DNA from: Pseudoxanthomonas sp.
GTDB taxonomy: Bacteria; Pseudomonadota; Gammaproteobacteria; Xanthomonadales; Xanthomonadaceae
Direction of reading: 5' to 3'
Assembly (NCBI RefSeq): GCF_002863005.1
Contig: NZ_PKDG01000009.1
Location: forward strand, 1-64,000
Length of the DNA stretch: 64,000 nucleotides
Part shown: positions 1 to 64,000 of the stretch, one piece after another
How positions within the stretch are numbered: the stretch's first letter is position 1
How the letters are laid out: every line of letters begins with the position of its first letter
Notes under the pieces: model-generated
What the model was told of the DNA's origin: nothing
Database searches by the model: none
Seen by the model: the letters and a program-made list of their open reading frames with translations, nothing else
Position numbers and translations under genes: made by a program

Positions 1-2224
1 ACAGGGTGGTGCTCTCGCCCGGATTGATGATCGGCCAGTCGCCGGAGTACCACGGGCAACCCGCGACGTGGTTGATGCGCGCATCCTCCACCGCCCGTGT
101 GACCTTGCGATACGTCGCATTGACGCCGTACGACCAGGCCTGGTTGATCGCCTGCTGGAAACCGAGGATGTACTCGTCCTGGAAGACCTGCTTGAGGTCC
201 CTGGCGACGGCGGTGCGCACATCGTCCGGCGCAGGCGCGTTGCCATCCGTGTTCACCGGACCGATCTGCGGCCCCAGGTCCGGGACCAGGTACGTCGCAC
301 CGGTGACCGGGTGCGTCTGCTGGATCCAGCCATTGAGCACGTAGTAGGTGTGCTCGTCCGTGGTGCCGCCACCGAAGTAGTCGGTCAGCTTGTTGGTGAG
401 CGGAATGTAGTAACGACCGGCGTTGCCGAAGAGCTTGGTCGTGCCGTCGCCCTTCATGTCCCAGCTGAAGCCGACGCGCGGCGCCATCATGTCCGAGAAG
501 TCGGCCTTGGCGAAGGTGGCGCCGGAGGCGAGCTTGTTGTGGAACTTGTCGAAACGCAGGCCCAGGTTCAGCAGCAGGTTGGGCGTGACGCTCCAGTTGT
601 CCTCCACATAGAACGCCTGTGCCTCGGTGGTGACGGGAGAGCCCGTGATGTAGCGGCGCGCGTCGATGATGCGGGTGACGCCTGCCGGCACCAGCGCACC
701 GTTGGGCAGCACGGCGCCGGCATTCGCGGCCTGCGCCTGGTAGCTGACGCCGTCGCCCGGGTAGACCACCGAGCTGTCCGAATCCATGATCTCCTGGTCC
801 AGGCCGAAGCGCAGCAGGTGATCGCCCAGCGTCCATTCGAAATCCAGGCGCGCCGCTTCGCGCTTGTCGTAGCGACTGCTGATGCTGGTGTCGGTCGGGT
901 GGCAACCCTCGGGGATCGTCTCCGCCCCGAAGCGGGTCGTGTAGCTGCCGGACCGGGTGACGATGCTGCAGTCGGCGTCGAGCGGCGTACCGCTGAGGGC
1001 ACTGCGCTCGTTAACGCCGTACATCGCCTTGGCGGTGAAGTTGTCCCCGAAGTGTCCCGTGTACGTCAACGACCAGTTATCGCCGCCGGAACCCGCGGTA
1101 CTGCCGCCCCGCCAGTTGCCCAGCATGCCGGTGTCCCACGTGTAGCCGTACTTGGTGGTTTCCGAGTCCGCCTTGTCGGAGAAGGCGAGCAATTCCAGCG
1201 CGTGGTCATCGTTGATACGCCAGTCCAGCTTGGCGCCCCAGAAATCATTGTTGCTCTTGGTCTTCCAGGCCTCGATCGTGTCGATGTCCTTGGGCTGGCT
1301 GTCGCGCATCTCGTACATCGCGAAGAAGAACAGGCGGTCCTTCACGATCGCGCCGGATGCCCACACGTTGGCCTTGTAGAACGGACTCGTGTCGCGGCTG
1401 GTGCGGTTGCGCTCGTCCAGCGTGCCATCGCGATGGAAGTGGTCTTCCTTCGAGGCTTCCCATGCGGAGGGCTCGAGCGTCAGCTCCGCACCGGCCTGGA
1501 ATTCGTTGCTGCCCGATCGCGTGACCGCATTGATGACGCCGCCGGTGCTGCGCCCGAATTCCGCCGAGTAGCCGCCCGTCTTGACCTGGACCTCTTCGTA
1601 GAAGCCGAACGGCACCGACGAGAAGCCCTGGCGGCGGTACGGGTCGGTGACATTGAGTCCGTTGATGTAGATGGCGTTCTCGGCGACCGAGGAGCCCCCG
1701 AAGGACAGGCCGCCGAACGTCGCGCCCGAATTGACGACGCCCGGCGCAAGCAGGGCGACGGAGCTCAGGCTCTGGTCGACCGGCAGGCGCGCCAGCTCCT
1801 GGCGGTTGATGTTGGTCGCGGACTCCGTGGACCGCACGTCCACGCGATTGACAACGCGCGAACCGACCACCTGTATCGCGTTGAGGTTCACCACGGCGCC
1901 GTCGCCGCCCAGGTTGACGGTGGTGGTCCCGCCCAGCGAGACATTGACCGCCACGCCATCGCCCACGTCCTGGCCGGCGCGCTTGACCTGCAACTGGTAG
2001 TCGCCGACCGGCAACTGGGCAAGGCGGTAGCCGCCATCGCCGCCCACGGTCACCGAGCGCGTCGCGCCGGTGGCGGTATTGGTGATCGTGATCTGGTCGC
2101 CCGCGTTCGCACGGCCCGCGACCGCGCCCGTCGCGCTCTGCGCCATCGCCAGGGGCGCCATCGACGCCAGGCAGGCACCCAGCGCCATGCCCAGTGCCGC
2201 CTTCTTCAGAACCTTGCCTTTCAT
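1..2224 (-). CDS. TonB-dependent receptor, Oar-like (3' end outside window)
   Basis: An outer-membrane, TonB-energised receptor of the Oar type. About 741 residues are visible and the C-terminal part of the barrel runs off the left edge. The start ATG gives MKGKVLKKAA, a signal peptide ending near AMA-Q at residue 29, with a GAGAG ribosome site just upstream. Residues about 30-95 form a carboxypeptidase-regulatory-like domain (GDYQLQVKRAG), followed by a plug domain (QELARLPVDQSL, INGLNVTDPYRRQGF, TGGYSAEFGRSTGGVINAVT) and beta-strand-rich barrel sequence (GLRFDKF, NAGRYYIP). Substrates of Oar-like receptors are poorly known; peptides are one suggestion. It lies next to a transglutaminase-like gene on the same strand and divergent from a peptidoglycan-peptide operon, so a muropeptide ligand is an inference from context only. 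Confidence 0.9.
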   Translation of the reverse strand, partial: MKGKVLKKAALGMALGACLASMAPLAMAQSATGAVAGRANAGDQITITNTATGATRSVTVGGDGGYRLAQLPVGDYQLQVKRAGQDVGDGVAVNVSLGGTTTVNLGGDGAVVNLNAIQVVGSRVVNRVDVRSTESATNINRQELARLPVDQSLSSVALLAPGVVNSGATFGGLSFGGSSVAENAIYINGLNVTDPYRRQGFSSVPFGFYEEVQVKTGGYSAEFGRSTGGVINAVTRSGSNEFQAGAELTLEPSAWEASKEDHFHRDGTLDERNRTSRDTSPFYKANVWASGAIVKDRLFFFAMYEMRDSQPKDIDTIEAWKTKSNNDFWGAKLDWRINDDHALELLAFSDKADSETTKYGYTWDTGMLGNWRGGSTAGSGGDNWSLTYTGHFGDNFTAKAMYGVNERSALSGTPLDADCSIVTRSGSYTTRFGAETIPEGCHPTDTSISSRYDKREAARLDFEWTLGDHLLRFGLDQEIMDSDSSVVYPGDGVSYQAQAANAGAVLPNGALVPAGVTRIIDARRYITGSPVTTEAQAFYVEDNWSVTPNLLLNLGLRFDKFHNKLASGATFAKADFSDMMAPRVGFSWDMKGDGTTKLFGNAGRYYIPLTNKLTDYFGGGTTDEHTYYVLNGWIQQTHPVTGATYLVPDLGPQIGPVNTDGNAPAPDDVRTAVARDLKQVFQDEYILGFQQAINQAWSYGVNATYRKVTRAVEDARINHVAGCPWYSGDWPIINPGESTTL

Positions 2225-2276
2225 CCCCGCTCTCTCCTGCTAAAGATGGTGGTGAATCGTGTGGTGGTGTGTTTCG

Positions 2277-3767
2277 TCAGCCGCGCCCGTCCCGGGGCAG
2301 CACGGTCCATTCGAACTGGTAATCCCACTGGTCGAAGTAGAGGTTCCCGCCCCGCCACTCCACTTCCCCGCGCTGCAGGTCCACGGTCTCGGACCGGGCG
2401 TGCTGCTTGGCGGGGATGAACTCGCGCGAGTAGTCGTCGTTGAAGGCGACGCGGTAGGCGTCCAGGCCGCCCAGGTAGAACCAGCGCAGCGCCGGATCGT
2501 CCGAAGCCAGCTGGCCGGTGGTCACATCCATCGGGACCCAGCCGTAGGGCGCCAGGTACAGCGCGCCCCAGTCGTGCATGGTGTCGTGGCCCTCCACGTC
2601 TTCGGAGTACGCCCACCCGGACTGCCAGCGCGCGGGAATGCCGTTCATGCGCAGCAGCGTGATCAGAAGCAACGTCTGCTGGCCGCAGTCGGCATGGCCG
2701 GCGCGGAAGGCGTAGTCGCTGATGTTGCTGATGGTCGAGTACTCGCGCGCGCCGGCCCAGGGGATGCGGTCCACGGCGGCGAACAACTTCTGCGCGATGC
2801 GGTACGGATTCTTCTCGTCGCCGACGACCTGCTCGCTGAAGCGACGAAGGTCATCGCTGAAGACCACGTGCGGCGACCGCTCGGCGAGGAACGGCGCCAG
2901 CGCCGGCGTGGCGGTCACGGGCTCCACCCGCTCGGGATCGATCGCCACGCGGCGTGCATGCACGGTGACCTCGTATGTCACCGAGAACGTGGTCGGCTGT
3001 CCCGCGAGGGCAGGCTGCTCGAGGTAGGCGGTGCGCTGCAGCGCGCGTTCGGGCGCGATCTGCGGGCGCGCGGGCTGGCTGGCGACCAATGCGATCGCCT
3101 CCTGCTGCCCCGCGATGGCGCGTGGGTACGGCAGCCAGGCGCGGATGGTTTCGCCTGCGGGCACCGCATCCGGCTTCACGCTCACGGTATGGGTGATGCG
3201 TACGCGCCGCGGCAGCACGCTGCTCGCGGCGGTCGCCTTGCTGACCTGCACCACGTCGCGATGATGGCGGTGCAGCGCTTCGTATGGCCCTTGGGCGAAC
3301 GGTCGCACCGGCGGCGCGCGACGCGCGGCCGCTTCCGGGCTAATTCGGAACAGGTTCGACGCCGACCGGTTGAAATAGAGGGGCCGGCCGTCGATGTCGA
3401 GCCGCTCGATCAGGCCCGCCCGGTCCCAGCGCTGGAATTCCTCATCGCTCAGGTCGGGAATCTGCGCGCGCACGCGCTCGCGCACGGCGTCGGCATCGAG
3501 GGCGAAATCCAGCCGGATGCGGCGCATGCGCTCGCGCTGGAACTGCAGGGCCTGCCGACGGGCATCATCCGCCGCCCCGTCCGCAAGCGCCCGGGCGATC
3601 GCGTCTTCCGCCTGCTGGAAATGCCCCCGGTCGATGTCGGCGACGATGGCCGCGAGCGGATCGCCGGCCTCGGCCAGGCCGGGCACCGGGAGTACCATCG
3701 GCCACCCGCACAGCGACAGCCACGCCGCCAGGCGCCGTCGGGCCCGCCTGTCGCGTCCTGCCACCAC
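2277..3767 (-). CDS. Exported transglutaminase-like superfamily protein
   Basis: About 496 residues with a transglutaminase-like (papain-fold) core. The likely triad is visible: Cys near 360 in GHADCGQQ, His near 397 in MHDWGALY and Asp near 413 in PMDVTTG. The N-terminal half is a helical plus beta-sandwich region of unknown role. I chose the GTG at 3767 because an AGGAA ribosome site precedes it and a basic then hydrophobic signal peptide follows (RRARRRLAAWLSL). ATG starts at 3800 and 3845 would add residues ahead of the signal peptide. Bacterial proteins of this type act as peptidases or amide-cleaving enzymes more often than as crosslinkers. It follows the Oar-like receptor gene's strand with a 52-base gap, so the two are probably co-transcribed. 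The exact substrate is unknown. Confidence 0.8.
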   Translation of the reverse strand: MVAGRDRRARRRLAAWLSLCGWPMVLPVPGLAEAGDPLAAIVADIDRGHFQQAEDAIARALADGAADDARRQALQFQRERMRRIRLDFALDADAVRERVRAQIPDLSDEEFQRWDRAGLIERLDIDGRPLYFNRSASNLFRISPEAAARRAPPVRPFAQGPYEALHRHHRDVVQVSKATAASSVLPRRVRITHTVSVKPDAVPAGETIRAWLPYPRAIAGQQEAIALVASQPARPQIAPERALQRTAYLEQPALAGQPTTFSVTYEVTVHARRVAIDPERVEPVTATPALAPFLAERSPHVVFSDDLRRFSEQVVGDEKNPYRIAQKLFAAVDRIPWAGAREYSTISNISDYAFRAGHADCGQQTLLLITLLRMNGIPARWQSGWAYSEDVEGHDTMHDWGALYLAPYGWVPMDVTTGQLASDDPALRWFYLGGLDAYRVAFNDDYSREFIPAKQHARSETVDLQRGEVEWRGGNLYFDQWDYQFEWTVLPRDGRG

Positions 3768-3862
3768 GTGCTGGTTCCTGCTCGCATCCACGTCGCACAT
3801 CCCCACGCCGACTGGTCGCGGTTGTGTAACACGACGTGAACGCAAGGGTCAATAATTTATTC

Positions 3863-3895
3863 TTGATTTTTATGACGGAAGAAATAAATATTCTT
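3863..3895 (+). promoter_or_regulatory. Candidate promoter and operator for the NlpC-epimerase operon
   Basis: The only strongly AT-rich stretch of this region lies between the two divergent units. TTGATT (3863-3868) and TAAATA (3885-3890), 16 bases apart, make a plausible sigma-70 promoter for the plus-strand operon. Its -10 is covered by a perfect inverted repeat, AAGAA-N7-TTCTT (3879-3895). A related half-site, TTATTCTTG, lies at 3858-3865. The placement suits repression by the RpiR-type regulator encoded in the same operon. That assignment is inference. Confidence 0.45.
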
Positions 3896-3957
3896 GTGGA
3901 AACCGCCCCGGCCATGGCGTCATGGTGGCGGGCGAGGGTTCTGGAAAAGGGGATGGG

Positions 3958-5406
3958 ATGAACACACCGATGTCGTACCGGCCCAGGGACCGTGCAGGTC
4001 TGCCGCAGGCGCTGGGTGCGCTCGCGCTGCTCGGCGGGTTGTTCGCCGCGCTGCCGTCGATCGCGCAAGAGCCGCTGGCCGTCCCGGCGCATGCCGTCAT
4101 CGGAGTACAGGCGCGGCATCTCCAGCCCGAGGACTGGGTCCGCCGCCTGTCCGCACCGGACCGCCTGCTGCTGGACACCCGGGGCGTCGCGGCGCAGAAC
4201 GAACAGATGTGGCAGCGCGATCGTCATGTGCATGACCTGCAACGCCTGCCCGCGGAACTGACGCGCGCCGACGTGCGCGCGTGGCTCGACCCGTTGTCCT
4301 CGGCTCCCACCCGGACGCTGTACGACGACAAGGGACGCGACATCACCCGCGAACAGCTCGCCGGGTTCGTCGCCAACGCAGCACTGGATGCCATTCCGAC
4401 CCGTGCGCCTGCACGCTACGGCCTGGTCGTGCATCGCGCCGACCTGCGCACGTTCCCGACACGCGAGCACGTATTCAGCAGCAAGGACGACACCGATATC
4501 GACCGATTCCAGGAAAGTGCGCTGTTCCCCGGCACTCCGGTCGTGATCGCCCACACCAGCGCCGACGGCGCGTGGTACTTCGTGGTAAGCCCGCTCTACG
4601 CCGCCTGGATCGAGAGGCGCCACGTCGGCGAAGGCGCCCGCGAGATGGTGTTCGGTTACGGCGCCGGCCCGTCCGCGCTGGTGGTCACCGGCGCCACCGC
4701 GCGCACGGTCTACAACCCGGAAGAACCCGGACTGTCGGCATTGCAGCTGGACATGGGCGTGCGCGTCCCGGTGCTGGCCGACTGGCCGGCTGACAAGCCG
4801 GTGAACGGGCAGCATCCCTATACCTCGCATGTCATCCAGCTGCCGGTGCGCCGCGATGACGGCACGCTCGCACTGTTGCCCGCGCTGTTGCCCAGGACGG
4901 CCGATGTCGCCCCCGACTACCTGCCGTACACCCCGGCCAACCTGCTCCGCCAGAGCTTCAAGTTCCTGGGCGAACGCTATGGCTGGGGCCACCGCTACGA
5001 CAGCCGCGATTGCAGCGGCTTCGTCTCCGAGGTGTACCGCAGCATGGGCATCATCCTGCCCCGCAACACCAGCGCCCAGGCGGTCAGTCCCGCGCTCGAA
5101 CGCATCGGCTTCGACGCCGGCGACAGCCACGAGAAGCGGCTGGAGGTCCTCCGCAGCTTGCAGGTCGGCGACCTGGTCTACATCCCCGGCCACGTGATGA
5201 TGGTGATCGGACACGACAACGGCACCACCTACACCATCCACGACACCACCGGCATCACCTATCGCGGCGCCGACGGCCGCGTGGTCCGCACCACGCTCAA
5301 CTCGGTCGCCGTCACGCCGCTGGAGCCCTTGCTGTTCAACAGCGAGCAATCCACCGTCGATCGCATCACCGCCATCCAGCGCATCCGTCCCCAAGGGGCT
5401 CCATGA
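3958..5406 (+). CDS. NlpC/P60 family gamma-D-glutamyl endopeptidase, exported
   Basis: About 482 residues, with a signal peptide (residues about 12-38, ending PSIAQ). The layout matches YkfC-type murein endopeptidases: an N-terminal stabilising region, an SH3-like segment about 160-220 (LRTFPTREHVF, DGAWYFVVSPLY), a second SH3-like segment and a C-terminal NlpC/P60 domain. Catalytic Cys is near 351 (RDCSGFVSEVY), His near 411 (PGHVMMVIG) and a third polar residue near 427 (IHDTTG). Family members cut the gamma-D-Glu to diamino-acid bond of muropeptides, releasing L-Ala-gamma-D-Glu. The start ATG at 3958 follows a GGAAAAGGGG ribosome site; an upstream in-frame ATG at 3922 lacks one. Its stop overlaps the start of the epimerase gene (ATGA), placing cleavage and epimerisation in one transcript. 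Confidence 0.9.
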   Translation: MNTPMSYRPRDRAGLPQALGALALLGGLFAALPSIAQEPLAVPAHAVIGVQARHLQPEDWVRRLSAPDRLLLDTRGVAAQNEQMWQRDRHVHDLQRLPAELTRADVRAWLDPLSSAPTRTLYDDKGRDITREQLAGFVANAALDAIPTRAPARYGLVVHRADLRTFPTREHVFSSKDDTDIDRFQESALFPGTPVVIAHTSADGAWYFVVSPLYAAWIERRHVGEGAREMVFGYGAGPSALVVTGATARTVYNPEEPGLSALQLDMGVRVPVLADWPADKPVNGQHPYTSHVIQLPVRRDDGTLALLPALLPRTADVAPDYLPYTPANLLRQSFKFLGERYGWGHRYDSRDCSGFVSEVYRSMGIILPRNTSAQAVSPALERIGFDAGDSHEKRLEVLRSLQVGDLVYIPGHVMMVIGHDNGTTYTIHDTTGITYRGADGRVVRTTLNSVAVTPLEPLLFNSEQSTVDRITAIQRIRPQGAP

Positions 5407-6500
5407 AGATCACAGACATCACCTTCGGCATGCTGCGCGTGCCGCTGAAGACACCGTTCAAGACCGCGCTGCGCACCGTCGACACGGTGGAGGACATCGT
5501 GGTCATCGTGCATACCGACACCGGCCATGTGGGCTATGGCGAAGCGCCTGCCACCGCGGTCATCACCGGCGACACCCACGGCTCGATCGTCGAGGCGATC
5601 GGCAAGTTCATCCGCCCGCGGCTGATCGGACAGGAGATCGCCAACCTCAACCACATCACCGACCTGGTGCAGACCGCCCTGGAGCGCAACACCAGTGCCA
5701 AGGCGGCCGTCGAGATCGCGGTGTACGACCTGTGGGCGCAGCTGTACGACGCGCCGCTGTACAAGATGCTCGGCGGTGGCGACCCGGTCATCACCACCGA
5801 CATCACCATCAGCGTCGACTACATCGACAAGATGGTGGCCGACTCGATCAGCGCGGTGGAGCGCGGCTTCGAGTCGCTGAAGATCAAGGTGGGCAAGGAC
5901 ATCGGGCTGGACATCGAACGGGTCAAGGCCATCTACTCCGCGGTCGAAGGCCGGGCGCTGCTGCGCCTGGACGCCAACCAGGGCTGGACCGCCAAGCAGG
6001 CCGTGTTCGCCATGCAGCACCTGGAGGACGCCGGCGTCGTCCTGGAACTGCTGGAGCAGCCGGTGAAGGCGCGCGACCTGGACGGCCTGAAGTACGTCAC
6101 CGACCGCGTGCACACGCCGGTGATGGCGGACGAGAGCGTGTTCGGCCCGACCGAGGTCATCGACCTGATCAAGATGCGCGCCGCCGACATCATCAACATC
6201 AAGCTGATGAAGACGGGCGGCATTTCCAACGCCATCCGCATCGCCGACATCGCCTCGCTGTACGGCGTGGAGTGCATGATCGGCTGCATGATCGAGACCA
6301 GCATCAGCGTGGCCGCCGCCGTGCACGTCGCGGCAGCGAAGGCCAACGTCATCACCAAGGTCGACCTGGACGGACCCTCGCTGGGACAGTTCAACCCCGT
6401 CGAGGGCGGGGTGATCTTCAACGAGTCGGAGATCACCATCACCGAAGCCCCGGGCCTGGGTATCCGCGAGATCCGTGGCCTGGAGATGCTGCCGGGCTGA
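5403..6500 (+). CDS. L-Ala-D/L-Glu dipeptide epimerase
   Basis: A 365-residue enolase-superfamily enzyme of the muconate-lactonising subgroup. It interconverts L-Ala-D-Glu and L-Ala-L-Glu so that ordinary dipeptidases can then split murein-derived dipeptide. Visible motifs: the catalytic KxK near 160-162 (LKIKVGKD), metal ligands in RLDANQGW (about 189), ELLEQPV (about 217) and MADESVF (about 242), the second catalytic Lys in NIKLMKTGG (about 267), and the C-terminal DxD of dipeptide epimerases near 320 (KVDLDGP), which in characterised members holds the substrate amino group. The gene is the YcjG/YkfB equivalent. It overlaps the NlpC/P60 gene by four bases. The DxD motif makes a dipeptide substrate more likely than a muconate or N-acyl amino acid. 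Confidence 0.92.
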   Translation: MKITDITFGMLRVPLKTPFKTALRTVDTVEDIVVIVHTDTGHVGYGEAPATAVITGDTHGSIVEAIGKFIRPRLIGQEIANLNHITDLVQTALERNTSAKAAVEIAVYDLWAQLYDAPLYKMLGGGDPVITTDITISVDYIDKMVADSISAVERGFESLKIKVGKDIGLDIERVKAIYSAVEGRALLRLDANQGWTAKQAVFAMQHLEDAGVVLELLEQPVKARDLDGLKYVTDRVHTPVMADESVFGPTEVIDLIKMRAADIINIKLMKTGGISNAIRIADIASLYGVECMIGCMIETSISVAAAVHVAAAKANVITKVDLDGPSLGQFNPVEGGVIFNESEITITEAPGLGIREIRGLEMLPG

Positions 6501-6554
6501 ACCCGGTGGCGATGGCCCGTTGTCAGCACCGTCCACCGCCATCACACTCACGCC

Positions 6555-7412
6555 ATGACAACCTCCCTGGTGAAGATCCGCTCCGAACGCGACCAGATGT
6601 CGGCCATCGAACGCCGCATCGCCGACTTCATCCTCGACAACGCGCACCTGCTGCGCGACTACTCGTCGCAACAGCTCGCCAGCGCGCTCGGCATCAGCCA
6701 GTCCAGCGTGGTGAAGTTCGCGCAGAAGTTCGGGTTCAAGGGATACCCCGACCTCAAGTACACCATCGGCGAAGCCGTCGCCCGCAACGGCAATGGCCAC
6801 GCGATGCCGCCGCACGCCGAGAGCGAGGACGCCGGCGATGCCTACCAGCAGCTGCAGGACGGCCTGCGCCGCAGCAAGATGGCGGCCGAGGAGGAAACCC
6901 GCAGCCTCAACCCGCGCGCGCACATCGAGCCGATCGTCAGCCTGATCGACGGGGCCGACAAGGTGTTCGTGTGCGGCCTGGGCGACGATGGCCTGTTCGC
7001 GCGCGAGTTCGCGATGCGCCTGTCGCTGCTGGGACTGCTGACGGTGCACCACGCCGATCCGATCCTGATGATGGCCAACCTGTCGGCCGTGCGTCCCGGC
7101 GACGTGCTGCTGATGTTTTCCGAGTTCGGCAAACTGCCCGAGCTCTCGCAGGTGAGCCGGCAGTTCCAGGCCTGTGAGGGCAAGGTCATCTCGATCACGC
7201 GCCATACGGCCAATCCCTTGCGTGCGCACGCCGACGCCGCGCTGGTGATCTCGGCGCATGATCCCGCGCCGCACGTGGAACAGCTGCTCTATCGCTCGTC
7301 GCTGCAATCGCTGCTCGACTTCGTGTTCGTGCTGCTGTGCCAGTCCAATCCGGACCGCAACCGTCAGCTCGCCATCAACCTCGAACGCATCCACCATCTG
7401 CTGGAGTCGTGA
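6555..7412 (+). CDS. RpiR/MurR-family transcriptional regulator (HTH plus SIS domain)
   Basis: A 285-residue regulator with an RpiR-type helix-turn-helix in residues about 5-80 (SQQLASALGISQSSVVKFAQ, KGYPDLKYTI) and a SIS sugar-phosphate-binding fold from about 125 to 265 (VFVCGLGDDGLFAREFAMRL, VISITRHTANPLRAHAD). MurR, a well-known member, senses MurNAc-6-phosphate, so the family fits a peptidoglycan-recycling setting. It sits 54 bases after the epimerase gene and its stop overlaps the next start (TGATG), which suggests autoregulation within the operon. The palindrome at 3879-3895 is the best operator candidate seen. The ligand cannot be read from sequence. Confidence 0.88.
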   Translation: MTTSLVKIRSERDQMSAIERRIADFILDNAHLLRDYSSQQLASALGISQSSVVKFAQKFGFKGYPDLKYTIGEAVARNGNGHAMPPHAESEDAGDAYQQLQDGLRRSKMAAEEETRSLNPRAHIEPIVSLIDGADKVFVCGLGDDGLFAREFAMRLSLLGLLTVHHADPILMMANLSAVRPGDVLLMFSEFGKLPELSQVSRQFQACEGKVISITRHTANPLRAHADAALVISAHDPAPHVEQLLYRSSLQSLLDFVFVLLCQSNPDRNRQLAINLERIHHLLES

Positions 7413-8200
7413 TGCCCTTACTGTCGTTTCCGCGTCTCCCGTTGGGATCGTTCGCGCTGACCCTCGCCCTGATCGCGAGCAGCGGCCCTGCACTCGCCGC
7501 CGATGCGCCCGCGTCGCAGCCCTGGCGCGACGCGCGCCAGCTGGTGCTGGTGGTGACCGAGGGATGGGATGCTACCGACGCTACGTTGCAGCGTTTCGAG
7601 TTGCGCGACGGCCGGTGGCAGGCGGCGGCGGCCGCAGCGCCGGTTTCGGTCGGACGCCATGGCAGCGCCTGGGGTCTGGGCCTGCACCCGGTGCAGGCGC
7701 AGGGACCGCAGAAGCAGGAGGGCGATGGCCGTGCCCCCGCAGGCGTGTTCACGCTGGGCGAGGCCTTCGGCTATGCCGACAAGGCCGACACGGCCATGCC
7801 GTACCGCGCGATGCAGGCGACCAGCTATTGCATCGACGTGCCGGATTCCCCGCTCTACAACCGCATCATCGATACGCGCACGGAAGGCGAGGCCGCCGCG
7901 AAGGGCTCGACCGAGCCGATGCGGCTGGACCTGCACAACAAGGGCGATGTGCGCTATCGGGAGGGCCTGGTGATCGGCCACAACCCGAAGGCCACGCCGC
8001 GCGCCGGCAGCTGCATCTTCGCGCACCTGTGGCGCACGCAGGGCGAGCCGACCGCCGGCTGCACGGCGATGGCAGCCGAGACGATGGAGGGTGTGCTGCG
8101 CTGGCTGCGCCCTGATGCGCGCCCGGTCTTCGTGCTGCTGCCGCGTGCCGAGTACGCGCGCCTGGCGCATGACTGGCAGTTGCCGGAGGCGGTGCGATGA
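7412..8200 (+). CDS. Exported L,D-transpeptidase (YkuD/YafK-like) family protein
   Basis: A 262-residue protein with a signal peptide ending near ALAADA (residue 31). The C-terminal part carries a YkuD-fold signature: His in CIFAHLWRTQGEPTAGC followed 13 residues later by the nucleophile Cys near 217 (TAGCTAM, where most relatives have SxGC). Conserved DLHNKGD and VIGHNPK lie before it. Such enzymes form or cut links between meso-diaminopimelate residues, or attach proteins to peptidoglycan; YafK/DpaA-type members act as amidases on lipoprotein crosslinks. Its place inside a muropeptide-catabolism operon, with overlaps on both sides, favours a hydrolytic or trimming role, but this is inference. 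A larger in-frame extension upstream overlaps the regulator gene and is not used. Confidence 0.8.
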   Translation: MPLLSFPRLPLGSFALTLALIASSGPALAADAPASQPWRDARQLVLVVTEGWDATDATLQRFELRDGRWQAAAAAAPVSVGRHGSAWGLGLHPVQAQGPQKQEGDGRAPAGVFTLGEAFGYADKADTAMPYRAMQATSYCIDVPDSPLYNRIIDTRTEGEAAAKGSTEPMRLDLHNKGDVRYREGLVIGHNPKATPRAGSCIFAHLWRTQGEPTAGCTAMAAETMEGVLRWLRPDARPVFVLLPRAEYARLAHDWQLPEAVR

Positions 8201-9459
8201 GGTGGCCAGGCGCCACGGCGCGCGTGCTTCTGGGTCTTGCCGCCGGTGCCGTGGTAGGCCTGGCGCTGGCGCACTGGTCACCTGCGAGTGCCGCCACGGC
8301 GGTCGCCATCGCGCAGCCCATCGGGAAGCTGTGGCTCAGTGGACTGCAGATGACGGTGGTGCCGCTGGTGCTGTCGCTGGTGATCCTGGGCGTCGCGACG
8401 GCGAGCGATGCTGCGGCTTCCGGCCGCGTGGCGCGGCGCGCGATGGTGGTCTTCATCGCCTTGCTGTCGCTGTTCGCGGCCTACGCGGCCATCGTCGCTC
8501 CACTCATCCTGTCGATGGTGCCGCCGAGCGCCGCGTTGACCGCCACCTTGCATGGCACGCTGCCGGCCTCCGGTGAGGTTGCCGCGCCGGGGCTGGCCGA
8601 CTGGATCGGTTCGATCGTTCCCAGCAACGCCATCATGGCGGCCGCCCAGGGCGCCATGCTTCCGGTAGTCGTTTTCGCGCTGTTCTTCGGATTCGCGCTG
8701 ACGCGCGTGCAGGAGGATCGCCGCGCGCAGATCATCGGGTTCTGCCACGGGATCGCCGACACCATGATCGTGATCGTGCGCTGGATGCTGCTGGCAGCGC
8801 CGATCGGCGTGTTCGCCCTGGTACTCGCTGTGTGCGCGCAGGCCGGTATCGGCGTCATCGGTGCGCTGGCGGGTTACATCGCCCTGCAGTGCGGCATGTA
8901 CCTCGGCGCGACGCTGATCTGCTACGTGCTGGTCGCGGTGTTCGCGCGGCAATCGCCGCTCGCGTTCGCAAAGGCGATCCTGCCCGCGCAGGTCGTGGCT
9001 GCCAGCACGCAATCCTCGCTCGCCTCGCTGCCGGCGATGGTGGAGAGCGCGCGCTTCCGCCTGGGACATCCGCGCGCCGTCGCCGCGCTGGTGTTGCCCA
9101 TGGCGGTGACGCTGTTCCGCATCACCAGCCCGATCCAGTACATCGTGGCGGCATGCTTCGTCGCGTGGGCCTATGGCATCGACGTCAACGCCGTCACGCT
9201 CGCCGCCGGCGCCGCACTTGCAGTGGTGATCAGCCTGGGTTCGATCGGCCTGCCGGGCCAGGTGAGTTTCATGGCCACGGTGATGCCGGTGACGCAGTCG
9301 ATGGGCCTGCCGATCGAACCGCTGGGCCTCCTGTTGGCGGTGGACACCATTCCCGATGTGTTCGCCACGACGGGCAATGTCACGGGTGACCTGACCGCCA
9401 CCAGCATCGTCGCGCGCCAGTCGCCCGACGCCCACGATACGGATATCCCCACAGGCTGA
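8197..9459 (+). CDS. Dicarboxylate/amino acid:cation symporter (DAACS, SLC1 family)
   Basis: A 420-residue integral membrane protein with about eight hydrophobic spans plus two re-entrant loops. Family features are visible: KLWLSGLQMTVVPLVLSLV near the N-terminus, a Ser-rich hairpin (AASTQSSLASLPAMVESA, about 268-285) and the C-terminal binding region with TGNVTGDLTATSIVA near 390. Members import glutamate, aspartate or C4-dicarboxylates with sodium or protons. The start overlaps the preceding stop (ATGA). As last gene of the operon that releases and epimerises L-Ala-Glu, glutamate or a small acidic peptide is a reasonable cargo; the substrate is not determined by the sequence. Confidence 0.88.
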   Translation: MRWPGATARVLLGLAAGAVVGLALAHWSPASAATAVAIAQPIGKLWLSGLQMTVVPLVLSLVILGVATASDAAASGRVARRAMVVFIALLSLFAAYAAIVAPLILSMVPPSAALTATLHGTLPASGEVAAPGLADWIGSIVPSNAIMAAAQGAMLPVVVFALFFGFALTRVQEDRRAQIIGFCHGIADTMIVIVRWMLLAAPIGVFALVLAVCAQAGIGVIGALAGYIALQCGMYLGATLICYVLVAVFARQSPLAFAKAILPAQVVAASTQSSLASLPAMVESARFRLGHPRAVAALVLPMAVTLFRITSPIQYIVAACFVAWAYGIDVNAVTLAAGAALAVVISLGSIGLPGQVSFMATVMPVTQSMGLPIEPLGLLLAVDTIPDVFATTGNVTGDLTATSIVARQSPDAHDTDIPTG

Positions 9460-9619
9460 TGCCATCGCCCTCGTTGTCAGGCGTGCGGCGACCGATGTCG
9501 CCAGCGTCTGCGCGCCGTGCTGCGATGTCTCGATGGCCGATGGCGTCTGTGTTTGCCGCCCTGCCCCCGCCATGCACCGGCGCATGTCGGCATCTCCGGT
9601 TCCCGGATCCGGCGCGCCC

Positions 9620-10039
9620 TCAGAACGGCGTGAATCGCGGACCCGAGCGGCGCGCAAGCGACGCAGGGTGGTGCGAGAGCCTGTACGTGCTGACGAGTTG
9701 GCGGAGCGGATCGGCAATGTCCGCGTGCGCCTGCAGCGACGCGATCACGTCATCCCAGATGCCGTCCTGTGCCCAACGGGTGAAGCGGACATAGATGCTG
9801 TGCCACCGCCCCCATGCCAGGGGCAGCCGGCCCCATGGTTGCCGCGTGACGGCGACCCACAGCACCGCTTCGAGGAATGCCCGCGTCCGCTCGCCATTCA
9901 GGGCACGCGCGCGGACCAGAGGCGGCAACGCGGCCAGGATCGCCTCCCAGCGTGCATCGTCCAGTCGCAGCATGTCGGTCTGATCGACCCCGTCTTCGCG
10001 TTCCACCCCGAGCACCGGGTTCCTGTCTTGTCCTTCCAT
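9620..10039 (-). CDS. Stand-alone IS5-type transposase N-terminal domain (DUF4096-like)
   Basis: A 139-residue protein whose middle matches the helical N-terminal domain of IS5-family transposases: DARWEAILAALPPLV, then FLEAVLWVAVTRQPWGRLP, WGRWHSIYVRFTRWAQDGIWDDVI. The DDE catalytic domain that normally follows is absent. Instead there is a unique basic tail (STYRLSHHPASLARRSG). No terminal inverted repeats or target duplication were seen. The ATG at 10039 has an AGGAG site nine bases upstream; an upstream ATG at 10099 lies before that site. It is either a remnant that kept its frame or a domesticated DNA-binding protein. Confidence 0.7.
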   Translation of the reverse strand: MEGQDRNPVLGVEREDGVDQTDMLRLDDARWEAILAALPPLVRARALNGERTRAFLEAVLWVAVTRQPWGRLPLAWGRWHSIYVRFTRWAQDGIWDDVIASLQAHADIADPLRQLVSTYRLSHHPASLARRSGPRFTPF

Positions 10040-10268
10040 CCTGCGTGTCTCCTGACGCCCCGGAAAAACATGCGCGTTTGCACGCGCTGCGGTATCCATC
10101 CGCTTGCTGTTTCATTCGTCGGGACGCCACGAAACGGGACACACTTCATGCCCCGACGGGAATTGCAATCGCGCAACTGCTGAAAGTTCCCATCGTGTCC
10201 GCGCAATTTATGTACCGCTAAGTTTGGTATTCAGGAGGTGTTGTGAGCGGCGGCGGATACTTCGTGCA

Positions 10269-10291
10269 CCGTCGCTTCCCTGGAGCGACGG
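10269..10291 (+). other. Hairpin in the leader of ax21
   Basis: A perfect 8-bp stem (CCGTCGCT paired with AGCGACGG) with a seven-base loop ends 30 bases before the ax21 start. It follows a perfect AGGAGGTG Shine-Dalgarno-like octamer at about 10231-10238 that serves no annotated gene. It could be an mRNA-stabilising or translation-control element. Confidence 0.5.
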
Positions 10292-10321
10292 ACACACAAC
10301 AACTAGAGAGAAAGACGTCCC

Positions 10322-10903
10322 ATGAAGAAGTCCTTGCTTGCCCTGACCCTGTTGGCTGCCGCTCCGTTCGCCGCGTCGGCCGCGGAAGGCGTTTCCTACA
10401 ACTATGTGGAAGGCGGCTACACCGCCACGAACATCGATGGCCCCGATGCCGATGGTTGGGCATTGAAGGGATCTGTCGCGCTGCACCCGAATTTCCACGT
10501 CTTCGCCGACTACAGCACGCAGGAAGTCGACGACGTCAACGTCGATTTCGACCAGTGGCGGGTCGGCCTGGGCTACAACCATGAGCTGTCCCAGCGCGTC
10601 GATCTGCTGACCCGTGTTGCTTACGAGAAGGCCAAAACCGACAGCTTCAACGTCGGCGGCGTCCGCGTCCCCAGCTTCAGCGCAGACGGTTACAGCGTCG
10701 AAGTCGGCGTAAACAGCGCGCTGACCAGCCGCCTCAACGGCTACGCGCTGGCGGGTTATGAAGATGGCGATGACTACGACGGCGAGTTCTACGGCCGTCT
10801 CGGCGCGCAGGTGAAGTTCACCCCGAACTGGAGCGCCTCGGCCGACGTCAAGCTGGTCGACGGCGACACCCAGTGGTTCGTCGGTCCCCGCTTCAGCTGG
10901 TAA
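10322..10903 (+). CDS. ax21: Ax21-family outer-membrane beta-barrel protein
   Basis: A 193-residue protein with a signal peptide ending ASA-AEG (residue 21) and a small beta-barrel made of alternating strands, closing with the aromatic C-terminus WFVGPRFSW typical of outer-membrane barrels. The mature N-terminus AEGVSYNYVEGGYTATN is characteristic of Ax21 proteins of Xanthomonas and Stenotrophomonas. Ax21 was once proposed as a secreted quorum or immunity signal; those claims were withdrawn, and it is now regarded as an outer-membrane protein present in vesicles. It is monocistronic, with a structured leader and a strong terminator directly downstream. Confidence 0.85.
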   Translation: MKKSLLALTLLAAAPFAASAAEGVSYNYVEGGYTATNIDGPDADGWALKGSVALHPNFHVFADYSTQEVDDVNVDFDQWRVGLGYNHELSQRVDLLTRVAYEKAKTDSFNVGGVRVPSFSADGYSVEVGVNSALTSRLNGYALAGYEDGDDYDGEFYGRLGAQVKFTPNWSASADVKLVDGDTQWFVGPRFSW

Positions 10904-10952
10904 TCCGCAACGCTCCCCTCGCGACGCGTCCTCTCTCCCCGCGTCGCACCCC

Positions 10953-10979
10953 AAAGCCCGGCCCCACGGCCGGGCTTTT
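10953..10979 (+). terminator. Rho-independent terminator of ax21
   Basis: An 11-bp perfect stem, AAAGCCCGGCC with GGCCGGGCTTT, a four-base loop and a short T-run, 50 bases after the ax21 stop. The A/T ends make it partly bidirectional. Confidence 0.85.
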
Positions 10980-11003
10980 CTTCGTGTGATGCACCCCATT
11001 GCG

Positions 11004-11032
11004 CAAAGAAAAAGCCCGGCATTGCCGGGCTT
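11004..11032 (-). terminator. Rho-independent terminator of gpsA
   Basis: Read on the minus strand, a 9-bp stem (AAGCCCGGC/GCCGGGCTT) with a three-base loop is followed by TTTTTCTTTG. It ends the gpsA transcript 24 bases past its stop and faces the ax21 terminator. Confidence 0.85.
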
Positions 11033-11055
11033 GTCTCGTCGCATGTCGACGGCAC

Positions 11056-12093
11056 TTACTTGAACAGTGTTTCCGGGTATTCCGGCTTCTGTTCGCGCGA
11101 GAGCAGGTGCTGCAGGCCATCGCGCGGGGTCAGGTCGCCATGCAGCACGGCGCGCACCGCGCTGGATATCGGCAGGTCGATGCCGTGCTTGTCCGCCTGG
11201 CGCATCACTTCGTCGGCCGTCTGCACGGACTCGACGACCTGCCCGATCTCGCGCACCGCGTCCTGCAACGACTGGCCGCGGCCCAAGGCCAGGCCAAGGC
11301 GTCGATTGCGCGACAGGTCACCGGTACATGTAAGCACCAGGTCGCCGAGACCGGCCAACCCCATCAGGGTTTCCGGCTTGGCGCCGATCGCCGCGGACAG
11401 GCGCAGCATCTCGTTGAGGCCGCGCGTGATCAGGCCGGCCCGGGCATTCAGGCCCAGCTGCATGCCGTCGGAAACACCGGTCGCCACGGCCAGCACGTTC
11501 TTCATCGCACCGCCGAGTTCGGCACCGACCATGTCGTCGCCGGTATAGGCGCGGAACGCGGGGCCGTGCATCACGTCGGCGACCGCTTGCGCGAACGCCG
11601 GATCGGCGCCGTGCACGGTGACGGCGGTGGGGAGGCCCAGCGCGACTTCCTTCGCGAACGAGGGACCGGTGACGACCGCGATCGGCACTTCCGGACCCAG
11701 CACCTCTTCGGCGACCTCATGCAGGAAGCGGCCGGATCCTGTTTCGAAGCCTTTCGTCGCCCACGCCACCCCCGCCCTGGCCGGGCGCAGAGGCGCCAGC
11801 TTGTGGAGCGTCTCGGTGAAGGCGTGCGATGGCACGACGACCAGAACCTGGTCCACATCGGCGAGCGAAGTGGCCAGGTCCGTGGTGGCGCGCAGGTTGT
11901 CCGGCAGGGGAATACCGGGCAGGTAGCGGGTGTTCTCGTGCCGCTGGTCGATCGCCTCGGCGACGGCGGCATCGCGGCCCCACAGCGTGACCGCGTGCCC
12001 GTGCCTCGCCATCAGCGCGGCGAGCGCGGTGCCCCAGGAACCGGCCCCGAGCACCGCGATCTTCAGCGGATCAGCGGATTGCAGATCAGTCAT
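11056..12093 (-). CDS. gpsA: Glycerol-3-phosphate dehydrogenase [NAD(P)+]
   Basis: A 345-residue cytosolic enzyme that reduces dihydroxyacetone phosphate to sn-glycerol-3-phosphate for phospholipid synthesis. The N-terminus carries the dinucleotide-binding loop ([13 protein letters not shown], residues about 13-25). The catalytic and substrate-binding region follows: [30 protein letters not shown] with the conserved Lys, and [17 protein letters not shown]. Length and motifs are normal. It is the last gene of a rhodanese-secB-gpsA run like that of enterobacteria, but without grxC, and it ends at a strong terminator. Confidence 0.97.
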
Positions 12094-12140
12094 CCGTCAC
12101 CCCTGTACGACGCCATCCCGACGGGACAGTGCACCCCGAC

Positions 12141-12659
12141 TCAGGCGTTGCCGACGGGTTCCGAATTGGCCAGGCCGGCATCGCCGCCCTGCGCGGCGCG
12201 CTGGCGCAGCGATTCGGCGTACAGCGCTTCGAAGTTGATCGGCTGCAGGAAGAACGGCGGGAAGCCGCCGGCCTGCACCAGGTCGCTGACCAGCTGGCGC
12301 ACGTACGGGAACAGGATGTTCGGGCACTGGGTGCCGAGCAGCACGTCGACCGCCTGCGGCTCCAGGCCGATCAGGCCGAAGATGCCCGCCTGCTGCACTT
12401 CCGCCACGTAGGCGGTCTTGTCGCCGGCCTTGCAGGTCAGGGTCACGCCCAGCACGACTTCGAAGGCGTTCTCGCCGAGGCGCTGCACGCGCTGGTTGAG
12501 GTTGAGCTGAAGCTCCGGCTGCACGTTCTCGGCGTAGACCGCCGGCGCACCGGGGACTTCGAAGGAAACGTCCTTGACGTAGATCTTCTCGACAGTGAAA
12601 GCGGGGCCAGCGGCTTCGGCGGCAGGCGCGACCGCGCCGTTGGTGGTCTCGTCGGACAT
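12141..12659 (-). CDS. secB: Protein-export chaperone SecB
   Basis: A 172-residue acidic cytosolic chaperone that holds unfolded preproteins and delivers them to SecA. Recognisable stretches are [45 protein letters not shown] and [19 protein letters not shown] followed by [17 protein letters not shown]. The N-terminal 20 residues are Ala-rich linker. It sits 47 bases before gpsA and after a rhodanese gene, the conserved gammaproteobacterial order. Confidence 0.97.
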
Positions 12660-12764
12660 TTCTTTGACTCCGGAATCTGGATTGCGGCGGTGAATGGAAA
12701 TTATGTCATGGCGGCTCGCGGGGCCCGCTTCAAGGGCGGGTCCGCGGCCACGGGAACGGACGGA

Positions 12765-13208
12765 TCAGCGGCCCTTGACCAGCGGCAGGTCCGCCTGCTG
12801 CCAGGCGGCGATGCCGCCCTCGAGCGCGTAGACCTTCTCGAAACCCGCCTTCTTCAGGCGTTTGGCAGCGCCACCGGAGACCTGGCCGGTGCGGCAGACC
12901 AGCACGACGGGCTGCGACCTGGCGCCGGCCAGCAGCTTGTTCTCGGGGTCGAAGTTGCTCGGCAGTACGTTGCGGCTGCCCGCAATGTGGCCTTTCTCGA
13001 AGTCGTTGCTCGCCGACAGGTCCACGACCAGGGCGTTTTCGCTGTTGACCAGATGGGTCAGCTCGGCGGGGCGAAGTGCCTTGTAGCCGCGGAACATGCG
13101 CGCGATCTCGGTGTAGACGATGGCGACCGTCAGGCCCACGAGGGCGAGCGACAGGATCTGGTTGAAGGGAGAACGGGTGGCGAAAGCCAGGATTTCTTCG
13201 AAATTCAC
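12765..13208 (-). CDS. Membrane-anchored rhodanese-like protein (YibN-type)
   Basis: A 147-residue protein with one N-terminal transmembrane helix (residues about 17-36, ILSLALVGLTVAIVY) and a rhodanese domain from about 45 to 140. The active-site loop is VLVCRTGQVSGGAAKRL, with Cys near 107. Related YibN-type proteins may transfer sulfane sulfur or take part in membrane-protein biogenesis; the role is not established here. The start is GTG with a weak ribosome site. It leads the secB-gpsA group with a 105-base gap that contains a GC-rich hairpin without a T-run. Confidence 0.85.
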   Translation of the reverse strand: MNFEEILAFATRSPFNQILSLALVGLTVAIVYTEIARMFRGYKALRPAELTHLVNSENALVVDLSASNDFEKGHIAGSRNVLPSNFDPENKLLAGARSQPVVLVCRTGQVSGGAAKRLKKAGFEKVYALEGGIAAWQQADLPLVKGR

Positions 13209-13271
13209 GGAGTTGGCGATCTTCGAGCGGGCGGCGATTGTCGCACAGGACGCCGCCGGGGCGTCGCTCGC

Positions 13272-13694
13272 TTATTCGCCGTTCCAGAGGTCGGGCAGGC
13301 CCACCACCAGCCACCAGCGCTTCACTTCCGGATCCCACCGCCAGCGTTCGCGGTAACGCATCGTCCGTTCGGCCATGGTGTGCTTGTTGATGACGCGCAG
13401 TTCGATCGCGCGCTCGACGGTTCCGTCGGGACCTCCGCTGGTCGACAGGTCCCGGTATCCCGATATCTGCACCTGCTGGTAGCGCTCGAACTCCAGCTCG
13501 GTCATCGGATGCTCGGCCTTGTAGGCCGGGTCGACGGCCTTCCAGGCATTCTCGAAGTCGCCCCAGCGGATCGAGGCCGCATACGCATCCTGGACTTCCT
13601 GCAGCTTGCCGCGCTGCAGGCGGCCTTGCGCCGCCGCGGGCACCAGCGCCAGCACCAGTCCCGCCGCCAGCAGCCATTTCACGATCACGCGCAT
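13272..13694 (-). CDS. Conserved hypothetical exported protein
   Basis: A 140-residue protein with a clear signal peptide (VIVKWLLAAGLVLALVPAAA, cleaved about residue 23). The mature part is helical then beta (VQDAYAASIRWGDFENAWKAVDPAY, RYRERWRWDPEVKRWWLVVGLPDLW), with a Trp-rich end. The shape resembles the NTF2-like proteins often found in xanthomonads, but I do not recognise a function. The ATG at 13694 follows a run of G; a GTG two codons upstream is possible. It reads in the same direction as its neighbours with 63- and 26-base gaps. Confidence 0.7.
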   Translation of the reverse strand: MRVIVKWLLAAGLVLALVPAAAQGRLQRGKLQEVQDAYAASIRWGDFENAWKAVDPAYKAEHPMTELEFERYQQVQISGYRDLSTSGGPDGTVERAIELRVINKHTMAERTMRYRERWRWDPEVKRWWLVVGLPDLWNGE

Positions 13695-13720
13695 GAGCAC
13701 CCCCCGGTCATGCCGGCATG

Positions 13721-14179
13721 CTACCGCTTCGCGATGGCGACGAACCGCCCGCTGAGCGTGGTAGCCATTCCGCCTTCAGGCAACCGCACGCTCGCCTCCA
13801 CCTGGATGCGGGCGCGACCGCGCTGCACGAGCGTGTCGATGAAGGCCTCCATCGACTGGCCTTCCGCGAAGGTCGCCTCCGCGACCAGGTCGCCATAGAG
13901 CGGTGCGAGGTAGCGGATCTGGCTGTCGGCCACGTAGACCTCGGCTTTCAGTCCGGCCAGCCGCAGCTTCAGCGTCACCAGACCCCAGCCGGCCACCGTC
14001 ATCAGCGAGGTCAGGCTGCCCCCGAACGCATTGCCCTTGTCGTTGACGTTGGCCGACAGCGGCGCCGTCAACCGCAGGACGTCGTCGCGGAATCCCTCCA
14101 CCTCCACGCGCATCGCTGCCACCGGCGGCATGCCGCGGCAGTAGTCGCTCAGTTCCTGCAGGGCTTCTTCGGGACGCAT
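13721..14179 (-). CDS. YiiD C-terminal-type hotdog thioesterase
   Basis: About 152 residues of hotdog fold, without the acetyltransferase domain that YiiD carries in E. coli. Key features are LTAPLSANVNDKGNAFGGSLTSLMTVAGWG (split here over residues about 37-66), which holds the active-site helix, and the beta-strands VYVADSQIRYLAP and RIQVEASVRLP. These proteins are presumed acyl-CoA thioesterases. The ATG at 14179 lies only 16 bases from the divergent hemD start; a GTG one codon upstream is also possible. Confidence 0.8.
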   Translation of the reverse strand: MRPEEALQELSDYCRGMPPVAAMRVEVEGFRDDVLRLTAPLSANVNDKGNAFGGSLTSLMTVAGWGLVTLKLRLAGLKAEVYVADSQIRYLAPLYGDLVAEATFAEGQSMEAFIDTLVQRGRARIQVEASVRLPEGGMATTLSGRFVAIAKR

Positions 14180-14183
14180 CACT

Positions 14184-14189
14184 CATAAT
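14184..14189 (+). promoter_or_regulatory. Candidate -10 element for a leaderless hemD transcript
   Basis: CATAAT lies seven bases before the hemD ATG, where a transcription start would coincide with the A of ATG. No ribosome site exists in the tiny space between the two divergent start codons. Leaderless messages are known in related genera; this case is inferred from spacing alone. Confidence 0.35.
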
Positions 14190-14195
14190 CCGCGC

Positions 14196-14966
14196 ATGGG
14201 ACATCCAACGCCGCCGGCATGGTACGTCATCTCGCTGCGGCCCCAGGGCGCGCACGACGCACTCAGGCGCGCCGCGCGCCGCCGCGGCGCCGGCCTGCTC
14301 GCCCTTTCGCCCTGGCGCATCCGACGCTGCGACGATGGCGCGGCGCGCGATGCCTTGCGGGCTGCGCTGGCGTGCCCGATCGTGGTGTTCACGAGTCCGG
14401 CCGCGGTCGCTGCGGCCCATGCGCTGCAGGCCCTGCGCGACCGGGACGGACAGGTCTGGCTGGCCGTAGGCAGCGGTACTGCCGCCGCGTTGCGGCGCGC
14501 CGGCATCGGACACGTCTCGTTTCCCGCACGAATGGACAGCGAAGGCCTGCTGTCCCTGCCCGAACTGGCCAGCATCCGCGGCACACCCCTGGGCTTCGTC
14601 ACCGCGCCGGACGGTCGCAACCTGCTGGTTCCGACGCTGCACTCCCGCGGCGCCCGCGTGCACCTCGCGGAGGTCTACCGGCGCGAGCCAGTGGCGCTGG
14701 ATGCCCGCGCGATCGAGGCGTTCGCCGCCCTGGATGCGCCTGCCTGCCTGCTGCTCAGCAGCGGCGCAGCACTCGAACAGGTGCTGGCGCAACTTCCGGG
14801 AAGCCTCGCCGCCCGGTTCAAGGCCTTGCCGGTGGCAGCCGCTAGCCAACGCCTGGTGGACGCGGCACGCGAAGCCGGCTTTGCCCACGTGGTGCTCGCC
14901 GAGGGACCGCGACCGGCCCAACTGATGAAGGCGGCGTGCACGATCGGCTGCCCCGGCATCCGGTAG
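14196..14966 (+). CDS. hemD: Uroporphyrinogen-III synthase
   Basis: A 256-residue protein of the highly divergent HemD family, which closes hydroxymethylbilane to uroporphyrinogen III. Two alternating alpha/beta lobes are visible, with typical segments IVVFTSPAAVAAAHAL, WLAVGSGTAAALRRAG, EGLLSLPEL and ACLLLSSGAALEQVL. Identity is supported by the hemX and hemY genes that follow; hemC, often adjacent, is not here. The GTG of hemX lies 45 bases past the stop. Confidence 0.85.
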   Translation: MGHPTPPAWYVISLRPQGAHDALRRAARRRGAGLLALSPWRIRRCDDGAARDALRAALACPIVVFTSPAAVAAAHALQALRDRDGQVWLAVGSGTAAALRRAGIGHVSFPARMDSEGLLSLPELASIRGTPLGFVTAPDGRNLLVPTLHSRGARVHLAEVYRREPVALDARAIEAFAALDAPACLLLSSGAALEQVLAQLPGSLAARFKALPVAAASQRLVDAAREAGFAHVVLAEGPRPAQLMKAACTIGCPGIR

Positions 14967-15010
14967 CATCTGCGGCATCCATCACGTTTCGCCTGCCGCC
15001 AAGGACGCCT

Positions 15011-16039
15011 GTGAACGACCAGCCCTCTTCTCCGCACGGTTCCGGCTATCGCGCGCGCCTGGCGTGGGCGGCGCTGGCGGTGGTGGTGGTCGGTATCGGC
15101 GCGTGGCGGGGCTGGGCGTGGTGGCAGGAACGCGACGCGCGCGCGCAGACGCTTCAGTCGGCAGCGGAGCAACGCCTTGAAGCGCTGGAGTCGCGCACCG
15201 ATGCCCTGCGTCGCGACCAGCGTGCGCAGGCACAACGCCTGCTGGACGCGGCGGCCACCAACCGCGTGCTGCGCGACGAAGTGCTCGGCCTGGGCCAGCG
15301 TGGTGCGCTGCTCGAGGAGAGCGTGACCAAGCTCACCGATCCCACCCGCCATGGCGCGCAGGCGCTGCGGCTGGATGAAGTGGAGTTGTTGCTCTCGCAG
15401 GCCGCGCAGCGGCTGGACATCGCACGCGATGTGGCGGGTGCGCGGCGGGCATACGCGTTGGCTGCCGGCGTCCTTGACGGGATCGACGACCATCGACTGC
15501 TCAACCTGAAACAGGCACTGGCGCAGGAGCGCGCGGCGCTGGATGCGCTCGGCGAGGGTCCGCAGGCGACAGCCATGAAGCGGCTGGAGGCGATCGCCGC
15601 CGCCCTGCCCGGATTGCCGCGCGAGCGGGACGCCGTCGCCGACCAGGCGTCGCGTCCGGCCTGGCAACGGTGGCTGTCACCGCTGGTCGACGTGCGTCCG
15701 ACCCGCGACAGCACGCTGGTGACGCCGGAAGACCGCGCCACCGGCGACGCGGCGCTGCAGATCGAGATCAGTCTGGCGCGGGCTGCGCTGGAGCGCGACG
15801 ACGATGCCGCCTTCCGCGCCGCACTGGCGCGCGTCGAGGGCTGGCTGCCGCGCTTGTGGCCCGATTCACCCGCACGACGGCAGGTTCACGCGCAGTTGCG
15901 CACATTGCAGGCGACGCCGGCGCCGGTCCGTCCCACGGAACTCGGCAGCACGCTGCAGCAGCTGCGCGCACTGCGCAGCGCGGGCGTGCGCCTGCCGGTG
16001 TCGACGCCATCCACCGATCCGCAGGAGGCCGCGCTATGA
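15011..16039 (+). CDS. hemX: HemX family membrane protein
   Basis: About 342 residues: a short cytoplasmic N-terminus, one membrane anchor (residues about 16-35, WAALAVVVVGIGAWRGW), a coiled-coil stretch about 45-90 (QRLEALESRTDALRRDQ) and a periplasmic helical domain. HemX proteins accompany hemD in proteobacteria; they are sometimes mislabelled uroporphyrinogen methyltransferase, but no methyltransferase motif is present here. The GTG start at 15011 has AAGGA five bases upstream. The stop overlaps the hemY start (ATGA). Confidence 0.85.
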   Translation: MNDQPSSPHGSGYRARLAWAALAVVVVGIGAWRGWAWWQERDARAQTLQSAAEQRLEALESRTDALRRDQRAQAQRLLDAAATNRVLRDEVLGLGQRGALLEESVTKLTDPTRHGAQALRLDEVELLLSQAAQRLDIARDVAGARRAYALAAGVLDGIDDHRLLNLKQALAQERAALDALGEGPQATAMKRLEAIAAALPGLPRERDAVADQASRPAWQRWLSPLVDVRPTRDSTLVTPEDRATGDAALQIEISLARAALERDDDAAFRAALARVEGWLPRLWPDSPARRQVHAQLRTLQATPAPVRPTELGSTLQQLRALRSAGVRLPVSTPSTDPQEAAL

Positions 16040-17295
16040 AGGTGTTCCGTACCGTGGTGGTGCTGTTGGTGCTGCTGCTGGCCGGCGTGCTGGCGTCGCA
16101 GTGGATGGCGACCACCGATCGCGATCTCGGCGAGGTGTTCATCCGGTTCGCAGGGTACGACCTGCAGACCAATGTCCCGCGCGCACTGCTTGCCCTGCTG
16201 TTGATCACGGCCGCGGCCTGGTTGTCCTGGCACCTGCTGTCGCTGCCGTTCCGCGCATGGGGCCGCCATCGTCGCAAACAGGCGCGCGCACGGCTCATCG
16301 ATGGCCTGGACGCCCTGCACGCCGGGCATTGGCAGAAGGCGGAAAAGCTGCTCGAACGCGCCGCAGACGACACGGAAGTCGGTGCCATCGCGCGCGTGGC
16401 CGCGGTGCGCGCGGCGCAGGCGCGTGGCGACGATGCGGCCGTGCAGCGCCATTTGACGGCACTGCGCGAGCGGTCCGTCCAGGCGCACGCGATCACGGCC
16501 GCGCAGATCGCGCTCGATGGCGGACAGCCTCAAGAAGCACTGGCCTTGCTGGATGCCGTCGACGTGCAACCCCTGCCCCCGCGCGGCCTGGCACTGCGCG
16601 CCGATGCGCTCGCGGCCACTGCCCGCGCAGGTGAGGCCTATGGCTTGTTGGGCGCATTGAAGCAGCAGCAGGCCTTGGCGCCGTCCGCGTTCGACGCGCT
16701 GGAGATCCGCCTGGCGACACAGTCGTTGCGCGAAGCGGCCGACCCGAACGTGCTGGCCGAGCGCTGGGAAGACCTGACCAAACCCTTGCGCGTGCAGGCG
16801 CCTGTCGTGGCCGCCTACGCGGAGCGGGCCGCCGCGCTGCGCTGGGAGGACGCGGCGACGCGCAGCATCGAACAGGCCCTGGAGTCGCGCTGGGATGAAA
16901 GCCTCGTGGCCCTGTACGGCCGCCTGCCGGTGGGCAAACTGGATTCCCGTCGCGCCAGCGCGCAGCACTGGCTGCACGCGCACCCGGCCAGTCCCGCCCT
17001 GTTGGTGACGCTGGGGCGGCTCGCGCGGCAGCAGGGCCAGTGGACCGCAGCGCAGGAATTCCTCCATCGCGCGGTCGCGCAGGGCGCCGGCGCCGACGCG
17101 TGGGAAGAGCTGGCCACCGGCTTCAACGAGGCGGGCGACACCGTGTCGGCGCAGCAGTGCCATGCCAACGCGGTGAAGGCCGCGCGGGGAGAAGCGCCGG
17201 TTCGTTTGCCGGTGCGCGACATGCGGCAGGAAATCCATGACGCCGCCGTCGTCGAAGAGCGCGACGCGCACGGCCTGCCGCGGCTCAAGGAGTGA
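16036..17295 (+). CDS. hemY: HemY family protein (TPR-like, heme-operon)
   Basis: A 419-residue inner-membrane protein with two N-terminal helices (residues about 4-24 and 52-72) followed by a long TPR-like helical region (HAGHWQKAEKLLERAADD, LVTLGRLARQQGQWTAAQEFL). This is the proteobacterial HemY of the hemCDXY operon, not the Bacillus protoporphyrinogen oxidase of the same name. Its exact role in tetrapyrrole metabolism is unresolved. It overlaps hemX by four bases and ends three bases from the convergent DUF4349 gene. Confidence 0.88.
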   Translation: MKVFRTVVVLLVLLLAGVLASQWMATTDRDLGEVFIRFAGYDLQTNVPRALLALLLITAAAWLSWHLLSLPFRAWGRHRRKQARARLIDGLDALHAGHWQKAEKLLERAADDTEVGAIARVAAVRAAQARGDDAAVQRHLTALRERSVQAHAITAAQIALDGGQPQEALALLDAVDVQPLPPRGLALRADALAATARAGEAYGLLGALKQQQALAPSAFDALEIRLATQSLREAADPNVLAERWEDLTKPLRVQAPVVAAYAERAAALRWEDAATRSIEQALESRWDESLVALYGRLPVGKLDSRRASAQHWLHAHPASPALLVTLGRLARQQGQWTAAQEFLHRAVAQGAGADAWEELATGFNEAGDTVSAQQCHANAVKAARGEAPVRLPVRDMRQEIHDAAVVEERDAHGLPRLKE

Positions 17296-17298
17296 GGA

Positions 17299-18291
17299 TC
17301 ACGCGGCGGACGGCTTCCTGCGCCAACGGCGCCACCCGATCACCGCCGCCAGCACCACCAGCCACACCGGCCACAGGGCAGCCAGCGCCACCACGACCTG
17401 CTGGCCGGCACGCCAACCCACCCTCAGCGCATCGCCCAGCTGGCTGAAAAAGCCGGGTCCGTTGTCGCGGAACACGGCATCCACGTCCACGCGCTCTGCC
17501 TTGCGTACCTGCACATCCTGACGCAGCGACAGCGTGATGGTGCTGAACGCCACGCGGTCCTCGAACTCTTTCTGCGCGATCACGGCTTCGTCGCGCTGGC
17601 CACGCGCTTCGCCACGCGCTTCGATGGCGTCGGCCTTGTCGCCGAGCTTGCCGCCTGCCTGCACCGCGTCGCCGAGTTCCTGCTGCTGGTCCTGTGCGCG
17701 CTGCCGCGCCAATTGCTGACGCAACAGCTCGAACTGCGCATCGCGCGCACTGAAGTTGCGGCGCTCCAGGAACTCCATCTGCGATGCGATGGCACGCAGG
17801 AATACCTGGGTCCGCTCGCTCGGCACGCGCACGGTCAGTTCGCCCTGTAGCCGGTACTCGGAAAGCTCCAGTCGCTTGCCGTCGCCGATCGGTCGGCTCT
17901 GCACGCGCTGCACTTGTGCCTGGATGTCGTTGTCGACGGTGAAACCGCCCTGCTTCGCGACTTCATCCTCGATCGCCAACGCCGTGCGGTAGACATCCTT
18001 CACCTGAAACTCCGCGGCGGCGGTGCGGATGAAGCGGCGTTGCGGATCCACCTGCACCAGCACGTCGGAGGCCAGTTGCGAGGCATCGACGCCCGGTGTC
18101 TGCAGCGGTGGCGGTTCCAGGTTTTTCTCCGGTGGCGCCGCTGCTGCGGCATTAGCGGCTTCGGCCATCGCCGGGGCGGACTCCATCGCCACCTCTGCGT
18201 CGGCCGGGGCCATCTCGTGCTTGCTGCAGGCGGTCGCCAGGGCCAACAGGCCCAAGAAGGAAACGACAAGGCACTTCCTGTACATGCGCAT
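17299..18291 (-). CDS. DUF4349-family lipoprotein
   Basis: A 330-residue envelope protein: a lipoprotein-type signal ending LLALATAC (Cys about 22), an Ala/Pro-rich linker, a DUF4349 core with two beta-rich segments (RRFIRTAAAEFQVKDVY, LQGELTVRVPSERTQVFLRAI), a charged helical stretch about 205-250 and a C-terminal membrane helix (WPVWLVVLAAVIGW) with an Arg-rich end. The family is of unknown function. The ATG at 18291 follows a GGAG site. It is convergent with hemY, so the two probably share a termination region. Confidence 0.82.
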   Translation of the reverse strand: MRMYRKCLVVSFLGLLALATACSKHEMAPADAEVAMESAPAMAEAANAAAAAPPEKNLEPPPLQTPGVDASQLASDVLVQVDPQRRFIRTAAAEFQVKDVYRTALAIEDEVAKQGGFTVDNDIQAQVQRVQSRPIGDGKRLELSEYRLQGELTVRVPSERTQVFLRAIASQMEFLERRNFSARDAQFELLRQQLARQRAQDQQQELGDAVQAGGKLGDKADAIEARGEARGQRDEAVIAQKEFEDRVAFSTITLSLRQDVQVRKAERVDVDAVFRDNGPGFFSQLGDALRVGWRAGQQVVVALAALWPVWLVVLAAVIGWRRWRRKPSAA

Positions 18292-18377
18292 GGGAACTCC
18301 GGAGAGAGGAAAAAGGCGTAGCCGGATGGCCGTGCCGCACTCCAACGCGCGGCGGCGTCGAATGGGGTCGCGAGGCG

Positions 18378-19280
18378 TCATGGCGCCTTCGTCGTCGGTC
18401 CGGGTTCGCAGATCACGCAGCGGCCGCCGGGGTGCTCGGCGTTTCGCACCGACTTTAGGATGCGACGGGCTTCTGCCTGGCGCCGGGCGACGGTTGCGGT
18501 TTCTTCGGCGCCGTAGCGTTCGGCCAACGCGTACAGCACGACGACGTTCTCCATCGGACCTCCCGCCATGTTCAACGCCGCCCAGTCGGACAGCAGGTTC
18601 GCCACTACTGGATCCTTCGGCAGGACGAACTGCATGCGCTCGCCCAGCTGGTAGGCGAAGGCCTGATTCAGTGCGTACGCGTCGACACGCCGGCCGTCGT
18701 TGCCGGCCGGCAAGGTGGCAGGCAGTGGCGGGACCGTTGCGTCGCCGAACTGTAGGCCCGCAATCGAGTACCTCGCCAGGCGCACGGGATCCTTCGCCGA
18801 CGCGAGCTTGCTCTCCAGGATCCGCGCGTGCAGCCATTCGGTACCGAAGTGTTCCGCCGGATTGCGCTGGATGCCCAAGCGTATCCAGGCCAGCGCCGGC
18901 GCGTCGTGGCCGGAAAGCTCCAATGCCGTGCCCAGATTGGCTGCTGTCTCGTGGTGGCCAGGCCAGCGACGCTCGATGGACAGCAACAGCTGCGCCGCCC
19001 GCGAGTGCTGGCCCTGGTACATCAGCAGGATGGCGAGCTTGGTCAAGTTCTCCAGGTCCGGCACCGACTGGGCCTCGGCGATGAGGCTCCGCGCGTTCCG
19101 CAGATAGTGCTTCCTGACCTCGTTCGACGTCAGTCTCGCTTCCAGCTGTTCGCCGACGTCATCGTGGACATCAAACTGCCGCCCCTGATGATCGGTCCCG
19201 ATTGCGTTGACGCAAGCCTGCACCGGACCTGCCGCACCGAAGGCAAACGCCGCCAGCAGCATCCATCCCTTGTGTCGCAT
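18378..19280 (-). CDS. Hypothetical exported helical-repeat protein
   Basis: A 300-residue protein starting MRHKGWMLLAAFAFGAAG, with a signal peptide cleaved near VQA-CVN. The Cys just after the cleavage region does not form a good lipobox. The body is mostly helical with TPR-like repeats (LTKLAILLMYQGQHSRAAQLLL, ETAANLGTALELSGHDAPALAW). No catalytic motif was seen. The C-terminus carries a CVIC pair. The ATG at 19280 follows GGCAGG; an upstream in-frame ATG adds a poorly suited N-terminus. It precedes the DUF4349 gene on the same strand by 86 bases. Confidence 0.72.
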   Translation of the reverse strand: MRHKGWMLLAAFAFGAAGPVQACVNAIGTDHQGRQFDVHDDVGEQLEARLTSNEVRKHYLRNARSLIAEAQSVPDLENLTKLAILLMYQGQHSRAAQLLLSIERRWPGHHETAANLGTALELSGHDAPALAWIRLGIQRNPAEHFGTEWLHARILESKLASAKDPVRLARYSIAGLQFGDATVPPLPATLPAGNDGRRVDAYALNQAFAYQLGERMQFVLPKDPVVANLLSDWAALNMAGGPMENVVVLYALAERYGAEETATVARRQAEARRILKSVRNAEHPGGRCVICEPGPTTKAP

Positions 19281-19397
19281 CCTGCCGCCCCCCTGCCTGC
19301 ATCCCATAACGCACGCTATCCGATGAGCGGCCACAGGGGAACGGGGGTGGGCCGTGGGCGTGTGACAATCGGATCAGCTGCCCTTCGGTAATCCGCG

Positions 19398-21143
19398 ATG
19401 ACCCGAACCCTGCACGTCCTGCTGCTCATGACGCTCCTCGTCATCGTGCCGGCGCAGGCGGAGACACCGGTCGCCCGGGGAACCGGCGGCGCTGCCGCGA
19501 CGATCAGCGAGCAGGCCACGCAATCCGCCATCGCGATCCTGGACCAGGGCGGCAACGCGGTCGATGCCGCCGTCGCGGCGGCGGCGACGCTCGGGGTGAC
19601 CGATCCTTTCAGTTGCGGCATCGGCGGCGGCGGTTTCATGGTGGTCTACCTGGCGAAGGATAGGCGGGTCATCACGATCGATCATCGCGAGACCGCGCCG
19701 GCTGCCACCACGCCGGCACTTTTCATCGAAGACGGCAAGGAGATGGACTTCGACACCGCGATCGCCAGCGGGCTGTCCGTCGGCGTGCCCGGCACCGTGC
19801 GCGGCTGGCACGAGGCGTTGCAGCGGTATGGCTCGATGTCGCTCGCGCAGGTGCTCGCGCCTGCGATCACGGTCGCGGAGGAGGGCTTCACCGTCGACGC
19901 CAACTTCTCACGCCTGGCGGAAGTGAACGAACGCAAGTTCAACCGTTTCCCCGCAACGGCGGCGTTGTACCTGAGGCATGGCAGGGCCATCCCGGCCGGC
20001 ACCCTGCTGCGCAATCCCGATCTCGCCCGCACGTACCGCCTGCTGGCGGACGGCGGCGTGGATGCGTTCTACGCGGGCCCGTTGGCGGGCGCCATCGTCG
20101 ACACGGTCAACCGCCCACCGACCGCGCCGGGCGTGTCGGTGCGCGGTAGCCGCATGACACTCGCCGACCTGGCCAACTACGAAGCGCGCCTGCGTCTGCC
20201 AGTGCATTCCACCTATCGTGGCTACGACCTCTACGGCATGGCGCCACCGAGCAGCGGCGGCGTGACCGTATTCGAAGCGCTGAACATCCTCGAGGGCTAC
20301 GACCTGAAGACGATGCCGCGTGCGCAGGTCGAGCATCTGTATCTGGAAGCAAGCCGCCTGGCCTTCGCCGACCGCGATGCCTACCTGGCCGACCCGGAGT
20401 ATGTCGATGCGCCGGTGACGGGCTTGCTGAGCAAGGACTATGCGGCACAGCGGCGTACGCTGATCGCTCGCGACAAGGCCGCATCAGGGCGCGTGGCCGC
20501 CGGCGACCCCTATCCGTTCCAGCAGGATCCCAGTCATCCCCTGCGCTCCACACCGCGCGCACTGCCCCCTGAAAACACGCACACCACCCACTTGACCGTG
20601 TCCGACAAGGACGGAAACGTCGTCGCCTATACCTTCACCATCGAAGACTGGGGCGGCAGCGGCATGGTGGTGCCCGGTTATGGCTTCCTGCTCAACAACG
20701 AGCTGACCGATTTCGATTCCACCGCGCCGCATCCGAACATCCCCGAACCCGGCAAGCGCCCGCGCAGCAGCATGACGCCGACGATCGCGCTGAAGGACGG
20801 CAAGCCCGCATTCTCGATCGGCAGTCCGGGCGGTTCCACCATCATCACGACGGTGCTGCAGACCATCGTCAACTACATCGATCTCGGCATGCCGATGGAC
20901 CAGGCGATCGACGCGCCGCGACTGTCGCAGCGCAACGGCCGGACGACAGACATCGAACCCGGTTACGCAGACAGTGCCGAGGCGAAGGCGCTCGTGCAGC
21001 GCGGGCAAGGCTGGTCAGCGGTCCCCGAGGAAATCGGGGCCGCCAACGCGTTGGTGTTCCATCCGGATGGCACGGTGACCGCCGTGAGCGAAGGCCACCG
21101 GCACGGCGTGGGCAGTGCCAAGGTGCAGGCGCCAGCGCACTAG
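19398..21143 (+). CDS. ggt: Gamma-glutamyltransferase
   Basis: A 581-residue periplasmic enzyme with a signal peptide (LHVLLLMTLLVIVPAQA) that hydrolyses glutathione and transfers gamma-glutamyl groups. It is made as a proenzyme and cuts itself before a Thr nucleophile, seen near residue 395 in ENTHTTHLTVSD. Other family motifs are DAAVAAAATLGVTDPFSCGIGGGGF near the N-terminus, MAPPSSGGVTVFEALNILEG, GFLLNNELTDF and SPGGSTIITTVLQ. Length and motif order are normal. It is a single gene, convergent with a thiolase gene. Confidence 0.95.
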   Translation: MTRTLHVLLLMTLLVIVPAQAETPVARGTGGAAATISEQATQSAIAILDQGGNAVDAAVAAAATLGVTDPFSCGIGGGGFMVVYLAKDRRVITIDHRETAPAATTPALFIEDGKEMDFDTAIASGLSVGVPGTVRGWHEALQRYGSMSLAQVLAPAITVAEEGFTVDANFSRLAEVNERKFNRFPATAALYLRHGRAIPAGTLLRNPDLARTYRLLADGGVDAFYAGPLAGAIVDTVNRPPTAPGVSVRGSRMTLADLANYEARLRLPVHSTYRGYDLYGMAPPSSGGVTVFEALNILEGYDLKTMPRAQVEHLYLEASRLAFADRDAYLADPEYVDAPVTGLLSKDYAAQRRTLIARDKAASGRVAAGDPYPFQQDPSHPLRSTPRALPPENTHTTHLTVSDKDGNVVAYTFTIEDWGGSGMVVPGYGFLLNNELTDFDSTAPHPNIPEPGKRPRSSMTPTIALKDGKPAFSIGSPGGSTIITTVLQTIVNYIDLGMPMDQAIDAPRLSQRNGRTTDIEPGYADSAEAKALVQRGQGWSAVPEEIGAANALVFHPDGTVTAVSEGHRHGVGSAKVQAPAH

Positions 21144-21165
21144 CGGGCCGGCGCAAGGCGACCGC

Positions 21166-22446
21166 TTACCGCTCGATGATGGCGACGACGCCCATGCCGC
21201 CTGCCGTGCAGATGGACACCAGCGCACGGCCGCCGCCGCGCTGCTTCAGTTCCTTCGCCACCGTGGCGACGATACGGGCGCCGGTGGCGGCGAACGGATG
21301 GCCCGTCGCCAGCGAGGAGCCATTCGGATTCATCTTGGCCGGATCGATCCTGCCCAGCGGTGCGTCCAGGCCCAGGCGGTTGCGGCAGTAGTCCTCGCTC
21401 TCCCACGCGCGCAGCGTGCACAGCACCTGGGCGGCGAAGGCTTCGTGGATCTCGTAGATGTCGAAATCCTGCAGCGTCAGGCCGTTGCGCTTGAGCATCT
21501 CCGGCACGGCCACCGTCGGCGCCATCAGCAGGCCTTCGCCGTGGACGAAGTCGACCGCCGAGACCTGCGCGTCCCTCAGGTACGCGAGCGGCTCGTGGCC
21601 GTGCGCCCTCGCCCACTCGTCGCTGGCCAGCAGCACCGCCGCGGCGCCGTCGGTCAGCGGGGTGGAGTTGGCGGCGGTCAGCGTGCCGCGGCCCGAGGTC
21701 TTGTCGAAGGCGGGCTTCAGCGTGGCGAGCTTCTCCAGCGACGTGTCGGGACGCAGGATGTTGTCGCGCTCCAGGCCGCGGAAGGGCGCGATCAGGTCGT
21801 CGAAGAAGCCGCGCTCGTACGCGGCGGCCAGCTTCTTGTGCGACGCGACGGCGAGTTCGTCCTGCGAATCGCGGGAGATGTTCCACTCCTTCGCCATGTC
21901 CTCGCAGTGCTCTCCCATGCTCTTGCCGGTGCGCGGCTCGGCCACGCCGGGGAATTCGGGCTTCAATTCGCCGAACTTGAAGCCGCTGACCAGCGCCTTC
22001 AGCTTGTCCTGCGTGGTCTTGGCCCGGTTGGCGGCCAGCAGGCGCGCGCGCAGCTTCTTGCCGTAGACGATCGGCACTTCGGAGGTCGTGTCCGACCCGC
22101 CGCCGATGCCGGACTCGATCTGGCCCAGCGCGATCTTGTTGCCGATGTGGATGATGGTGTCTAGGCTGGTGCCGCAGGCACGCTGCAGCGTGATGCCCGG
22201 GGTCAGCGGCGACAGGCCGGAGGAGAGCGCGGCCTCGCGGCCCAGGTTCCAGTCGGACGAATGCTTGATCACCGCACCCATCGCCACTTCGCCGAGCTGC
22301 TGGCCATGCAGGCCGAAGCGCTCGACCAGCGCGCCCAGCGTGCGCACCGACATGCCCAGGTTCCCCACATCCGCGTAGGCCGTGTTCTGGCGGCAGAACG
22401 GAATGCGGACGCCGCCGAGGATGGCGACGGGGCGGGGTGCGGGCAT
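21166..22446 (-). CDS. Acetyl-CoA C-acyltransferase (thiolase)
   Basis: A 426-residue thiolase that condenses or cleaves acyl-CoA in beta-oxidation. The acyl-accepting Cys is near 89 (LQRACGTSLDTI); the C-terminal active-site motifs are YEIHEAFAAQ and CTAGGMG with the second Cys, plus NPNGSSLATGHPFAATGAR. The protein is closest in feel to FadI-type degradative thiolases, although no fadJ partner adjoins it. The ATG at 22446 precedes PAPRPVAILGGVRIPF; a long upstream in-frame extension overlaps the neighbouring divergent gene and is not credible. Confidence 0.92.
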   Translation of the reverse strand: MPAPRPVAILGGVRIPFCRQNTAYADVGNLGMSVRTLGALVERFGLHGQQLGEVAMGAVIKHSSDWNLGREAALSSGLSPLTPGITLQRACGTSLDTIIHIGNKIALGQIESGIGGGSDTTSEVPIVYGKKLRARLLAANRAKTTQDKLKALVSGFKFGELKPEFPGVAEPRTGKSMGEHCEDMAKEWNISRDSQDELAVASHKKLAAAYERGFFDDLIAPFRGLERDNILRPDTSLEKLATLKPAFDKTSGRGTLTAANSTPLTDGAAAVLLASDEWARAHGHEPLAYLRDAQVSAVDFVHGEGLLMAPTVAVPEMLKRNGLTLQDFDIYEIHEAFAAQVLCTLRAWESEDYCRNRLGLDAPLGRIDPAKMNPNGSSLATGHPFAATGARIVATVAKELKQRGGGRALVSICTAGGMGVVAIIER

Positions 22447-22553
22447 GGGGACCTCGGTCTGGATGGCGATGACGGGACGGTGAAGATGCGCCTGCGTACG
22501 GCAGGCATAATGGGGGAGTGTAATGCGCCCCTCCATCGCCTCCAACCGCTGAC

Positions 22554-23438
22554 ATGACTCGATCCACAACCAGCCCTGTCGTGATGGGCGTGATGGCCCT
22601 GGAACTGGCAGCGGGCAGTACCCCTCGGCGTGCCGCCCTGAGTGCCGCCGATGCGAGCGGCCTGGCGGAAAAACTCGGCCGCGACCTGGCGACGCATGCG
22701 CCGCAGGTGCGTGACCTGGATCTCGTCTTCGCGGGCGCGCATTTCGATCCCGCCGAAGCGCTGCGCCCCGGTTGGCCGCTGCACCAGCGGCTGCGCGAGT
22801 TGCACCAGCGGGCACCGGGACGTGGCGACGGGGCGCGGGTGATCGCGTTCGGCGCCGACGACACCGGGGACATCCCGATGCCGCTGCAGGCCGACGACGG
22901 CTTGCGCGGCGGCCTGCTGCGCGTGCTGCCCTTCGTGCTCAGCGGCGACGTCCCCGCGGTCGAAGCGGTGGCAGAACGGCTGGAGAGCGTCCTGCTGGAA
23001 ACCGGGATGGCCCAGGCCGATACCGCGCTGCTGGCGCAGACCGCATTCGGCGCGCAGATCGAACACGCACGCTACATGACGCTGCACGATCTCGCCGCCA
23101 TGACCGCGATGCAGTACGACCATGGCGGCCTCGGCGCACTGTGGCCCGTGATCGAAACCGCCCTGATGGCCCCGACCGAAGAGGCGTGGCTGGATGCCGT
23201 GCCGGAACCGCTGCTGCGTTACGCCAGTGGCGAGGTCCACATCGCGCTGTTCGAACCGATGGCCTGGCGGGCGCGCTATGCGACGCAGGAAGCGACCGAC
23301 GAACGCCTCGAACGCGCCTACCAGCATTTCCAGGCCCGCCAGCAGCAGATCGCGGCCGTGCTGGAAGCGCATGGGATCCCGGTGACGTTCGCGCACTGCC
23401 CCGCCAAGGCCGATGCGCGGGACACCCTGCAGTCGTAG
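22554..23438 (+). CDS. Conserved hypothetical protein
   Basis: A 294-residue soluble protein rich in Ala, Asp and Glu, without signal peptide or membrane segment. I do not recognise the family. Segments that look conserved are MGVMALELAAGSTPRRAALS, VIAFGADDTGDIPMPLQADDG and YATQEATDERLERAYQHFQARQ. CATAAT lies 44 bases before the start and may be its -10. Its TAG stop is formed by the GTAG of the adjoining REP element, so the last codons touch a repeat. Confidence 0.72.
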   Translation: MTRSTTSPVVMGVMALELAAGSTPRRAALSAADASGLAEKLGRDLATHAPQVRDLDLVFAGAHFDPAEALRPGWPLHQRLRELHQRAPGRGDGARVIAFGADDTGDIPMPLQADDGLRGGLLRVLPFVLSGDVPAVEAVAERLESVLLETGMAQADTALLAQTAFGAQIEHARYMTLHDLAAMTAMQYDHGGLGALWPVIETALMAPTEEAWLDAVPEPLLRYASGEVHIALFEPMAWRARYATQEATDERLERAYQHFQARQQQIAAVLEAHGIPVTFAHCPAKADARDTLQS

Positions 23439-23504
23439 CGTGCGCCATGCGCACGACCATGAGAACCACACATCATGCGGTCGTGCGCGTGGCGCACGCT
23501 ACGA
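23433..23504. repeat. GTAG-type REP doublet (inverted pair)
   Basis: Two 26-base arms (23433-23458 and 23479-23504) are inverted copies with one mismatch, separated by 20 bases. Each arm holds GTAG followed by its own small hairpin, GTGCGC-NNN-GCGCAC. This GTAG-plus-stem layout is that of the SMAG REPs of Stenotrophomonas. The pair lies between convergent genes, so the large fold could also help end both transcripts. Confidence 0.8.
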
Positions 23505-23516
23505 TGTCGGGTGGTA

Positions 23517-24089
23517 CTACTGGGTGACCTTGATGATCCCGCAGGCGACGCGCGCGCCTGCGTTGCCGGCCGGCTGGCTGGCGTAGTCGTCCGGCGCGGC
23601 ATGCACGATCAGCGCGCGTCCGGCGACGTCGTTGACGGCACCGCCACCCAGCGTGACGCCTTCGAGGTGCGCATCCACCTTGGCCACGCCGTCGGCATTG
23701 GCGGTCAGGTTGTTCATGTCGCCGGCATGGTGCGCGCCGCTGCCGGCCTTGCCGTGCGCGGCATTGAACGGGTTGAAGTGCGGCCCCGCGCTGCTGGCGT
23801 CGGCGGCGCTGCAGTCGCCCTTCTCATGGATATGGAAGGCGTGCGTGCCGTTCGCGGGCAGGCCGCCGATCTCACCGGTCAGGTGCAGGCCCTTGCCCAT
23901 GGGCGTGAGGGTGACGCTGCCGCTGACCAGGCTGCCGGACGCCGATGCCAGCACGGCGACCGCCTGCCTGGCGGTACTGGTGGTGGGGACGACGGGCGTC
24001 GCCGTTGACGACGGCGACGACGACGACGGCGTGGTGCTGCATGCCGCGAGGGCGAGGGCAGAAGCGGCGGCCAGCAGGACGATGCGCAT
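23517..24089 (-). CDS. sodC: Superoxide dismutase [Cu-Zn], lipoprotein
   Basis: A 190-residue periplasmic enzyme that dismutes superoxide. The signal ends in a lipobox, ALAAC, at about Cys 17, so the mature protein is likely membrane-anchored, followed by a Ser/Thr/Pro linker. Copper and zinc ligands are visible in HAFHIHEKGDC, GPHFNPF, GKAGSGAHHAGDMNN and ALIVHAAPDDY; the disulfide Cys pair is in GDC and VACGII. The ATG at 24089 is preferred over an in-frame ATG 20 codons upstream because the lipoprotein signal begins here. Confidence 0.94.
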   Translation of the reverse strand: MRIVLLAAASALALAACSTTPSSSSPSSTATPVVPTTSTARQAVAVLASASGSLVSGSVTLTPMGKGLHLTGEIGGLPANGTHAFHIHEKGDCSAADASSAGPHFNPFNAAHGKAGSGAHHAGDMNNLTANADGVAKVDAHLEGVTLGGGAVNDVAGRALIVHAAPDDYASQPAGNAGARVACGIIKVTQ

Positions 24090-24168
24090 GAGAGGGCTCC
24101 AGTACGGGTCGTGGCCGAGTACCGTAACCACCGCTACCTTCACGATCAATGAAAGTCGCTGCGTTCCC

Positions 24169-25600
<1,432 letters not shown>

Positions 25601-25611
<11 letters not shown>

Positions 25612-26677
25612 GACGTTCCTCGTCGTGGTCGTGCAGCGACTGCGGCAGCAGCAGGGTGAAGACCGTATGGCCGGGGCGCGAGCGGTAGGTCAGCGACCCC
25701 CGGTGTTCGCGTGCCACCTGTTGCGACAGTGCCAGGCCCAGCCCGCTGCCTTCGGCACGGCCGCTGACCAGCGGCAGGAACAGGTGCTCGGCGAGCGCTT
25801 CGGGCACGCCGCGGCCGTCGTCGACGATCTCCACCCGCAGCGCCATGGCGTGCAGGTGGTCGTGGATGCGCGAGCCGTGTTCGACACGGGTGCGCAGGAT
25901 GATGTTGGCCGCACCCGCCTGCAGGGCGTTGCGGACCAGGTTCCAGACCGCCTGGGTCAGGCGGTCGGCGTCGCCGGACAGTTCCGGCAGGCTGGGGTCG
26001 TAATCGCGCTGCAGGCGCACCGACCAGCCGCCTTCGTTCTCGGCCAGGCGCAATACCCGCTCCAGCACCGTGTGGATGTTCAGCGGCGCATGCGGGCGCT
26101 GCGGCGAGGGCGACAGCAGTTGTTCCAGCAGTGTGTTGAGGCGGTTGATCTCGGACTCGATCAGTTCGATCAGTTCGCGCTCGTCGTCGTTGTCGTCGCG
26201 GTGCGCGGCCCGGCGTGCCAGCAGCTGCGCGGCACCCTTGAGGCCCGCCAGCGGATTGCGCAGTTCGTGTGCCAGTCCCTTCAACGCCGCACTCAGCGCG
26301 TTGGGCAGGGCCTGGGTGGGATCGAGCGCGGGGAATTCGTCCACCGGGTGCGCTTCCAGCAGCCAGCCGCCGCCCTCCAGCCGCGACAGCCAGCCCTCGG
26401 CGAAGCACGGCGATTCGCCGGGCATGCCCAAGGCCATGCGGTGCAGGCGCAGGACGTCGCGGTCGGTGTTGTCCAGGAAGCGCGCCATGGCGTCGCCTTC
26501 GATCTCCAGGGCCGCCAGCGGTTGCCCGATCAGGCGGCGGGTACTGACGCCCAGCCAGCGCGCGAAGGCCGGGTTGACGCCACGGATCAGTCCGCCGTCG
26601 TCCGCCCAGGCCACCGGCGTGCTCAGCGCGTCGGTGGTGGGGTCGAAACGCATGCGGGAGAGGTCCGGGGACGACAT
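25601..26677 (-). CDS. glnL: Nitrogen regulation sensor histidine kinase NtrB (NR(II))
   Basis: A 358-residue soluble kinase/phosphatase: an N-terminal PAS domain (GLIRGVNPAFARWLGVSTRRL), the phospho-acceptor His near 138 in AHELRNPLAGLKGAA, and a GHKL ATPase domain with VWNLVRNALQAGA, IVDDGRGVP and GSGLGLALSQQV. PII binding controls its switch between kinase and phosphatase. The ATG at 26677 is directly preceded by an NtrC palindrome and lacks a good ribosome site; an in-frame ATG eight codons downstream is an alternative. Confidence 0.95.
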
Positions 26678-26694
26678 TGCACCAGTTTAGTGCA
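26678..26694 (-). promoter_or_regulatory. Near-consensus NtrC-binding palindrome at the glnL start
   Basis: The minus strand reads TGCACTA-AAC-TGGTGCA, which differs from the NtrC consensus TGCACCA-N3-TGGTGCA at one base. It occupies the 17 bases immediately before the glnL ATG, in the 37-base gap after amtB. NtrC bound here would block ribosome access indirectly by stopping transcription, as expected for autorepression of ntrBC. Confidence 0.75.
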
Positions 26695-26714
26695 AAGCCG
26701 TCCCCGGCAAGCCA

Positions 26715-28289
26715 TCAGGCCTCGTAGGCCGATTCACCGTGCGAGGTGATGTCCAACCCCTCGCGCTCGGCATCCTCGGAGACGCGCAGGCCGACGGTGT
26801 ACTTCACGATGAGGAAGGACACCAGGGCCACCACGCTGGACAGCACCACCGTGATCAGCACGCCCTGCGCCTGGATCCACACCTGCGACCCGATGGAGTA
26901 CTCGGCCACGGCGGTCTCGGTGACGTAGTCCCAGATGCCCGCGCCGCCCAGCGAGGGCGCAGCGAACACGCCGGTCAGCAGCGCGCCGGTGATGCCACCG
27001 ACGCCATGCACGCCGAACACGTCCAGGCTGTCGTCCGCGCCGAGCATCTTCTTCAGGCCGCTGACGCCCCACAGGCACAGCACGCCCGCGATGGCACCGA
27101 TGGCCAGCGCACCGTTCAGGCCGACCAGGCCGGCCGCCGGCGTGATCGCGACCAGACCCGCCACGGCACCCGACGCGGCGCCGAGCAGCGAGGGCTTGCC
27201 CTTGGTGATCCACTCGACCAGCAGCCAGGCCACCACCGCCGCGGCCGTGGCCAGGAAGGTGTTGACGAAGGCGATGGCGGCGACGCCACCGGCTTCCAGC
27301 GCGGAGCCGGCGTTGAAGCCGAACCAGCCCACCCACAGGATCGAGGCACCGACCATGGTCAGGGTCAGGTTGTGCGGCTTGATCGCCTCGCGGCCGTAGC
27401 CGGTGCGCTTGCCGATCACGTACGCGCCCACCAGACCGGCGATGGCGGCGTTGATGTGCACGACGGTGCCGCCGGCGAAGTCCAGCGCGCCCTTGGCCCA
27501 CAGGTAGCCCGACTTGGCCAGCACGCCGTCCACGGCATCGGTACTGGTGAACGCATCGGGGCCGGGGAAGAACCACACCATGTGCGCCATCGGCAGGTAG
27601 GCGAAGGTGAACCACAGCACGGTGAACAGCATCACGCCGGCGAATTTCACGCGCTCGGCGAACGCGCCGACGATCAGCGCGCAGGTGATGCAGGCGAACG
27701 CACCCTGGAACACGAAGAACGCCAGTTCCGGAATGTAGACGCCCTTGGTGAACGTCGCCCCGATCGAGGACGCATCCAGTCCCGCGGCGAACAGCCGGTC
27801 GGTACCGCCGATGAAGGCATTGCCCTCGGTGAAGGCGAAGCTGTAGCCGTACAGCGCCCACAGCACCGCGACCAGCGAGAACACGGCCAGGTTCTGGATC
27901 AGGATGGACAGCACGTTCTTCGAACGCACCAGGCCGCCGTAGAACAGCGCCAGGCCGGGCAGCGTCATGAAGATCACCAGCACCGCGGAGACCAGCACCC
28001 ACACCGTGTCGGGCTTGCTGATGGTCGGGGCCGGGGCTTCCTCGGCGGGGGCGGCTTCGGCCTCGGCCGGGGCCGCAATGGCTTCCGCAGGTGCGGCTGC
28101 TTCGACCGGCGCAGGCGCGGCCTCGACCGCGGGGGCGGCTTCGGCAGCGGCGGGTTCGGTCGTGGGTGCGGCGGTGTCCTGCGCGGCGAACACGGTGGCG
28201 GTCGTGCCCACCGTCATCAGGCCGAACAGCGCGGCCATGCACAGCATCCGGGTACGGGTCTTCCACCCGGAGAACAGTCGAGTCTTCAT
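26715..28289 (-). CDS. amtB: Ammonium transporter AmtB
   Basis: A 524-residue inner-membrane ammonium channel with about 11 transmembrane helices. The pore His pair is seen in YLPMAHMVWFFPG and GVHGVGGITGALL, and the entry region in GLALFYGGLVRSKN. After the signal peptide (ending VFA-AQD, residue about 36) there is an unusual Ala/Pro/Glu-rich linker of roughly 55 residues before the first conserved helix; most AmtB proteins have only a few residues there. The ATG at 28289 is chosen because the signal peptide begins here. It follows the PII gene by 16 bases, the common glnK-amtB pairing. Confidence 0.95.
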   Translation of the reverse strand: MKTRLFSGWKTRTRMLCMAALFGLMTVGTTATVFAAQDTAAPTTEPAAAEAAPAVEAAPAPVEAAAPAEAIAAPAEAEAAPAEEAPAPTISKPDTVWVLVSAVLVIFMTLPGLALFYGGLVRSKNVLSILIQNLAVFSLVAVLWALYGYSFAFTEGNAFIGGTDRLFAAGLDASSIGATFTKGVYIPELAFFVFQGAFACITCALIVGAFAERVKFAGVMLFTVLWFTFAYLPMAHMVWFFPGPDAFTSTDAVDGVLAKSGYLWAKGALDFAGGTVVHINAAIAGLVGAYVIGKRTGYGREAIKPHNLTLTMVGASILWVGWFGFNAGSALEAGGVAAIAFVNTFLATAAAVVAWLLVEWITKGKPSLLGAASGAVAGLVAITPAAGLVGLNGALAIGAIAGVLCLWGVSGLKKMLGADDSLDVFGVHGVGGITGALLTGVFAAPSLGGAGIWDYVTETAVAEYSIGSQVWIQAQGVLITVVLSSVVALVSFLIVKYTVGLRVSEDAEREGLDITSHGESAYEA

Positions 28290-28305
28290 GTGGGGGCTCC
28301 GAGTG

Positions 28306-29076
<771 letters not shown>

Positions 29077-30486
29077 TCAGTTGGCGTAGTACAGCTGGTA
29101 TTCCAGCGGGTGCGTGGCCGCGCGGAACTTGGTCACTTCCTGCATCTTCAGCGCGATGTAGGCATCGATGAAGTCGTCCGACATCACGCCGCCGGCCTTG
29201 AGGAAGTCGCGGTCCTTGTCGAGCGCGTCCAGCGCCTGGTCCAGGCTGGAGCAGACCTGCGGGATGTTCTTCTCTTCTTCCGGCGGCAGGTCGTACAGGT
29301 CCTTGTCGGACGGCGCGCCCGGATCGATCTGGTTCTTGATGCCGTCCAGGCCGGCCATCATCAGCGCGGTGAAGGTCAGGTAGCCGGACTGCAGCGGATC
29401 GGGGAAGCGGATCTCGATGCGGCGCGCCTTCGGATTCGCCACCCACGGAATGCGGCACGACGCCGAACGGTTGCGCGCCGAGTAGGCCAGCATCACCGGC
29501 GCCTCGAAACCCGGCACCAGGCGCTTGTAGCTGTTGGTGCCCGAGTTGGCGAACGCGTTGATCGCCTTGGCGTGCTTGAAGATGCCGCCGATGTACCACA
29601 GCGCCAGTTGCGACAGGCCGCCGTAGCCATCGCCCGAGAACAGGTTCTGGCCGCCCTTGGCAAGCGACTGGTGCACGTGCATGCCGCTGCCGTTGTCGCC
29701 GACGATGGGCTTGGGCATGAAGGTGGCGGTCTTGCCGTTGCGGTGGGCGACGTTGCGCACCACGTACTTCATGCGCTGCAGTTCGTCGGCCTTCTGCACC
29801 AGCGTGTTGAACTTGGCGCCGATCTCGCACTGGCCGGCGGTGGCGACTTCGTGGTGGTGCACTTCGACTTCGATGCCGACCTGTTCCAGCGTCTTGCACA
29901 TCTCGGCGCGCAGGTCGTGCAGCGAGTCGGTCGGCGGCACGGGGAAGTAGCCGCCCTTGACGCCGGGACGGTAGCCGCTGTTGGCGCCGTCGTAGCTCTT
30001 GCCACTATTCCAGGCGCCTTCTTCGGAATTGATCTTGAAGAAGGTGTTGCCCATGTCGTTGGCGAACTGGACCGAGTCGAAGATGAAGAACTCGGGCTCC
30101 GGGCCGAAGAAGGCCACGTCGGCGACGCCGCTGGCCTTCAGGTGGGCCTCGGCGCGCTTGGCGATGCCGCGCGGGTCGCGCGTGTAGCCCTGCATGGTGG
30201 CCGGATCGAGGATGTCGCAGACCAGCACCAGGGTCGGGTCGGCGTAGAACGGATCCAGATAGGCCGTGCTCGGGTCGGGCAGCAGCACCATGTCCGACTC
30301 GTTGATGCCCTTCCAGCCCGAGATCGACGAGCCGTCGAACATCTTGCCGTCTTCGAACAGGGACGCATCCACGATGCTGACGGGGAAGGTGACGTGCTGT
30401 TCGACACCGCGCATGTCGACGAAGCGCAGGTCGACGAACTCGACCTTGTGGTCCTTGATCAGCTTCTCAACGTTGTCCAGGGACAT
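29077..30486 (-). CDS. glnA: Glutamine synthetase, type I
   Basis: A 469-residue dodecameric enzyme making glutamine from glutamate, ammonia and ATP. Hallmarks: DGSSISGW near 52, [39 protein letters not shown], the ATP-site [26 protein letters not shown], and the adenylylated Tyr near 397 in [11 protein letters not shown], so GlnE control is expected. The ATG at 30486 ([10 protein letters not shown]) has GAGG upstream; a longer in-frame start would overlap the promoter. It has its own sigma-54 promoter with NtrC sites and probably also serves as the nitrogen block's first gene. Confidence 0.97.
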
Positions 30487-30525
30487 CTCGGAACCTCGGG
30501 TTGGATAAGTGTGTGACGGGATACA

Positions 30526-30541
30526 GCAATCCCCGTGCCAA
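30526..30541 (-). promoter_or_regulatory. Sigma-54 (RpoN) promoter of glnA
   Basis: The minus strand reads TTGGCAC-GGGGA-TTGC, an exact match to the -24/-12 consensus TGGCAC-N5-TTGC. The predicted transcription start is near 30514, giving a leader of about 28 bases. Confidence 0.85.
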
Positions 30542-30610
30542 CCCCGAGGACGCGGCAAGTGATTGATTGTCATGGACATCCTTGACGGATTAATCACACG
30601 GAATCCCTGT

Positions 30611-30649
30611 TTTGGTGCAGAATTTCGGTTCAGCGAACCAACGCGGTGC
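30611..30649 (-). promoter_or_regulatory. NtrC-like enhancer sites upstream of glnA
   Basis: GCACC-GCGTT-GGTTC (30635-30649) matches the NtrC core GCACY-N5-GGTGC at nine of ten positions, and a half-site TGCACCAAA lies at 30611-30619. Their centres are about 128 and 101 bases upstream of the predicted start, similar to the classical glnA enhancer spacing. They fall in the region shared with the divergent uppP gene. Confidence 0.55.
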
Positions 30650-30698
30650 GTGGCGCTTTCCACTATTCTTTGCCGCCCTCCCCTGCAAGCCCGCTCCG

Positions 30699-31496
30699 AT
30701 GACCGACCTGCTCGCCGCCCTGCTGCTCGGCATCCTCGAGGGCCTCACCGAGTTCCTGCCGGTGTCCAGCACCGGCCACCTGCTGATCGCGCAGCACTGG
30801 CTGGGCGAGCGGTCGGATTTCTTCAACATCGTGATCCAGGCCGGCGCCATCCTGGCCACCACCCTGGTCTTCCGGCGCCGCATCTGGGAACTGACGACCG
30901 GCTGCTGGCGCGATCCCCAGGCCCGCGACTACTCGATGAAGCTGGCGGTGGCCTTCCTGGTCACTGCGCTGGTCGGCCTGCCGGTGCGCCTGGCCGGATG
31001 GGAACTCCCGGAAACCGTCACGCCCGTGGCATGGGCCCTGATCATCGGCGGCGTGTGGATGTTGGTGGCCGAGCACTTCGCCGAGAAGCGCGGCGACGTC
31101 GCCACCATCACCTGGAAGGTCGCGGTGCTGGTGGGCCTGGCGCAGGTGGTGGCGGGCGTGTTCCCGGGCACCTCCCGTTCGGCCGCCGCGATCTTCATGG
31201 CGATGCTGGCGGGCACCAGCCGGCGCTCGTCCGCGGCGGAGTTCGTGTTCTTGGTCGGCATTCCCACCATGTTCGCGGCCAGCGGCTACGCATTCCTGGA
31301 ACTGGTGAAGGACGATGCGCTGGGCAGCGAGAACTGGGGCGAGGTGGCGCTGGCATTCGCTGCCGCCACCGTCACCGGCTTCGTGGTGGTGAAGTGGCTG
31401 CTGGGCTTCATCAAGGCGCACCGCTTCACCGGCTTCGCGATCTATCGCATCGTGTTGGGCGCGCTGCTGCTTTTGTTGATGCCGGTCGGCAGCTGA
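30699..31496 (+). CDS. uppP: Undecaprenyl-diphosphatase (BacA/UppP)
   Basis: A 265-residue inner-membrane enzyme that removes phosphate from undecaprenyl diphosphate to recycle the cell-wall lipid carrier. Both family signatures are present: [18 protein letters not shown] with the catalytic Glu and Ser near the N-terminus, and [16 protein letters not shown] near residue 160. About eight hydrophobic spans are visible. The ATG at 30699 starts [11 protein letters not shown]; an upstream in-frame ATG lies within the nitrogen-control sites. It is divergent from glnA. Confidence 0.95.
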
Positions 31497-31594
31497 GCCG
31501 CCGCGCTTCGTGCTTCCTACATGAGCGCTGCCGGCCTTCACCCCATTCCAACCTGCGGCGCGTTTGCATGGGGCCACCGTCGACGGAGAACGCC

Positions 31595-32416
31595 ATGAAA
31601 CGACTGCTGCTGCTTGCCTTGCCACTGGCCCTCGCGGGCTGCCCCAAGCCGGGGGAACGAGCCGACACGCCAGCGCCCACCGTGGCCGCCACTCCGGACA
31701 CCCTGGCAGCCGCAACGATCGACGCGGCCGCCCTGCTTCCCCGGTACCACTGGCAACTCATGGACGCGACCGACACGCAGGGCAGGCGCATCGATGCGCT
31801 GTTCGTACGGCCCGACAAGCCGGTGCAGCTCGACTTCAGGGAAGGACGGCTGGGCGTGTCCAACGCCTGCAATCGCATGGGCGGCACCTACACGCTGTCG
31901 GACACCAGCCTCACCATCGGCCGACTGACGTCGACCATGATGGCCTGCACCGACAATGCGCTGATGGCGCTGGACCAGGAGATCGGCAAGCGACTGGATG
32001 GGACGTTGAAGGTCGCCGCCACGCAGGACGGCGTCGCTCAACTCGCGCTGACCACCGCGACCGGAGAAAAACTGCTGTTCGCCGGCAACCCGACCGCCGA
32101 AACCCGCTATGGCGGCCCCGGCCAACGCGTGTTCCTTGAAGTCGCGGCGGACACCAAGCCGTGCAGCCACCCGCTGATTCCCGACAAGCAGTGCCTGCAG
32201 GTGCGCGAGATCGCCTACGACGACAAGGGCCTGAAAGTCGGCACGCCGGGCGAGTTCCAGCACTTCTACGACAGCATCGAGGGCTACACGCATGAGCCCG
32301 GCATCCGCAACGTCCTGCGCGTGGACCGCTACACGGTGAAGAACCCGCCCGCCGACGGATCTTCGAATGCCTACGTGCTGGACATGGTGGTGGAGTCGGC
32401 CAGCGAGAAGAAATAA
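31595..32416 (+). CDS. META and DUF4377 domain lipoprotein
   Basis: A 273-residue lipoprotein (lipobox LALAGC, Cys about 16). Residues about 50-170 form a META/HslJ-like domain (YHWQLMDATDTQGRRIDAL, VSNACNRMGGTYTL, STMMACTDNALMALDQEI), and about 185-270 a DUF4377-type domain (RVFLEVAADTKPC, KQCLQVREI, VLRVDRYTVKNPP). Similar two-domain proteins are implicated in envelope stress in gammaproteobacteria; no specific role is shown. The ATG at 31595 follows GGAG. Confidence 0.82.
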   Translation: MKRLLLLALPLALAGCPKPGERADTPAPTVAATPDTLAAATIDAAALLPRYHWQLMDATDTQGRRIDALFVRPDKPVQLDFREGRLGVSNACNRMGGTYTLSDTSLTIGRLTSTMMACTDNALMALDQEIGKRLDGTLKVAATQDGVAQLALTTATGEKLLFAGNPTAETRYGGPGQRVFLEVAADTKPCSHPLIPDKQCLQVREIAYDDKGLKVGTPGEFQHFYDSIEGYTHEPGIRNVLRVDRYTVKNPPADGSSNAYVLDMVVESASEKK

Positions 32417-32509
32417 GGTCCGTCGCACGAAGCGCGCCTGATCCAGGGCGTGCTTCGTGGCTGTCGGTCAGCCGCTATAGTGGCGCGTCGCCGCACCTGA
32501 CGCGCCAGC

Positions 32510-33928
32510 ATGCACCCCCCCGCAAGGAACGCTTCTCCCCTTCCCTGGATCGCTGTCGCACTCCTGGTCGTCTCCGCCCTGCCGATGTGGTGGCCGGCGC
32601 TGCAGACGCCATTCTGGGGCGACGACTACGTGTTCCTGCATGCGGCGCATGCAACGAATGCCATGGGCGCGCCGTGGTGGTCGGATTTCTGGCCTTCGTC
32701 GCCGCCGCGCTTCTGGCGGCCGCTTTCGCAGGAGGGCTACTGGCGCTGGATCGACGCGTCGCTGGGCGGCAGTGCGCATGCCGCGCACGTGGTCAGCCTG
32801 ATCCTGCATGTCCTGGCCACGCTGGGCGTTGCGCTGTTCGCCCTCCGCCTCACGCGCGCCTGTCGCTGGCAGCACGCCGGCCGCATCGCCGCGCTCGCTG
32901 GCGCCGTGTACGGCGGACTGACGATGCACCTGTTGCCAGTGCATTGGGCGGCCGCCGCCAACAATGCCCTGCTGACGCTGTTCACCACGCTGCTGCTGGC
33001 TGCATGGATCAGTGCGCGTGATGCGGCCGGCAGCTGGCGTGCGGTGCTGCTCGCGTCGCTGCCGGCATGGCTGGCGCTGGCATTGCTGAGCAAGGAATCC
33101 GCCGCGCTGACGCCCGCGCTGATGATCGTGGTCGCCGCTTTCGTTGCCATGCGCAGGCCGGATCGCGGCGAACTCGTCGCATGGCTCGCCTGCGTGGCCG
33201 TCGTTGGCGTGTGGCTGGTGCTGCGCGCGCGCTTTACCGCCAACACCGATGCGTCGTACGCATTCGGCCTGGGCAGCAATGTCGTGCGCAACGCCGCATC
33301 GTTCGGCGCATGGCTGTTGAACGTCCCGCGCGAGGCGATGCGGATGGCAGTCGCGGGCGAACGCATGCAAGGACTGGCCTGGATCGCGGCCACCGCACTG
33401 CCGATGCTGGCAGCCTGGGCGGTCGCCGGTTGGCGCGGGCGGAGGCTGCTGACGCGGTGGCAGTGGATGTGCGTCGGTGCGTTCGCCGTGCTGGCGTACG
33501 CGCCCTACTTCCTGTTCGCCTGGAACAGCTACGAGTATTACGCAGCCATCGCCGTGATCCTGCCCGTGATCGCGCTGGCGCGCTGCCTGGCGACCGATGC
33601 TGCCGCGCTGTGGGTGGCGATGCTGATCGTGGTGTCGTCGTGGATCGCGGTGGAGGGCACGCGCCGGCTGGACCATCCTGGCCTGATCGGTCGCGCGCAG
33701 TGGGCGGAAACGACGCTGCAGGCACTGGAATCGCAACGGATCCCCGCGCCGCTGCATGTCAGCGTCGCGGACGCGCAGCGCTTCTATGCCATCGGCCAGA
33801 TGGGACTGGCATGGCGGCTGGGCCTGGATCCGGAGCAGGTCCGCGTGGCACCGGCATGCCCGCCCACCGGCACGTGCCTGGTCATCGGGGCCGACGGGCG
33901 GACACGCTGGCGAAACGCGGCGGAGTGA
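32510..33928 (+). CDS. Polytopic membrane protein, GT-C glycosyltransferase-like
   Basis: A 472-residue protein with roughly ten transmembrane helices. The first outward loop holds FWGDDYVFLHAAHATN, an acidic pair in the position used by GT-C (ArnT/PMT-like) glycosyltransferases, and the C-terminal 80 residues are soluble (RFYAIGQMGLAWRLGLDPE). A lipid-linked-sugar glycosyltransferase is the best guess, but no partner gene is nearby and the class is very divergent. TATAGT at about 32475-32480 may be its -10. Confidence 0.65.
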   Translation: MHPPARNASPLPWIAVALLVVSALPMWWPALQTPFWGDDYVFLHAAHATNAMGAPWWSDFWPSSPPRFWRPLSQEGYWRWIDASLGGSAHAAHVVSLILHVLATLGVALFALRLTRACRWQHAGRIAALAGAVYGGLTMHLLPVHWAAAANNALLTLFTTLLLAAWISARDAAGSWRAVLLASLPAWLALALLSKESAALTPALMIVVAAFVAMRRPDRGELVAWLACVAVVGVWLVLRARFTANTDASYAFGLGSNVVRNAASFGAWLLNVPREAMRMAVAGERMQGLAWIAATALPMLAAWAVAGWRGRRLLTRWQWMCVGAFAVLAYAPYFLFAWNSYEYYAAIAVILPVIALARCLATDAAALWVAMLIVVSSWIAVEGTRRLDHPGLIGRAQWAETTLQALESQRIPAPLHVSVADAQRFYAIGQMGLAWRLGLDPEQVRVAPACPPTGTCLVIGADGRTRWRNAAE

Positions 33929-33947
33929 GGCACCGCACGCGCATCCC

Positions 33948-34442
33948 TCACGCAATCGCGGCCGCGCGCCTCCGTACCACGCGCGTGCGCGGCCAGAGGT
34001 CGTGCCAGCCCCGCGGATCGTCATCGTCCGCCAGCAGGACCGAGAAGGCTTCGAACGGCACCACGCGACTCGCGCTGCGCAGCAGTGCCTGGCCGAACCG
34101 GACCCGGCGCCCTGCCTCGTCGACCACGCGCGTACCGGTCACGAGCTTGCCGATCGTGGTTCCAGTGATGCCTTCCATCAGCGTGTAGTAGAGGATGATC
34201 GCAACGTAGCCGATCAGCTGTTCTTGCCACCACGTCAGCCGCCCGGCCCACGCCAGCACCGCGTCGCCGCCGATCATCCCCGCGACCAGCAGGGCCAGGA
34301 AGATGAGCCCGATCACGATGACGCGATCGATCATCCAGTGGACGAAGCGGCGGCCCTTCGTGGCCGGCACATGCGGCACGCCGTCGCCTCCGGGATCGGC
34401 GACGGCGCTTCGCGGGCTCTCGTAGGGATTGCCGCCCTCCAC
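33948..34442 (-). CDS. RDD family membrane protein
   Basis: A 164-residue protein with an N-terminal cytoplasmic tail containing NPYESP, then the RDD domain: Arg/Asp in KGRRFVHWMIDRVIVIGLIF, a second helix (EQLIGYVAIILYYTLMEG) and GTTIGKLVTGTRVVDEAGRRV. RDD proteins are poorly characterised and some relate to ion or solute exchange. The start is GTG, four bases after the stop of the PEBP gene, so the two form an operon. Confidence 0.82.
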   Translation of the reverse strand: MEGGNPYESPRSAVADPGGDGVPHVPATKGRRFVHWMIDRVIVIGLIFLALLVAGMIGGDAVLAWAGRLTWWQEQLIGYVAIILYYTLMEGITGTTIGKLVTGTRVVDEAGRRVRFGQALLRSASRVVPFEAFSVLLADDDDPRGWHDLWPRTRVVRRRAAAIA

Positions 34443-34446
34443 GGGC

Positions 34447-35061
34447 TCAATCGCGCAGGGTCGCGTTCAAGGTGTACGTGCCGTGCACCAGTGCTTCCGC
34501 CAGCACATGGCCCTGCATCGCACGCTCCACGTCGCCGGCGGTGAAGCGGGCCGGCAGGTCGAGCGCGGCGACATCCAGTGCGAACAGGCGGAAGAAGTAA
34601 CGGTGCACGCGGGCATCGTTGAACGGCGGATAGGGACCGTCGTAGCCGTGGTAGTCGCCTCCCATCTGCGCATCGCCGGCAAACCAGCCGGTGTAGTCGT
34701 TCAATCCCTGGCGTGCGCCGGCCGGTCCGGCGGGCTGCTGCTTGCCCCGGGCAGTGACGCCGTCGCTGCAGCTGCCGGCCGCGATCTCGCGCACGCCGGG
34801 AGGGATGTCCGCCATCGCCCAGTGGATGAAATGCGCGCGCGGCTGCTCCACCGGGATCTGCAGGTCGTCGCGACCCACGGTGTCCGGCACGGTCGGTGCA
34901 TCGGGGTCGATGCAGAGCAGGGCGAAGGACTTCGTCCCGTCCGGCACGTCGGTCCACGCCAGGTGCGGGTTGCGGTTGGCGGCGAACCCGTCGGGCTGAC
35001 CCATCGCGAACTCGGCCGGGATGGGCTTCATGTTCTCGAAACTGTCGCTCCACAGACGCAT
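34447..35061 (-). CDS. YbhB/YbcL family (PEBP-like) protein
   Basis: A 204-residue phosphatidylethanolamine-binding-protein-like fold. Signature regions are NPHLAWTDVPDGTKSFALLCIDPDAP with the ligand-pocket Asp and Pro, RAHFIHWAMADIPPG with the pocket His, and YDGPYPPFNDARVHRYFFRLFALD. No signal peptide. Bacterial members have no settled function. The ATG at 35061 follows GGAGCCACC. A longer in-frame extension upstream has no support. Confidence 0.88.
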   Translation of the reverse strand: MRLWSDSFENMKPIPAEFAMGQPDGFAANRNPHLAWTDVPDGTKSFALLCIDPDAPTVPDTVGRDDLQIPVEQPRAHFIHWAMADIPPGVREIAAGSCSDGVTARGKQQPAGPAGARQGLNDYTGWFAGDAQMGGDYHGYDGPYPPFNDARVHRYFFRLFALDVAALDLPARFTAGDVERAMQGHVLAEALVHGTYTLNATLRD

Positions 35062-35173
35062 GGGTGGCTCCTCGAAAAAGGGGAAGACCAGGCGCGGAAG
35101 GGGCGCCGTCGCAGTCCGGATGGCGCGCCCGGCCAACGCCCGGAAACGACCCGATTGTAACGGGCGGGACCGC

Positions 35174-36166
35174 TCAGGCCGCGGTGGCGGCCAGGCGCTC
35201 GGCGACCCAGCGCTCGGCGTAGCCATCGCCGGCGACGTTCTCGATGAAGGCGCAATGCCCGCCCCATGGCGCGATCTCCAGCGTGGCCTGGGGCGGCAAC
35301 GCCCAGTCGCGGAAGGTGTCGAACGGGATCACCGGATCGTCCTCGGCCATCAGGATGTGCGCCGGCACCTCGAGGCCGGCAAGCCGATCCCCCGAGATCG
35401 CATAGCCGTCGAAGTAGGCGTCCAGGGTGCCGAAACCGGTGTGGCGCTGCACCAGCCAATCGGTCAGCGCGCGGATGTCGAGCGCCAGCACGGTGTCGTC
35501 GAAATCGTGCCGCTGCGGGAACAGGTGGCGCTTGCGCTCCAGCGAACGGCGCCACTTCCGCGCGAAATACCAGTCGTACAGCGGCATGCCGCGCTCGATG
35601 CGGTCCATCGTGGTGGCCGGATCCAGCAGCGGGCAGACCGCCGCCACGTGCGCCAGCGCCAGCCCGGCCTGCGGCGCGCGCAGTGCCAGGCGCAGTGCGA
35701 AATTGCCGCCCAGCGAATAGCCCGCCACCCGCATCGGGACGTCGCCGGCGAAGCGCCGCGATATGTCGAGTGCGGCATGCACCACTTCGTCCAGGCGGTT
35801 GGAGTGGAACAGGTCTTCGTTGAGGTGGTGAGTGTCGCCGTGGTCGCGGAAGTTCAGCCGGAACACGTCGAACCCGCGCGCCAGAAGCTGCGCGGCGGTC
35901 AGCCGCATGTAGTTGGAATCGGCGCTGCCTTCCCACCCATGCAGCAGCAGCACCAGGCCGCGCGGGGTACGCCCCGGCACCTGGCTGTGGAAGCCCTGCA
36001 GGCGCACGCCATCGCCACCGTCCACGATGTATTCCAGCGTTACCGCGCCGCTGCCCGCCAGCGCCCGCAGCGCACGGCGGCGGCGCAGCGCGCTGGATCC
36101 CAGCACCGATTGCAGGTGCGGGTTGCGCAGCCAGCGCGGCGGTCGGAAGTCGGCGGCAGTGATCAT
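35174..36166 (-). CDS. YheT-family alpha/beta hydrolase
   Basis: A 330-residue hydrolase. The N-terminal FRPPRWLRNPHLQSVLGS is characteristic of the YheT/ABHD1-3 group. The oxyanion region is VLLLHGWEGSADSNYM, the nucleophile Ser near 147 lies in VAGYSLGGNFALRL, the acid in LMAEDDPVIP and the His in PWGGHCAFIENV. The substrate is unknown; esterase or lipase activity on small acyl esters is likely. The start at 36166 removes a Cys/Pro-rich stretch that does not look like protein. Confidence 0.87.
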   Translation of the reverse strand: MITAADFRPPRWLRNPHLQSVLGSSALRRRRALRALAGSGAVTLEYIVDGGDGVRLQGFHSQVPGRTPRGLVLLLHGWEGSADSNYMRLTAAQLLARGFDVFRLNFRDHGDTHHLNEDLFHSNRLDEVVHAALDISRRFAGDVPMRVAGYSLGGNFALRLALRAPQAGLALAHVAAVCPLLDPATTMDRIERGMPLYDWYFARKWRRSLERKRHLFPQRHDFDDTVLALDIRALTDWLVQRHTGFGTLDAYFDGYAISGDRLAGLEVPAHILMAEDDPVIPFDTFRDWALPPQATLEIAPWGGHCAFIENVAGDGYAERWVAERLAATAA

Positions 36167-36254
36167 GGGGTCATCGCGGCAACGTGGGCACGAGGGTGGC
36201 ACCGGTGGGCCGAGTATTCCCTCGAATACGTCGCAAGCCCGTCATGGCGGCCGC

Positions 36255-37052
36255 TCAGGCGTCCGCCATCGCCCGCACGATCCGCTCGCGCGAGAGGTCG
36301 GCGATGCGCCGGCGACCCTCGACGTCGGCGACCCGGATCGGTTCCAGGAAGCAGATATCGGCCGTGCGCGCCGGCTCGCCCAGCAGGCGGACGAAGTTGG
36401 CGAAGAAGCTTTCCCTGGGTCCGAACGCCACCACCGGCTGGGCGCTGCCGCGTGCGCCGTAGCGCAGTGCGACCGGCTGCACCGGCACGCCGGCCTCGAC
36501 CGCCGCCAGGAAGATGCGCGCATGGAACGGCCCGACCTCGTGGCCGTCGCGCGTGCGTCCTTCAGGGAACACCCCGACCGAACGCCCCTCGCGCAGGCGC
36601 CGCATCATGGCCTGCAGCACGCCGCCCAGCGATTCCTGGCTGCCGCGCTGGTGGAAGATGGTCTGTCCCTGGGCCGCCAGCCACCCCACGACCGGCCAGC
36701 CACGGATCTCCTGCTTGGCCACGAAACCCATCATGCGCTGGCTGTGCAGTGCCTCGATGTCGATCCAGCTGACGTGGTTGGCCACGAACATCGTCGGGCC
36801 CGGCAACGGCGCGCCGACCCGCCGCAGGCGGAACCCGAAGATGCGCATCAGTCCACTGGACCACCAGCGCACCGCCACGTCGCCCGCGGTTTCGGCGCCC
36901 ACGCGTATCCACACCAGCAGCGGCGACAGGCACAGCAGGGTGATCGGCAGGAAGAGCAGCAGGTGGATGAGCAGCAACGGCACGCGGTACGCGTAACGGA
37001 AGGCCCGTGCCACGCCGCTGCCGCCAGCAACATGAACAGGGGGCGGCGTCAT
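36255..37052 (-). CDS. Lysophospholipid acyltransferase (PlsC-like)
   Basis: A 265-residue membrane-bound acyltransferase with an N-terminal hydrophobic segment (LLLIHLLLFLPITLLCLSPLL). The four PlsC blocks are visible: NHVSWID (HX4D, about 91-96), GQTIFHQRGSQES, VGVFPEGRTRDG and GVPVQPVALRYG. It adds an acyl chain to 1-acyl-glycerol-3-phosphate or a related lipid. The ATG at 37052 is chosen because an upstream ATG lies in the repeat that adjoins the gene. Confidence 0.88.
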   Translation of the reverse strand: MTPPPVHVAGGSGVARAFRYAYRVPLLLIHLLLFLPITLLCLSPLLVWIRVGAETAGDVAVRWWSSGLMRIFGFRLRRVGAPLPGPTMFVANHVSWIDIEALHSQRMMGFVAKQEIRGWPVVGWLAAQGQTIFHQRGSQESLGGVLQAMMRRLREGRSVGVFPEGRTRDGHEVGPFHARIFLAAVEAGVPVQPVALRYGARGSAQPVVAFGPRESFFANFVRLLGEPARTADICFLEPIRVADVEGRRRIADLSRERIVRAMADA

Positions 37053-37066
37053 GCGTTCACGATAGC

Positions 37067-37161
37067 AGGAGTGAGGGTGGGAGGGGCAGGCGTGAGGGGA
37101 GCGGAGTGGGGAGTGAGCGAAGACGAGGGCTCTGGGTGTCAGCACTCTTCTCCCTTCCCCA
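37067..37161. repeat. Purine/pyrimidine-asymmetric intergenic repeat, copy A
   Basis: The plus strand is first G/A-rich (GTGAGGGGAGCGGAGTGGGG, GAGTGAGCGAAG) and then C/T-rich (CTCTTCTCCCTTCCCC). It shares the words GTGAGG and GAGTGAGCG with copies at 37600-37690 and 41434-41519 and could form an imperfect hairpin. Confidence 0.55.
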
Positions 37162-37584
37162 CTAGCTCCGCGGTACGACCGCCAGCGTCAGCCTCGAGAC
37201 GCAGACCAGCTTGCCGTCGTCGTTCTCGATGCGTATTTCCCACAGCTGCGTGCTGCGGCCCACGTGCAGGGCCCGCGCGGTGCCGGTGACCACGCCGCTG
37301 CGCATCGCGCGCACGTGGTTGGCGTTGATCTCCAGGCCCACGACCATCTCTTTCGTCGTATCGACGCACAGGTTGCCGGCCACGCTGCCCAGCGTCTCGG
37401 CCAGCGCCACCGATGCGCCCCCGTGCAGGATGCCGTAGGGCTGCACGGTGCGCGCATCCACCGGCATGGTGCCGCGCAACCAGTCCTCACCCGCTTCGGT
37501 CATCACGATGCCGAGGTTCGACACCAGCGTATTGGCCGCATGCGCGTTGACGGCGGCGAGATCGACGGGGGCACGGAAAGCCAT
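37162..37584 (-). CDS. PaaI/YdiI-like hotdog thioesterase
   Basis: A 140-residue acyl-CoA thioesterase. The active-site helix motif is YGILHGGASVALAETLGSVAG, with the catalytic Glu near 69; GLEINANHVRAMRSGVVTG and RIENDDGKLVCVSRLTLAV follow. YdiI-type members cleave 1,4-dihydroxy-2-naphthoyl-CoA in menaquinone synthesis, but xanthomonads mainly use ubiquinone, so a housekeeping acyl-CoA role is as likely. Copies of the same repeat lie immediately on both sides of the gene. Confidence 0.85.
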   Translation of the reverse strand: MAFRAPVDLAAVNAHAANTLVSNLGIVMTEAGEDWLRGTMPVDARTVQPYGILHGGASVALAETLGSVAGNLCVDTTKEMVVGLEINANHVRAMRSGVVTGTARALHVGRSTQLWEIRIENDDGKLVCVSRLTLAVVPRS

Positions 37585-37599
37585 GGCGTTTCTCTTGAA

Positions 37600-37690
37600 G
37601 AGCGAGTGGAGGGGAGCGGGGCGCAGAGGCGTAAGAGGGTGAAGGGTAAGGGGTGCGCTCACTCCTCGCTCCTCTCCGCTCACTCCGCCC
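37600..37690. repeat. Purine/pyrimidine-asymmetric intergenic repeat, copy B
   Basis: The left half is G/A-rich (GAGCGAGTGGAGGGGAGCGG) and the right half C/T-rich (GCTCACTCCTCGCTCCTCTC). Its minus strand carries GAGGAGTGAGCG, the core shared with copies A and C. It fills the gap before the phospholipase D stop codon. Confidence 0.55.
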
Positions 37691-39676
37691 TTACAGAATA
37701 GGTACCAGCCCAGCGCCGAATGCGGTGAGCACGCGGGTGTACAGCCATTTCGGCCCGACGTTGACCTCGGGGAAGTCGCCGACCGCCACGTAGCAGCGAT
37801 GGAAAGCGGGGTCTTTCGGGCTGACCGGCAGCGGGCAGTCGGGACCGGGCTGGAATTCGTAGCTGGTGGCGTAGCGCCATGGCCAGAGATCGAAGATCGG
37901 CAGGGCTTCGGACACCTTGCCCAGGCTGTAATCCAGCCCGGAGAACACCGGCGGCTTGGCGCGCGGCGCGATCGTCCAGGCGTTCTCCGGCGACATGTCG
38001 CGGCGGATGCTGTCGGCCAGCGCGCGTGCGAACGCAGGGTCGTCGATCACCACCGCCGCCTCGGTGTTGTAGTTTTCCGAGCGCGGGTCGAAGTTGTGCG
38101 TGCCGATCACCGCCGTTTCGCCGTCGATCACCATCGACTTCGCATGCAGTCCCATGCGCACGCCGGCGCGCTTCAGCGGCAGCGGCTCCGATCCGGCGCC
38201 GCTGCTCAGGAACGACGGCCGCGATTCGGTGCGCTGGAGGCGGCGCGTGGTCTCACCGGACGCCGCGTTCGACGAGGAGCCACCCGAAGGACCGAGGGAA
38301 CCCGACGGTCCGCGCAGGCGACCCGTGCCGCTGCCGCTGCCGCCGCCTTGCGCATCGGGCGAGGCGACGGGCGGGCCTTCCGGCATCAAGGCCGCATAGT
38401 CCACCGGCGCGTCCTCGGGGAACGGCTTGTATTCGTGGATGCGGAACCCGAACTCGCGCAGGTAGCGGCGCTTGTACTTGAACGACATCGAATAGACGAT
38501 CGGGTTGTCGGTCGCGGCCAGGCTGTTGGTCGACACGGTCACCTGCGGCGGCGGTTCGCGCTGGCGCATGTCGCGGAACATCGCCTGTGCCTGCTTCGAC
38601 ATGACCAGATAGGGCGTCTGCAGCAGCACTTCCGACTTCGCGCCTCGGATCAGCGCTTCGAGTTCCGGCGCGGCGGGCGCGTCGTCGTCGCGTCGCTCGC
38701 GACGGTGCTTCTGCGGCAGGTCGGCGATGTAGCGCACCGCGCCGACGGCGAACGCAGGGTCGACGAAGCGCGCCTGCACAACCGCCGGGTCGCTCGCCTG
38801 CTCGACCGCTTCCTGCACGCGCGCCGGCCGCAGATAGCGCGGCACCGGCATCGTCGGCACGCCGTCACGCAGCAGCCTGCGCCCCACGTCGTTGAGCCGC
38901 TCGGCCGGCACGCTCCGCCGCGCGTCCCAGAAGGCCTGGAAGTTCGCCGCCATGGCCGAGGCCTCAGGTCCGGCGACCAGCACGTCGCGGTCGCGGAAGT
39001 TGTACTCCGCATCCCAGTCGAAATAGTCGTCCTGGTAGTTGCGTCCACCGCTGATGCCGATGCGGTCGTCCACCAGCAGCAGCTTGGTGTGCATGCGCTG
39101 GTTGAAACGGCGGAAACAACACAGCACGCTGCCGGCATAATCCAGATAGTTCAGCTTGGCCTTGCCGAAGCTGGGGTTGTAGATGCGGATGGAAAAGTTC
39201 TGGTGCGCGCCGGACAGCGCCGCCAGGATCTCCAGGTCGGCGATGGCCGACAGCTGGTCGATCAGCACGCGCACCTTCACACCACGGCGGGCCGCCGCGA
39301 GCAGCTCGTCCAGCACCAGCCGCGCGCTGTCGTCCTTGTCGAAGATGTAGGTCTGCAGGTCGATGCGCGCGCGCGCGCTGCGGATCAGGTTCAGGCGCGC
39401 CAGCAGCGCATCCGACCCCTTGTCCAGGATCACCGCGTAATGCCGGGGCGCGGCCGGCGTGGACGCAGCCGATGCCTGGCCGGCCATGTCGTACAGCGGC
39501 GACGGCAACGCACAGGCGTCGGCCTGTGCGCACTCGACGACTGGGGACCGGGCGGCGGCGGCGATGCCGGCCGCGCGGTCGCGCTGGCGGTCGGACAGGC
39601 TGGCGCAGGCCGTGCCCAGCAGCGCAAGGCTGAGCACCGCGCAGCGCACGGCGAGCGTGGAGAAACGGGAGGTCAC
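37691..39676 (-). CDS. Phospholipase D family lipoprotein (cardiolipin synthase-like)
   Basis: A 661-residue protein with a lipobox (LALLGTAC, Cys about 24) and two PLD catalytic motifs: HTKLLLVDD near 194, with SGGRNYQDDYFDWDAEY after it, and LHAKSMVIDG near 508, with GTHNFDPRSENYNTE. The arrangement is that of YmdC/ClsC-type phosphatidyltransferases. A Gly/Ser/Arg low-complexity insertion of about 45 residues separates the halves (around 450-490) and is unusual. GTG start overlaps the YceI-like stop (GTGA). It is the last gene of a four-gene operon with parA-like, sixA and yceI-like genes. Confidence 0.88.
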   Translation of the reverse strand: MTSRFSTLAVRCAVLSLALLGTACASLSDRQRDRAAGIAAAARSPVVECAQADACALPSPLYDMAGQASAASTPAAPRHYAVILDKGSDALLARLNLIRSARARIDLQTYIFDKDDSARLVLDELLAAARRGVKVRVLIDQLSAIADLEILAALSGAHQNFSIRIYNPSFGKAKLNYLDYAGSVLCCFRRFNQRMHTKLLLVDDRIGISGGRNYQDDYFDWDAEYNFRDRDVLVAGPEASAMAANFQAFWDARRSVPAERLNDVGRRLLRDGVPTMPVPRYLRPARVQEAVEQASDPAVVQARFVDPAFAVGAVRYIADLPQKHRRERRDDDAPAAPELEALIRGAKSEVLLQTPYLVMSKQAQAMFRDMRQREPPPQVTVSTNSLAATDNPIVYSMSFKYKRRYLREFGFRIHEYKPFPEDAPVDYAALMPEGPPVASPDAQGGGSGSGTGRLRGPSGSLGPSGGSSSNAASGETTRRLQRTESRPSFLSSGAGSEPLPLKRAGVRMGLHAKSMVIDGETAVIGTHNFDPRSENYNTEAAVVIDDPAFARALADSIRRDMSPENAWTIAPRAKPPVFSGLDYSLGKVSEALPIFDLWPWRYATSYEFQPGPDCPLPVSPKDPAFHRCYVAVGDFPEVNVGPKWLYTRVLTAFGAGLVPIL

Positions 39677-40257
39677 TGCGTCTTTCCGCCCCGGATGCGG
39701 GCGCGCAGCACGAATACCACGCGGTCGCTGACCGCCAGCATCCAGTCGTCCATGTCGTAGTCGCTGCGGCGCACCGCACCGGTGGCGACGACGTCGCAGT
39801 CCACGGCGGGGCGGGCGCAGGTGCCGGGGGCCACCGTCAGGCTGCGGGGCCGGCTGATGCCCTTGATGCTCAGGTCGCCTTCCAGCGTGCCGCCGTCGTA
39901 GAGCAGCATGGGGTCGTAGGGCTTGGAGGTGAACGTGACCACCGGGTAGCGATCAGCGTCGAAGAACTTCTCGCTGCGTGCCCATTCGGCATAGCGGGCG
40001 TGGTCGACGATCTCGACCTCGCGCGTGTACATCCGCAGGCGCACCTGCTGGCGCCCGTCGGGCAGGTGCTCGACCGATCCCTCGTAGCGGGGGAACACGC
40101 CGTCCAGCACCTGGCCCCAGCGCGTGCGCAGTTCGAACCCCAGGCGCGTGTGCCCGGGGTCGAAATCGTTCCTGCCCTGCGCCCAGGCGGGTGCTGCGCA
40201 CAGCAGGGCCAGGCACAGCACGACCAGCCAGGCGGCCAGTGGCAGTTCCGGCTTCAT
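39673..40257 (-). CDS. YceI-like exported protein
   Basis: A 194-residue periplasmic protein with a signal peptide (LAAWLVVLCLALLCAAPAWAQ). The mature part has the YceI lipocalin-like layout: FDPGHTRLGFELRTRWGQVLDGVF, EKFFDADRYPVVTFTS and TLEGDLSIKGISRPRSLTV. Such proteins bind polyisoprenoid or other amphiphilic ligands. The ATG at 40257 overlaps the sixA stop (ATGA); a GTG two codons upstream is possible. Its stop overlaps the phospholipase D gene, so the pair may serve one lipid-related process. Confidence 0.85.
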   Translation of the reverse strand: MKPELPLAAWLVVLCLALLCAAPAWAQGRNDFDPGHTRLGFELRTRWGQVLDGVFPRYEGSVEHLPDGRQQVRLRMYTREVEIVDHARYAEWARSEKFFDADRYPVVTFTSKPYDPMLLYDGGTLEGDLSIKGISRPRSLTVAPGTCARPAVDCDVVATGAVRRSDYDMDDWMLAVSDRVVFVLRARIRGGKTQ

Positions 40258-40730
40258 GGCCACCAGAACGCGGAGAGCTGTGCCACGCCCGGCTCGATGG
40301 CGGCGTCCACCGGCAGGGTCAGCACCACGACCCCCGCCGGCGGCATGCCGCGGTACTCGCTGGTCACGCCGGAATACATCAGCGCCGCCAGCTGCTCGAA
40401 GCCGGGGTTGTGCCCCACCATCAGCAGGCGTTCGGCCTCGCGGTGCTGGTCGGCCAGGTCGGCCAGCGTGCCGGGAGTGGCTTCATAGATACGCTCCTCC
40501 AGCCGCTGCTCCACGTAGCCGATCGCATCCAGCACCGCTTCCAGCGTCTCCCGGGCCCGGCGCGCGGGGGAACACAACACGCGATCAGGCGCCAGGCCCT
40601 GCTCCTTCAACCAGCGTGCGACGGCCTCGGCCTCGGCCAGGCCCTGCGGCGACAGGGGACGGTCCAGGTCGGACTGCCCGGGGGTCGCCGGTTCGGCATG
40701 GGCATGGCGCAACAGGATGAGTTCACGCAT
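40254..40730 (-). CDS. sixA: Phosphohistidine phosphatase SixA
   Basis: A 158-residue histidine phosphatase. The catalytic RHG-type motif is LLRHAHAEP (His near 9), with LDRPLSPQGLAEA, VLCSPARRARETLEAV and the second catalytic His in MVGHNPGFEQLAALM. SixA dephosphorylates phosphohistidine on HPt domains and on the nitrogen phosphotransferase protein NPr. No long N-terminal extension is needed; the ATG at 40730 starts MRELILLRH directly. It follows the parA-like gene by 14 bases. Confidence 0.9.
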   Translation of the reverse strand: MRELILLRHAHAEPATPGQSDLDRPLSPQGLAEAEAVARWLKEQGLAPDRVLCSPARRARETLEAVLDAIGYVEQRLEERIYEATPGTLADLADQHREAERLLMVGHNPGFEQLAALMYSGVTSEYRGMPPAGVVVLTLPVDAAIEPGVAQLSAFWWP

Positions 40731-40744
40731 GGGACGCTTGCTCC

Positions 40745-41377
40745 TTAGGCTTTCTTGATCCACTTCAACAACGGTTCCCAGTCGGCCTGGTGCTCGCGCA
40801 CCTGGGCCGAGCGGTAGTCGAACAGGCTGCGGCCCAGGCCCGCCATCACCACGTAGGCCTGGGTGTCGCGCAGCTGGGTGATGACCGGGTAGGGCCAGGT
40901 CTTCAGCATCTCCACCGCCTGCTGCGATGCGTTCGTCCACGGCTTGCTGCGGTTGACCACCAGGCCGACCGGCAGTTTGCGCTTGTGCACGCGTGGCACC
41001 TTGGCCATGGTGTTCAGGAAGCCGACGGTGGCCTCGATATCCAGCGCCGACGGCAGCACCGGCACGACGACGGCGTCGGCCTGCTCGAGAAAGCTTTCGA
41101 GATCGTCGGCCATCGCGCCGGCCGGCGCATCGATCACCACGCGCTCGGCGTCCTCCGGCAGCCACGCCTTCCAGGCACGCTTGCCGCTCGCGTCGATCGG
41201 CAGCACCGCCGTTTCCAGTTCCGCCCGGCGCTCGGCCCAGCGGGTGGAGGAATGCTGCGGATCCACGTCCACCAGCACGGTACGTTTGCCATCCAGTGCG
41301 AAGTACGCCGCCAGATTGGTCGCCAGGGTGGTCTTGCCCGCGCCGCCCTTGGAGCTGGCGACCAGAATCGTCTTCAT
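40745..41377 (-). CDS. ParA family ATPase (orphan)
   Basis: A 210-residue deviant Walker ATPase: [20 protein letters not shown] with the signature Lys, [40 protein letters not shown] and [11 protein letters not shown]. It is small and lacks the N-terminal helix-turn-helix of plasmid ParAs; no parB lies nearby. Such orphans position protein cargo or act in other localisation systems. It heads the operon with sixA, a yceI-like gene and a phospholipase D gene, so envelope placement is a possible role. Confidence 0.88.
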
Positions 41378-41433
41378 GCGCGCACCTCGTTGCTGGAGAA
41401 CCCGGAGGGTACACCGGGGGCGGTGAAGCAGAA

Positions 41434-41519
41434 AGGCGGGGAGGCAGTCGTGAGGCGAGAGGAGTGAGCGAAGGCAAGACCCGCCTTCCCCTCACTCCTC
41501 ACTCCTCGCCCCTCACGCC
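41434..41519. repeat. Purine/pyrimidine-asymmetric intergenic repeat, copy C
   Basis: CGTGAGGCGAGAGGAGTGAG (41448-41467) can pair with CTCACTCCTCGCCCCTCACG (41498-41517), with unpaired bases in the middle; AGGCGGG and CCCGCCT pair inside. It occupies the space between the divergent parA-like and AAA-ATPase genes, where their promoters must also lie. Confidence 0.6.
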
Positions 41520-41557
41520 TTGCTGTTATCGTTCCGTCCCCACGGACCGGATGCCCC

Positions 41558-43057
41558 ATGAACGAGCTGCAGGACCTGACTGCGCTGATCCGCGCCAACA
41601 CCCCGCTGATCGTCATCGAGACCCAGGACGAAGGCCGCGTGGTCGAGCTTTTCCGGCAGGCCTTGGGGCAGGTGTGGCGGGCGCTGTTCCGCTGGAGCAT
41701 CACCGAGGGCCTGCGCCGGCTGGACATGGACCGCGAGGACGCCGCCGTCGGCCCGCCCGACGCCAGCGCCGCCCTGCAGGCCATCAAGCAGGCCGACCAG
41801 CGCGGCATTTACCTGCTGCTGGATTTCCACCCCTACCTCGGCTACGCCAGCAGCCAGCGCCAGCTCCGCGACATCGTGCAGCGCCGCCACAGTCTGCCGC
41901 ACGTGGTGGTGCTGGTGGGCGCGAAGATCGAACTGCCGGCCGAACTGGACGCGCTGGCCGTGCGTTTCAGCCCGCGCCTGCCCGACGGCAACGCCCTGCT
42001 GAAGATGGTCCGCGAGGAAGCCGAGCACTACGCCCGCGAGCACGGCGGCCGCCGCGTCGAGGCCGATGGCGAGGCGGTCAAGCAGATCGTGCGCAACCTG
42101 CAGGGCCTGAGCCTGGTCGACGCGCGACGGATCGCCCGCCAGCTGATCTTCGCCGACGGCGCCCTGACCGCCAGCGACCTGCCCGCGCTGAACAAGCTGA
42201 AGTTCGAGTTGCTCAACCGCAGCGGCCACCTCCACTACGAATACGACACGGCGAAGTTCGCCGATGTCGCCGGCGCATCGCGGCTCAAGCGCTGGATCGA
42301 GCAACGCCGCGCGGTGTTCGTGTCCGGCAATCCGCCGCCGGGCCTGGACCTGCCGAAGGGCGTGCTGCTGCTCGGCGTTCAGGGCTGCGGCAAGTCGATG
42401 CTGGCCAAGGCCACGGCTGCCGGTTTCGGCGTGCCGCTGCTGCGGCTCGACTTCGGCACGCTGTACGACAAGTACCACGGCGAGACCGAGAAGAACCTGC
42501 GGGCCGCGCTGGCCTCGGCCGAACAGCTGGCGCCGTGCGTGCTCTGGATCGACGAGATCGAGAAAGGCCTGGCCAGCGGCGGCGACGAGGACGGCGGCGT
42601 CTCGCGCCGCGTACTCGGTTACCTGCTGACGTGGATGGCCGAACGCAAGGCTGGCGCCGGGAGTGGACAGGTGTTCCTCGTCGCGACGGCGAACCAGGTG
42701 CAGGACCTGCCACCGGAACTGCTGCGCAAGGGCCGCTTCGACGAGATCTTCTTCGTCGACCTGCCCTCGCCCGATGCACGCGTCGAGGTATTGCGCGTGC
42801 ATCTCACCCGCCGCGCGCTGGACCCGGAAGGCTTCAACCTGCCCGCGCTCGCCGCCGCGGCGAACGGCTTTTCCGGCGCCGAACTGGAACAGGCCATCGT
42901 CTCGGCGCTCTACGCCGCGCATGCCGAACAGAAGCCACTGGACACCGACCTGGTGATGCACGAGATCCGCAGCACCCGCCCGCTATCCGTGCTGATGGCC
43001 GAACAGGTGCAGGCGCTGCGGGAGTGGGCGCGGGAGCGTACGGTTCCCGCGGACTGA
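41558..43057 (+). CDS. Ycf46-like AAA ATPase
   Basis: A 499-residue cytosolic AAA protein. The N-terminal 240 residues are a degenerate ATPase-like domain (YLLLDFHPYLGYASSQRQLRD). The C-terminal AAA module has Walker A GVQGCGKSMLAK near 276, LYDKYHGETEKNLRAAL, Walker B VLWIDEIEKGL and ATANQVQDLPPELLRKGRFDE. This matches the Ycf46 family, known from chloroplast genomes and cyanobacteria, where it has been linked to photosynthesis and carbon uptake. The role in heterotrophs is not known. It is transcribed alone. Confidence 0.85.
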   Translation: MNELQDLTALIRANTPLIVIETQDEGRVVELFRQALGQVWRALFRWSITEGLRRLDMDREDAAVGPPDASAALQAIKQADQRGIYLLLDFHPYLGYASSQRQLRDIVQRRHSLPHVVVLVGAKIELPAELDALAVRFSPRLPDGNALLKMVREEAEHYAREHGGRRVEADGEAVKQIVRNLQGLSLVDARRIARQLIFADGALTASDLPALNKLKFELLNRSGHLHYEYDTAKFADVAGASRLKRWIEQRRAVFVSGNPPPGLDLPKGVLLLGVQGCGKSMLAKATAAGFGVPLLRLDFGTLYDKYHGETEKNLRAALASAEQLAPCVLWIDEIEKGLASGGDEDGGVSRRVLGYLLTWMAERKAGAGSGQVFLVATANQVQDLPPELLRKGRFDEIFFVDLPSPDARVEVLRVHLTRRALDPEGFNLPALAAAANGFSGAELEQAIVSALYAAHAEQKPLDTDLVMHEIRSTRPLSVLMAEQVQALREWARERTVPAD

Positions 43058-43073
43058 CTTTGGCTCCGGTGGC

Positions 43074-43093
43074 GGTAGCGACGTCAGTCGCGA
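43074..43093 (+). repeat. Single REP hairpin (GTAG type)
   Basis: GGTAGCGACGTCAGTCGCGA contains GTAG and a five-base-pair stem, GCGAC-GTCA-GTCGC. It lies between convergent genes and closely resembles the arms of the element at 59300-59363. Confidence 0.65.
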
Positions 43094-43118
43094 ATGGCCG
43101 ACAGCAGTCTGTCCAACG

Positions 43119-43430
43119 TCATGCCAGCAGGAAGCCGACAACGTAGATCACCAGGATCGGGAACGACAGCAGGATGAAGAGCTGGAAGCGGTAAAGCAGG
43201 TACAGCACCTTCCGCTCTTCGCCGGGCAGGTCGAACAACGCCCTCGACATGCGGAACTTCATCAGGTTCGTCACCAGGTGCAGTGGCGTCCCGAACGAAC
43301 GGAACTGATCGATCTCGGGGTGATGCGGATGCACCTCGGCAATGGCCGCCTTCAGCCGGCGGATCCAGACGTAGTTGTTGGCAAAGGCACTCAGCACTAC
43401 GGCGAACAGGGCGTATTCGATCAGCTTCAT
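43119..43430 (-). CDS. Small two-helix membrane protein
   Basis: A 103-residue protein with an N-terminal helix (residues about 3-20, IEYALFAVVLSAFANNYVW), a soluble middle (EVHPHHPEIDQFRSFGTP) and a C-terminal membrane helix (LFILLSFPILVIYVVGFLL). I do not recognise the family; xanthomonads carry many such universal-looking small proteins. The ATG at 43430 is used because the upstream extension overlaps the neighbouring gene and is Arg-rich. Confidence 0.65.
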   Translation of the reverse strand: MKLIEYALFAVVLSAFANNYVWIRRLKAAIAEVHPHHPEIDQFRSFGTPLHLVTNLMKFRMSRALFDLPGEERKVLYLLYRFQLFILLSFPILVIYVVGFLLA

Positions 43431-43482
43431 GCCGGGACGCGCCCGCCGGGAATCCCGTGTCCGTGGAGCGGCACTGTACGAC

Positions 43483-43986
43483 TCATCGCGCACCACCCTC
43501 GCACATCTGCCGGCGCCTCGGCGGCACGTACGCCTCGCTGCCGAAGCAGTAGGACGTCCTCAACGCACCTTCCATCTGATGCGCGTAGATGGTGTACCGC
43601 TCGGCCACGCTCACGCGCAGTCCGCAATCGGAATCGCCGTACCCCGTCATGACCTGAACACGCTGGGGGCCTTTGCCCTTCACATACTCGGACACCTCGA
43701 AAGTAACGCGCACGGTGTCAAGGAACCTTCCGTAGGCAGGGATCTCTTCTTCCGACGGTGCGCCGAACAGCGCAGCCAGCGTCGCGCGGACCTGTCCCCA
43801 CGCATTCCGCGCCGGCGGCAACGGACGTACCTCTTCGATCTTCACCGGACTGCCGACGAACACCAGCGTCGCCTTCTCCAGCGGCGAGCCTTCTAGGTCC
43901 TCCGGAGAACACAGGCAGGCGAGTGCGTTGCCCGCCACGCAGGCCGCTGGCAGCACCAGGTATCGCCATCGCGACATGCGCCTCAT
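43483..43986 (-). CDS. Exported Cys-rich protein, weakly TIMP/NTR-like
   Basis: A 167-residue protein whose signal peptide ends NALA-CLCSP, so the mature chain begins with a CxC motif, as in tissue inhibitors of metalloproteinases. It continues with beta-strand-rich sequence (ATLVFVGSPVKIEEV, TVRVTFEVSEYVKG, VQVMTGYGDSDCGL) and further Cys residues near 120, 147 and 161, also a layout compatible with an NTR domain. The similarity is by eye only. The ATG at 43986 follows AGGGGG. No partner protease is adjacent. Confidence 0.65.
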   Translation of the reverse strand: MRRMSRWRYLVLPAACVAGNALACLCSPEDLEGSPLEKATLVFVGSPVKIEEVRPLPPARNAWGQVRATLAALFGAPSEEEIPAYGRFLDTVRVTFEVSEYVKGKGPQRVQVMTGYGDSDCGLRVSVAERYTIYAHQMEGALRTSYCFGSEAYVPPRRRQMCEGGAR

Positions 43987-44031
43987 GATGTCCCCCTCGA
44001 ACCTGTCTCACACGATTCGCGCATCCGCCGC

Positions 44032-44436
44032 TCATCCCCGCGTGTTCTTCTCATCCCATGCCATCGGCTGCCACAGCTCCACCTTGTTGCCTTCCGGATC
44101 CATGATCCACGCGAACTTGCCGTTCTCGTGCGACTCGGGGCCTTTGACGACCGGCACGTCGGCGGCGCGCAGCTGTGCAAGCAGCGCATCGAGGTCATCG
44201 ACGCGGTAGTTGATCATGAAGGCACTGTCGCTGGGGCTGAACCACTGGCTGTCCTTGTCCGCGACGGTCCACACCGTCAGTCCCCTGTCGTCGGCCGTAT
44301 CCTCCGGCCAACGCAACACGGCGCCACCCCATGCTTCCAGCGGCAGTCCGAGATGCGTGTGGTACCACGCCGCCAGCGCCTTGCTGTCGTGGCGACTCTT
44401 GAAGAACACGCCGCCTATGCCCGTCACTTTCGCCAT
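44032..44436 (-). CDS. VOC (glyoxalase/bleomycin-resistance) superfamily protein
   Basis: A 134-residue protein of two beta-alpha-beta-beta-beta units: GIGGVFFKSRHDSKALAAWYH at the N-terminus and INYRVDDLDALLAQLRAADV then AWIMDPEGNKVELWQP with the metal-ligand Glu. The substrate is unknown. The ATG at 44436 has GGAGG eight bases upstream; the longer frame starts in unlikely sequence. Confidence 0.85.
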   Translation of the reverse strand: MAKVTGIGGVFFKSRHDSKALAAWYHTHLGLPLEAWGGAVLRWPEDTADDRGLTVWTVADKDSQWFSPSDSAFMINYRVDDLDALLAQLRAADVPVVKGPESHENGKFAWIMDPEGNKVELWQPMAWDEKNTRG

Positions 44437-44502
44437 CGTTCCATCCTCCCGGGATTGAGTGTTGTGTTGACCATGGTTTCGCACGTCACGTCGATGCGGC
44501 CG

Positions 44503-44889
44503 TCAGAACGTGGTGGTCTGCCTCAGGTACACGTCCATCGTGTAGGCGAACGCATAATCGCGCATCTTCGCGCGCTGTTCCTGCCGATACCGCGCGGGAT
44601 CGAGGAAGATGCCCGCGTTCGTACTGGTTTCGGACACAACGGCAGTGGCCTTCTCGAACGCCATGAACGGCCCGATGCACGCGGCGTAGGCTGCGGTTGC
44701 CACATCCGTCGGCGTGCCCTTCACGGGCGTCAGTGCCCTGGCGAAGCGGCGTGCGTAGTCGGCATGGCATTCAAGCACTGCCTTGGCGTGCGGGTCGTCG
44801 CCGAACATCGGGTCGGGCGGCGTCTCGGCGTGGGCCAAGGGAACGAGTGCCATCAGTGAAACGATGGCCGTCAGTGCATTCAATCGCAT
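44503..44889 (-). CDS. Hypothetical exported protein
   Basis: A 128-residue protein with a signal peptide (LTAIVSLMALVPLAHA, cleaved about residue 21). The mature part is helical with two Cys (AVLECHADYARRF, AYAACIGPFMAFEKA) likely to form a disulfide, and ends YLRQTTTF. No known family was recognised. The ATG at 44889 has AGGAG seven bases upstream. Confidence 0.7.
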   Translation of the reverse strand: MRLNALTAIVSLMALVPLAHAETPPDPMFGDDPHAKAVLECHADYARRFARALTPVKGTPTDVATAAYAACIGPFMAFEKATAVVSETSTNAGIFLDPARYRQEQRAKMRDYAFAYTMDVYLRQTTTF

Positions 44890-44971
44890 GTGGATCTCCT
44901 TGGGGTATCGGGTAGGACGGCGGAAGGGAACGCGCGGCCGGGACAGGCGGAGCTCACCCCGCATACGGGGG

Positions 44972-45403
44972 TCAGCCCTGCATTTCTTTCCGCCATGGAA
45001 TCGGCTGCATGCAGTTCGTGTTGACCGACACGGTGCGTTGCGGATCGATGTCCTCGATCCATGCCCTGAAGTGGGCGGCGTCCGTCCTGCGGTACCGGAC
45101 GATATACGCCTTGCCCGGCTGGAAATCGTGCGTGAGCGAAGCGCCGCCGACACGGTGCGACATCACCCTGTCCGTCGTGAAGTAGCTCACCGACACCGTC
45201 CTGCGACCCGGAGCGAGCACGACCTTGGCGATCTGGAATGCCGGGAAAGTGATGGTATCGAGTTGCTGGAGCTCCTTCACCAGCACGGACGCAGTGGACC
45301 CGCCGCTTCCCGGCTCGGTGTAGGTGCCCGTCGTGGGCACGGAGAGGCTCGAGCAGGCAGACACGAGGAGCATCAGGGGAAGGACAGCGCATCGTTTTTG
45401 CAT
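44972..45403 (-). CDS. Hypothetical lipoprotein
   Basis: A 143-residue lipoprotein (MQKRCAVLPLMLLVSACSS, lipobox Cys about 17). The beta-rich mature part includes AKVVLAPGRRTVSVSYFTTDRV and GKAYIVRYRRTDAAHFRAWIED, a pattern seen in small envelope proteins that handle carbohydrate or peptide ligands, but no family is assigned. The start at 45403 follows GAGGAGCCG; an in-frame ATG 22 codons upstream does not give a signal peptide. Confidence 0.68.
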   Translation of the reverse strand: MQKRCAVLPLMLLVSACSSLSVPTTGTYTEPGSGGSTASVLVKELQQLDTITFPAFQIAKVVLAPGRRTVSVSYFTTDRVMSHRVGGASLTHDFQPGKAYIVRYRRTDAAHFRAWIEDIDPQRTVSVNTNCMQPIPWRKEMQG

Positions 45404-45690
45404 CGGCTCCTCGGCGTCCATGACGGGGGTCTTCAGCATGAGCATGGCGAGGCTCGCAGGGCCGCGCAAGTCTCGTCCATCCTACCGGTGGCCTCGCGCC
45501 TGTTTCGATACCAGACACACGCTGGCGACCTGGACCAGGCAATCGTGCGCTTGCACCCCCGCGCACGCATCTGGGATGCTCGCCCTTCCACCGGCAGGAC
45601 ACTCGACCACCACCCGCGCCCCGGCTCCCGGTCCGGGAACCCCGGCGGAAAGGATCGGTCGACAGAGGCGAAGGAACGAAAGGTGACACG

Positions 45691-46365
45691 ATGATCGAGT
45701 TGCAGGGCGTGCAGCGTCATTACGCCATGAGCGGGCAGACGGTCCGGGCCCTGGCCGGCGTGGACCTGCGCATCGGGCAGGGAGAGTTCGTCGCCATCAC
45801 CGGTGCGTCGGGGTCCGGCAAGTCCAGCCTGCTCAACATCCTCGGCTGCCTGGACCGGCCCAGCACCGGCACCTACCTGTTCGAAGGCCGCGACGTGGCC
45901 ACCTTCGACGACGAGGCCAGCAGCGACCTGCGCAACCGGCGCATCGGCTTCGTGTTCCAGAGCTTCCACCTGCTGCCGCGGCTGACCGTGCTGGAGAACG
46001 TCATGCTGCCGCTGCGCTTCCACCGGCAGCCGCCGCCCGGCACGCAGGAGCGCGCCCTGTCGTTGCTGGACCGCGTCGGGCTGGCCGAGCGCCGGGACCA
46101 TCGGCCCGGCGAGCTGTCCGGCGGACAGATGCAGCGCGCCGCCATCGCGCGTGCGCTGCTGCTGCAGCCGGCCCTGTTGCTGGCCGACGAGCCCACGGGC
46201 AATCTGGACTCGAAGAGCGCCGCCGATGTGCTGGCGCTGATCGACGAGGTGCATGCAGGCGGCCAGACCGTTGTGCTGGTGACCCATGACAACGACATCG
46301 CCGGGCGCGCACCGCGCCAGGTGAAGCTGCGCGATGGCAAGGTGGAATCCGATGCGCTCCAGTAG
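45691..46365 (+). CDS. ABC transporter ATP-binding protein (MacB/LolD type)
   Basis: A 224-residue ATPase of the MacB/LolD/FtsE group: Walker A GASGSGKSSLLNILGCLD near 40, Q-loop VFQSFHLLPRLTV, signature LSGGQMQRAAIARALLL, Walker B LLADEPTGNLD and switch His in LVTHDN. It is the first gene of a five-gene operon with three periplasmic adaptors and a MacB-like permease, and overlaps the next start by 14 bases. In MacB itself ATPase and permease are one chain; here they are separate. Confidence 0.92.
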   Translation: MIELQGVQRHYAMSGQTVRALAGVDLRIGQGEFVAITGASGSGKSSLLNILGCLDRPSTGTYLFEGRDVATFDDEASSDLRNRRIGFVFQSFHLLPRLTVLENVMLPLRFHRQPPPGTQERALSLLDRVGLAERRDHRPGELSGGQMQRAAIARALLLQPALLLADEPTGNLDSKSAADVLALIDEVHAGGQTVVLVTHDNDIAGRAPRQVKLRDGKVESDALQ

Positions 46366-47329
46366 GACGTGGTTGACCGCGCTGGTCCTTGTCGCCGCCG
46401 CGCCCGCGCAGGCGGTCGTGCTGACCGGCGAAGTCCGCGCCATCGACGCGCAGCAGATCCTTACGCCGCAGTCCAATAGCGGACCGGTGGTGATCCGCTA
46501 CTACGTGCCGGAAGGCGAACGGGTCAAGAAGGGCGACGTTGTGCTGCGCATCGACCCGGGACAGTCCGCCAGCCGCATTCCCGATCTGGAAGCGCAGATC
46601 GAGCAAGGCCGCGCCAAGGACGCCAAGGATGTCGCCGAGCTGCAGGTCAAGGCGGTGCAGGCGGAAATGGCGCTCGTAGAGGCAGAAGCAGAGCTTGCCA
46701 GCGCGAAGCTCGATGCGACGATTCCGCCCGATCTGATTTCCGCGCTGGACTACGACCGCTACCAAGGCGAACTAGACCGCACCACCCGCGAAGTGGCGCT
46801 CAAGCGCAAGGATCTGCAAGCTGCCAACGCCGCCGTACAGCGCCGCATCCAGGACGGACGTCTGCAGATAGACAAGCTCGTACTGCAACGCGACTACCAC
46901 GCTGCGCTCATGCGCACTTCGGAAGTCATCGCCGACCGCGACGGCGTGGTGGTGCACGGATTCAACAATAACTGGATTGGCGGACGCATCGACGAGGGGT
47001 CGTCAACCATGCCGGGAAGCAAGGCCGGCGAGGTGGTCAGCAGCGGCCGCATGAACGTGCGTGCCTGGGCGTTGGAGCCCGACCGCCGCGGCTTGGTCGT
47101 GGATCAGCCGGTGGATCTGGCGTTCGACGCCGTGCCCGGACGCAGGGTCGCCGGCCGCATCGCTTTCATCTCCGGCGCACCCGACCGACGTCCGGAATGG
47201 GGAGAAGGACGCTACTTCACCCTGGATATCACGCTGGACGCGCATACGTTGCCGCTGATGCCTGGCATGAGCGTGCGTGTGATCGCGAAACCGGTAGGTG
47301 CGCCGGCCACCAAAGGGAGGGTGCCATGA
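46352..47329 (+). CDS. Periplasmic adaptor (HlyD/MacA-like), first of three
   Basis: A 325-residue secreted adaptor with signal peptide (LTALVLVAAAPAQA). It has lipoyl-like halves (YYVPEGERVKKGDVVLRIDPG; then DGVVVHGFNNNWIGG near 196) around a coiled-coil hairpin (AEMALVEAEAELASAKLDA, REVALKRKDLQAANAAVQ), then a beta-barrel domain. It shares PxxLISALDYDRY with the second adaptor and the DGV-x5-NWxG motif with both. The start at 46352 is within the end of the ATPase gene. It would link the MacB-type permease to an outer-membrane channel encoded elsewhere. Confidence 0.82.
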   Translation: MRSSRTWLTALVLVAAAPAQAVVLTGEVRAIDAQQILTPQSNSGPVVIRYYVPEGERVKKGDVVLRIDPGQSASRIPDLEAQIEQGRAKDAKDVAELQVKAVQAEMALVEAEAELASAKLDATIPPDLISALDYDRYQGELDRTTREVALKRKDLQAANAAVQRRIQDGRLQIDKLVLQRDYHAALMRTSEVIADRDGVVVHGFNNNWIGGRIDEGSSTMPGSKAGEVVSSGRMNVRAWALEPDRRGLVVDQPVDLAFDAVPGRRVAGRIAFISGAPDRRPEWGEGRYFTLDITLDAHTLPLMPGMSVRVIAKPVGAPATKGRVP

Positions 47330-48297
47330 CACGGCGAGTTTCCCTGCTTGCGCTGCTTCTGCTCGCCGGCACCTCCATGACGCATGCCGCCTCCCTGCGT
47401 GTCGATGGCGAGGTTTATGCGCAGCGCAGTGCACAATTGGTACCGCCCGCCGTGGACCGGCTGTGGCAGTTCAACCTGACCCAACTCGCACCCGACGGCA
47501 GCACCGTGAAGAAAGGCGACATCGTGGTTGCCTTCGACACCAACGAACTCGTGCGCCAGCTCAGCGAGAAACAAAGTCTGTTGCAGGAAAAGAAGCGCGA
47601 GCTGGAGAACCTGACGCTCGATGTCGCCGAGCGCGAGCGCAGCCAGCGCTTGCTGACCGCGCAAGCCGAAGCAGAGCGCGACAAGGCCGGCCGCAAGACC
47701 CAACAGCCGCGCGAGTTGATCGCTGCACTGGAGTACGACAAATTGGTCGAGGATCGCCGCCGTACCGAACGACTGGCAGTCCTCGCCCAGCAGGCTGAGC
47801 ACGCAGCCACAGAACAGCGGCGGCAGGAACTGCGCTTGGTGACATCGGAACTGCGGCAGGCGCAGGCCGATGTGACGCGCCTGCAGAACTCCATCGGCGC
47901 GCTCACGCTACCCGCACCACGCGATGGCGTCTTCATGCACAAGAGCAACTGGAATGGCGAGAAATTCGATGTCGGTTCGCAGGTATGGCGCGGCCAGACG
48001 ATTGCCGAGATACCTGACCCGGCCACGCTCGCGGTGCGCGCAGAACTGCCCGAACGCGACCTGCAGCGCGTAAAGGCAGGCGTGCGCGCACGCATCGTGG
48101 TGGAAGGCGGCGGCGGCAGCGCGTACTACGGCAAGGTGGCGAGCATAGGCCGCGCCGTGCGCAGCAAGTCGCAGGTGCAGCCCGTGCCCGTGCTCGACCT
48201 GGAGATCCGGCTCGACGACACCAAGGCGAAATTGCGCCCCGGCCAGGCGGTGCGGGTGGAGCTGACCGTGCCCGACATCGCCGGAGGTGGGAAATGA
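47326..48297 (+). CDS. Periplasmic adaptor (HlyD/MacA-like), second of three
   Basis: A 323-residue paralogue of the first adaptor with signal peptide (SLLALLLLAGTSMTHA). The order is lipoyl half (LAPDGSTVKKGDIVVAFD), a long coiled coil (KQSLLQEKKRELENLTLDVAERE to ELRQAQADVTRLQN), PRELIAALEYDKL, second lipoyl half DGVFMHKSNWNGE near 199, and barrel (LPERDLQRVKAGVRARIVVE). It overlaps both neighbours by four bases, so the three adaptor chains are probably made in similar amounts. Confidence 0.85.
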   Translation: MTRRVSLLALLLLAGTSMTHAASLRVDGEVYAQRSAQLVPPAVDRLWQFNLTQLAPDGSTVKKGDIVVAFDTNELVRQLSEKQSLLQEKKRELENLTLDVAERERSQRLLTAQAEAERDKAGRKTQQPRELIAALEYDKLVEDRRRTERLAVLAQQAEHAATEQRRQELRLVTSELRQAQADVTRLQNSIGALTLPAPRDGVFMHKSNWNGEKFDVGSQVWRGQTIAEIPDPATLAVRAELPERDLQRVKAGVRARIVVEGGGGSAYYGKVASIGRAVRSKSQVQPVPVLDLEIRLDDTKAKLRPGQAVRVELTVPDIAGGGK

Positions 48298-49583
48298 GCC
48301 GCGGGATGCAGCGTGCGGCGCTGCTGGCCAGCGTCACCCTGCTCGCGGCCTGCGGCAGCGACGACATGCCGATCGCCAGCGAGACCGTCGCGAAAGGTCC
48401 GGTGACCCTGCACGTCCGCGCCGAAGGCGAACTGCGTTCATCCAAGCCGACACCCTTGAACGTCCCGGGCAAGAACTGGGCGCAGCGGCAGGTGGTCTGG
48501 ATGGTGCCGGAGGGCAGCTTGGTGAAGAAGGGCGACGTGCTGGCGCGCTTCGTGTCGCCCGAAGGCGAACAGCAACTGGCGCAGGCGATGATCGACCTGC
48601 AGCGCAATGCGCTGGCACGCGCGGCGAAGGAGAGCGGGCTGGATTCGGCGCAAGGGCGCGTGGAAGTCGACCTGTCGCTGGTGGCGGTGCAGCTGGGAAT
48701 CGCGCAGCGCTATGCCGATGCCGACCTCAGCACGGTCGCCCGCAACCAGGTGCTGGATGCGATCGAGGACAAGGAGTACCTGCAGGTGCGGCAGGGCACG
48801 CTGCAGTGGCAGCGCGACCAGTCGGGCGTGCGCGGTGGCGCCGAGCTCGCGGTGCTCGATGCGCAACGCGCCACCTTCGACATGAACGCCAAGACGCGCC
48901 GCGACGACCTGGAGGCGCTGGAGCTGCGTGCGCCGAACGATGGCGTGTTGCTGCTGGCCGCCAACTGGTCGGGCGACAAGCCGATGGTGGGCGCCAACCT
49001 GCGCGCAGGCTTCGAGTTCGGCAGCCTGCCGGACACCTCGTCGATGGAGGTGGAAATCGACCTGCCGCAGATCGAAGCGCAGGGCGTGCAGGCGGGTGAC
49101 GCGGTGGTGCTGCACCCGCTCGGCCGTCCCGACCAGCGCATCGACAGCAAGCTTTCTTGGGTGGCGAGCGCAGCGAAGGTTCGCAGCCGCGAGAGCCCGG
49201 TGAAGTTCCTGTCGATGCGCGCGCCCATCCCCCCCGACGCCATCGAACGTTACCGGCTGATCCCGGGCCAGCGCTTCGTCGCCTCGGTCGTGCTGCTCGA
49301 CGCCAAGGACGCGATCGCGGTGCCGAACGTGGCCATCGAGCAGCGCTACGATCGCCATTGGGTGCAGGTGAAGCAGGGCAATGATTACGTGGCCCGCGAG
49401 GTGACGCTGGGCGTGCGCGGTACCGCCCGGTCGCAGGTGCTTGCAGGCCTGCAGCCGGGCGACCAGGTGCGCCTGTCGCAGGTCGAGGTGCCAGCGCCTG
49501 GCGACGACAGCGACAAGGACGCAGGCAAGGACAAGGAGGCGGCGGACGGCGCTGCTGACGACGCGGAAGGAAAGAGCGCATGA
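48294..49583 (+). CDS. Periplasmic adaptor lipoprotein, third of three
   Basis: A 429-residue adaptor and the only one with a lipobox (VTLLAAC, Cys about 20). Domains run lipoyl half (WMVPEGSLVKKGDVLARF), helical hairpin (about 85-205), second half DGVLLLAANWSGDKPMVG near 215, beta-barrel (SMEVEIDLPQIEAQGVQAGD) and a membrane-proximal domain (RHWVQVKQGNDYVAREVTLGVRG) that the other two lack, with an acidic Asp/Lys/Ala-rich tail. It is closest to complete MacA-type adaptors. Its stop overlaps the permease start. Confidence 0.87.
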   Translation: MSRGMQRAALLASVTLLAACGSDDMPIASETVAKGPVTLHVRAEGELRSSKPTPLNVPGKNWAQRQVVWMVPEGSLVKKGDVLARFVSPEGEQQLAQAMIDLQRNALARAAKESGLDSAQGRVEVDLSLVAVQLGIAQRYADADLSTVARNQVLDAIEDKEYLQVRQGTLQWQRDQSGVRGGAELAVLDAQRATFDMNAKTRRDDLEALELRAPNDGVLLLAANWSGDKPMVGANLRAGFEFGSLPDTSSMEVEIDLPQIEAQGVQAGDAVVLHPLGRPDQRIDSKLSWVASAAKVRSRESPVKFLSMRAPIPPDAIERYRLIPGQRFVASVVLLDAKDAIAVPNVAIEQRYDRHWVQVKQGNDYVAREVTLGVRGTARSQVLAGLQPGDQVRLSQVEVPAPGDDSDKDAGKDKEAADGAADDAEGKSA

Positions 49584-50830
49584 CCGGCCTGTTCAACCGC
49601 CTGCCCACCGTCTGGCGCGAAGCGGTGGAGGAGCTCTGGCGACGGCGGCTGCGCACGCTGCTTACGCTGCTGGGCATGATCTTCGGTGTGGGTGCGATCG
49701 TCGCCATGCAGGCGGTTGGCGAAGGCAGCCGGCGTGAGGCCTTGCGATTGGTCGAAGGCCTGGGCCTGCACAACCTGATCGCCGAAGCCAAGGCGCAGGA
49801 CGAGGACACGCTTAAGGAAACCCGCGAACGCAGCCTGGGGTTGACCGTCGCCGATGCCGAGGCCGCACTGAGCGTGGTGCCCGGCGCGGAGCGCCATGCC
49901 GCCGAAAAGCAGGTGCGCACGCACACGGTCTTCAGCGACACGGGACGCAGCGATGCGCAGGCCAGTGGCGTAGGCGCCCATTGGTTCGACCTGTCGTCGC
50001 TGAAGATCGCCCAGGGCCGCGCCTTCGATGCCGATGACGAAGCCGCGCTGGCGGCGGTGGCGGTGCTCGGCCATCAGGCGGCGGCCGACCTGTTCCCGAA
50101 GGGCGATGCCGTGGGCGGGCTGATCAAGGTCAACCATGTATGGCTGGAAGTGATCGGCGTGCTGGCCGACCGCGACCTGGGCCAAGACGATTTCGAGGGC
50201 GTGCAGCTCGGCTCGGAGAGCAACCGCATCTACGCGCCGCTGGCGAGCGTGCGGGCGCGCTTCCGCTTCCAGCCGCAGGAGGACGAAGTGGACCGTTTCC
50301 TGCTGCGTCTCGACGATCCGCAGCGGTTGGCCGCCGGCGCCGGCGTGCTGTCGGCGGTGCTCGACCAGCGTCATGCGGGCATGGCGGACTACCAGTTGAT
50401 CGTGCCGCAGCAGCTGTTCCAGCAGCACCAGCAGACGCAGCGCATCTTCCAGGTGGTGATGGGCGCGATCGCCGGCGTCAGCCTGCTGGTGGGCGGCATC
50501 GGCATCATGAACATCATGCTGGCGAACGTGCTTGAGCGGCGCCGCGAGATCGGCCTGCTGCGAGCACTCGGTGCACGCCGTCGCGATGTGATCGCACAGT
50601 TCCTGCGCGAGGCCACGGTCATCTGCATCGCGGGCGCGCTGCTGGGCCTGGTGTTCGGTGGTGTGCTGGCCTACCTGATCGCCACGTTCGCGGGCTGGCA
50701 GGTCGCATGGGCGCCGCTGCCGATCCTGTTGTCCGCCGGCTTCTGCGCGGTGGTCGGCCTGGGCTTCGGCGTGTATCCCGCGCGCCAGGCCGCGCAGCTC
50801 GATCCGATCGCGGCGTTGCGCCACGACTGA
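49580..50830 (+). CDS. MacB-type ABC transporter permease
   Basis: A 416-residue inner-membrane permease with the MacB/FtsX layout: one N-terminal helix (TLLTLLGMIFGVGAIVAMQAVGEG), a periplasmic domain of about 220 residues, and three C-terminal helices (AIAGVSLLVGGIGIMNIMLANVLERRREIGLLRALGARRRD split over 295-335; VICIAGALLGLVFGGVLAYLI; SAGFCAVVGLGFGVYPA). ERRREIGLLRALGA is the coupling-helix motif contacting the ATPase. It is the final gene of the operon. Substrate classes of such systems include macrolides, peptides and lipoproteins; nothing here selects among them. Confidence 0.92.
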   Translation: MTGLFNRLPTVWREAVEELWRRRLRTLLTLLGMIFGVGAIVAMQAVGEGSRREALRLVEGLGLHNLIAEAKAQDEDTLKETRERSLGLTVADAEAALSVVPGAERHAAEKQVRTHTVFSDTGRSDAQASGVGAHWFDLSSLKIAQGRAFDADDEAALAAVAVLGHQAAADLFPKGDAVGGLIKVNHVWLEVIGVLADRDLGQDDFEGVQLGSESNRIYAPLASVRARFRFQPQEDEVDRFLLRLDDPQRLAAGAGVLSAVLDQRHAGMADYQLIVPQQLFQQHQQTQRIFQVVMGAIAGVSLLVGGIGIMNIMLANVLERRREIGLLRALGARRRDVIAQFLREATVICIAGALLGLVFGGVLAYLIATFAGWQVAWAPLPILLSAGFCAVVGLGFGVYPARQAAQLDPIAALRHD

Positions 50831-50926
50831 GGCAACGACTTTGCTGAGTCCTCGTGCGGCGCCCAGATGTGGGCGCCACACGTCAAAGGACGTACTACGC
50901 GGCGGTACTTCCGGCGCCTGATCCGC

Positions 50927-51355
50927 TCACTTGCCGCCGTGCGGCGGCGGAGCTTCCGCCAGCGTGCCCGTGCTGTAGTGGCCGCCGGAAGCGGCGCAGT
51001 CGATGTCGCGCGCGGGTTCCCACTTGATGGCGGTGCCTGTCACGACAGGCCTGACGAACCGCCAGGGCCAGAAGCCGAAGCGCTGCGAACCGTTGTAGTG
51101 GATCACCGCATCGGCACCCGCCGCCTTGGCATCGGCGATGACCATGGGAAGGATGTCGTTGACGCTTCCGTAGCTGCCCTTCCCGTACTTCAGCTTCCTT
51201 ACCGTGACGTATGAGAACTCAGCCGGTGGCGTCGCGGTAAAAAGACAGATGCCTCCCTGCTGGCTTTGCGGCTCAGGAGCCGGCGCCGTCTCCTGGGCGC
51301 TACAGAATTGCGACGCGCACACCAGCGCTACACCCGTCATCAGTTTGCCGACCAT
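50927..51355 (-). CDS. Hypothetical exported protein, weakly RcsF/YbjQ-like
   Basis: A 142-residue protein with a signal peptide (GVALVCASQFCSAQ). The central part, KLKYGKGSYGSVNDILPMVI followed by ADAKAAGADAVIHYNGSQR, resembles the fold signature of RcsF and YbjQ-type proteins, where a helix with an Ala-rich GA(N/D)AVI motif follows a strand. The resemblance is short and by eye. Its ATG has AGGGGG nine bases upstream. It is convergent with the ABC operon. Confidence 0.6.
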   Translation of the reverse strand: MVGKLMTGVALVCASQFCSAQETAPAPEPQSQQGGICLFTATPPAEFSYVTVRKLKYGKGSYGSVNDILPMVIADAKAAGADAVIHYNGSQRFGFWPWRFVRPVVTGTAIKWEPARDIDCAASGGHYSTGTLAEAPPPHGGK

Positions 51356-51467
51356 GTTTGAGTTCCCCCTTGTTGGTTTCTGCGGTCTGTTGAAACTATG
51401 CGAGAAGCCTCTCGTGCCTGATGCGCGTCATGCCGATCTGCGAACCGGATTAGGATTGAACCGATTC

Positions 51468-52061
51468 TTAGCGCGTATACATCGAGAACGAGGCAGAAGC
51501 CGGTCCTGCGCATTGACTGAGGTCGTCAAGGGCAGCGTCAATCTGGTCTCTCAAGCGATGTTCGCTACCCACGTACGACCAGTTCATTTGGTTGGAGTGA
51601 CCGTCACGTGCGCTGAGGAAGAACTTAGTGCCGTGTATCACCGTTAAGCCTGTTGCATCATCAAATGCGTGACCAATCGGAATGCTCTGAGCGGCCAGTT
51701 GGTTGTAGATCTCCGTTGATTCAGGGCAATCAGCAATTTCGAGGACAACTGAGCAACTTCTATTCCAATCTCCCACGGCCAAGAATAATTGTGGCTCTCT
51801 CGTCGGTTGACCAAAAGCACCATTCAGTCCGCGGCGGAAGTGGGCCACTAGACCGGTACCATTGCCAACGTCAGGAAGGCGACCGATGCGGATGTCTGTG
51901 AGGTTCAGCGTTGTGCCGAAGTGCTCAGGCGAGAGAAGCAATTCAGAGAGACCTCTGTCATGACAGCCGTCACCCAGAGATGACCAGTTAAGGGGCTCAA
52001 CGGAAGCAGTACTTGCGCAACCGGCGAGTCCAATCACTGATAGTGCGATGACAGTTTTCAT
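51468..52061 (-). CDS. Hypothetical lipoprotein in AT-richer DNA
   Basis: A 197-residue lipoprotein (MKTVIALSVIGLAGCAS, Cys about 15). No known domain was recognised; the mature part mixes strands and helices (LFLAVGDWNRSCSVVLEIAD, GLTVIHGTKFFLSARDGHS) with four Cys that could form disulfides. Base composition and codon use are visibly less GC-biased than on either side, hinting at more recent acquisition. The next gene, 52140-52526, shares this feature. Confidence 0.65.
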   Translation of the reverse strand: MKTVIALSVIGLAGCASTASVEPLNWSSLGDGCHDRGLSELLLSPEHFGTTLNLTDIRIGRLPDVGNGTGLVAHFRRGLNGAFGQPTREPQLFLAVGDWNRSCSVVLEIADCPESTEIYNQLAAQSIPIGHAFDDATGLTVIHGTKFFLSARDGHSNQMNWSYVGSEHRLRDQIDAALDDLSQCAGPASASFSMYTR

Positions 52062-52139
52062 GCAGGCTAACGTGAGGACCATGCCACGCCACGAAGCGGC
52101 GCCGGTTTGAATGAATTCTCAGGCCCTTCCCGATGACAG

Positions 52140-52526
52140 CTAGTCATACCAAAAGCCCTCATTGCTGAGCCACCGACATAGTGCCGTCGTCGAGCCCTGA
52201 GCCTCAGGAGAGGCTGGTCCGAACTCAATCCGATCCGACTGGGCTTGCTGTAGCAGAACATGGCCGTGAACGATCTTGAGTTGGTTGAGAACACCGAACT
52301 GGAACTCACCACTCAGCTGTCCGCGACCAATCATGTCCTGGAGCTTCCCTGCAGCCGCAGCGGCTGCAGGACGACCGAGGTCGGATTCTCGGATCTGCAT
52401 GTCTGGCTCGATCTTGCTCACAGTGTCATTGCATAGCGGAGGCTCTGGACCCGTCGCAGCAGCGAGGGAGAACGCTAGCAAAACTGCGATGCTCATGAAG
52501 GGCCCCAAGCGCTTGGCAGACCCCAT
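52140..52526 (-). CDS. Hypothetical exported protein in AT-richer DNA
   Basis: A protein of about 128 residues with a hydrophobic N-terminal segment (MSIAVLLAFSLAAATG) typical of a signal peptide; the start is uncertain between ATGs at 52526 and 52496. The mature part holds a helical stretch with an Ala run (RPAAAAAAGKLQDMIGRG) and single Cys residues near each end. Nothing identifies a function. It shares the lower GC bias of the lipoprotein gene beside it. Confidence 0.5.
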   Translation of the reverse strand: MGSAKRLGPFMSIAVLLAFSLAAATGPEPPLCNDTVSKIEPDMQIRESDLGRPAAAAAAGKLQDMIGRGQLSGEFQFGVLNQLKIVHGHVLLQQAQSDRIEFGPASPEAQGSTTALCRWLSNEGFWYD

Positions 52527-52633
52527 CAAGGGGTGATGGCAGATGTTCACTTTCCGCCCAGCACGCGTCAAGGCGCAGGATGTAGCGAGGCGCAAGAATC
52601 TTGGTGACGATCAAGCAACAGCCGCAGCGTCGA

Positions 52634-53119
52634 TCACCGCGGAGCGTCTTCGTCGTTCGACGAACCCCGCGACACGCGGCGCTCCATCCACGCCAATACG
52701 GAAAGCACGGCCAGCGTCAGCAGCGTAGCCATCAGGGCGAGCCAGCCGTGGCCGAAGCCCACCGCCACGCCGATCACCGCCACCATCAGCAACGAGGCGG
52801 CGGTGGTGATGCCGGCGACCACCCGGCCGCGGTGGGCGATCATCGTGCCGGCACCGATGAAGGCGACACCGGCGATCACCGCTTCCACCAACCGGAACGG
52901 ATCGATCTGCACGCGGCCGTGCGCGTCATGGTGCGCCTGCGCCAGCATCATGTCGCCCATGCCGGTCAGCATGGCGGCGGCGCCCGCGACCAGCGTGTGC
53001 GTGCGGAAGCCGGCGGGTCGGTCCTTCATCTCGCGCTCGAGCCCGACGACGCCTCCCAGCAACATCGCGAACGCGATGCGGGCGACTACCGGCGCCTGTG
53101 CTTCCCATCCATCGAACAT
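52634..53119 (-). CDS. MgtC/SapB family membrane protein
   Basis: A 161-residue protein with about four membrane helices. The family signature is at the N-terminus, LLGGVVGLEREMKDRPAGFRTH, followed by TLVAGAAAMLTGMGD and IAGVAFIGAGTMI. MgtC of pathogens inhibits the F-type ATPase and helps survival at low magnesium; this one lacks the large C-terminal ACT-like domain, as many bacterial relatives do, so the function may differ. It is transcribed alone. Confidence 0.88.
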   Translation of the reverse strand: MFDGWEAQAPVVARIAFAMLLGGVVGLEREMKDRPAGFRTHTLVAGAAAMLTGMGDMMLAQAHHDAHGRVQIDPFRLVEAVIAGVAFIGAGTMIAHRGRVVAGITTAASLLMVAVIGVAVGFGHGWLALMATLLTLAVLSVLAWMERRVSRGSSNDEDAPR

Positions 53120-53176
53120 GGCGACACCTCCGGTGCAGATGCTTCCACCGGCTCGGTCAAGACCATGCGAAAGCGG

Positions 53177-54334
53177 TCAGGGTGCGCTGGGCGGGCCGTC
53201 CGTCAGCAGGGCGCGGTAGTCCGGATGGTCGGGCAACCAGCCGACGGGCGGATCGCCGGCGAGGCCGTTGGCCTGCAGCTGACGGCGCATGGCGGCGAGT
53301 TCGCCGTCGCGCAGGAACACATCGACGTAGTCGGCCGGCAGCTGTCGTGCGGTCGCAGGACGCTGGTACAGCTGCATCGTGTTCTCGTAGACCCAGGCGA
53401 AGCGGCGCAGGCGTTCGCGTGCGGCCGCACGTTCGACATCGGTATCGGCCCACTGCACCAGCTGCGGCAGCGCGACGGCGCGCGTGATCAGGATGGAGGC
53501 ATCGTCGGCCATCAGCGCGCAGATGCGCTTGCAGGCGGATCTTGCCTGGACCGACAACGCCTCGACCTGCGTCCGGCACCGCTGCGTGACCGGCGACAGG
53601 CTCGGCATCGCGATGGCCGCATTGATTCCCATCACCGCCATGTCCGCAAGATCCTGCGGCGTGGCGGCCCGGCCGATTCCGAAGTCCTCGCCCATCGCGG
53701 CCGCCAGCGCTGGATCCAGTGGCGGTGCCGGCACCTGTCTCAGCGTCGAGGCCATCAGCAGGCCGACGTCGTTGACGTGCCCGCGATAGTGGGTCGCATT
53801 GGAGGCTGCCCGCCAGTAGCGTTCTGCGGCGTTCCCGTCCCTGCGCTCGGCGGCATCATGATAGGCGGCAAGCAAGACTTCGGCGTTACCGGGATCGGCG
53901 GCCATCAGGCGTTGCAGCAACTGCGCGCGATCACAGCGCGCGTCATTCTTCGGGCAGGCATTCAACAACGCCCAGTCCACCAATGGGTCGTCGCCGGTAG
54001 ATGCGTCGTAGGCGGCCTGGATCCAGTCACGCGCCTCGCGGCGCCAGAAGCTGCGGCTCTCCTGGCGGCGCGCGTCATCGTTCTCGATCGGCCACAGCCA
54101 GCCCGCGACCAGCAGGTCTCGTGGCGTACCGCGCGCGGCAATCGTGCGCAGCTGTGCTTCTACGTTGGCGCGCCAGGCGCCATGCCATGCCTCACTGGCG
54201 GCGGCCAACTGCGGATCGGACTCGACCCGCCCCGGTATCTCGGGAGGCGGACCCTCCTGCGCGATGGTGGGCGATGCCGCCACCACCGACGCCATCATTC
54301 CCAGCCACAAAGCCAGCCTTGTTCTCGTGCGCAT
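53177..54334 (-). CDS. Hypothetical exported helical-repeat protein
   Basis: A 385-residue protein with a signal peptide (ALWLGMMASVVAASPTIAQ) and a mostly helical body with TPR-like stretches (AQLLQRLMAADPGNAEVLLAAYHDAAERRDG), a layout similar to the helical protein at 18378-19280 but without clear sequence identity. Four Cys lie in the middle (NACPKNDARCDRAQ; QRCRTQVEALSVQARSACKR, split at 20). No enzyme motif was seen. The ATG at 54334 has AGGAG upstream. Confidence 0.72.
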   Translation of the reverse strand: MRTRTRLALWLGMMASVVAASPTIAQEGPPPEIPGRVESDPQLAAASEAWHGAWRANVEAQLRTIAARGTPRDLLVAGWLWPIENDDARRQESRSFWRREARDWIQAAYDASTGDDPLVDWALLNACPKNDARCDRAQLLQRLMAADPGNAEVLLAAYHDAAERRDGNAAERYWRAASNATHYRGHVNDVGLLMASTLRQVPAPPLDPALAAAMGEDFGIGRAATPQDLADMAVMGINAAIAMPSLSPVTQRCRTQVEALSVQARSACKRICALMADDASILITRAVALPQLVQWADTDVERAAARERLRRFAWVYENTMQLYQRPATARQLPADYVDVFLRDGELAAMRRQLQANGLAGDPPVGWLPDHPDYRALLTDGPPSAP

Positions 54335-54486
54335 CGCCCACTCCTGTCGGGAATTCCTCCAATCTGGCACATCAGTGCAACCACCACAATCATGGATGAA
54401 CGTATTTGCAGATACTGAAAGAATCTTCTTAAGTTGGCGGTGCGCCCAAACGACGGGCGCATCACTTCACAGTCAAGGATCGCTAC

Positions 54487-54756
54487 ATGAAGAAGAAGAT
54501 GATATGCGCAATTTCCGCCCTCCTGCTCGCAGGCTCCGCCTTCAGCGCAATGGCCAACACACCAGCCGGAGCCTGCACTGGGGGCGAGTCGGCATTGACG
54601 TGCGTGACGCTTGAGGATCGGCCGAACTCCCAGTGGATTATTGAAACGACGACAGTCTATCAATGGACATTCAATGGAGTTACCGGAACGTTCGGATGGT
54701 CGATTGTTTCCGTCAGTCAACGCGCGCTGCCCGGTGACAGGCGGCAGGAGCAGTAA
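54487..54756 (+). CDS. Small secreted peptide
   Basis: An 89-residue protein with a clear signal peptide (MKKKMICAISALLLAGSAF, cleaved after AMA near residue 23). The mature 66 residues have two Cys (GACTGGESALTCVTLED), likely disulfide-linked, then a Trp-containing beta region (YQWTFNGVTGTFGWSIVSVSQ) and a charged tail. Codon use is less GC-rich than in neighbours. Standing alone with its own upstream space and a hairpin downstream, it is expressed as a single unit. No toxin, bacteriocin or lantibiotic motif was recognised. Confidence 0.62.
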   Translation: MKKKMICAISALLLAGSAFSAMANTPAGACTGGESALTCVTLEDRPNSQWIIETTTVYQWTFNGVTGTFGWSIVSVSQRALPGDRRQEQ

Positions 54757-54771
54757 GACGGACCAACTCTT

Positions 54772-54807
54772 GGGCACGCCGCCGGTCCAATTCCCGCCGG
54801 CGTGCCC
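54772..54807. terminator. Hairpin between convergent genes
   Basis: GGGCACGCCG pairs perfectly with CGGCGTGCCC around a 16-base loop that can extend the stem. There is no long T-run on either strand, so termination is probable but not certain. It separates the small-peptide gene from the AEC transporter gene. Confidence 0.55.
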
Positions 54808-54826
54808 TGTTGAAGCGAAGGCGCAA

Positions 54827-55741
54827 CTAACTCAGCTGTCCCACCACCCACGCCCAGATCGGCAGCGTCACCAGCGACAGCAGGATGCCGTAGCCCGCCA
54901 TCGCGGCGGCCAGGCGTGGCGCGAGCTGGTGTGAGATCGCCAGCGCGGCGGCGGTGATCATCGGCGGCATGGCCGACTCCAGCACGTTCGCCTGCAGCAT
55001 CTCGCCCGACATGCCGAAGGCGAGCGACAGCGGCAGCGCGAGCGCAGGCATCACCAGCAGCCGCAGCAGCAGGCCGACGGCAAGTGGCTTCACTTCGTCG
55101 CGTGGCAGTTTCAGCTGGATGGTCAGGCCGACCGCCAACATCACCAGCGGCAACATCGCATCAGCGAGATTCTTCAGCGCCGCGCTGATCCATGCCGGCG
55201 GCTGCGCCGGCATCAGCGTCAGCGCGACCAGCAGCGCCCAGACCGGAGGGAACTTCACGATGCGCAGCCCGATCTCGCGCGGGGTAGGCGGCGCGTCGCC
55301 GCCGTAGCGCGCCAGCACGTACAGCCCGAAGGTGGAGAGCAGCACGAAGGTGCCGAACTGGTCGTACACCACCGCGTACGGCAGCGCGTGTTCGCCCAGC
55401 AATGCGCGCACCATCGGGTAGCCGATGAAGCTGCTGTTGCACAGCGCCACGCACAGCAGCAGCACGGCGTGCTCGTCGCGGCGGAATCCGAACGCGCGCG
55501 TCGCCAGGGCCACCAGCGCCACGGTGGCGATCGTCAGGAGCCACGGCGTGGCCACCACGCCAAGCACGGACACATCGACCTGAAGGCGCGGTACGTAGAT
55601 CAGTACGGCGGCGGGCAGGCAGACGTACAGCACCACGCGGTTGAGGACGTCGGCGGCATTCGCGGGGAACACGCGCAGGCGCGCGAACGCCATGCCGAGG
55701 GCGAGCAGGGCCAGGATCAGGGCGAAGGCATCGAATGCCAT
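54827..55741 (-). CDS. AEC family transporter
   Basis: A 304-residue membrane protein with ten predicted helices of the auxin-efflux-carrier superfamily: LNRVVLYVCLPAAVLIY near the N-terminus, LLCVALCNSSFIGYPMVRALLG with the conserved Asn/Gly region, and VGLTIQLKLPRDEVKPLAVG. Bacterial members export or import small organic acids such as malonate or malate. It is a single gene, with its start facing the hydrolase-zapE-sirtuin group. Confidence 0.88.
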   Translation of the reverse strand: MAFDAFALILALLALGMAFARLRVFPANAADVLNRVVLYVCLPAAVLIYVPRLQVDVSVLGVVATPWLLTIATVALVALATRAFGFRRDEHAVLLLCVALCNSSFIGYPMVRALLGEHALPYAVVYDQFGTFVLLSTFGLYVLARYGGDAPPTPREIGLRIVKFPPVWALLVALTLMPAQPPAWISAALKNLADAMLPLVMLAVGLTIQLKLPRDEVKPLAVGLLLRLLVMPALALPLSLAFGMSGEMLQANVLESAMPPMITAAALAISHQLAPRLAAAMAGYGILLSLVTLPIWAWVVGQLS

Positions 55742-55928
55742 GGTGCAGCGGGCGCGACGTGGGGACGGCAGGATCGCACAGCGCTGCGCGGGGCGCTGCG
55801 GGACCTTGGTAGCACGCGCGATCCCCCCTCATTCCGTCGGTGTCCGATCGCCGACGGCGGTTCACGCCGGAATGACCGACCGCGGGGAAGCGACATCCCC
55901 TTGCACACGCAAGGCTTATCATGGCGGC

Positions 55929-56588
55929 ATGACCAACCCCGCATTCCCCACCACCTCCGGCGCGATCACCCTGGAAGGCCCTGAAGGTCCGCTGGAAGCC
56001 CATGTCGACTGGCCCGAGGAGGGCGAGCCCGTTGCGCCCATCACTGCCGTGGTCTGCCACCCGCTGCCCACGGAGGGCGGCACCATGCACAACAAGGTGG
56101 TGGTGATGGCCGCGCGCAGCCTGCGCGAACTCGGCGCGGTGTCGGTGCGCTTCAATTTCCGCGGCACCGGCGCTTCGGCCGGATTCTTCGACCATGGCGA
56201 CGGTGAAAGGGACGACCTGCGCGCGGTGGTGGACTGGGTGCGCGAACAGCGGCCGGGCACGCAGTTGTGGCTGGCCGGTTTCAGCTTCGGCGCGTACGTG
56301 TCGCTGCGCGCGACGGACGCGCTGCAGCCGGACGCACTGGTCTCGATCGCGCCGCCCGCCGGCCGGTGGGATTTCGATGCGATCGTGCCGCCGACCTGTC
56401 CGTGGTTGGTGATCCAGGGCGAAGAGGACGAGATCGTCGAGCCGCAGGCGGTCTACGATTGGATCGATACCCTGAAGCAGCCACCGGAGCTGATCCGCAT
56501 GCCGGAAACCAGCCACTTCTTCCACCGCAAGCTGATGGACCTGCGCGGTGCCATCAAGCACGCGATGAAAGGCTACGTGCCGGCGTGA
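55929..56588 (+). CDS. Alpha/beta hydrolase (dienelactone hydrolase-like)
   Basis: A 219-residue hydrolase. Conserved blocks are AVVCHPLPTEGGTMHNKVV, SVRFNFRGTGASAGFFDHG, the nucleophile Ser near 117 in WLAGFSFGAYVSLRA, the acid in IQGEEDEIVEP and the His in PETSHFFHRKL. The HPLP-x2-GGTMxNKV motif marks a widespread uncharacterised bacterial group. Its TGA overlaps the GTG of zapE, so the two are translated together. Confidence 0.88.
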   Translation: MTNPAFPTTSGAITLEGPEGPLEAHVDWPEEGEPVAPITAVVCHPLPTEGGTMHNKVVVMAARSLRELGAVSVRFNFRGTGASAGFFDHGDGERDDLRAVVDWVREQRPGTQLWLAGFSFGAYVSLRATDALQPDALVSIAPPAGRWDFDAIVPPTCPWLVIQGEEDEIVEPQAVYDWIDTLKQPPELIRMPETSHFFHRKLMDLRGAIKHAMKGYVPA

Positions 56589-57739
56589 CGACGGACAACG
56601 CCGGAAACATGGCCCCGGCGCCGTCGCAGGTGTATGCGCGCGGCGCGGCGCAGGGCCAGTGGCAGGACGACCCCGCGCAGCATCCTGCGCTGGCCGAGCT
56701 GGACCGCATCCACACCGCGCTGCTCGCCGACGACGGCGCGCCCGGCCTGTTCGGTCGATTGTTCGGCAAGGCGCCGGAGCCGGTGAAGGGCCTGTACTAC
56801 TGGGGCGAAGTGGGCCGCGGCAAGACCTTCCTGGTCGACCTGTTCTACGACAGCCTGCCGCTGCCGACTTACTCCGTCTCGCAGAACAAGGCGCATGGCG
56901 AAGGCGGCGGCAAGTACCGCACGCACTTCCACCGTTTCATGCGCGGCGTGCACGAGCGACTGCGCCTGCATGCCGGCGAAAGCGACCCGTTGGCGAAGAT
57001 CGTGCGCGAGGTGCGCGGCAAGCTGCGCGTACTGGTGCTGGACGAGTTCTTCGTCACCGACATCGGCGATGCGATGCTGCTGGCGCGGCTGCTGGAGCGC
57101 ATGTTCGCCGAGGGCATCACGCTGGTGACGACCTCCAACACCGCGCCGCAGAACCTGTACAAGGACGGACTGCAGCGCGCGGGCTTCCTGCCGGCCATCG
57201 AACTACTGCAACAGCACTGCGTGGTGCTGCGCTCGGACGGGCAGGAAGACTACCGCCTGCGCGCGCTGACGCGGTCACCGGTCTACCGCACGCCGCTGGA
57301 TGCCACCGCCGACGACTGGCTGGCGATGCGCTGGCGCGAACTCAGCGGCGGTGAAACGGCCCAGGCGGGCAACATCGAGATAGACAGCCGCAAGATTCCG
57401 GTGCGGGGGCGCGGCAAGAGCATCGCGTGGTTCGATTTTTCCGCACTGTGCGAAGGCCCACGCGGTACAGCGGACTACATCGAGGTGGCGCACGAATTCA
57501 ACACCGTGCTGCTGGGCGGCATCCCGCGCTTCGATGCGCTGAACGAGGATGCCGCGCGCCGCTTCGTGAACCTGATCGACGAGCTGTACGACCGCCACGT
57601 CAACCTGGTCTGCACCGCCGCGGAAGCGCCCACGGCGTTGTACTCCGGTACCCGCTTGCAGGGCGCGTTCGAGCGCACCGCCTCGCGCCTGATCGAGATG
57701 CAGAGCGCCGAATACCTGGCCACGCCGCACAAGGCCTGA
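56585..57739 (+). CDS. zapE: Cell-division ATPase ZapE (AFG1-like)
   Basis: About 384 residues with a P-loop, YYWGEVGRGKTFLVD near 70, Walker B VLVLDEFFVTDIGDAM, THFHRFMRGVH and the C-terminal arginine region of the AFG1 family. E. coli ZapE is a Z-ring-associated ATPase needed for division under low oxygen. The GTG at 56585 overlaps the previous stop; an ATG at 56609 is an alternative start. The cobB-like gene begins three bases after its stop. Confidence 0.92.
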   Translation: MTTDNAGNMAPAPSQVYARGAAQGQWQDDPAQHPALAELDRIHTALLADDGAPGLFGRLFGKAPEPVKGLYYWGEVGRGKTFLVDLFYDSLPLPTYSVSQNKAHGEGGGKYRTHFHRFMRGVHERLRLHAGESDPLAKIVREVRGKLRVLVLDEFFVTDIGDAMLLARLLERMFAEGITLVTTSNTAPQNLYKDGLQRAGFLPAIELLQQHCVVLRSDGQEDYRLRALTRSPVYRTPLDATADDWLAMRWRELSGGETAQAGNIEIDSRKIPVRGRGKSIAWFDFSALCEGPRGTADYIEVAHEFNTVLLGGIPRFDALNEDAARRFVNLIDELYDRHVNLVCTAAEAPTALYSGTRLQGAFERTASRLIEMQSAEYLATPHKA

Positions 57740-57742
57740 GCC

Positions 57743-58492
57743 ATGGACGCCGTGCCGACCGCGATCGCCGAGGCGCTGCAACGCATGATCGACGAGGGCG
57801 GCCGCATCTGCGTGCTGACTGGCGCCGGCATGTCCGCGGAAAGTGGCATTCCCACCTTTCGCGGCACGCACGACAGCCTGTGGTCGCGCTTCGACCCGAT
57901 GCGGCTCGCGACGGCCGAGGCCTGGCGCGAGGATCCCGCACTGGTCTGGGCCTGGTACCGCTGGCGAATGCAGCTCGTGCGCAATGCCCAGCCCAATGCC
58001 GGTCACCGCGCACTGGCGGCGCTGGCGCAGCGCGTGCCGCTGTCGCTGGTCACCCAGAACGTTGACGACCTGCACGAACGCGCCGGCAGCACTGTCGATG
58101 CGCATGTGCATGGCAGCCTGTTCGCCCTGCGTTGCTTCGCCTGCGGCCACGCGCACACGATGCTCGGTGACTACGTGGACGGCATGCAGCGTGTCGAGCC
58201 GATGCGCTGCACGGCGTGCGGCGACCGCATCCGACCGGGCGTGGTGTGGTTCGGCGAAGCCTTGCCGGATGATGCGTGGGCGTCGGCGGTGGACGCCGCC
58301 GAGCGTTGCACGTTGATGCTGGTGGTAGGGACGTCGGGCCTGGTGTATCCCGCGGCCGGCCTGCCCGCACTGGCTCGACGCCACGGCGCGACCGTGGTGG
58401 AGATCAATCCGGAACCGACGGCGCTGTCCACGGAGGTGGACCTCGTCTGGCGGGCGACCGCAGCGCAGGCCTTGCCTTTGCTGGTTGGCTGA
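57743..58492 (+). CDS. cobB: NAD-dependent protein deacylase (sirtuin, CobB-like)
   Basis: A 249-residue sirtuin: NAD pocket VLTGAGMSAESGIPTFRG, TQNVDDLHERAGS, catalytic His in DAHVHGSLFALRC, and two CxxC zinc pairs (CFACGHAH, CTACGDRI). YxxR near 72-75 (WYRWRM) is the signature of class III sirtuins that remove succinyl and malonyl groups, so desuccinylase activity is likely as well as deacetylase. It is the last gene of the run with the hydrolase and zapE. Confidence 0.93.
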   Translation: MDAVPTAIAEALQRMIDEGGRICVLTGAGMSAESGIPTFRGTHDSLWSRFDPMRLATAEAWREDPALVWAWYRWRMQLVRNAQPNAGHRALAALAQRVPLSLVTQNVDDLHERAGSTVDAHVHGSLFALRCFACGHAHTMLGDYVDGMQRVEPMRCTACGDRIRPGVVWFGEALPDDAWASAVDAAERCTLMLVVGTSGLVYPAAGLPALARRHGATVVEINPEPTALSTEVDLVWRATAAQALPLLVG

Positions 58493-58557
58493 AGCGCAGG
58501 CACCGGTTTCACGCACGGCTTGCCAGACTCGGTGCACCGGTTGCGCAGGAGAGCGCC

Positions 58558-59229
58558 ATGAAACCCATCGACCGCGTTTCCCTGTTTGCCGCCGTTGTCG
58601 GCGCGCTCCTCGTCGGCTGCGACCGCGCGCCGCAGCAGGAAGAGGTCGAAGCGGCGACGCAAACTGCGGCCGAGATCGCCCATCCGGCGCCGCCCGTGAC
58701 CGGACGCGAAGCGCCGCAGTTCCAGTTCTCCGACGACGAGATCGGTATCGCGCTTGCGTCCACGCCAGGCTTCGCGCTGCGCCGCGACTTCACCCGCGAC
58801 TATCTATCCAACGGGGACTGGAAGACCTTCGCCGCCCCCGACGTGCGCGGCAAACCGCTGGTCGCGCTGGTGCTGGACGGATCGGACAAGATCACCGCCG
58901 CCGAATTGCGCATCGGCACCAGCACCGACAGCCATGCCCTCGTCACCTGCCTGGACCCGCCGGAAGGCGCGACCACCGAACCGCCCGATGAGGTACGCAT
59001 CGACGGCCAGGCATTCCGTCACTTCCGTGCCAGCGACGCTGCGATGAGCCACTATCAGTCGGTGGACGCCTACCGCTCGGTACGCAACGGGCGTTGCCTC
59101 GCCATCGACCTGCTGATCGCCGGCACGCGTCCGGAGGTCTACGACCCGCCGGCGACGCCACCCTTCGACGAAGCGAACGCGCGTGCGCGGTTGCAGGAGG
59201 CGCTAGGTGCAGTGCGGATCATTCGCTGA
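58558..59229 (+). CDS. Hypothetical lipoprotein
   Basis: A 223-residue lipoprotein (lipobox ALLVGC, Cys about 21) with an acidic linker, then a globular part (FALRRDFTRDYLSNGDWKTF, LRIGTSTDSHALVTCLDPPEG, HYQSVDAYRSVRNGRCLAIDLLI) containing two more Cys. Similar proteins occur in xanthomonads without an assigned role. It lies 65 bases after the sirtuin gene and may be co-transcribed with it. Confidence 0.72.
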   Translation: MKPIDRVSLFAAVVGALLVGCDRAPQQEEVEAATQTAAEIAHPAPPVTGREAPQFQFSDDEIGIALASTPGFALRRDFTRDYLSNGDWKTFAAPDVRGKPLVALVLDGSDKITAAELRIGTSTDSHALVTCLDPPEGATTEPPDEVRIDGQAFRHFRASDAAMSHYQSVDAYRSVRNGRCLAIDLLIAGTRPEVYDPPATPPFDEANARARLQEALGAVRIIR

Positions 59230-59299
59230 CGGCTTTTCCACTCTCCACCACCACAGGGACGAGGACCGGTGCGAGGGGGAAGCGCGGCCTGAGGTTCTT

Positions 59300-59363
59300 G
59301 TGGGAGCTACGTAAGTCGCGATCGGCGATCGGTAAGCCCCATCGCGACTTACGTCGCTCCCAC
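59300..59363. repeat. REP doublet of the GGAGCGACGTAAGTCGCGA family
   Basis: Two 23-base arms (59300-59322 and 59341-59363) are inverted copies with one mismatch, around an 18-base loop. Each arm also holds a small stem, GCGAC-GTAA-GTCGC. The repeat lies between convergent genes, ending eight bases before the esterase stop. The single hairpin at 43074-43093 belongs to the same family. Confidence 0.8.
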
Positions 59364-59371
59364 GCCGAGCA

Positions 59372-60277
59372 CTACTGCAGATGACGCCGTACGAACGCAT
59401 CAACGGTGTTCGTGTAGTCGGTCGGCAACCCGAGATTGCGATTCACCTCGCCATGCGAGAGATCCTCCGGCAGCACCTCCATCGGCACGCCGAGCGTTTT
59501 CGCCTTCTCCGCCATCGCGCGCCCCTGCGGACAGGCGTCCTGGCGCCGCGATGAGCAGACGAACAGCATCGGCACCGCGTCGCGCGTGAGCTGGTGGTAA
59601 GGCGAGGCGGCGATCCAGTCGGCCGGATTTCGGCCGAACGCTGCATCATAGATGCGCGGCAGTGGGGGCTTCTTCATCGTCTGCGGTACGTCGAGCGCGC
59701 CGCTGTCGAGCGAGACCACACCGCGCGGACGGGCGGCCCCCGCGTCGCGCCACAGCGAGGACGAGGCACCCACCAGCGCGGCGAGGTGCGCGCCGGCCGA
59801 GTGGCCCATCAGCATCACGTTCGCCGGATCGGCGCTCCATGACGGCGCGCGCTTCTGCACGTCGGCCAGCGCGCGCGCGACGTCGCGGGCCTGGTCGATC
59901 GGCGCGGTGTCCGGTCGCATGCGGTAGTTGATCGAGACCAGCACATAGCCTTTCGGCAACCAGTACGCCGCCTTGTTCTCGACCACGCCCGGGTTGTCCT
60001 TGTTGCCGTTGGCCCAGCCGCCGCCGTGGACGAACAGGATCACCGGCGCGCGTTGCGGTTGCGCGGGAAGGTAGACGTCGTAGCGTTGGCGCGGATCGTT
60101 GCCGTAGGACACATCGCGGACGGCGCGTGCGCCGGCCGGCAGCGTCGGCACACGCGCTGCGGGCTGGCGCGACGCATCGCGCATCTCCCGCAGGCGCTCA
60201 CGGAAGGTCTGCGCGGCCAGCGGCAGCACGGCGAACAAGGCACAGGCCAGCAGGCCGGTACGGAACAGCGTCTTCAT
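59372..60277 (-). CDS. Exported alpha/beta hydrolase (esterase)
   Basis: A 301-residue hormone-sensitive-lipase-like esterase with a signal peptide (FRTGLLACALFAVLPLAAQ). The oxyanion hole is LFVHGGGWANGNK, the nucleophile Ser near 158 in MLMGHSAGAHLAALV, the acid region PMLFVCSSRRQDACPQG and the His in LSHGEVNRNLG. It resembles exported carboxylesterases rather than a true lipase. The ATG at 60277 has GAGG upstream; the long upstream frame antisense to the kinase's control region is not credible. Confidence 0.88.
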   Translation of the reverse strand: MKTLFRTGLLACALFAVLPLAAQTFRERLREMRDASRQPAARVPTLPAGARAVRDVSYGNDPRQRYDVYLPAQPQRAPVILFVHGGGWANGNKDNPGVVENKAAYWLPKGYVLVSINYRMRPDTAPIDQARDVARALADVQKRAPSWSADPANVMLMGHSAGAHLAALVGASSSLWRDAGAARPRGVVSLDSGALDVPQTMKKPPLPRIYDAAFGRNPADWIAASPYHQLTRDAVPMLFVCSSRRQDACPQGRAMAEKAKTLGVPMEVLPEDLSHGEVNRNLGLPTDYTNTVDAFVRRHLQ

Positions 60278-60303
60278 CGCATCACCTCGTGGGGACGTCC
60301 GGT

Positions 60304-61569
60304 TCAACCCGCGCGCAGCACCAGCTGGGCGCGCAGGCCGTGGGGGGTATTCGGCAGCAGGCGCAGTTCGCCGCCGTGCTGGCGCGCCACGCGGTCGACG
60401 ATCGGCAGGCCCAGGCCGCTGCCGCCGCCCGCCTGGTCGTGGACGAAAGGCTGGCGCGCGCGCTCGGCCGCTTCGGCGGAGAGGCCGGGGCCGCCATCGG
60501 CCACCTCGACCACCCAGGCCGGTCCTTCTGCCCACAGCTGCAGCGACAACGGCAACGCGCCATGCCGCTCGGCGTTGACCAGCAGGTTCTCGACCGCGCG
60601 CAGCAGCGCCATCGGCTTGCCGGGCAGCAGGGCGTGCTCGGGCAGGTCGACGCGCCATGCTTTCGACGCCGCGGCAACCGCATGCCGACAAATCGCGGCG
60701 AGGTCGACGGTCTCGCTGCCCTCGTCGCGGCCATCGCGCGCGAACGCGATGAACTGGCCGAGGATGGCGTCCATCTCGGCGATGTCGCGATGCATGCTGC
60801 GGGTCAGTTCCGGATCGGTGTCCGGCACCATCTCCAGGGCGAACTGCAGGCGCGTCAGCGGCGTGCGCAGGTCGTGCGAGATGCCGGCCAGCAGCAGTGC
60901 GCGCTCTTCCGCCGCCGCGCGCACGTCGCGGCTGGCGTCACCCAGCGCCTGCGCCAGGTCCGCGACCTCGCGCGGGCCTCGTGCATGCACCGGCGGCGGT
61001 GCATCGCCCCGCACGATGGCCGGCGCGGCCGCGGCGAGCTGGCGTAGCGGTTGTACGAGCCGACGGGCGAAGTACGCCGCGGCCAGCCAGACCAGCACCA
61101 CGCAGCCCACCAGCATCAGCACCGAGAAGCGGCGCATGCCGGTACCGGGGCGGTCGTACGCGAACGACACCCACAGCGGTTCGCGCGTGGCGGGTTTCAG
61201 CCAGATGACGCGCAAGCCGCGGCCGGCGTCCATCCGCAGTTCGCGACCGTCGCCCAGCGTGCCGACGGCCTGCTCGCGCAGTTCGCGCAGCAAGGGGGCG
61301 AAGCGCGGCCGGGCATCGGCGGGCGGCGTGCTGCGCACCTCCAGCCCGGCCGCCCGCAGCTGCGCGACCGTGCGCGCATGCGGCTGGTGTTGGTCGAGTG
61401 CTTCGACCACCTCGGCGAAGCCCTGCATCGCGCGCAGCAACTGGTCGGCGGCAGGCCGCGTGGCGAGCTCGCGGCCGAGCAGGAGCGCCAGCACGCCGGC
61501 ACCGGCGAGCACGAGCGCGATCACCAGCGCAAGCTGGCCGAACACACTGCGCGGCAGCGGTGACCTCAT
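60304..61569 (-). CDS. Sensor histidine kinase, EnvZ-like
   Basis: A 421-residue membrane kinase with two transmembrane helices (residues about 8-30 and about 148-170) enclosing a periplasmic sensor domain of about 115 residues, a HAMP domain (RLVQPLRQLAAAAPAI), the phospho-acceptor His near 226 in AGISHDLRTPLTRLQFALE, and ATPase boxes AVENLLVNAERHG, VADGGPGLS and GGGSGLGLPIVDRV. The layout is that of EnvZ/OmpR-class sensors. The start overlaps the response regulator stop (ATGA). The signal is unknown. Confidence 0.93.
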   Translation of the reverse strand: MRSPLPRSVFGQLALVIALVLAGAGVLALLLGRELATRPAADQLLRAMQGFAEVVEALDQHQPHARTVAQLRAAGLEVRSTPPADARPRFAPLLRELREQAVGTLGDGRELRMDAGRGLRVIWLKPATREPLWVSFAYDRPGTGMRRFSVLMLVGCVVLVWLAAAYFARRLVQPLRQLAAAAPAIVRGDAPPPVHARGPREVADLAQALGDASRDVRAAAEERALLLAGISHDLRTPLTRLQFALEMVPDTDPELTRSMHRDIAEMDAILGQFIAFARDGRDEGSETVDLAAICRHAVAAASKAWRVDLPEHALLPGKPMALLRAVENLLVNAERHGALPLSLQLWAEGPAWVVEVADGGPGLSAEAAERARQPFVHDQAGGGSGLGLPIVDRVARQHGGELRLLPNTPHGLRAQLVLRAG

Positions 61570-62285
61570 GGCGTGGCCTCCGGCGGCACGAACACATAGC
61601 CCACGCCCCACACCGTCTGGATCAGGCGCGGCTGGCGCGGATCGTCTTCCAGCAGGCGGCGCAGGCGCGCGATGGTCACGTCCATGCTGCGTTCGAACGC
61701 CTCGTGCTCGCGGCCGCGCGCCAGGCTCATCAGGCGGTCGCGGCTGAGCGGCTGTCGCGGATGCCGAAGTAGCACCGACAACACCGCGAACTCGCCGCTG
61801 GTCAGGCGCAACAGCACACCGTCGCGGGTGAGTTCGCGCCGGCCCAGGTCGAGCGTGAAAGGCCCGAACACCACCTCGCCGCCGTCGGCCTGCGGTGCAC
61901 CGGGCGCCGGCCGCGTCCGTCGCAGCACCGAGCGGATGCGCGCCAGCAGCTCGCGCGGGTTCACCGGCTTGGGCACGTAATCGTCCGCGCCGATCTCCAG
62001 GCCGACGATGCGGTCGATCTCGTCGCCCTTGGCGGTCAGCATGACGATGGGCGTGGCATCGCCCTGCCCGCGCAGGCGCCGGCAGATATCCAGGCCGTTC
62101 TCGCCGGGCAGCATCAGGTCGAGCACGATCAGGTCGAAGTGGCCGCGGTCCAGCGCCTGCCGCATCTGCGCACCGTCGCCGGCGCCGCGCACGTCGAAGC
62201 CCTGCGACTGCAGGTAACGCTGCAGCAGCTCGCGCAAGCGCACGTCGTCGTCGACCAGCAGCACACGGGGCAGGGCGTCTTCCAT
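61566..62285 (-). CDS. OmpR-family response regulator
   Basis: A 239-residue regulator: receiver domain with acidic pocket LLVDDDVRLRELL, phospho-acceptor Asp near 54 in LIVLDLMLPGENGLD, Thr in VMLTAKGDE and Lys in DYVPKPVNPRE; then a winged-helix DNA-binding domain (LTSGEFAVLSVLLRHPRQPLSRDRLM, RSMDVTIARLRRLLEDD, QTVWGVGYVF). The KPVNP stretch is typical of OmpR itself. It is divergent from a low-complexity secreted-protein gene, which is a likely target. Confidence 0.94.
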   Translation of the reverse strand: MEDALPRVLLVDDDVRLRELLQRYLQSQGFDVRGAGDGAQMRQALDRGHFDLIVLDLMLPGENGLDICRRLRGQGDATPIVMLTAKGDEIDRIVGLEIGADDYVPKPVNPRELLARIRSVLRRTRPAPGAPQADGGEVVFGPFTLDLGRRELTRDGVLLRLTSGEFAVLSVLLRHPRQPLSRDRLMSLARGREHEAFERSMDVTIARLRRLLEDDPRQPRLIQTVWGVGYVFVPPEATP

Positions 62286-62345
62286 GGAGCCACTATCGCC
62301 CGCCGCCGCGACCCCCGGCAAACCCCGCCGACGGCCTGTTTGTAA

Positions 62346-62381
62346 GCAGATGTTTCGAGCGCGGCCGGCAGACACATCTGC
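62346..62381. promoter_or_regulatory. Inverted repeat between the two-component genes and the divergent gene
   Basis: AGCAGATGT (62345-62353) and ACATCTGCT (62374-62382) form a perfect 9-bp inverted repeat with 20 bases between the arms, in the 193-base divergent space. The arm-to-arm spacing of about 29 bases is near three helical turns, which suits two protein dimers on one DNA face. Confidence 0.45.
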
Positions 62382-62478
62382 TGTCAACCGCGACACACCT
62401 TCCCGCGTTGCCCGCCCTACCGTGGCCCTGCCGCTGCTTCCCCATGCGGCCATCCCGCACCCCAACGAGGATTCCACC

Positions 62479-63003
62479 ATGAGCAAGACCCCGCTCCTGA
62501 TCGCCGCCACCTTCGCCCTGTGCGCCAGCACCCTGTTCGCCGACCATGCCGAAGCCCGCGAGCGCAGCCGTGCCGTGCAGCGCACCGCACAAGGCGGCAA
62601 TGTCGCAGTCGAGCGCAGCAATGCGCGCTTCGACAGCCAGCGCCAGCGCAGCTGGCAGGCCGACGGCCAGGGCAATGCCACTGCCGCACGCAGCGGCGCC
62701 ATCAGCGGTGCCAACGGCGGTAGTGCCGGCTACGACCGCAGCGCCTACCGCAATGCCGATGGGAGTGCCGGCCGCCAGGGCAGCGCCTACGCGAACGGAC
62801 CCAACGGCGGCACCGCCAGCACCACCGGCGGCATCAGCCGCGATGCGGACGGCAACGTGACCGGCGCACGCAGCACCACCGCCACCGGCGCTAACGGCAA
62901 CAGCTACACCGGCAGCACCACGGTGTCCGGCGGCACCGTGTCGCACACGGGCACCTGCACCAACGCCAGCGGCGAGACCATCGCCTGCCCGCGCGGCCAC
63001 TGA
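62479..63003 (+). CDS. Low-complexity secreted protein (Gly/Ala/Ser/Thr/Asn repeats)
   Basis: A 174-residue protein with a signal peptide (LLIAATFALCASTLFADHAEA). After an Arg/Gln-rich section comes a region built from Gly-, Asn-, Ser- and Thr-rich units such as GNATAARSGAISGANGG, GSAGRQGSAYANGPNGG and GNVTGARSTTATGANGN, ending with two Cys (GTCTNASGETIACPRGH). Such sequence is flexible or beta-helical and often found on the cell surface. The start follows CGAGG. It is divergent from the OmpR-like pair and upstream of an EF-hand gene. Confidence 0.72.
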   Translation: MSKTPLLIAATFALCASTLFADHAEARERSRAVQRTAQGGNVAVERSNARFDSQRQRSWQADGQGNATAARSGAISGANGGSAGYDRSAYRNADGSAGRQGSAYANGPNGGTASTTGGISRDADGNVTGARSTTATGANGNSYTGSTTVSGGTVSHTGTCTNASGETIACPRGH

Positions 63004-63106
63004 CGACCACACCTTTCTGCAGGCGCGACGGCAGGCACCCCCTATGCCGCATGGACGCCCTCCCACCCGTCGCGCCTGCACCTTCCTTCGCGTCCTGGAG
63101 AACGCC

Positions 63107-63400
63107 ATGTCCCGAACCATCCTGCTTCCCTTCGCCACCGCCCTGTCGGTGTTCTCGCTGGTGGCGCCGGCCCACGCGCAGCAGCGCACCCTGACCGACG
63201 AACAGAAAGCCACGCTGCAGGAACGCCTCAAAGCCGCCGACGCCAACGGCGACGGCCTGATCGACAAGGCCGAGGCCGACGCCAAGCTGCCGCGCATCGC
63301 CAAGCGCTTCGATACCCTGGATGCGAACGGCGACGGCAAGCTTTCGCCCGACGAAATGCGCGCAGCGGGCCAGAAGCTCGCCGAACGGCGCGGGCGGTAG
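63107..63400 (+). CDS. EF-hand calcium-binding protein, exported
   Basis: A 97-residue protein with a signal peptide (TALSVFSLVAPAHAQ, cleaved about residue 25) and two canonical EF-hand loops, DANGDGLIDKAE near 46-57 and DANGDGKLSPDE near 72-83, each with Asp/Asn/Asp and a final Glu for calcium. It is likely a periplasmic calcium buffer or sensor. The ATG at 63107 follows CTGGAG. It lies 103 bases after the low-complexity gene and nine before a hydroxylase gene. Confidence 0.88.
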   Translation: MSRTILLPFATALSVFSLVAPAHAQQRTLTDEQKATLQERLKAADANGDGLIDKAEADAKLPRIAKRFDTLDANGDGKLSPDEMRAAGQKLAERRGR

Positions 63401-63409
63401 GGCCGCGCC

Positions 63410-64000
63410 ATGGACGGCATGCGCGTCTTCGTCGGACTGCCGCTGCTGGTGTTCGCGCTGATTGCGGCGATGGAAGCCGCGTGGCTCGCGCGGCGAGGTG
63501 TGCGCTACGACTGGAAGGAGTATTGGGCGTCCTTCGGCGATGCCGTGGGCCGCACCCTGACGGGCCTGGTGATCCAGGGCGGCATCGTCGGCGTGCTGCT
63601 GTTCGCGATCTGGGAGTTCCGCGTGACCACGATCGCGATGGACCAGGCGTGGCACTGGATCGCGCTCTTCCTCGGCCAGGAGCTCTGCTACTACGCGATG
63701 CACCGTGCCGACCACCGCGTGCGATGGTTCTGGCTGAACCATTCGGTGCACCATTCGGCCACGCAGTACAACCTGTCCACCGCCTACCGCCTCGGCTGGA
63801 CCGGCAAGCTCACCGGCGCGGCGGTGTTCTTCGGCCCCCTGGTCTGGCTGGGCTTTCCGGTGCCGCACGTGGTCGGCGCGCTGGCACTGAACCTGCTGTA
63901 CCAGTACTGGCTGCACACCGAGTTGGTGCCGCGCCTGCCGCGCGCCATCGAGTTCGTCTTCAACACGCCGTCGCACCATCGCGTGCACCACGCCAGCAAT
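63410..64000 (+). CDS. Sterol desaturase/fatty acid hydroxylase family protein (3' end outside window)
   Basis: 197 residues are visible before the right edge. The protein has several membrane helices and the His-box motifs of the di-iron fatty acid hydroxylase superfamily: HRADH near 106, NHSVHHS near 116 and HHRVHHASN at the edge. These enzymes add a hydroxyl or double bond to lipids such as fatty acids or carotenoids. The ATG at 63410 lies nine bases past the EF-hand gene stop, so the two are probably co-transcribed. Confidence 0.87.
   Translation, partial: MDGMRVFVGLPLLVFALIAAMEAAWLARRGVRYDWKEYWASFGDAVGRTLTGLVIQGGIVGVLLFAIWEFRVTTIAMDQAWHWIALFLGQELCYYAMHRADHRVRWFWLNHSVHHSATQYNLSTAYRLGWTGKLTGAAVFFGPLVWLGFPVPHVVGALALNLLYQYWLHTELVPRLPRAIEFVFNTPSHHRVHHASN

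Follow-up and report, generated by a model that had tools for sequence, protein, structure and literature searches.

Can a bacterium run the outer-membrane uptake of peptidoglycan peptides and their digestion as one regulated system? What is known of peptidoglycan recycling in Gram-negative bacteria concerns mainly the recovery, by way of AmpG, of a cell's own wall material. An earlier note on a 64,000-nucleotide stretch of Pseudoxanthomonas DNA (the window) had read its first 9,459 positions as a TonB-linked locus for murein peptides, and the gene families, their conservation and accessory genes suited to murein peptides all point the same way. On the strength of gene identities, co-location and a shared DNA motif, we consider it likely that the locus forms a regulon dedicated to the uptake and catabolism of peptidoglycan stem peptides, of which we infer every biochemical step.

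A divergent locus on two contigs

Profile searches recovered all seven genes named by the earlier note at positions 1-9459, in the families it had given. The features are as follows.

2..2224, minus strand: Oar-type TonB-dependent receptor, 3' part missing (CarboxypepD_reg, Plug, OMP_b-brl_4, TonB_dep_Rec; continues on contig C9)
2277..3845, minus strand: exported transglutaminase-core protein, probable cysteine peptidase (ORF from TTG 3845)
3823..3831, no strand given: conserved TGTGTAACA element, possible -10 region of the leftward (transglutaminase-receptor) promoter (8-mer GTGTAACA)
3847..3863, plus strand: operator-like site 1, GGTCAATAATTTATTCT (motif comparison)
3879..3895, plus strand: operator-like site 2, AAGAAATAAATATTCTT, starting 32 bases after the start of site 1 (conserved GAA.TA..TATTC block in alignment)
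3922..5406, plus strand: exported SH3b-NlpC/P60 protein, probable gamma-D-Glu-diamino acid endopeptidase (PF12913, PF00877; closest 3m1u)
5403..6500, plus strand: L-Ala-D/L-Glu (dipeptide) epimerase, YkfB type, no apparent signal peptide (MR_MLE domains; 1jpm)
6555..7412, plus strand: RpiR-family regulator, HTH_6 and SIS, presumed operator binder (PF01418, PF01380)
about 7409..8200, plus strand: exported YkuD-fold protein, possible L,D-carboxypeptidase (fold)
8197..9459, plus strand: SDF/DAACS-fold inner-membrane permease without the acidic-substrate arginine (PF00375, 257.9 bits)

Starts and stops overlap in most of the operon, as had been claimed, at three of the four forward junctions (5403-5406; 8197-8200; and, with GTG 7409 as the start, 7409-7412); the remaining junction is a gap of 54 bases between the epimerase and regulator genes. 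Positions 1-9459 are half of a larger locus, the rest of which lies on another contig of this genome, C9; the starts of C9 and of the window share an exact overlap of 123 bases within the receptor gene. The C9 half encodes an AmpD-like amidase, a second TonB receptor, a beta-lactamase-fold protein, a VanX-like dipeptidase and a DadA-like dehydrogenase.

Conservation and accessory genes

Genes in related loci were called with our own codon-bias caller and named with home-made HMMs trained on 80 loci; the low-GC loci L163, L164, L165 and, for the most part, L166 were read from plain ORFs instead. The gene order seen here, with receptor and transglutaminase-like (TG) genes diverging from NlpC/P60, epimerase, RpiR, YkuD and permease genes, proved to be conserved beyond this strain: it recurs across Lysobacterales and is partly present in Steroidobacter and Povalibacter. 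In the best 80 of 361 confirmed loci, NlpC and epimerase were each found 80 times, RpiR 79, YkuD 76, TG 72, the Oar-type receptor (OAR) 70 and DAACS 60; OAR or the second TonB receptor was present in 74, as was a DAACS, APC or DUF819 permease. At L180 NlpC was not called, yet a 508-aa ORF lies at that place.

Accessory families in these 80 loci are S12 (53), LysA (34), VanX-like (28), M19 (22), DAO-family oxidase (18) and amidase (14); relatives add a diaminopimelate decarboxylase (LysA) and an M19 dipeptidase. Seven in-locus LysA proteins scored 451-485 bits against a TIGR01048 cut-off of 297.9. The locus LysA is a second copy, with two LysA matches in 7/7 genomes that have it and one in 5/5 that lack it; among the second copies, those of G057, G026 and G054 fall under the cut-off and the matched frame of the G454 copy contains a stop. 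Flanking clusters c13, c15, c16 and c19 (12-17 loci; on visual inspection, two or more of these clusters are tryptophan genes) and gpsA/secB appear to be ordinary neighbours and were kept out of the accessory counts; rarer clusters are mostly unannotated.

The locus might instead serve other D-amino-acid or gamma-glutamyl peptides, such as poly-gamma-glutamate or racemised protein peptides, and the DAACS, APC, DAO-family oxidase and M19 proteins are not specific to murein. We find this very improbable, as the AmpD-like amidase, VanX-like dipeptidase, SH3b-NlpC and extra diaminopimelate decarboxylase jointly fit murein best, and distant loci add either MpaA (241 bits, cut-off 157) with an S66 LD-carboxypeptidase (L152) or NamZ with MurQ (L163, L164). 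The frequency of S12 beta-lactamase-fold proteins would also suit beta-lactam or wall-damage sensing, in which class-C-beta-lactamase-like proteins and RpiR answer murein fragments and adjust resistance. That is hardly credible given that catabolic enzymes predominate at the locus and that the single S12 protein scanned (L040) is far below the class C cut-offs shown, with a best score of 89.8 against 415 among the 25 of 47 families listed; it also resembles AmpH and D-aminopeptidase.

Putative murein-directed enzymes and an atypical permease

The NlpC/P60 protein matches 3m1u (E 5.3e-30, query 141-465, spanning the SH3b and catalytic domains), which we take to be DvLysin, an enzyme that reportedly cleaves the polymeric wall. 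Both the SH3b and NlpC/P60 domains of the YkfC subfamily are present (PF12913, PF00877). According to the available text of PMC2954226, the subfamily signature for a free N-terminal L-Ala is Asp at the Asp256 position, as in Bacillus YkfC; the protein here lacks it, having LPRN with Asn at that position, on which ground a strict recycling endopeptidase of YkfC type was rejected. Asn is found there in 113 of 117 relatives and Asp in 4.

The epimerase carries enolase-superfamily domains PF02746 and PF13378, and its best PDB match is 1jpm (YkfB; E 8.9e-102 over 1-354). K160, K162, K267, D190, E218, D243, R24, D321 and D323, presumably the catalytic lysines, the metal ligands and the substrate residues (R24, D321, D323), are each retained by 97% or more of 82 sequences. 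It scores under the NCBIfam equivalog cut-offs (NF041118, 255 vs 500 bits; NF011708, 115.4 vs 343), as do the VanX-like, amidase and DadA-like proteins under theirs.

The YkuD-fold protein, whose role the earlier note had left unassigned, has the fold with its catalytic His and Cys and is possibly an L,D-carboxypeptidase, as judged from fold comparison. Pgp2, Csd6 and Bd1075 are L,D-carboxypeptidases; in the fold comparison three such enzymes are among the top five VIA rows, with YkuD itself within 1.5 Z. Foldseek alone gave Pgp2 at E 9.3e-4 with a TM of only 0.35, and a PDB sequence search gave no matches.

Import of an acidic product by the DAACS protein, also proposed earlier, did not hold up. 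We take R397 of GltPh to be the arginine that holds the carboxylate on the side chain of the substrate, and NMDGT to be the motif of glutamate/aspartate DAACS symporters. The R397 position is Ala in 70 and Ser in 2 of 76 relatives, that is, in 72/72 with a readable motif (4 have none), and Ala in the window protein. NMDGT is replaced by [FC]R[IL]TSP in 71/76, the other five being four close variants and one stretch that does not cover the motif. Because both are gone, this is not a normal glutamate importer, and import of glutamate or acidic dipeptides was dropped as the default reading. DUF819 is absent from the locus in the window genome, where its sole copy is on contig C18.

Receptors and the transglutaminase-like protein

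The window receptor, truncated by the contig end at 741 aa (1,001 and 1,008 aa in checked relatives), has the Oar-type domains CarboxypepD_reg, plug and an OMP_b-brl_4/TonB barrel. Full-length relatives combine CarboxypepD_reg, Plug and OMP_b-brl_4 (L193) or CarboxypepD_reg and OMP_b-brl_4 (L032). The transglutaminase-like protein has a Transglut_core domain with Cys-His-Asp; a PDB sequence search with it returned nothing useful (best E 0.49), and fold comparison was informative. Its start is uncertain, ATG at 3800 or GTG near 3765 being more probable than TTG 3845 because the conserved element at 3823-3831 falls inside the longer ORF.

TG lies directly upstream of OAR in 67 adjacent pairs among the 80 named loci (median gap 59 bases), and the two occur together in 67 of these loci. 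Such pairing would suit a secretion port that exports the co-transcribed peptidase, as Oar does PopC in Myxococcus, a reading that we hold to be improbable. TG occurs without OAR in five loci and OAR without TG in three, with neither in another five; at L180, which has TG only, the receptor sits elsewhere in that genome. Over 119 loci, with low-scoring Oar-like proteins included as OAR, the counts are 82 with both, 7 with TG only, 9 with OAR only and 21 with neither (80 plus 39 further loci; L121, L165 and L193 excluded; L163, L164 and L166 under-called). Loci having one without the other weaken a strict secretion pair. Moreover, the second TonB receptor, beside the amidase and not TG, has the same operator, and TG is fused to YkuD in f139, suggesting that these two act in one compartment.

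A shared operator-like motif

The regulator exceeds the HTH_6 and SIS cut-offs (77.0 and 52.4 bits). In E. coli, MurR-MurQP places an RpiR-family regulator next to murein-component catabolism; the regulator family is shared, but neither MurQ nor a PTS was recognised here. The earlier label of a MurR-type regulator was not borne out: the MurR equivalog of NCBIfam gave 103.3 bits against a cut-off of 408, a score on which a MurR ortholog was rejected, and the locus genes included no recognised MurQ or MurNAc kinase.

The divergent arms flank an operator-like motif, GGTCAATAATTTATTC. In the whole 3.96 Mb genome its core occurs twice when up to 3 mismatches are allowed (control 0), the second copy lying upstream of the other TonB receptor. 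Among 103 divergent regions, 98 score at least 13 of 19 against the motif. Across 149 family genomes there are 70 exact copies in 67 genomes (control 0), 68 of them within 10 kb of the epimerase and none in the 59 genomes without it; the other two are upstream of TonB receptors, one of which has been relocated amid unrelated genes. The exact pattern is missing from 23 of 90 epimerase-bearing genomes. Together with the conserved order, these results indicate that the arrangement is not due to chance.

RpiR and the motif co-occur across loci. Seventeen loci were counted as having neither, of which 13 are informative because gene calls failed at L163, L164 and L165 and mostly at L166, L163 and L164 encoding distant RpiR proteins (151 and 187 bits). 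Four loci appeared to have the motif without RpiR: at L087 the caller missed it, L121 is the other half of our own locus, L188 has an RpiR gene in the same genome at L187, and the site at L152 is weak (20 bits). L153 lacks the motif and encodes a divergent RpiR.

A sigma-70 consensus scan of 3750-3960 gave no match; reading TTGACC...TTACAC as a possible promoter is our own interpretation, and the 8-mer within the conserved element recurs in 72/103 divergent regions. A repeat search of the intergenic region found weak inverted repeats only and did not pick up the operator.

Receptors as probable members of the regulon

The receptor had been expected to be co-regulated with the operon, and comparative sequence evidence suggests that it is. 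As operator copies precede TonB receptors, including the relocated one, these receptors very probably belong to the regulon. Could the enzymes nonetheless salvage only the cell's own turnover peptides, with the receptors carrying something else, such as a metal or vitamin cofactor? The receptor slot is filled by two distinct receptor families across loci, which would fit this, as would the NlpC-epimerase-YkuD clusters in which no receptor is recognised. Six of the 80 named loci have no recognised TonB receptor in the examined stretch (L080 and L082 are near contig ends), and L155, L156, L157 and L167 have neither RpiR nor a profile-recognised receptor, with large unlabelled genes there; because such clusters exist, the receptor may not be required for every use of the enzymes. 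Self-wall recycling alone is still unlikely, given the recognised receptors in 74 of the 80 loci and the operator kept by the relocated receptor. In f139 (L163), another order of the class, an Oar-type receptor is independently paired with NamZ and MurQ, alongside the TG-YkuD fusion and an amidase-S12 fusion. Finally, Pfam and NCBIfam put names to nine accessory families, none of them metal-handling, the rarer flanking clusters being mostly without annotation.

Proposed pathway

In the regulon that we favour, murein fragments, external or from wall turnover, would be bound by the Oar-type and second TonB receptors and pumped into the periplasm. There the AmpD-like amidase would separate the stem peptides from MurNAc, removal of D-Ala and splitting of dipeptides would fall to the YkuD-fold, VanX-like and S12-fold enzymes, joined in relatives by M19, and NlpC/P60 would cleave gamma-D-Glu-mDAP, the transglutaminase-like enzyme probably being a further peptidase. 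Small products would pass the inner membrane via a DAACS, APC or DUF819 permease; the probable cargo of DAACS or APC is a neutral amino acid, for instance D-Ala, and DUF819 or a different peptide permease may admit L-Ala-D-Glu. Once inside the cell, the epimerase would yield L-Ala-L-Glu in the cytoplasm, LysA (in relatives) would convert mDAP to lysine, and DadA-like or DAO-family enzymes would oxidise D-Ala. Acting at paired sites spaced by about 32 bases, the RpiR protein would repress the two divergent arms as well as the second receptor until a pathway intermediate lifts repression. SIS domains usually bind phosphosugars, and among the Lysobacterales loci we recognised no enzyme that makes MurNAc-6P, which counts against an SIS-regulated murein-peptide regulon.

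A broader proposal is that, order-wide, at least two TonB receptor families serve specifically to import murein stem peptides or muropeptides, under an RpiR-type regulator and a near-unique paired operator that follows a moved receptor, to feed on lysed or preyed-on bacteria; here we consider the case evenly balanced. If true, regulated outer-membrane uptake would make dead or killed bacteria a source of nitrogen and carbon, which bears on Lysobacter and those of its relatives able to lyse other microbes, and TonB-dependent transport would gain a new substrate class. The motif offers a handle for gel shifts, reporter fusions and further regulon members, and the locus points to unstudied parts: the exported transglutaminase-like peptidase, the arginine-less DAACS subfamily and DUF819 as a possible permease.

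Relation to known systems

Xanthomonas N-acetylglucosamine regulons, from the same bacterial group, likewise place a TonB receptor and catabolic genes under dedicated regulators, but for sugars rather than peptides and with other regulators and operators. For TonB receptors and digesting enzymes under one predicted DNA control element we found no published description: titles and abstract openings of the open-access literature held no report of a TonB receptor coupled to murein-peptide catabolism (a weak absence), and the accessible portions of PMC5507952 and PMC9471086 nothing bearing on it. 'Dipeptide epimerase' and 'TonB' came together only in PMC6090828, where, in the portion available, the epimerase is one table row.

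Bacillus ykfABCD/ykfBC also has an NlpC/P60 endopeptidase beside an L-Ala-D/L-Glu epimerase, an association already known in Listeria, Acidobacterium, Solibacter, Bacteroides and Gramella; the B. subtilis genes adjoin a dipeptide ABC transporter operon, and the accessible part of that paper mentions no RpiR, TonB receptor or shared operator (PMC2954226). In the Caulobacter GlcNAc/peptidoglycan recycling clusters, as far as the available text of PMC13046382 describes them, a TonB-dependent receptor is likewise clustered with catabolism that meets peptidoglycan recycling, but the cargo is the sugar GlcNAc and GntR-type regulators are suggested; 'epimerase' does not occur in that text. The main text of the review PMC11658791 does not contain the whole word 'muropeptide' (singular); in its accessible part, Myxococcus Oar, an Oar-type TonB-dependent outer-membrane protein like the receptor here, is the secretion port for the PopC protease, whereas the present one would belong to a murein-peptide regulon.

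A divergent locus that continues on a second contig

All seven genes that the earlier note had placed at window 1-9459 are present at these positions and belong to the families it named: an Oar-type TonB receptor (OAR) and a transglutaminase-like protein (TG) on the minus strand, divergent from NlpC/P60, epimerase, RpiR, YkuD and DAACS permease genes on the plus strand. The window covers the first 64 kb of contig C5 of a 3.96 Mb genome whose nearest named relatives include Pseudoxanthomonas japonensis and P. mexicana (epimerase identity 98-99%, gene order), and OAR is truncated at the contig end. Via the DNA of a relative (locus L032), the continuation of the receptor was placed at the start of C9, a contig of the same genome; the starts of C5 and C9 have 123 identical bases in common. 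Beyond the remainder of OAR, C9 carries the following genes:

C9, AmpD-like amidase
C9, second TonB receptor (TBDR2), of another family
C9, S12 beta-lactamase-fold protein
C9, VanX-like M15 dipeptidase
C9, DadA-like dehydrogenase (202 bits against a cut-off of 383)

With the C9 part included, the complete unit spans about 18 kb, double the stretch originally noted. A relative of TBDR2 in locus L089 has the Plug and barrel domains and lacks a CarboxypepD_reg match.

At the other end, an IS5-family transposase remnant (DUF4096; window 9620-10099, minus strand) lies directly past the permease gene and before an OmpO/Ax21-family porin gene (window 10322-10903, plus strand), which at 250.4 bits is right at the NCBIfam threshold of 250. 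Such a porin lies downstream of 9 of the 80 named loci, all nine of them in Pseudoxanthomonas.

The gene set recurs well beyond the strain

Scanning one genome per species with the epimerase yielded 361 confirmed relatives, of which the best 80 were retained. The earlier note had proposed looking for the same gene order in other genomes, and among these best 80 of 361 loci it recurs well beyond the strain: NlpC/P60 and the epimerase are present in 80, RpiR in 79, YkuD in 76, TG in 72, OAR in 70 and DAACS in 60. Hosts include Pseudoxanthomonas, Lysobacter, Luteimonas, Rhodanobacter, Dyella, Frateuria, Fulvimonas, Tahibacter, Vulcaniibacterium, Xanthomonas massiliensis and chitinilytica, and one Stenotrophomonas; the locus of Steroidobacter gossypii is without DAACS and YkuD, and that of Povalibacter uvarum is without DAACS. 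In samples that are less biased than the best 80 but overlap and each contain the source genome, the epimerase was found in 90/149 genomes of the family (E <= 1e-40), 36/121 of the order (E <= 1e-60), 3/274 of the class (E <= 1e-60) and 11/398 of the phylum (E <= 1e-50). Junctions are tight, with a median gap of -4, between YkuD and DAACS (56 pairs), LysA and M19 (19), and DAACS and the DAO-family oxidase (18). Two epimerase matches, in genomes G484 (locus L130) and G508 (L138), each have one TGA within the matched frame.

Accessory genes point to the substrate

Accessory families recur beside the core of the best 80 loci (S12 in 53, LysA in 34, VanX-like in 28, M19 in 22, DAO-family oxidase in 18 and amidase in 14) and point to the substrate; the remaining recurrent neighbors look like ordinary flanks. 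LysA proteins in the loci score above the diaminopimelate decarboxylase cut-off. Because all 7 genomes with a locus LysA have two LysA matches and all 5 without have a single one, the locus LysA is an extra copy, which is what one would expect if released mDAP is consumed. The second match, elsewhere in the genome, lies in a frame of 876-1214 aa (3 of these 7 are just below the cut-off), which we take to be an aspartokinase fusion.

More distant loci carry related genes. In L152, from another family of the order, the 10 kb around NlpC/P60 and the epimerase include MpaA and alanine racemase (each above cut-off), together with a Glu/Asp racemase, a TonB receptor and an S66 LD-carboxypeptidase. 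In L163, from a family of another order of the class (f139), the pair lies beside an Oar-type receptor, an amidase-S12 fusion (L163:4067-6514; fused amidase, PG-binding and beta-lactamase-fold domains), a VanX-like protein, a D-amino-acid-transaminase-like protein, the exo-muramidase family NamZ and a kinase-MurQ fusion whose MurQ part is above cut-off. A natural TG-YkuD fusion in the same locus (L163:7572-9698) links TG, whose role is otherwise obscure, with the YkuD enzyme. L163:1013-19962 and L164:5591-17447, both of f139, hold NamZ, a BadF-type kinase, MurQ, an SSF symporter and RpiR, with the Oar-type receptor in L163, and look like muropeptide utilization loci that cover the sugar as well. 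That the locus of the source genome catabolizes peptidoglycan peptides is well supported.

DUF819 was found in 15 of 16 genomes tested, in exactly one copy in 14 of them, within the locus or elsewhere; the sole copy of the source genome (L194:6557-7819) is near OPT and POT peptide transporters.

An operator-like motif accompanies the locus and its RpiR gene

A block conserved across the order lies between the divergent arms: TGTGTARCA - 15 bases - GGTCAATAATTTATTC(TTGA) - ~15 bases - GAA.TA..TATTC. A motif score of at least 13 of 19 was reached by 98/103 divergent regions and by 0.7% of Markov-shuffled regions. With up to 3 mismatches, the 18-base core has two copies in the whole source genome (control 0):

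Window 3849, copy 1, between the divergent arms
C9, copy 2, between the amidase and TBDR2 genes, with the same TTGAC...GCTACAC side toward TBDR2

The exact 15-base core occurs in 70 copies in 67 of the 149 family genomes (control 0), and 68 of these copies are no more than 10 kb away from the epimerase. All 67 motif-bearing genomes have the epimerase; the exact core was found in none of the 59 family genomes without it and is absent from 23 of the 90 with it. The two cores away from the epimerase are the C9 site of the source genome and a site in genome G003.

The motif also tracks the RpiR gene. Both are present in 99 of 121 loci, RpiR alone in 1, the motif alone in 4 and neither in 17. Three of the four motif-only loci, in which RpiR is absent from the stretch examined, are explained and one is weak; in 4 of the 17 with neither, the gene caller failed (two of these have a distant RpiR), leaving 13 informative. 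Within genus g7, G111 (L178) has RpiR and the motif, and G006 and G058 (L175, L176) have neither; within g11, G060 (L167) has neither, and the exact core accompanies the regulator in G010, G087, G113 and G136. From this co-occurrence we infer that the RpiR protein binds the motif. The regulator, previously described as RpiR/MurR-type, does belong to the RpiR family and is not MurR.

TonB receptors share the operator-like motif and vary in sequence

In G003, the outlying motif precedes by about 100 bases an Oar-type receptor gene (L193:9740-13024; 1518 bits) that is apart from the main locus. Genes around it gave no match to any locus profile, and no receptor was recognized in the main locus of G003. 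The receptor has moved and retained its operator and the putative receptor-side promoter element; no other evidence argues as strongly for the TonB receptor being a member of the pathway. On comparative evidence, co-regulation of the TonB receptors with the locus is well supported, and the most likely, if unproven, reading is that they import murein peptides. The ykfB-ykfC pairing is already known (PMC2954226); in the literature searched (titles and starts of abstracts), no description of the TonB receptors, the operator or the wider gene set was met.

No portion of the locus varies more than the receptor slot. Identity to six near relatives (L032-L037) is 96-99% for the epimerase and, in the five that possess one, 58-82% for the receptor, which is unusually fast change or exchange of the latter. 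In L036, L044, L089 and L109 the TG-OAR pair is absent and the second receptor family stands in its place. Phage or bacteriocin pressure on a surface protein might lead to such variability, as might shifting fragment specificity.
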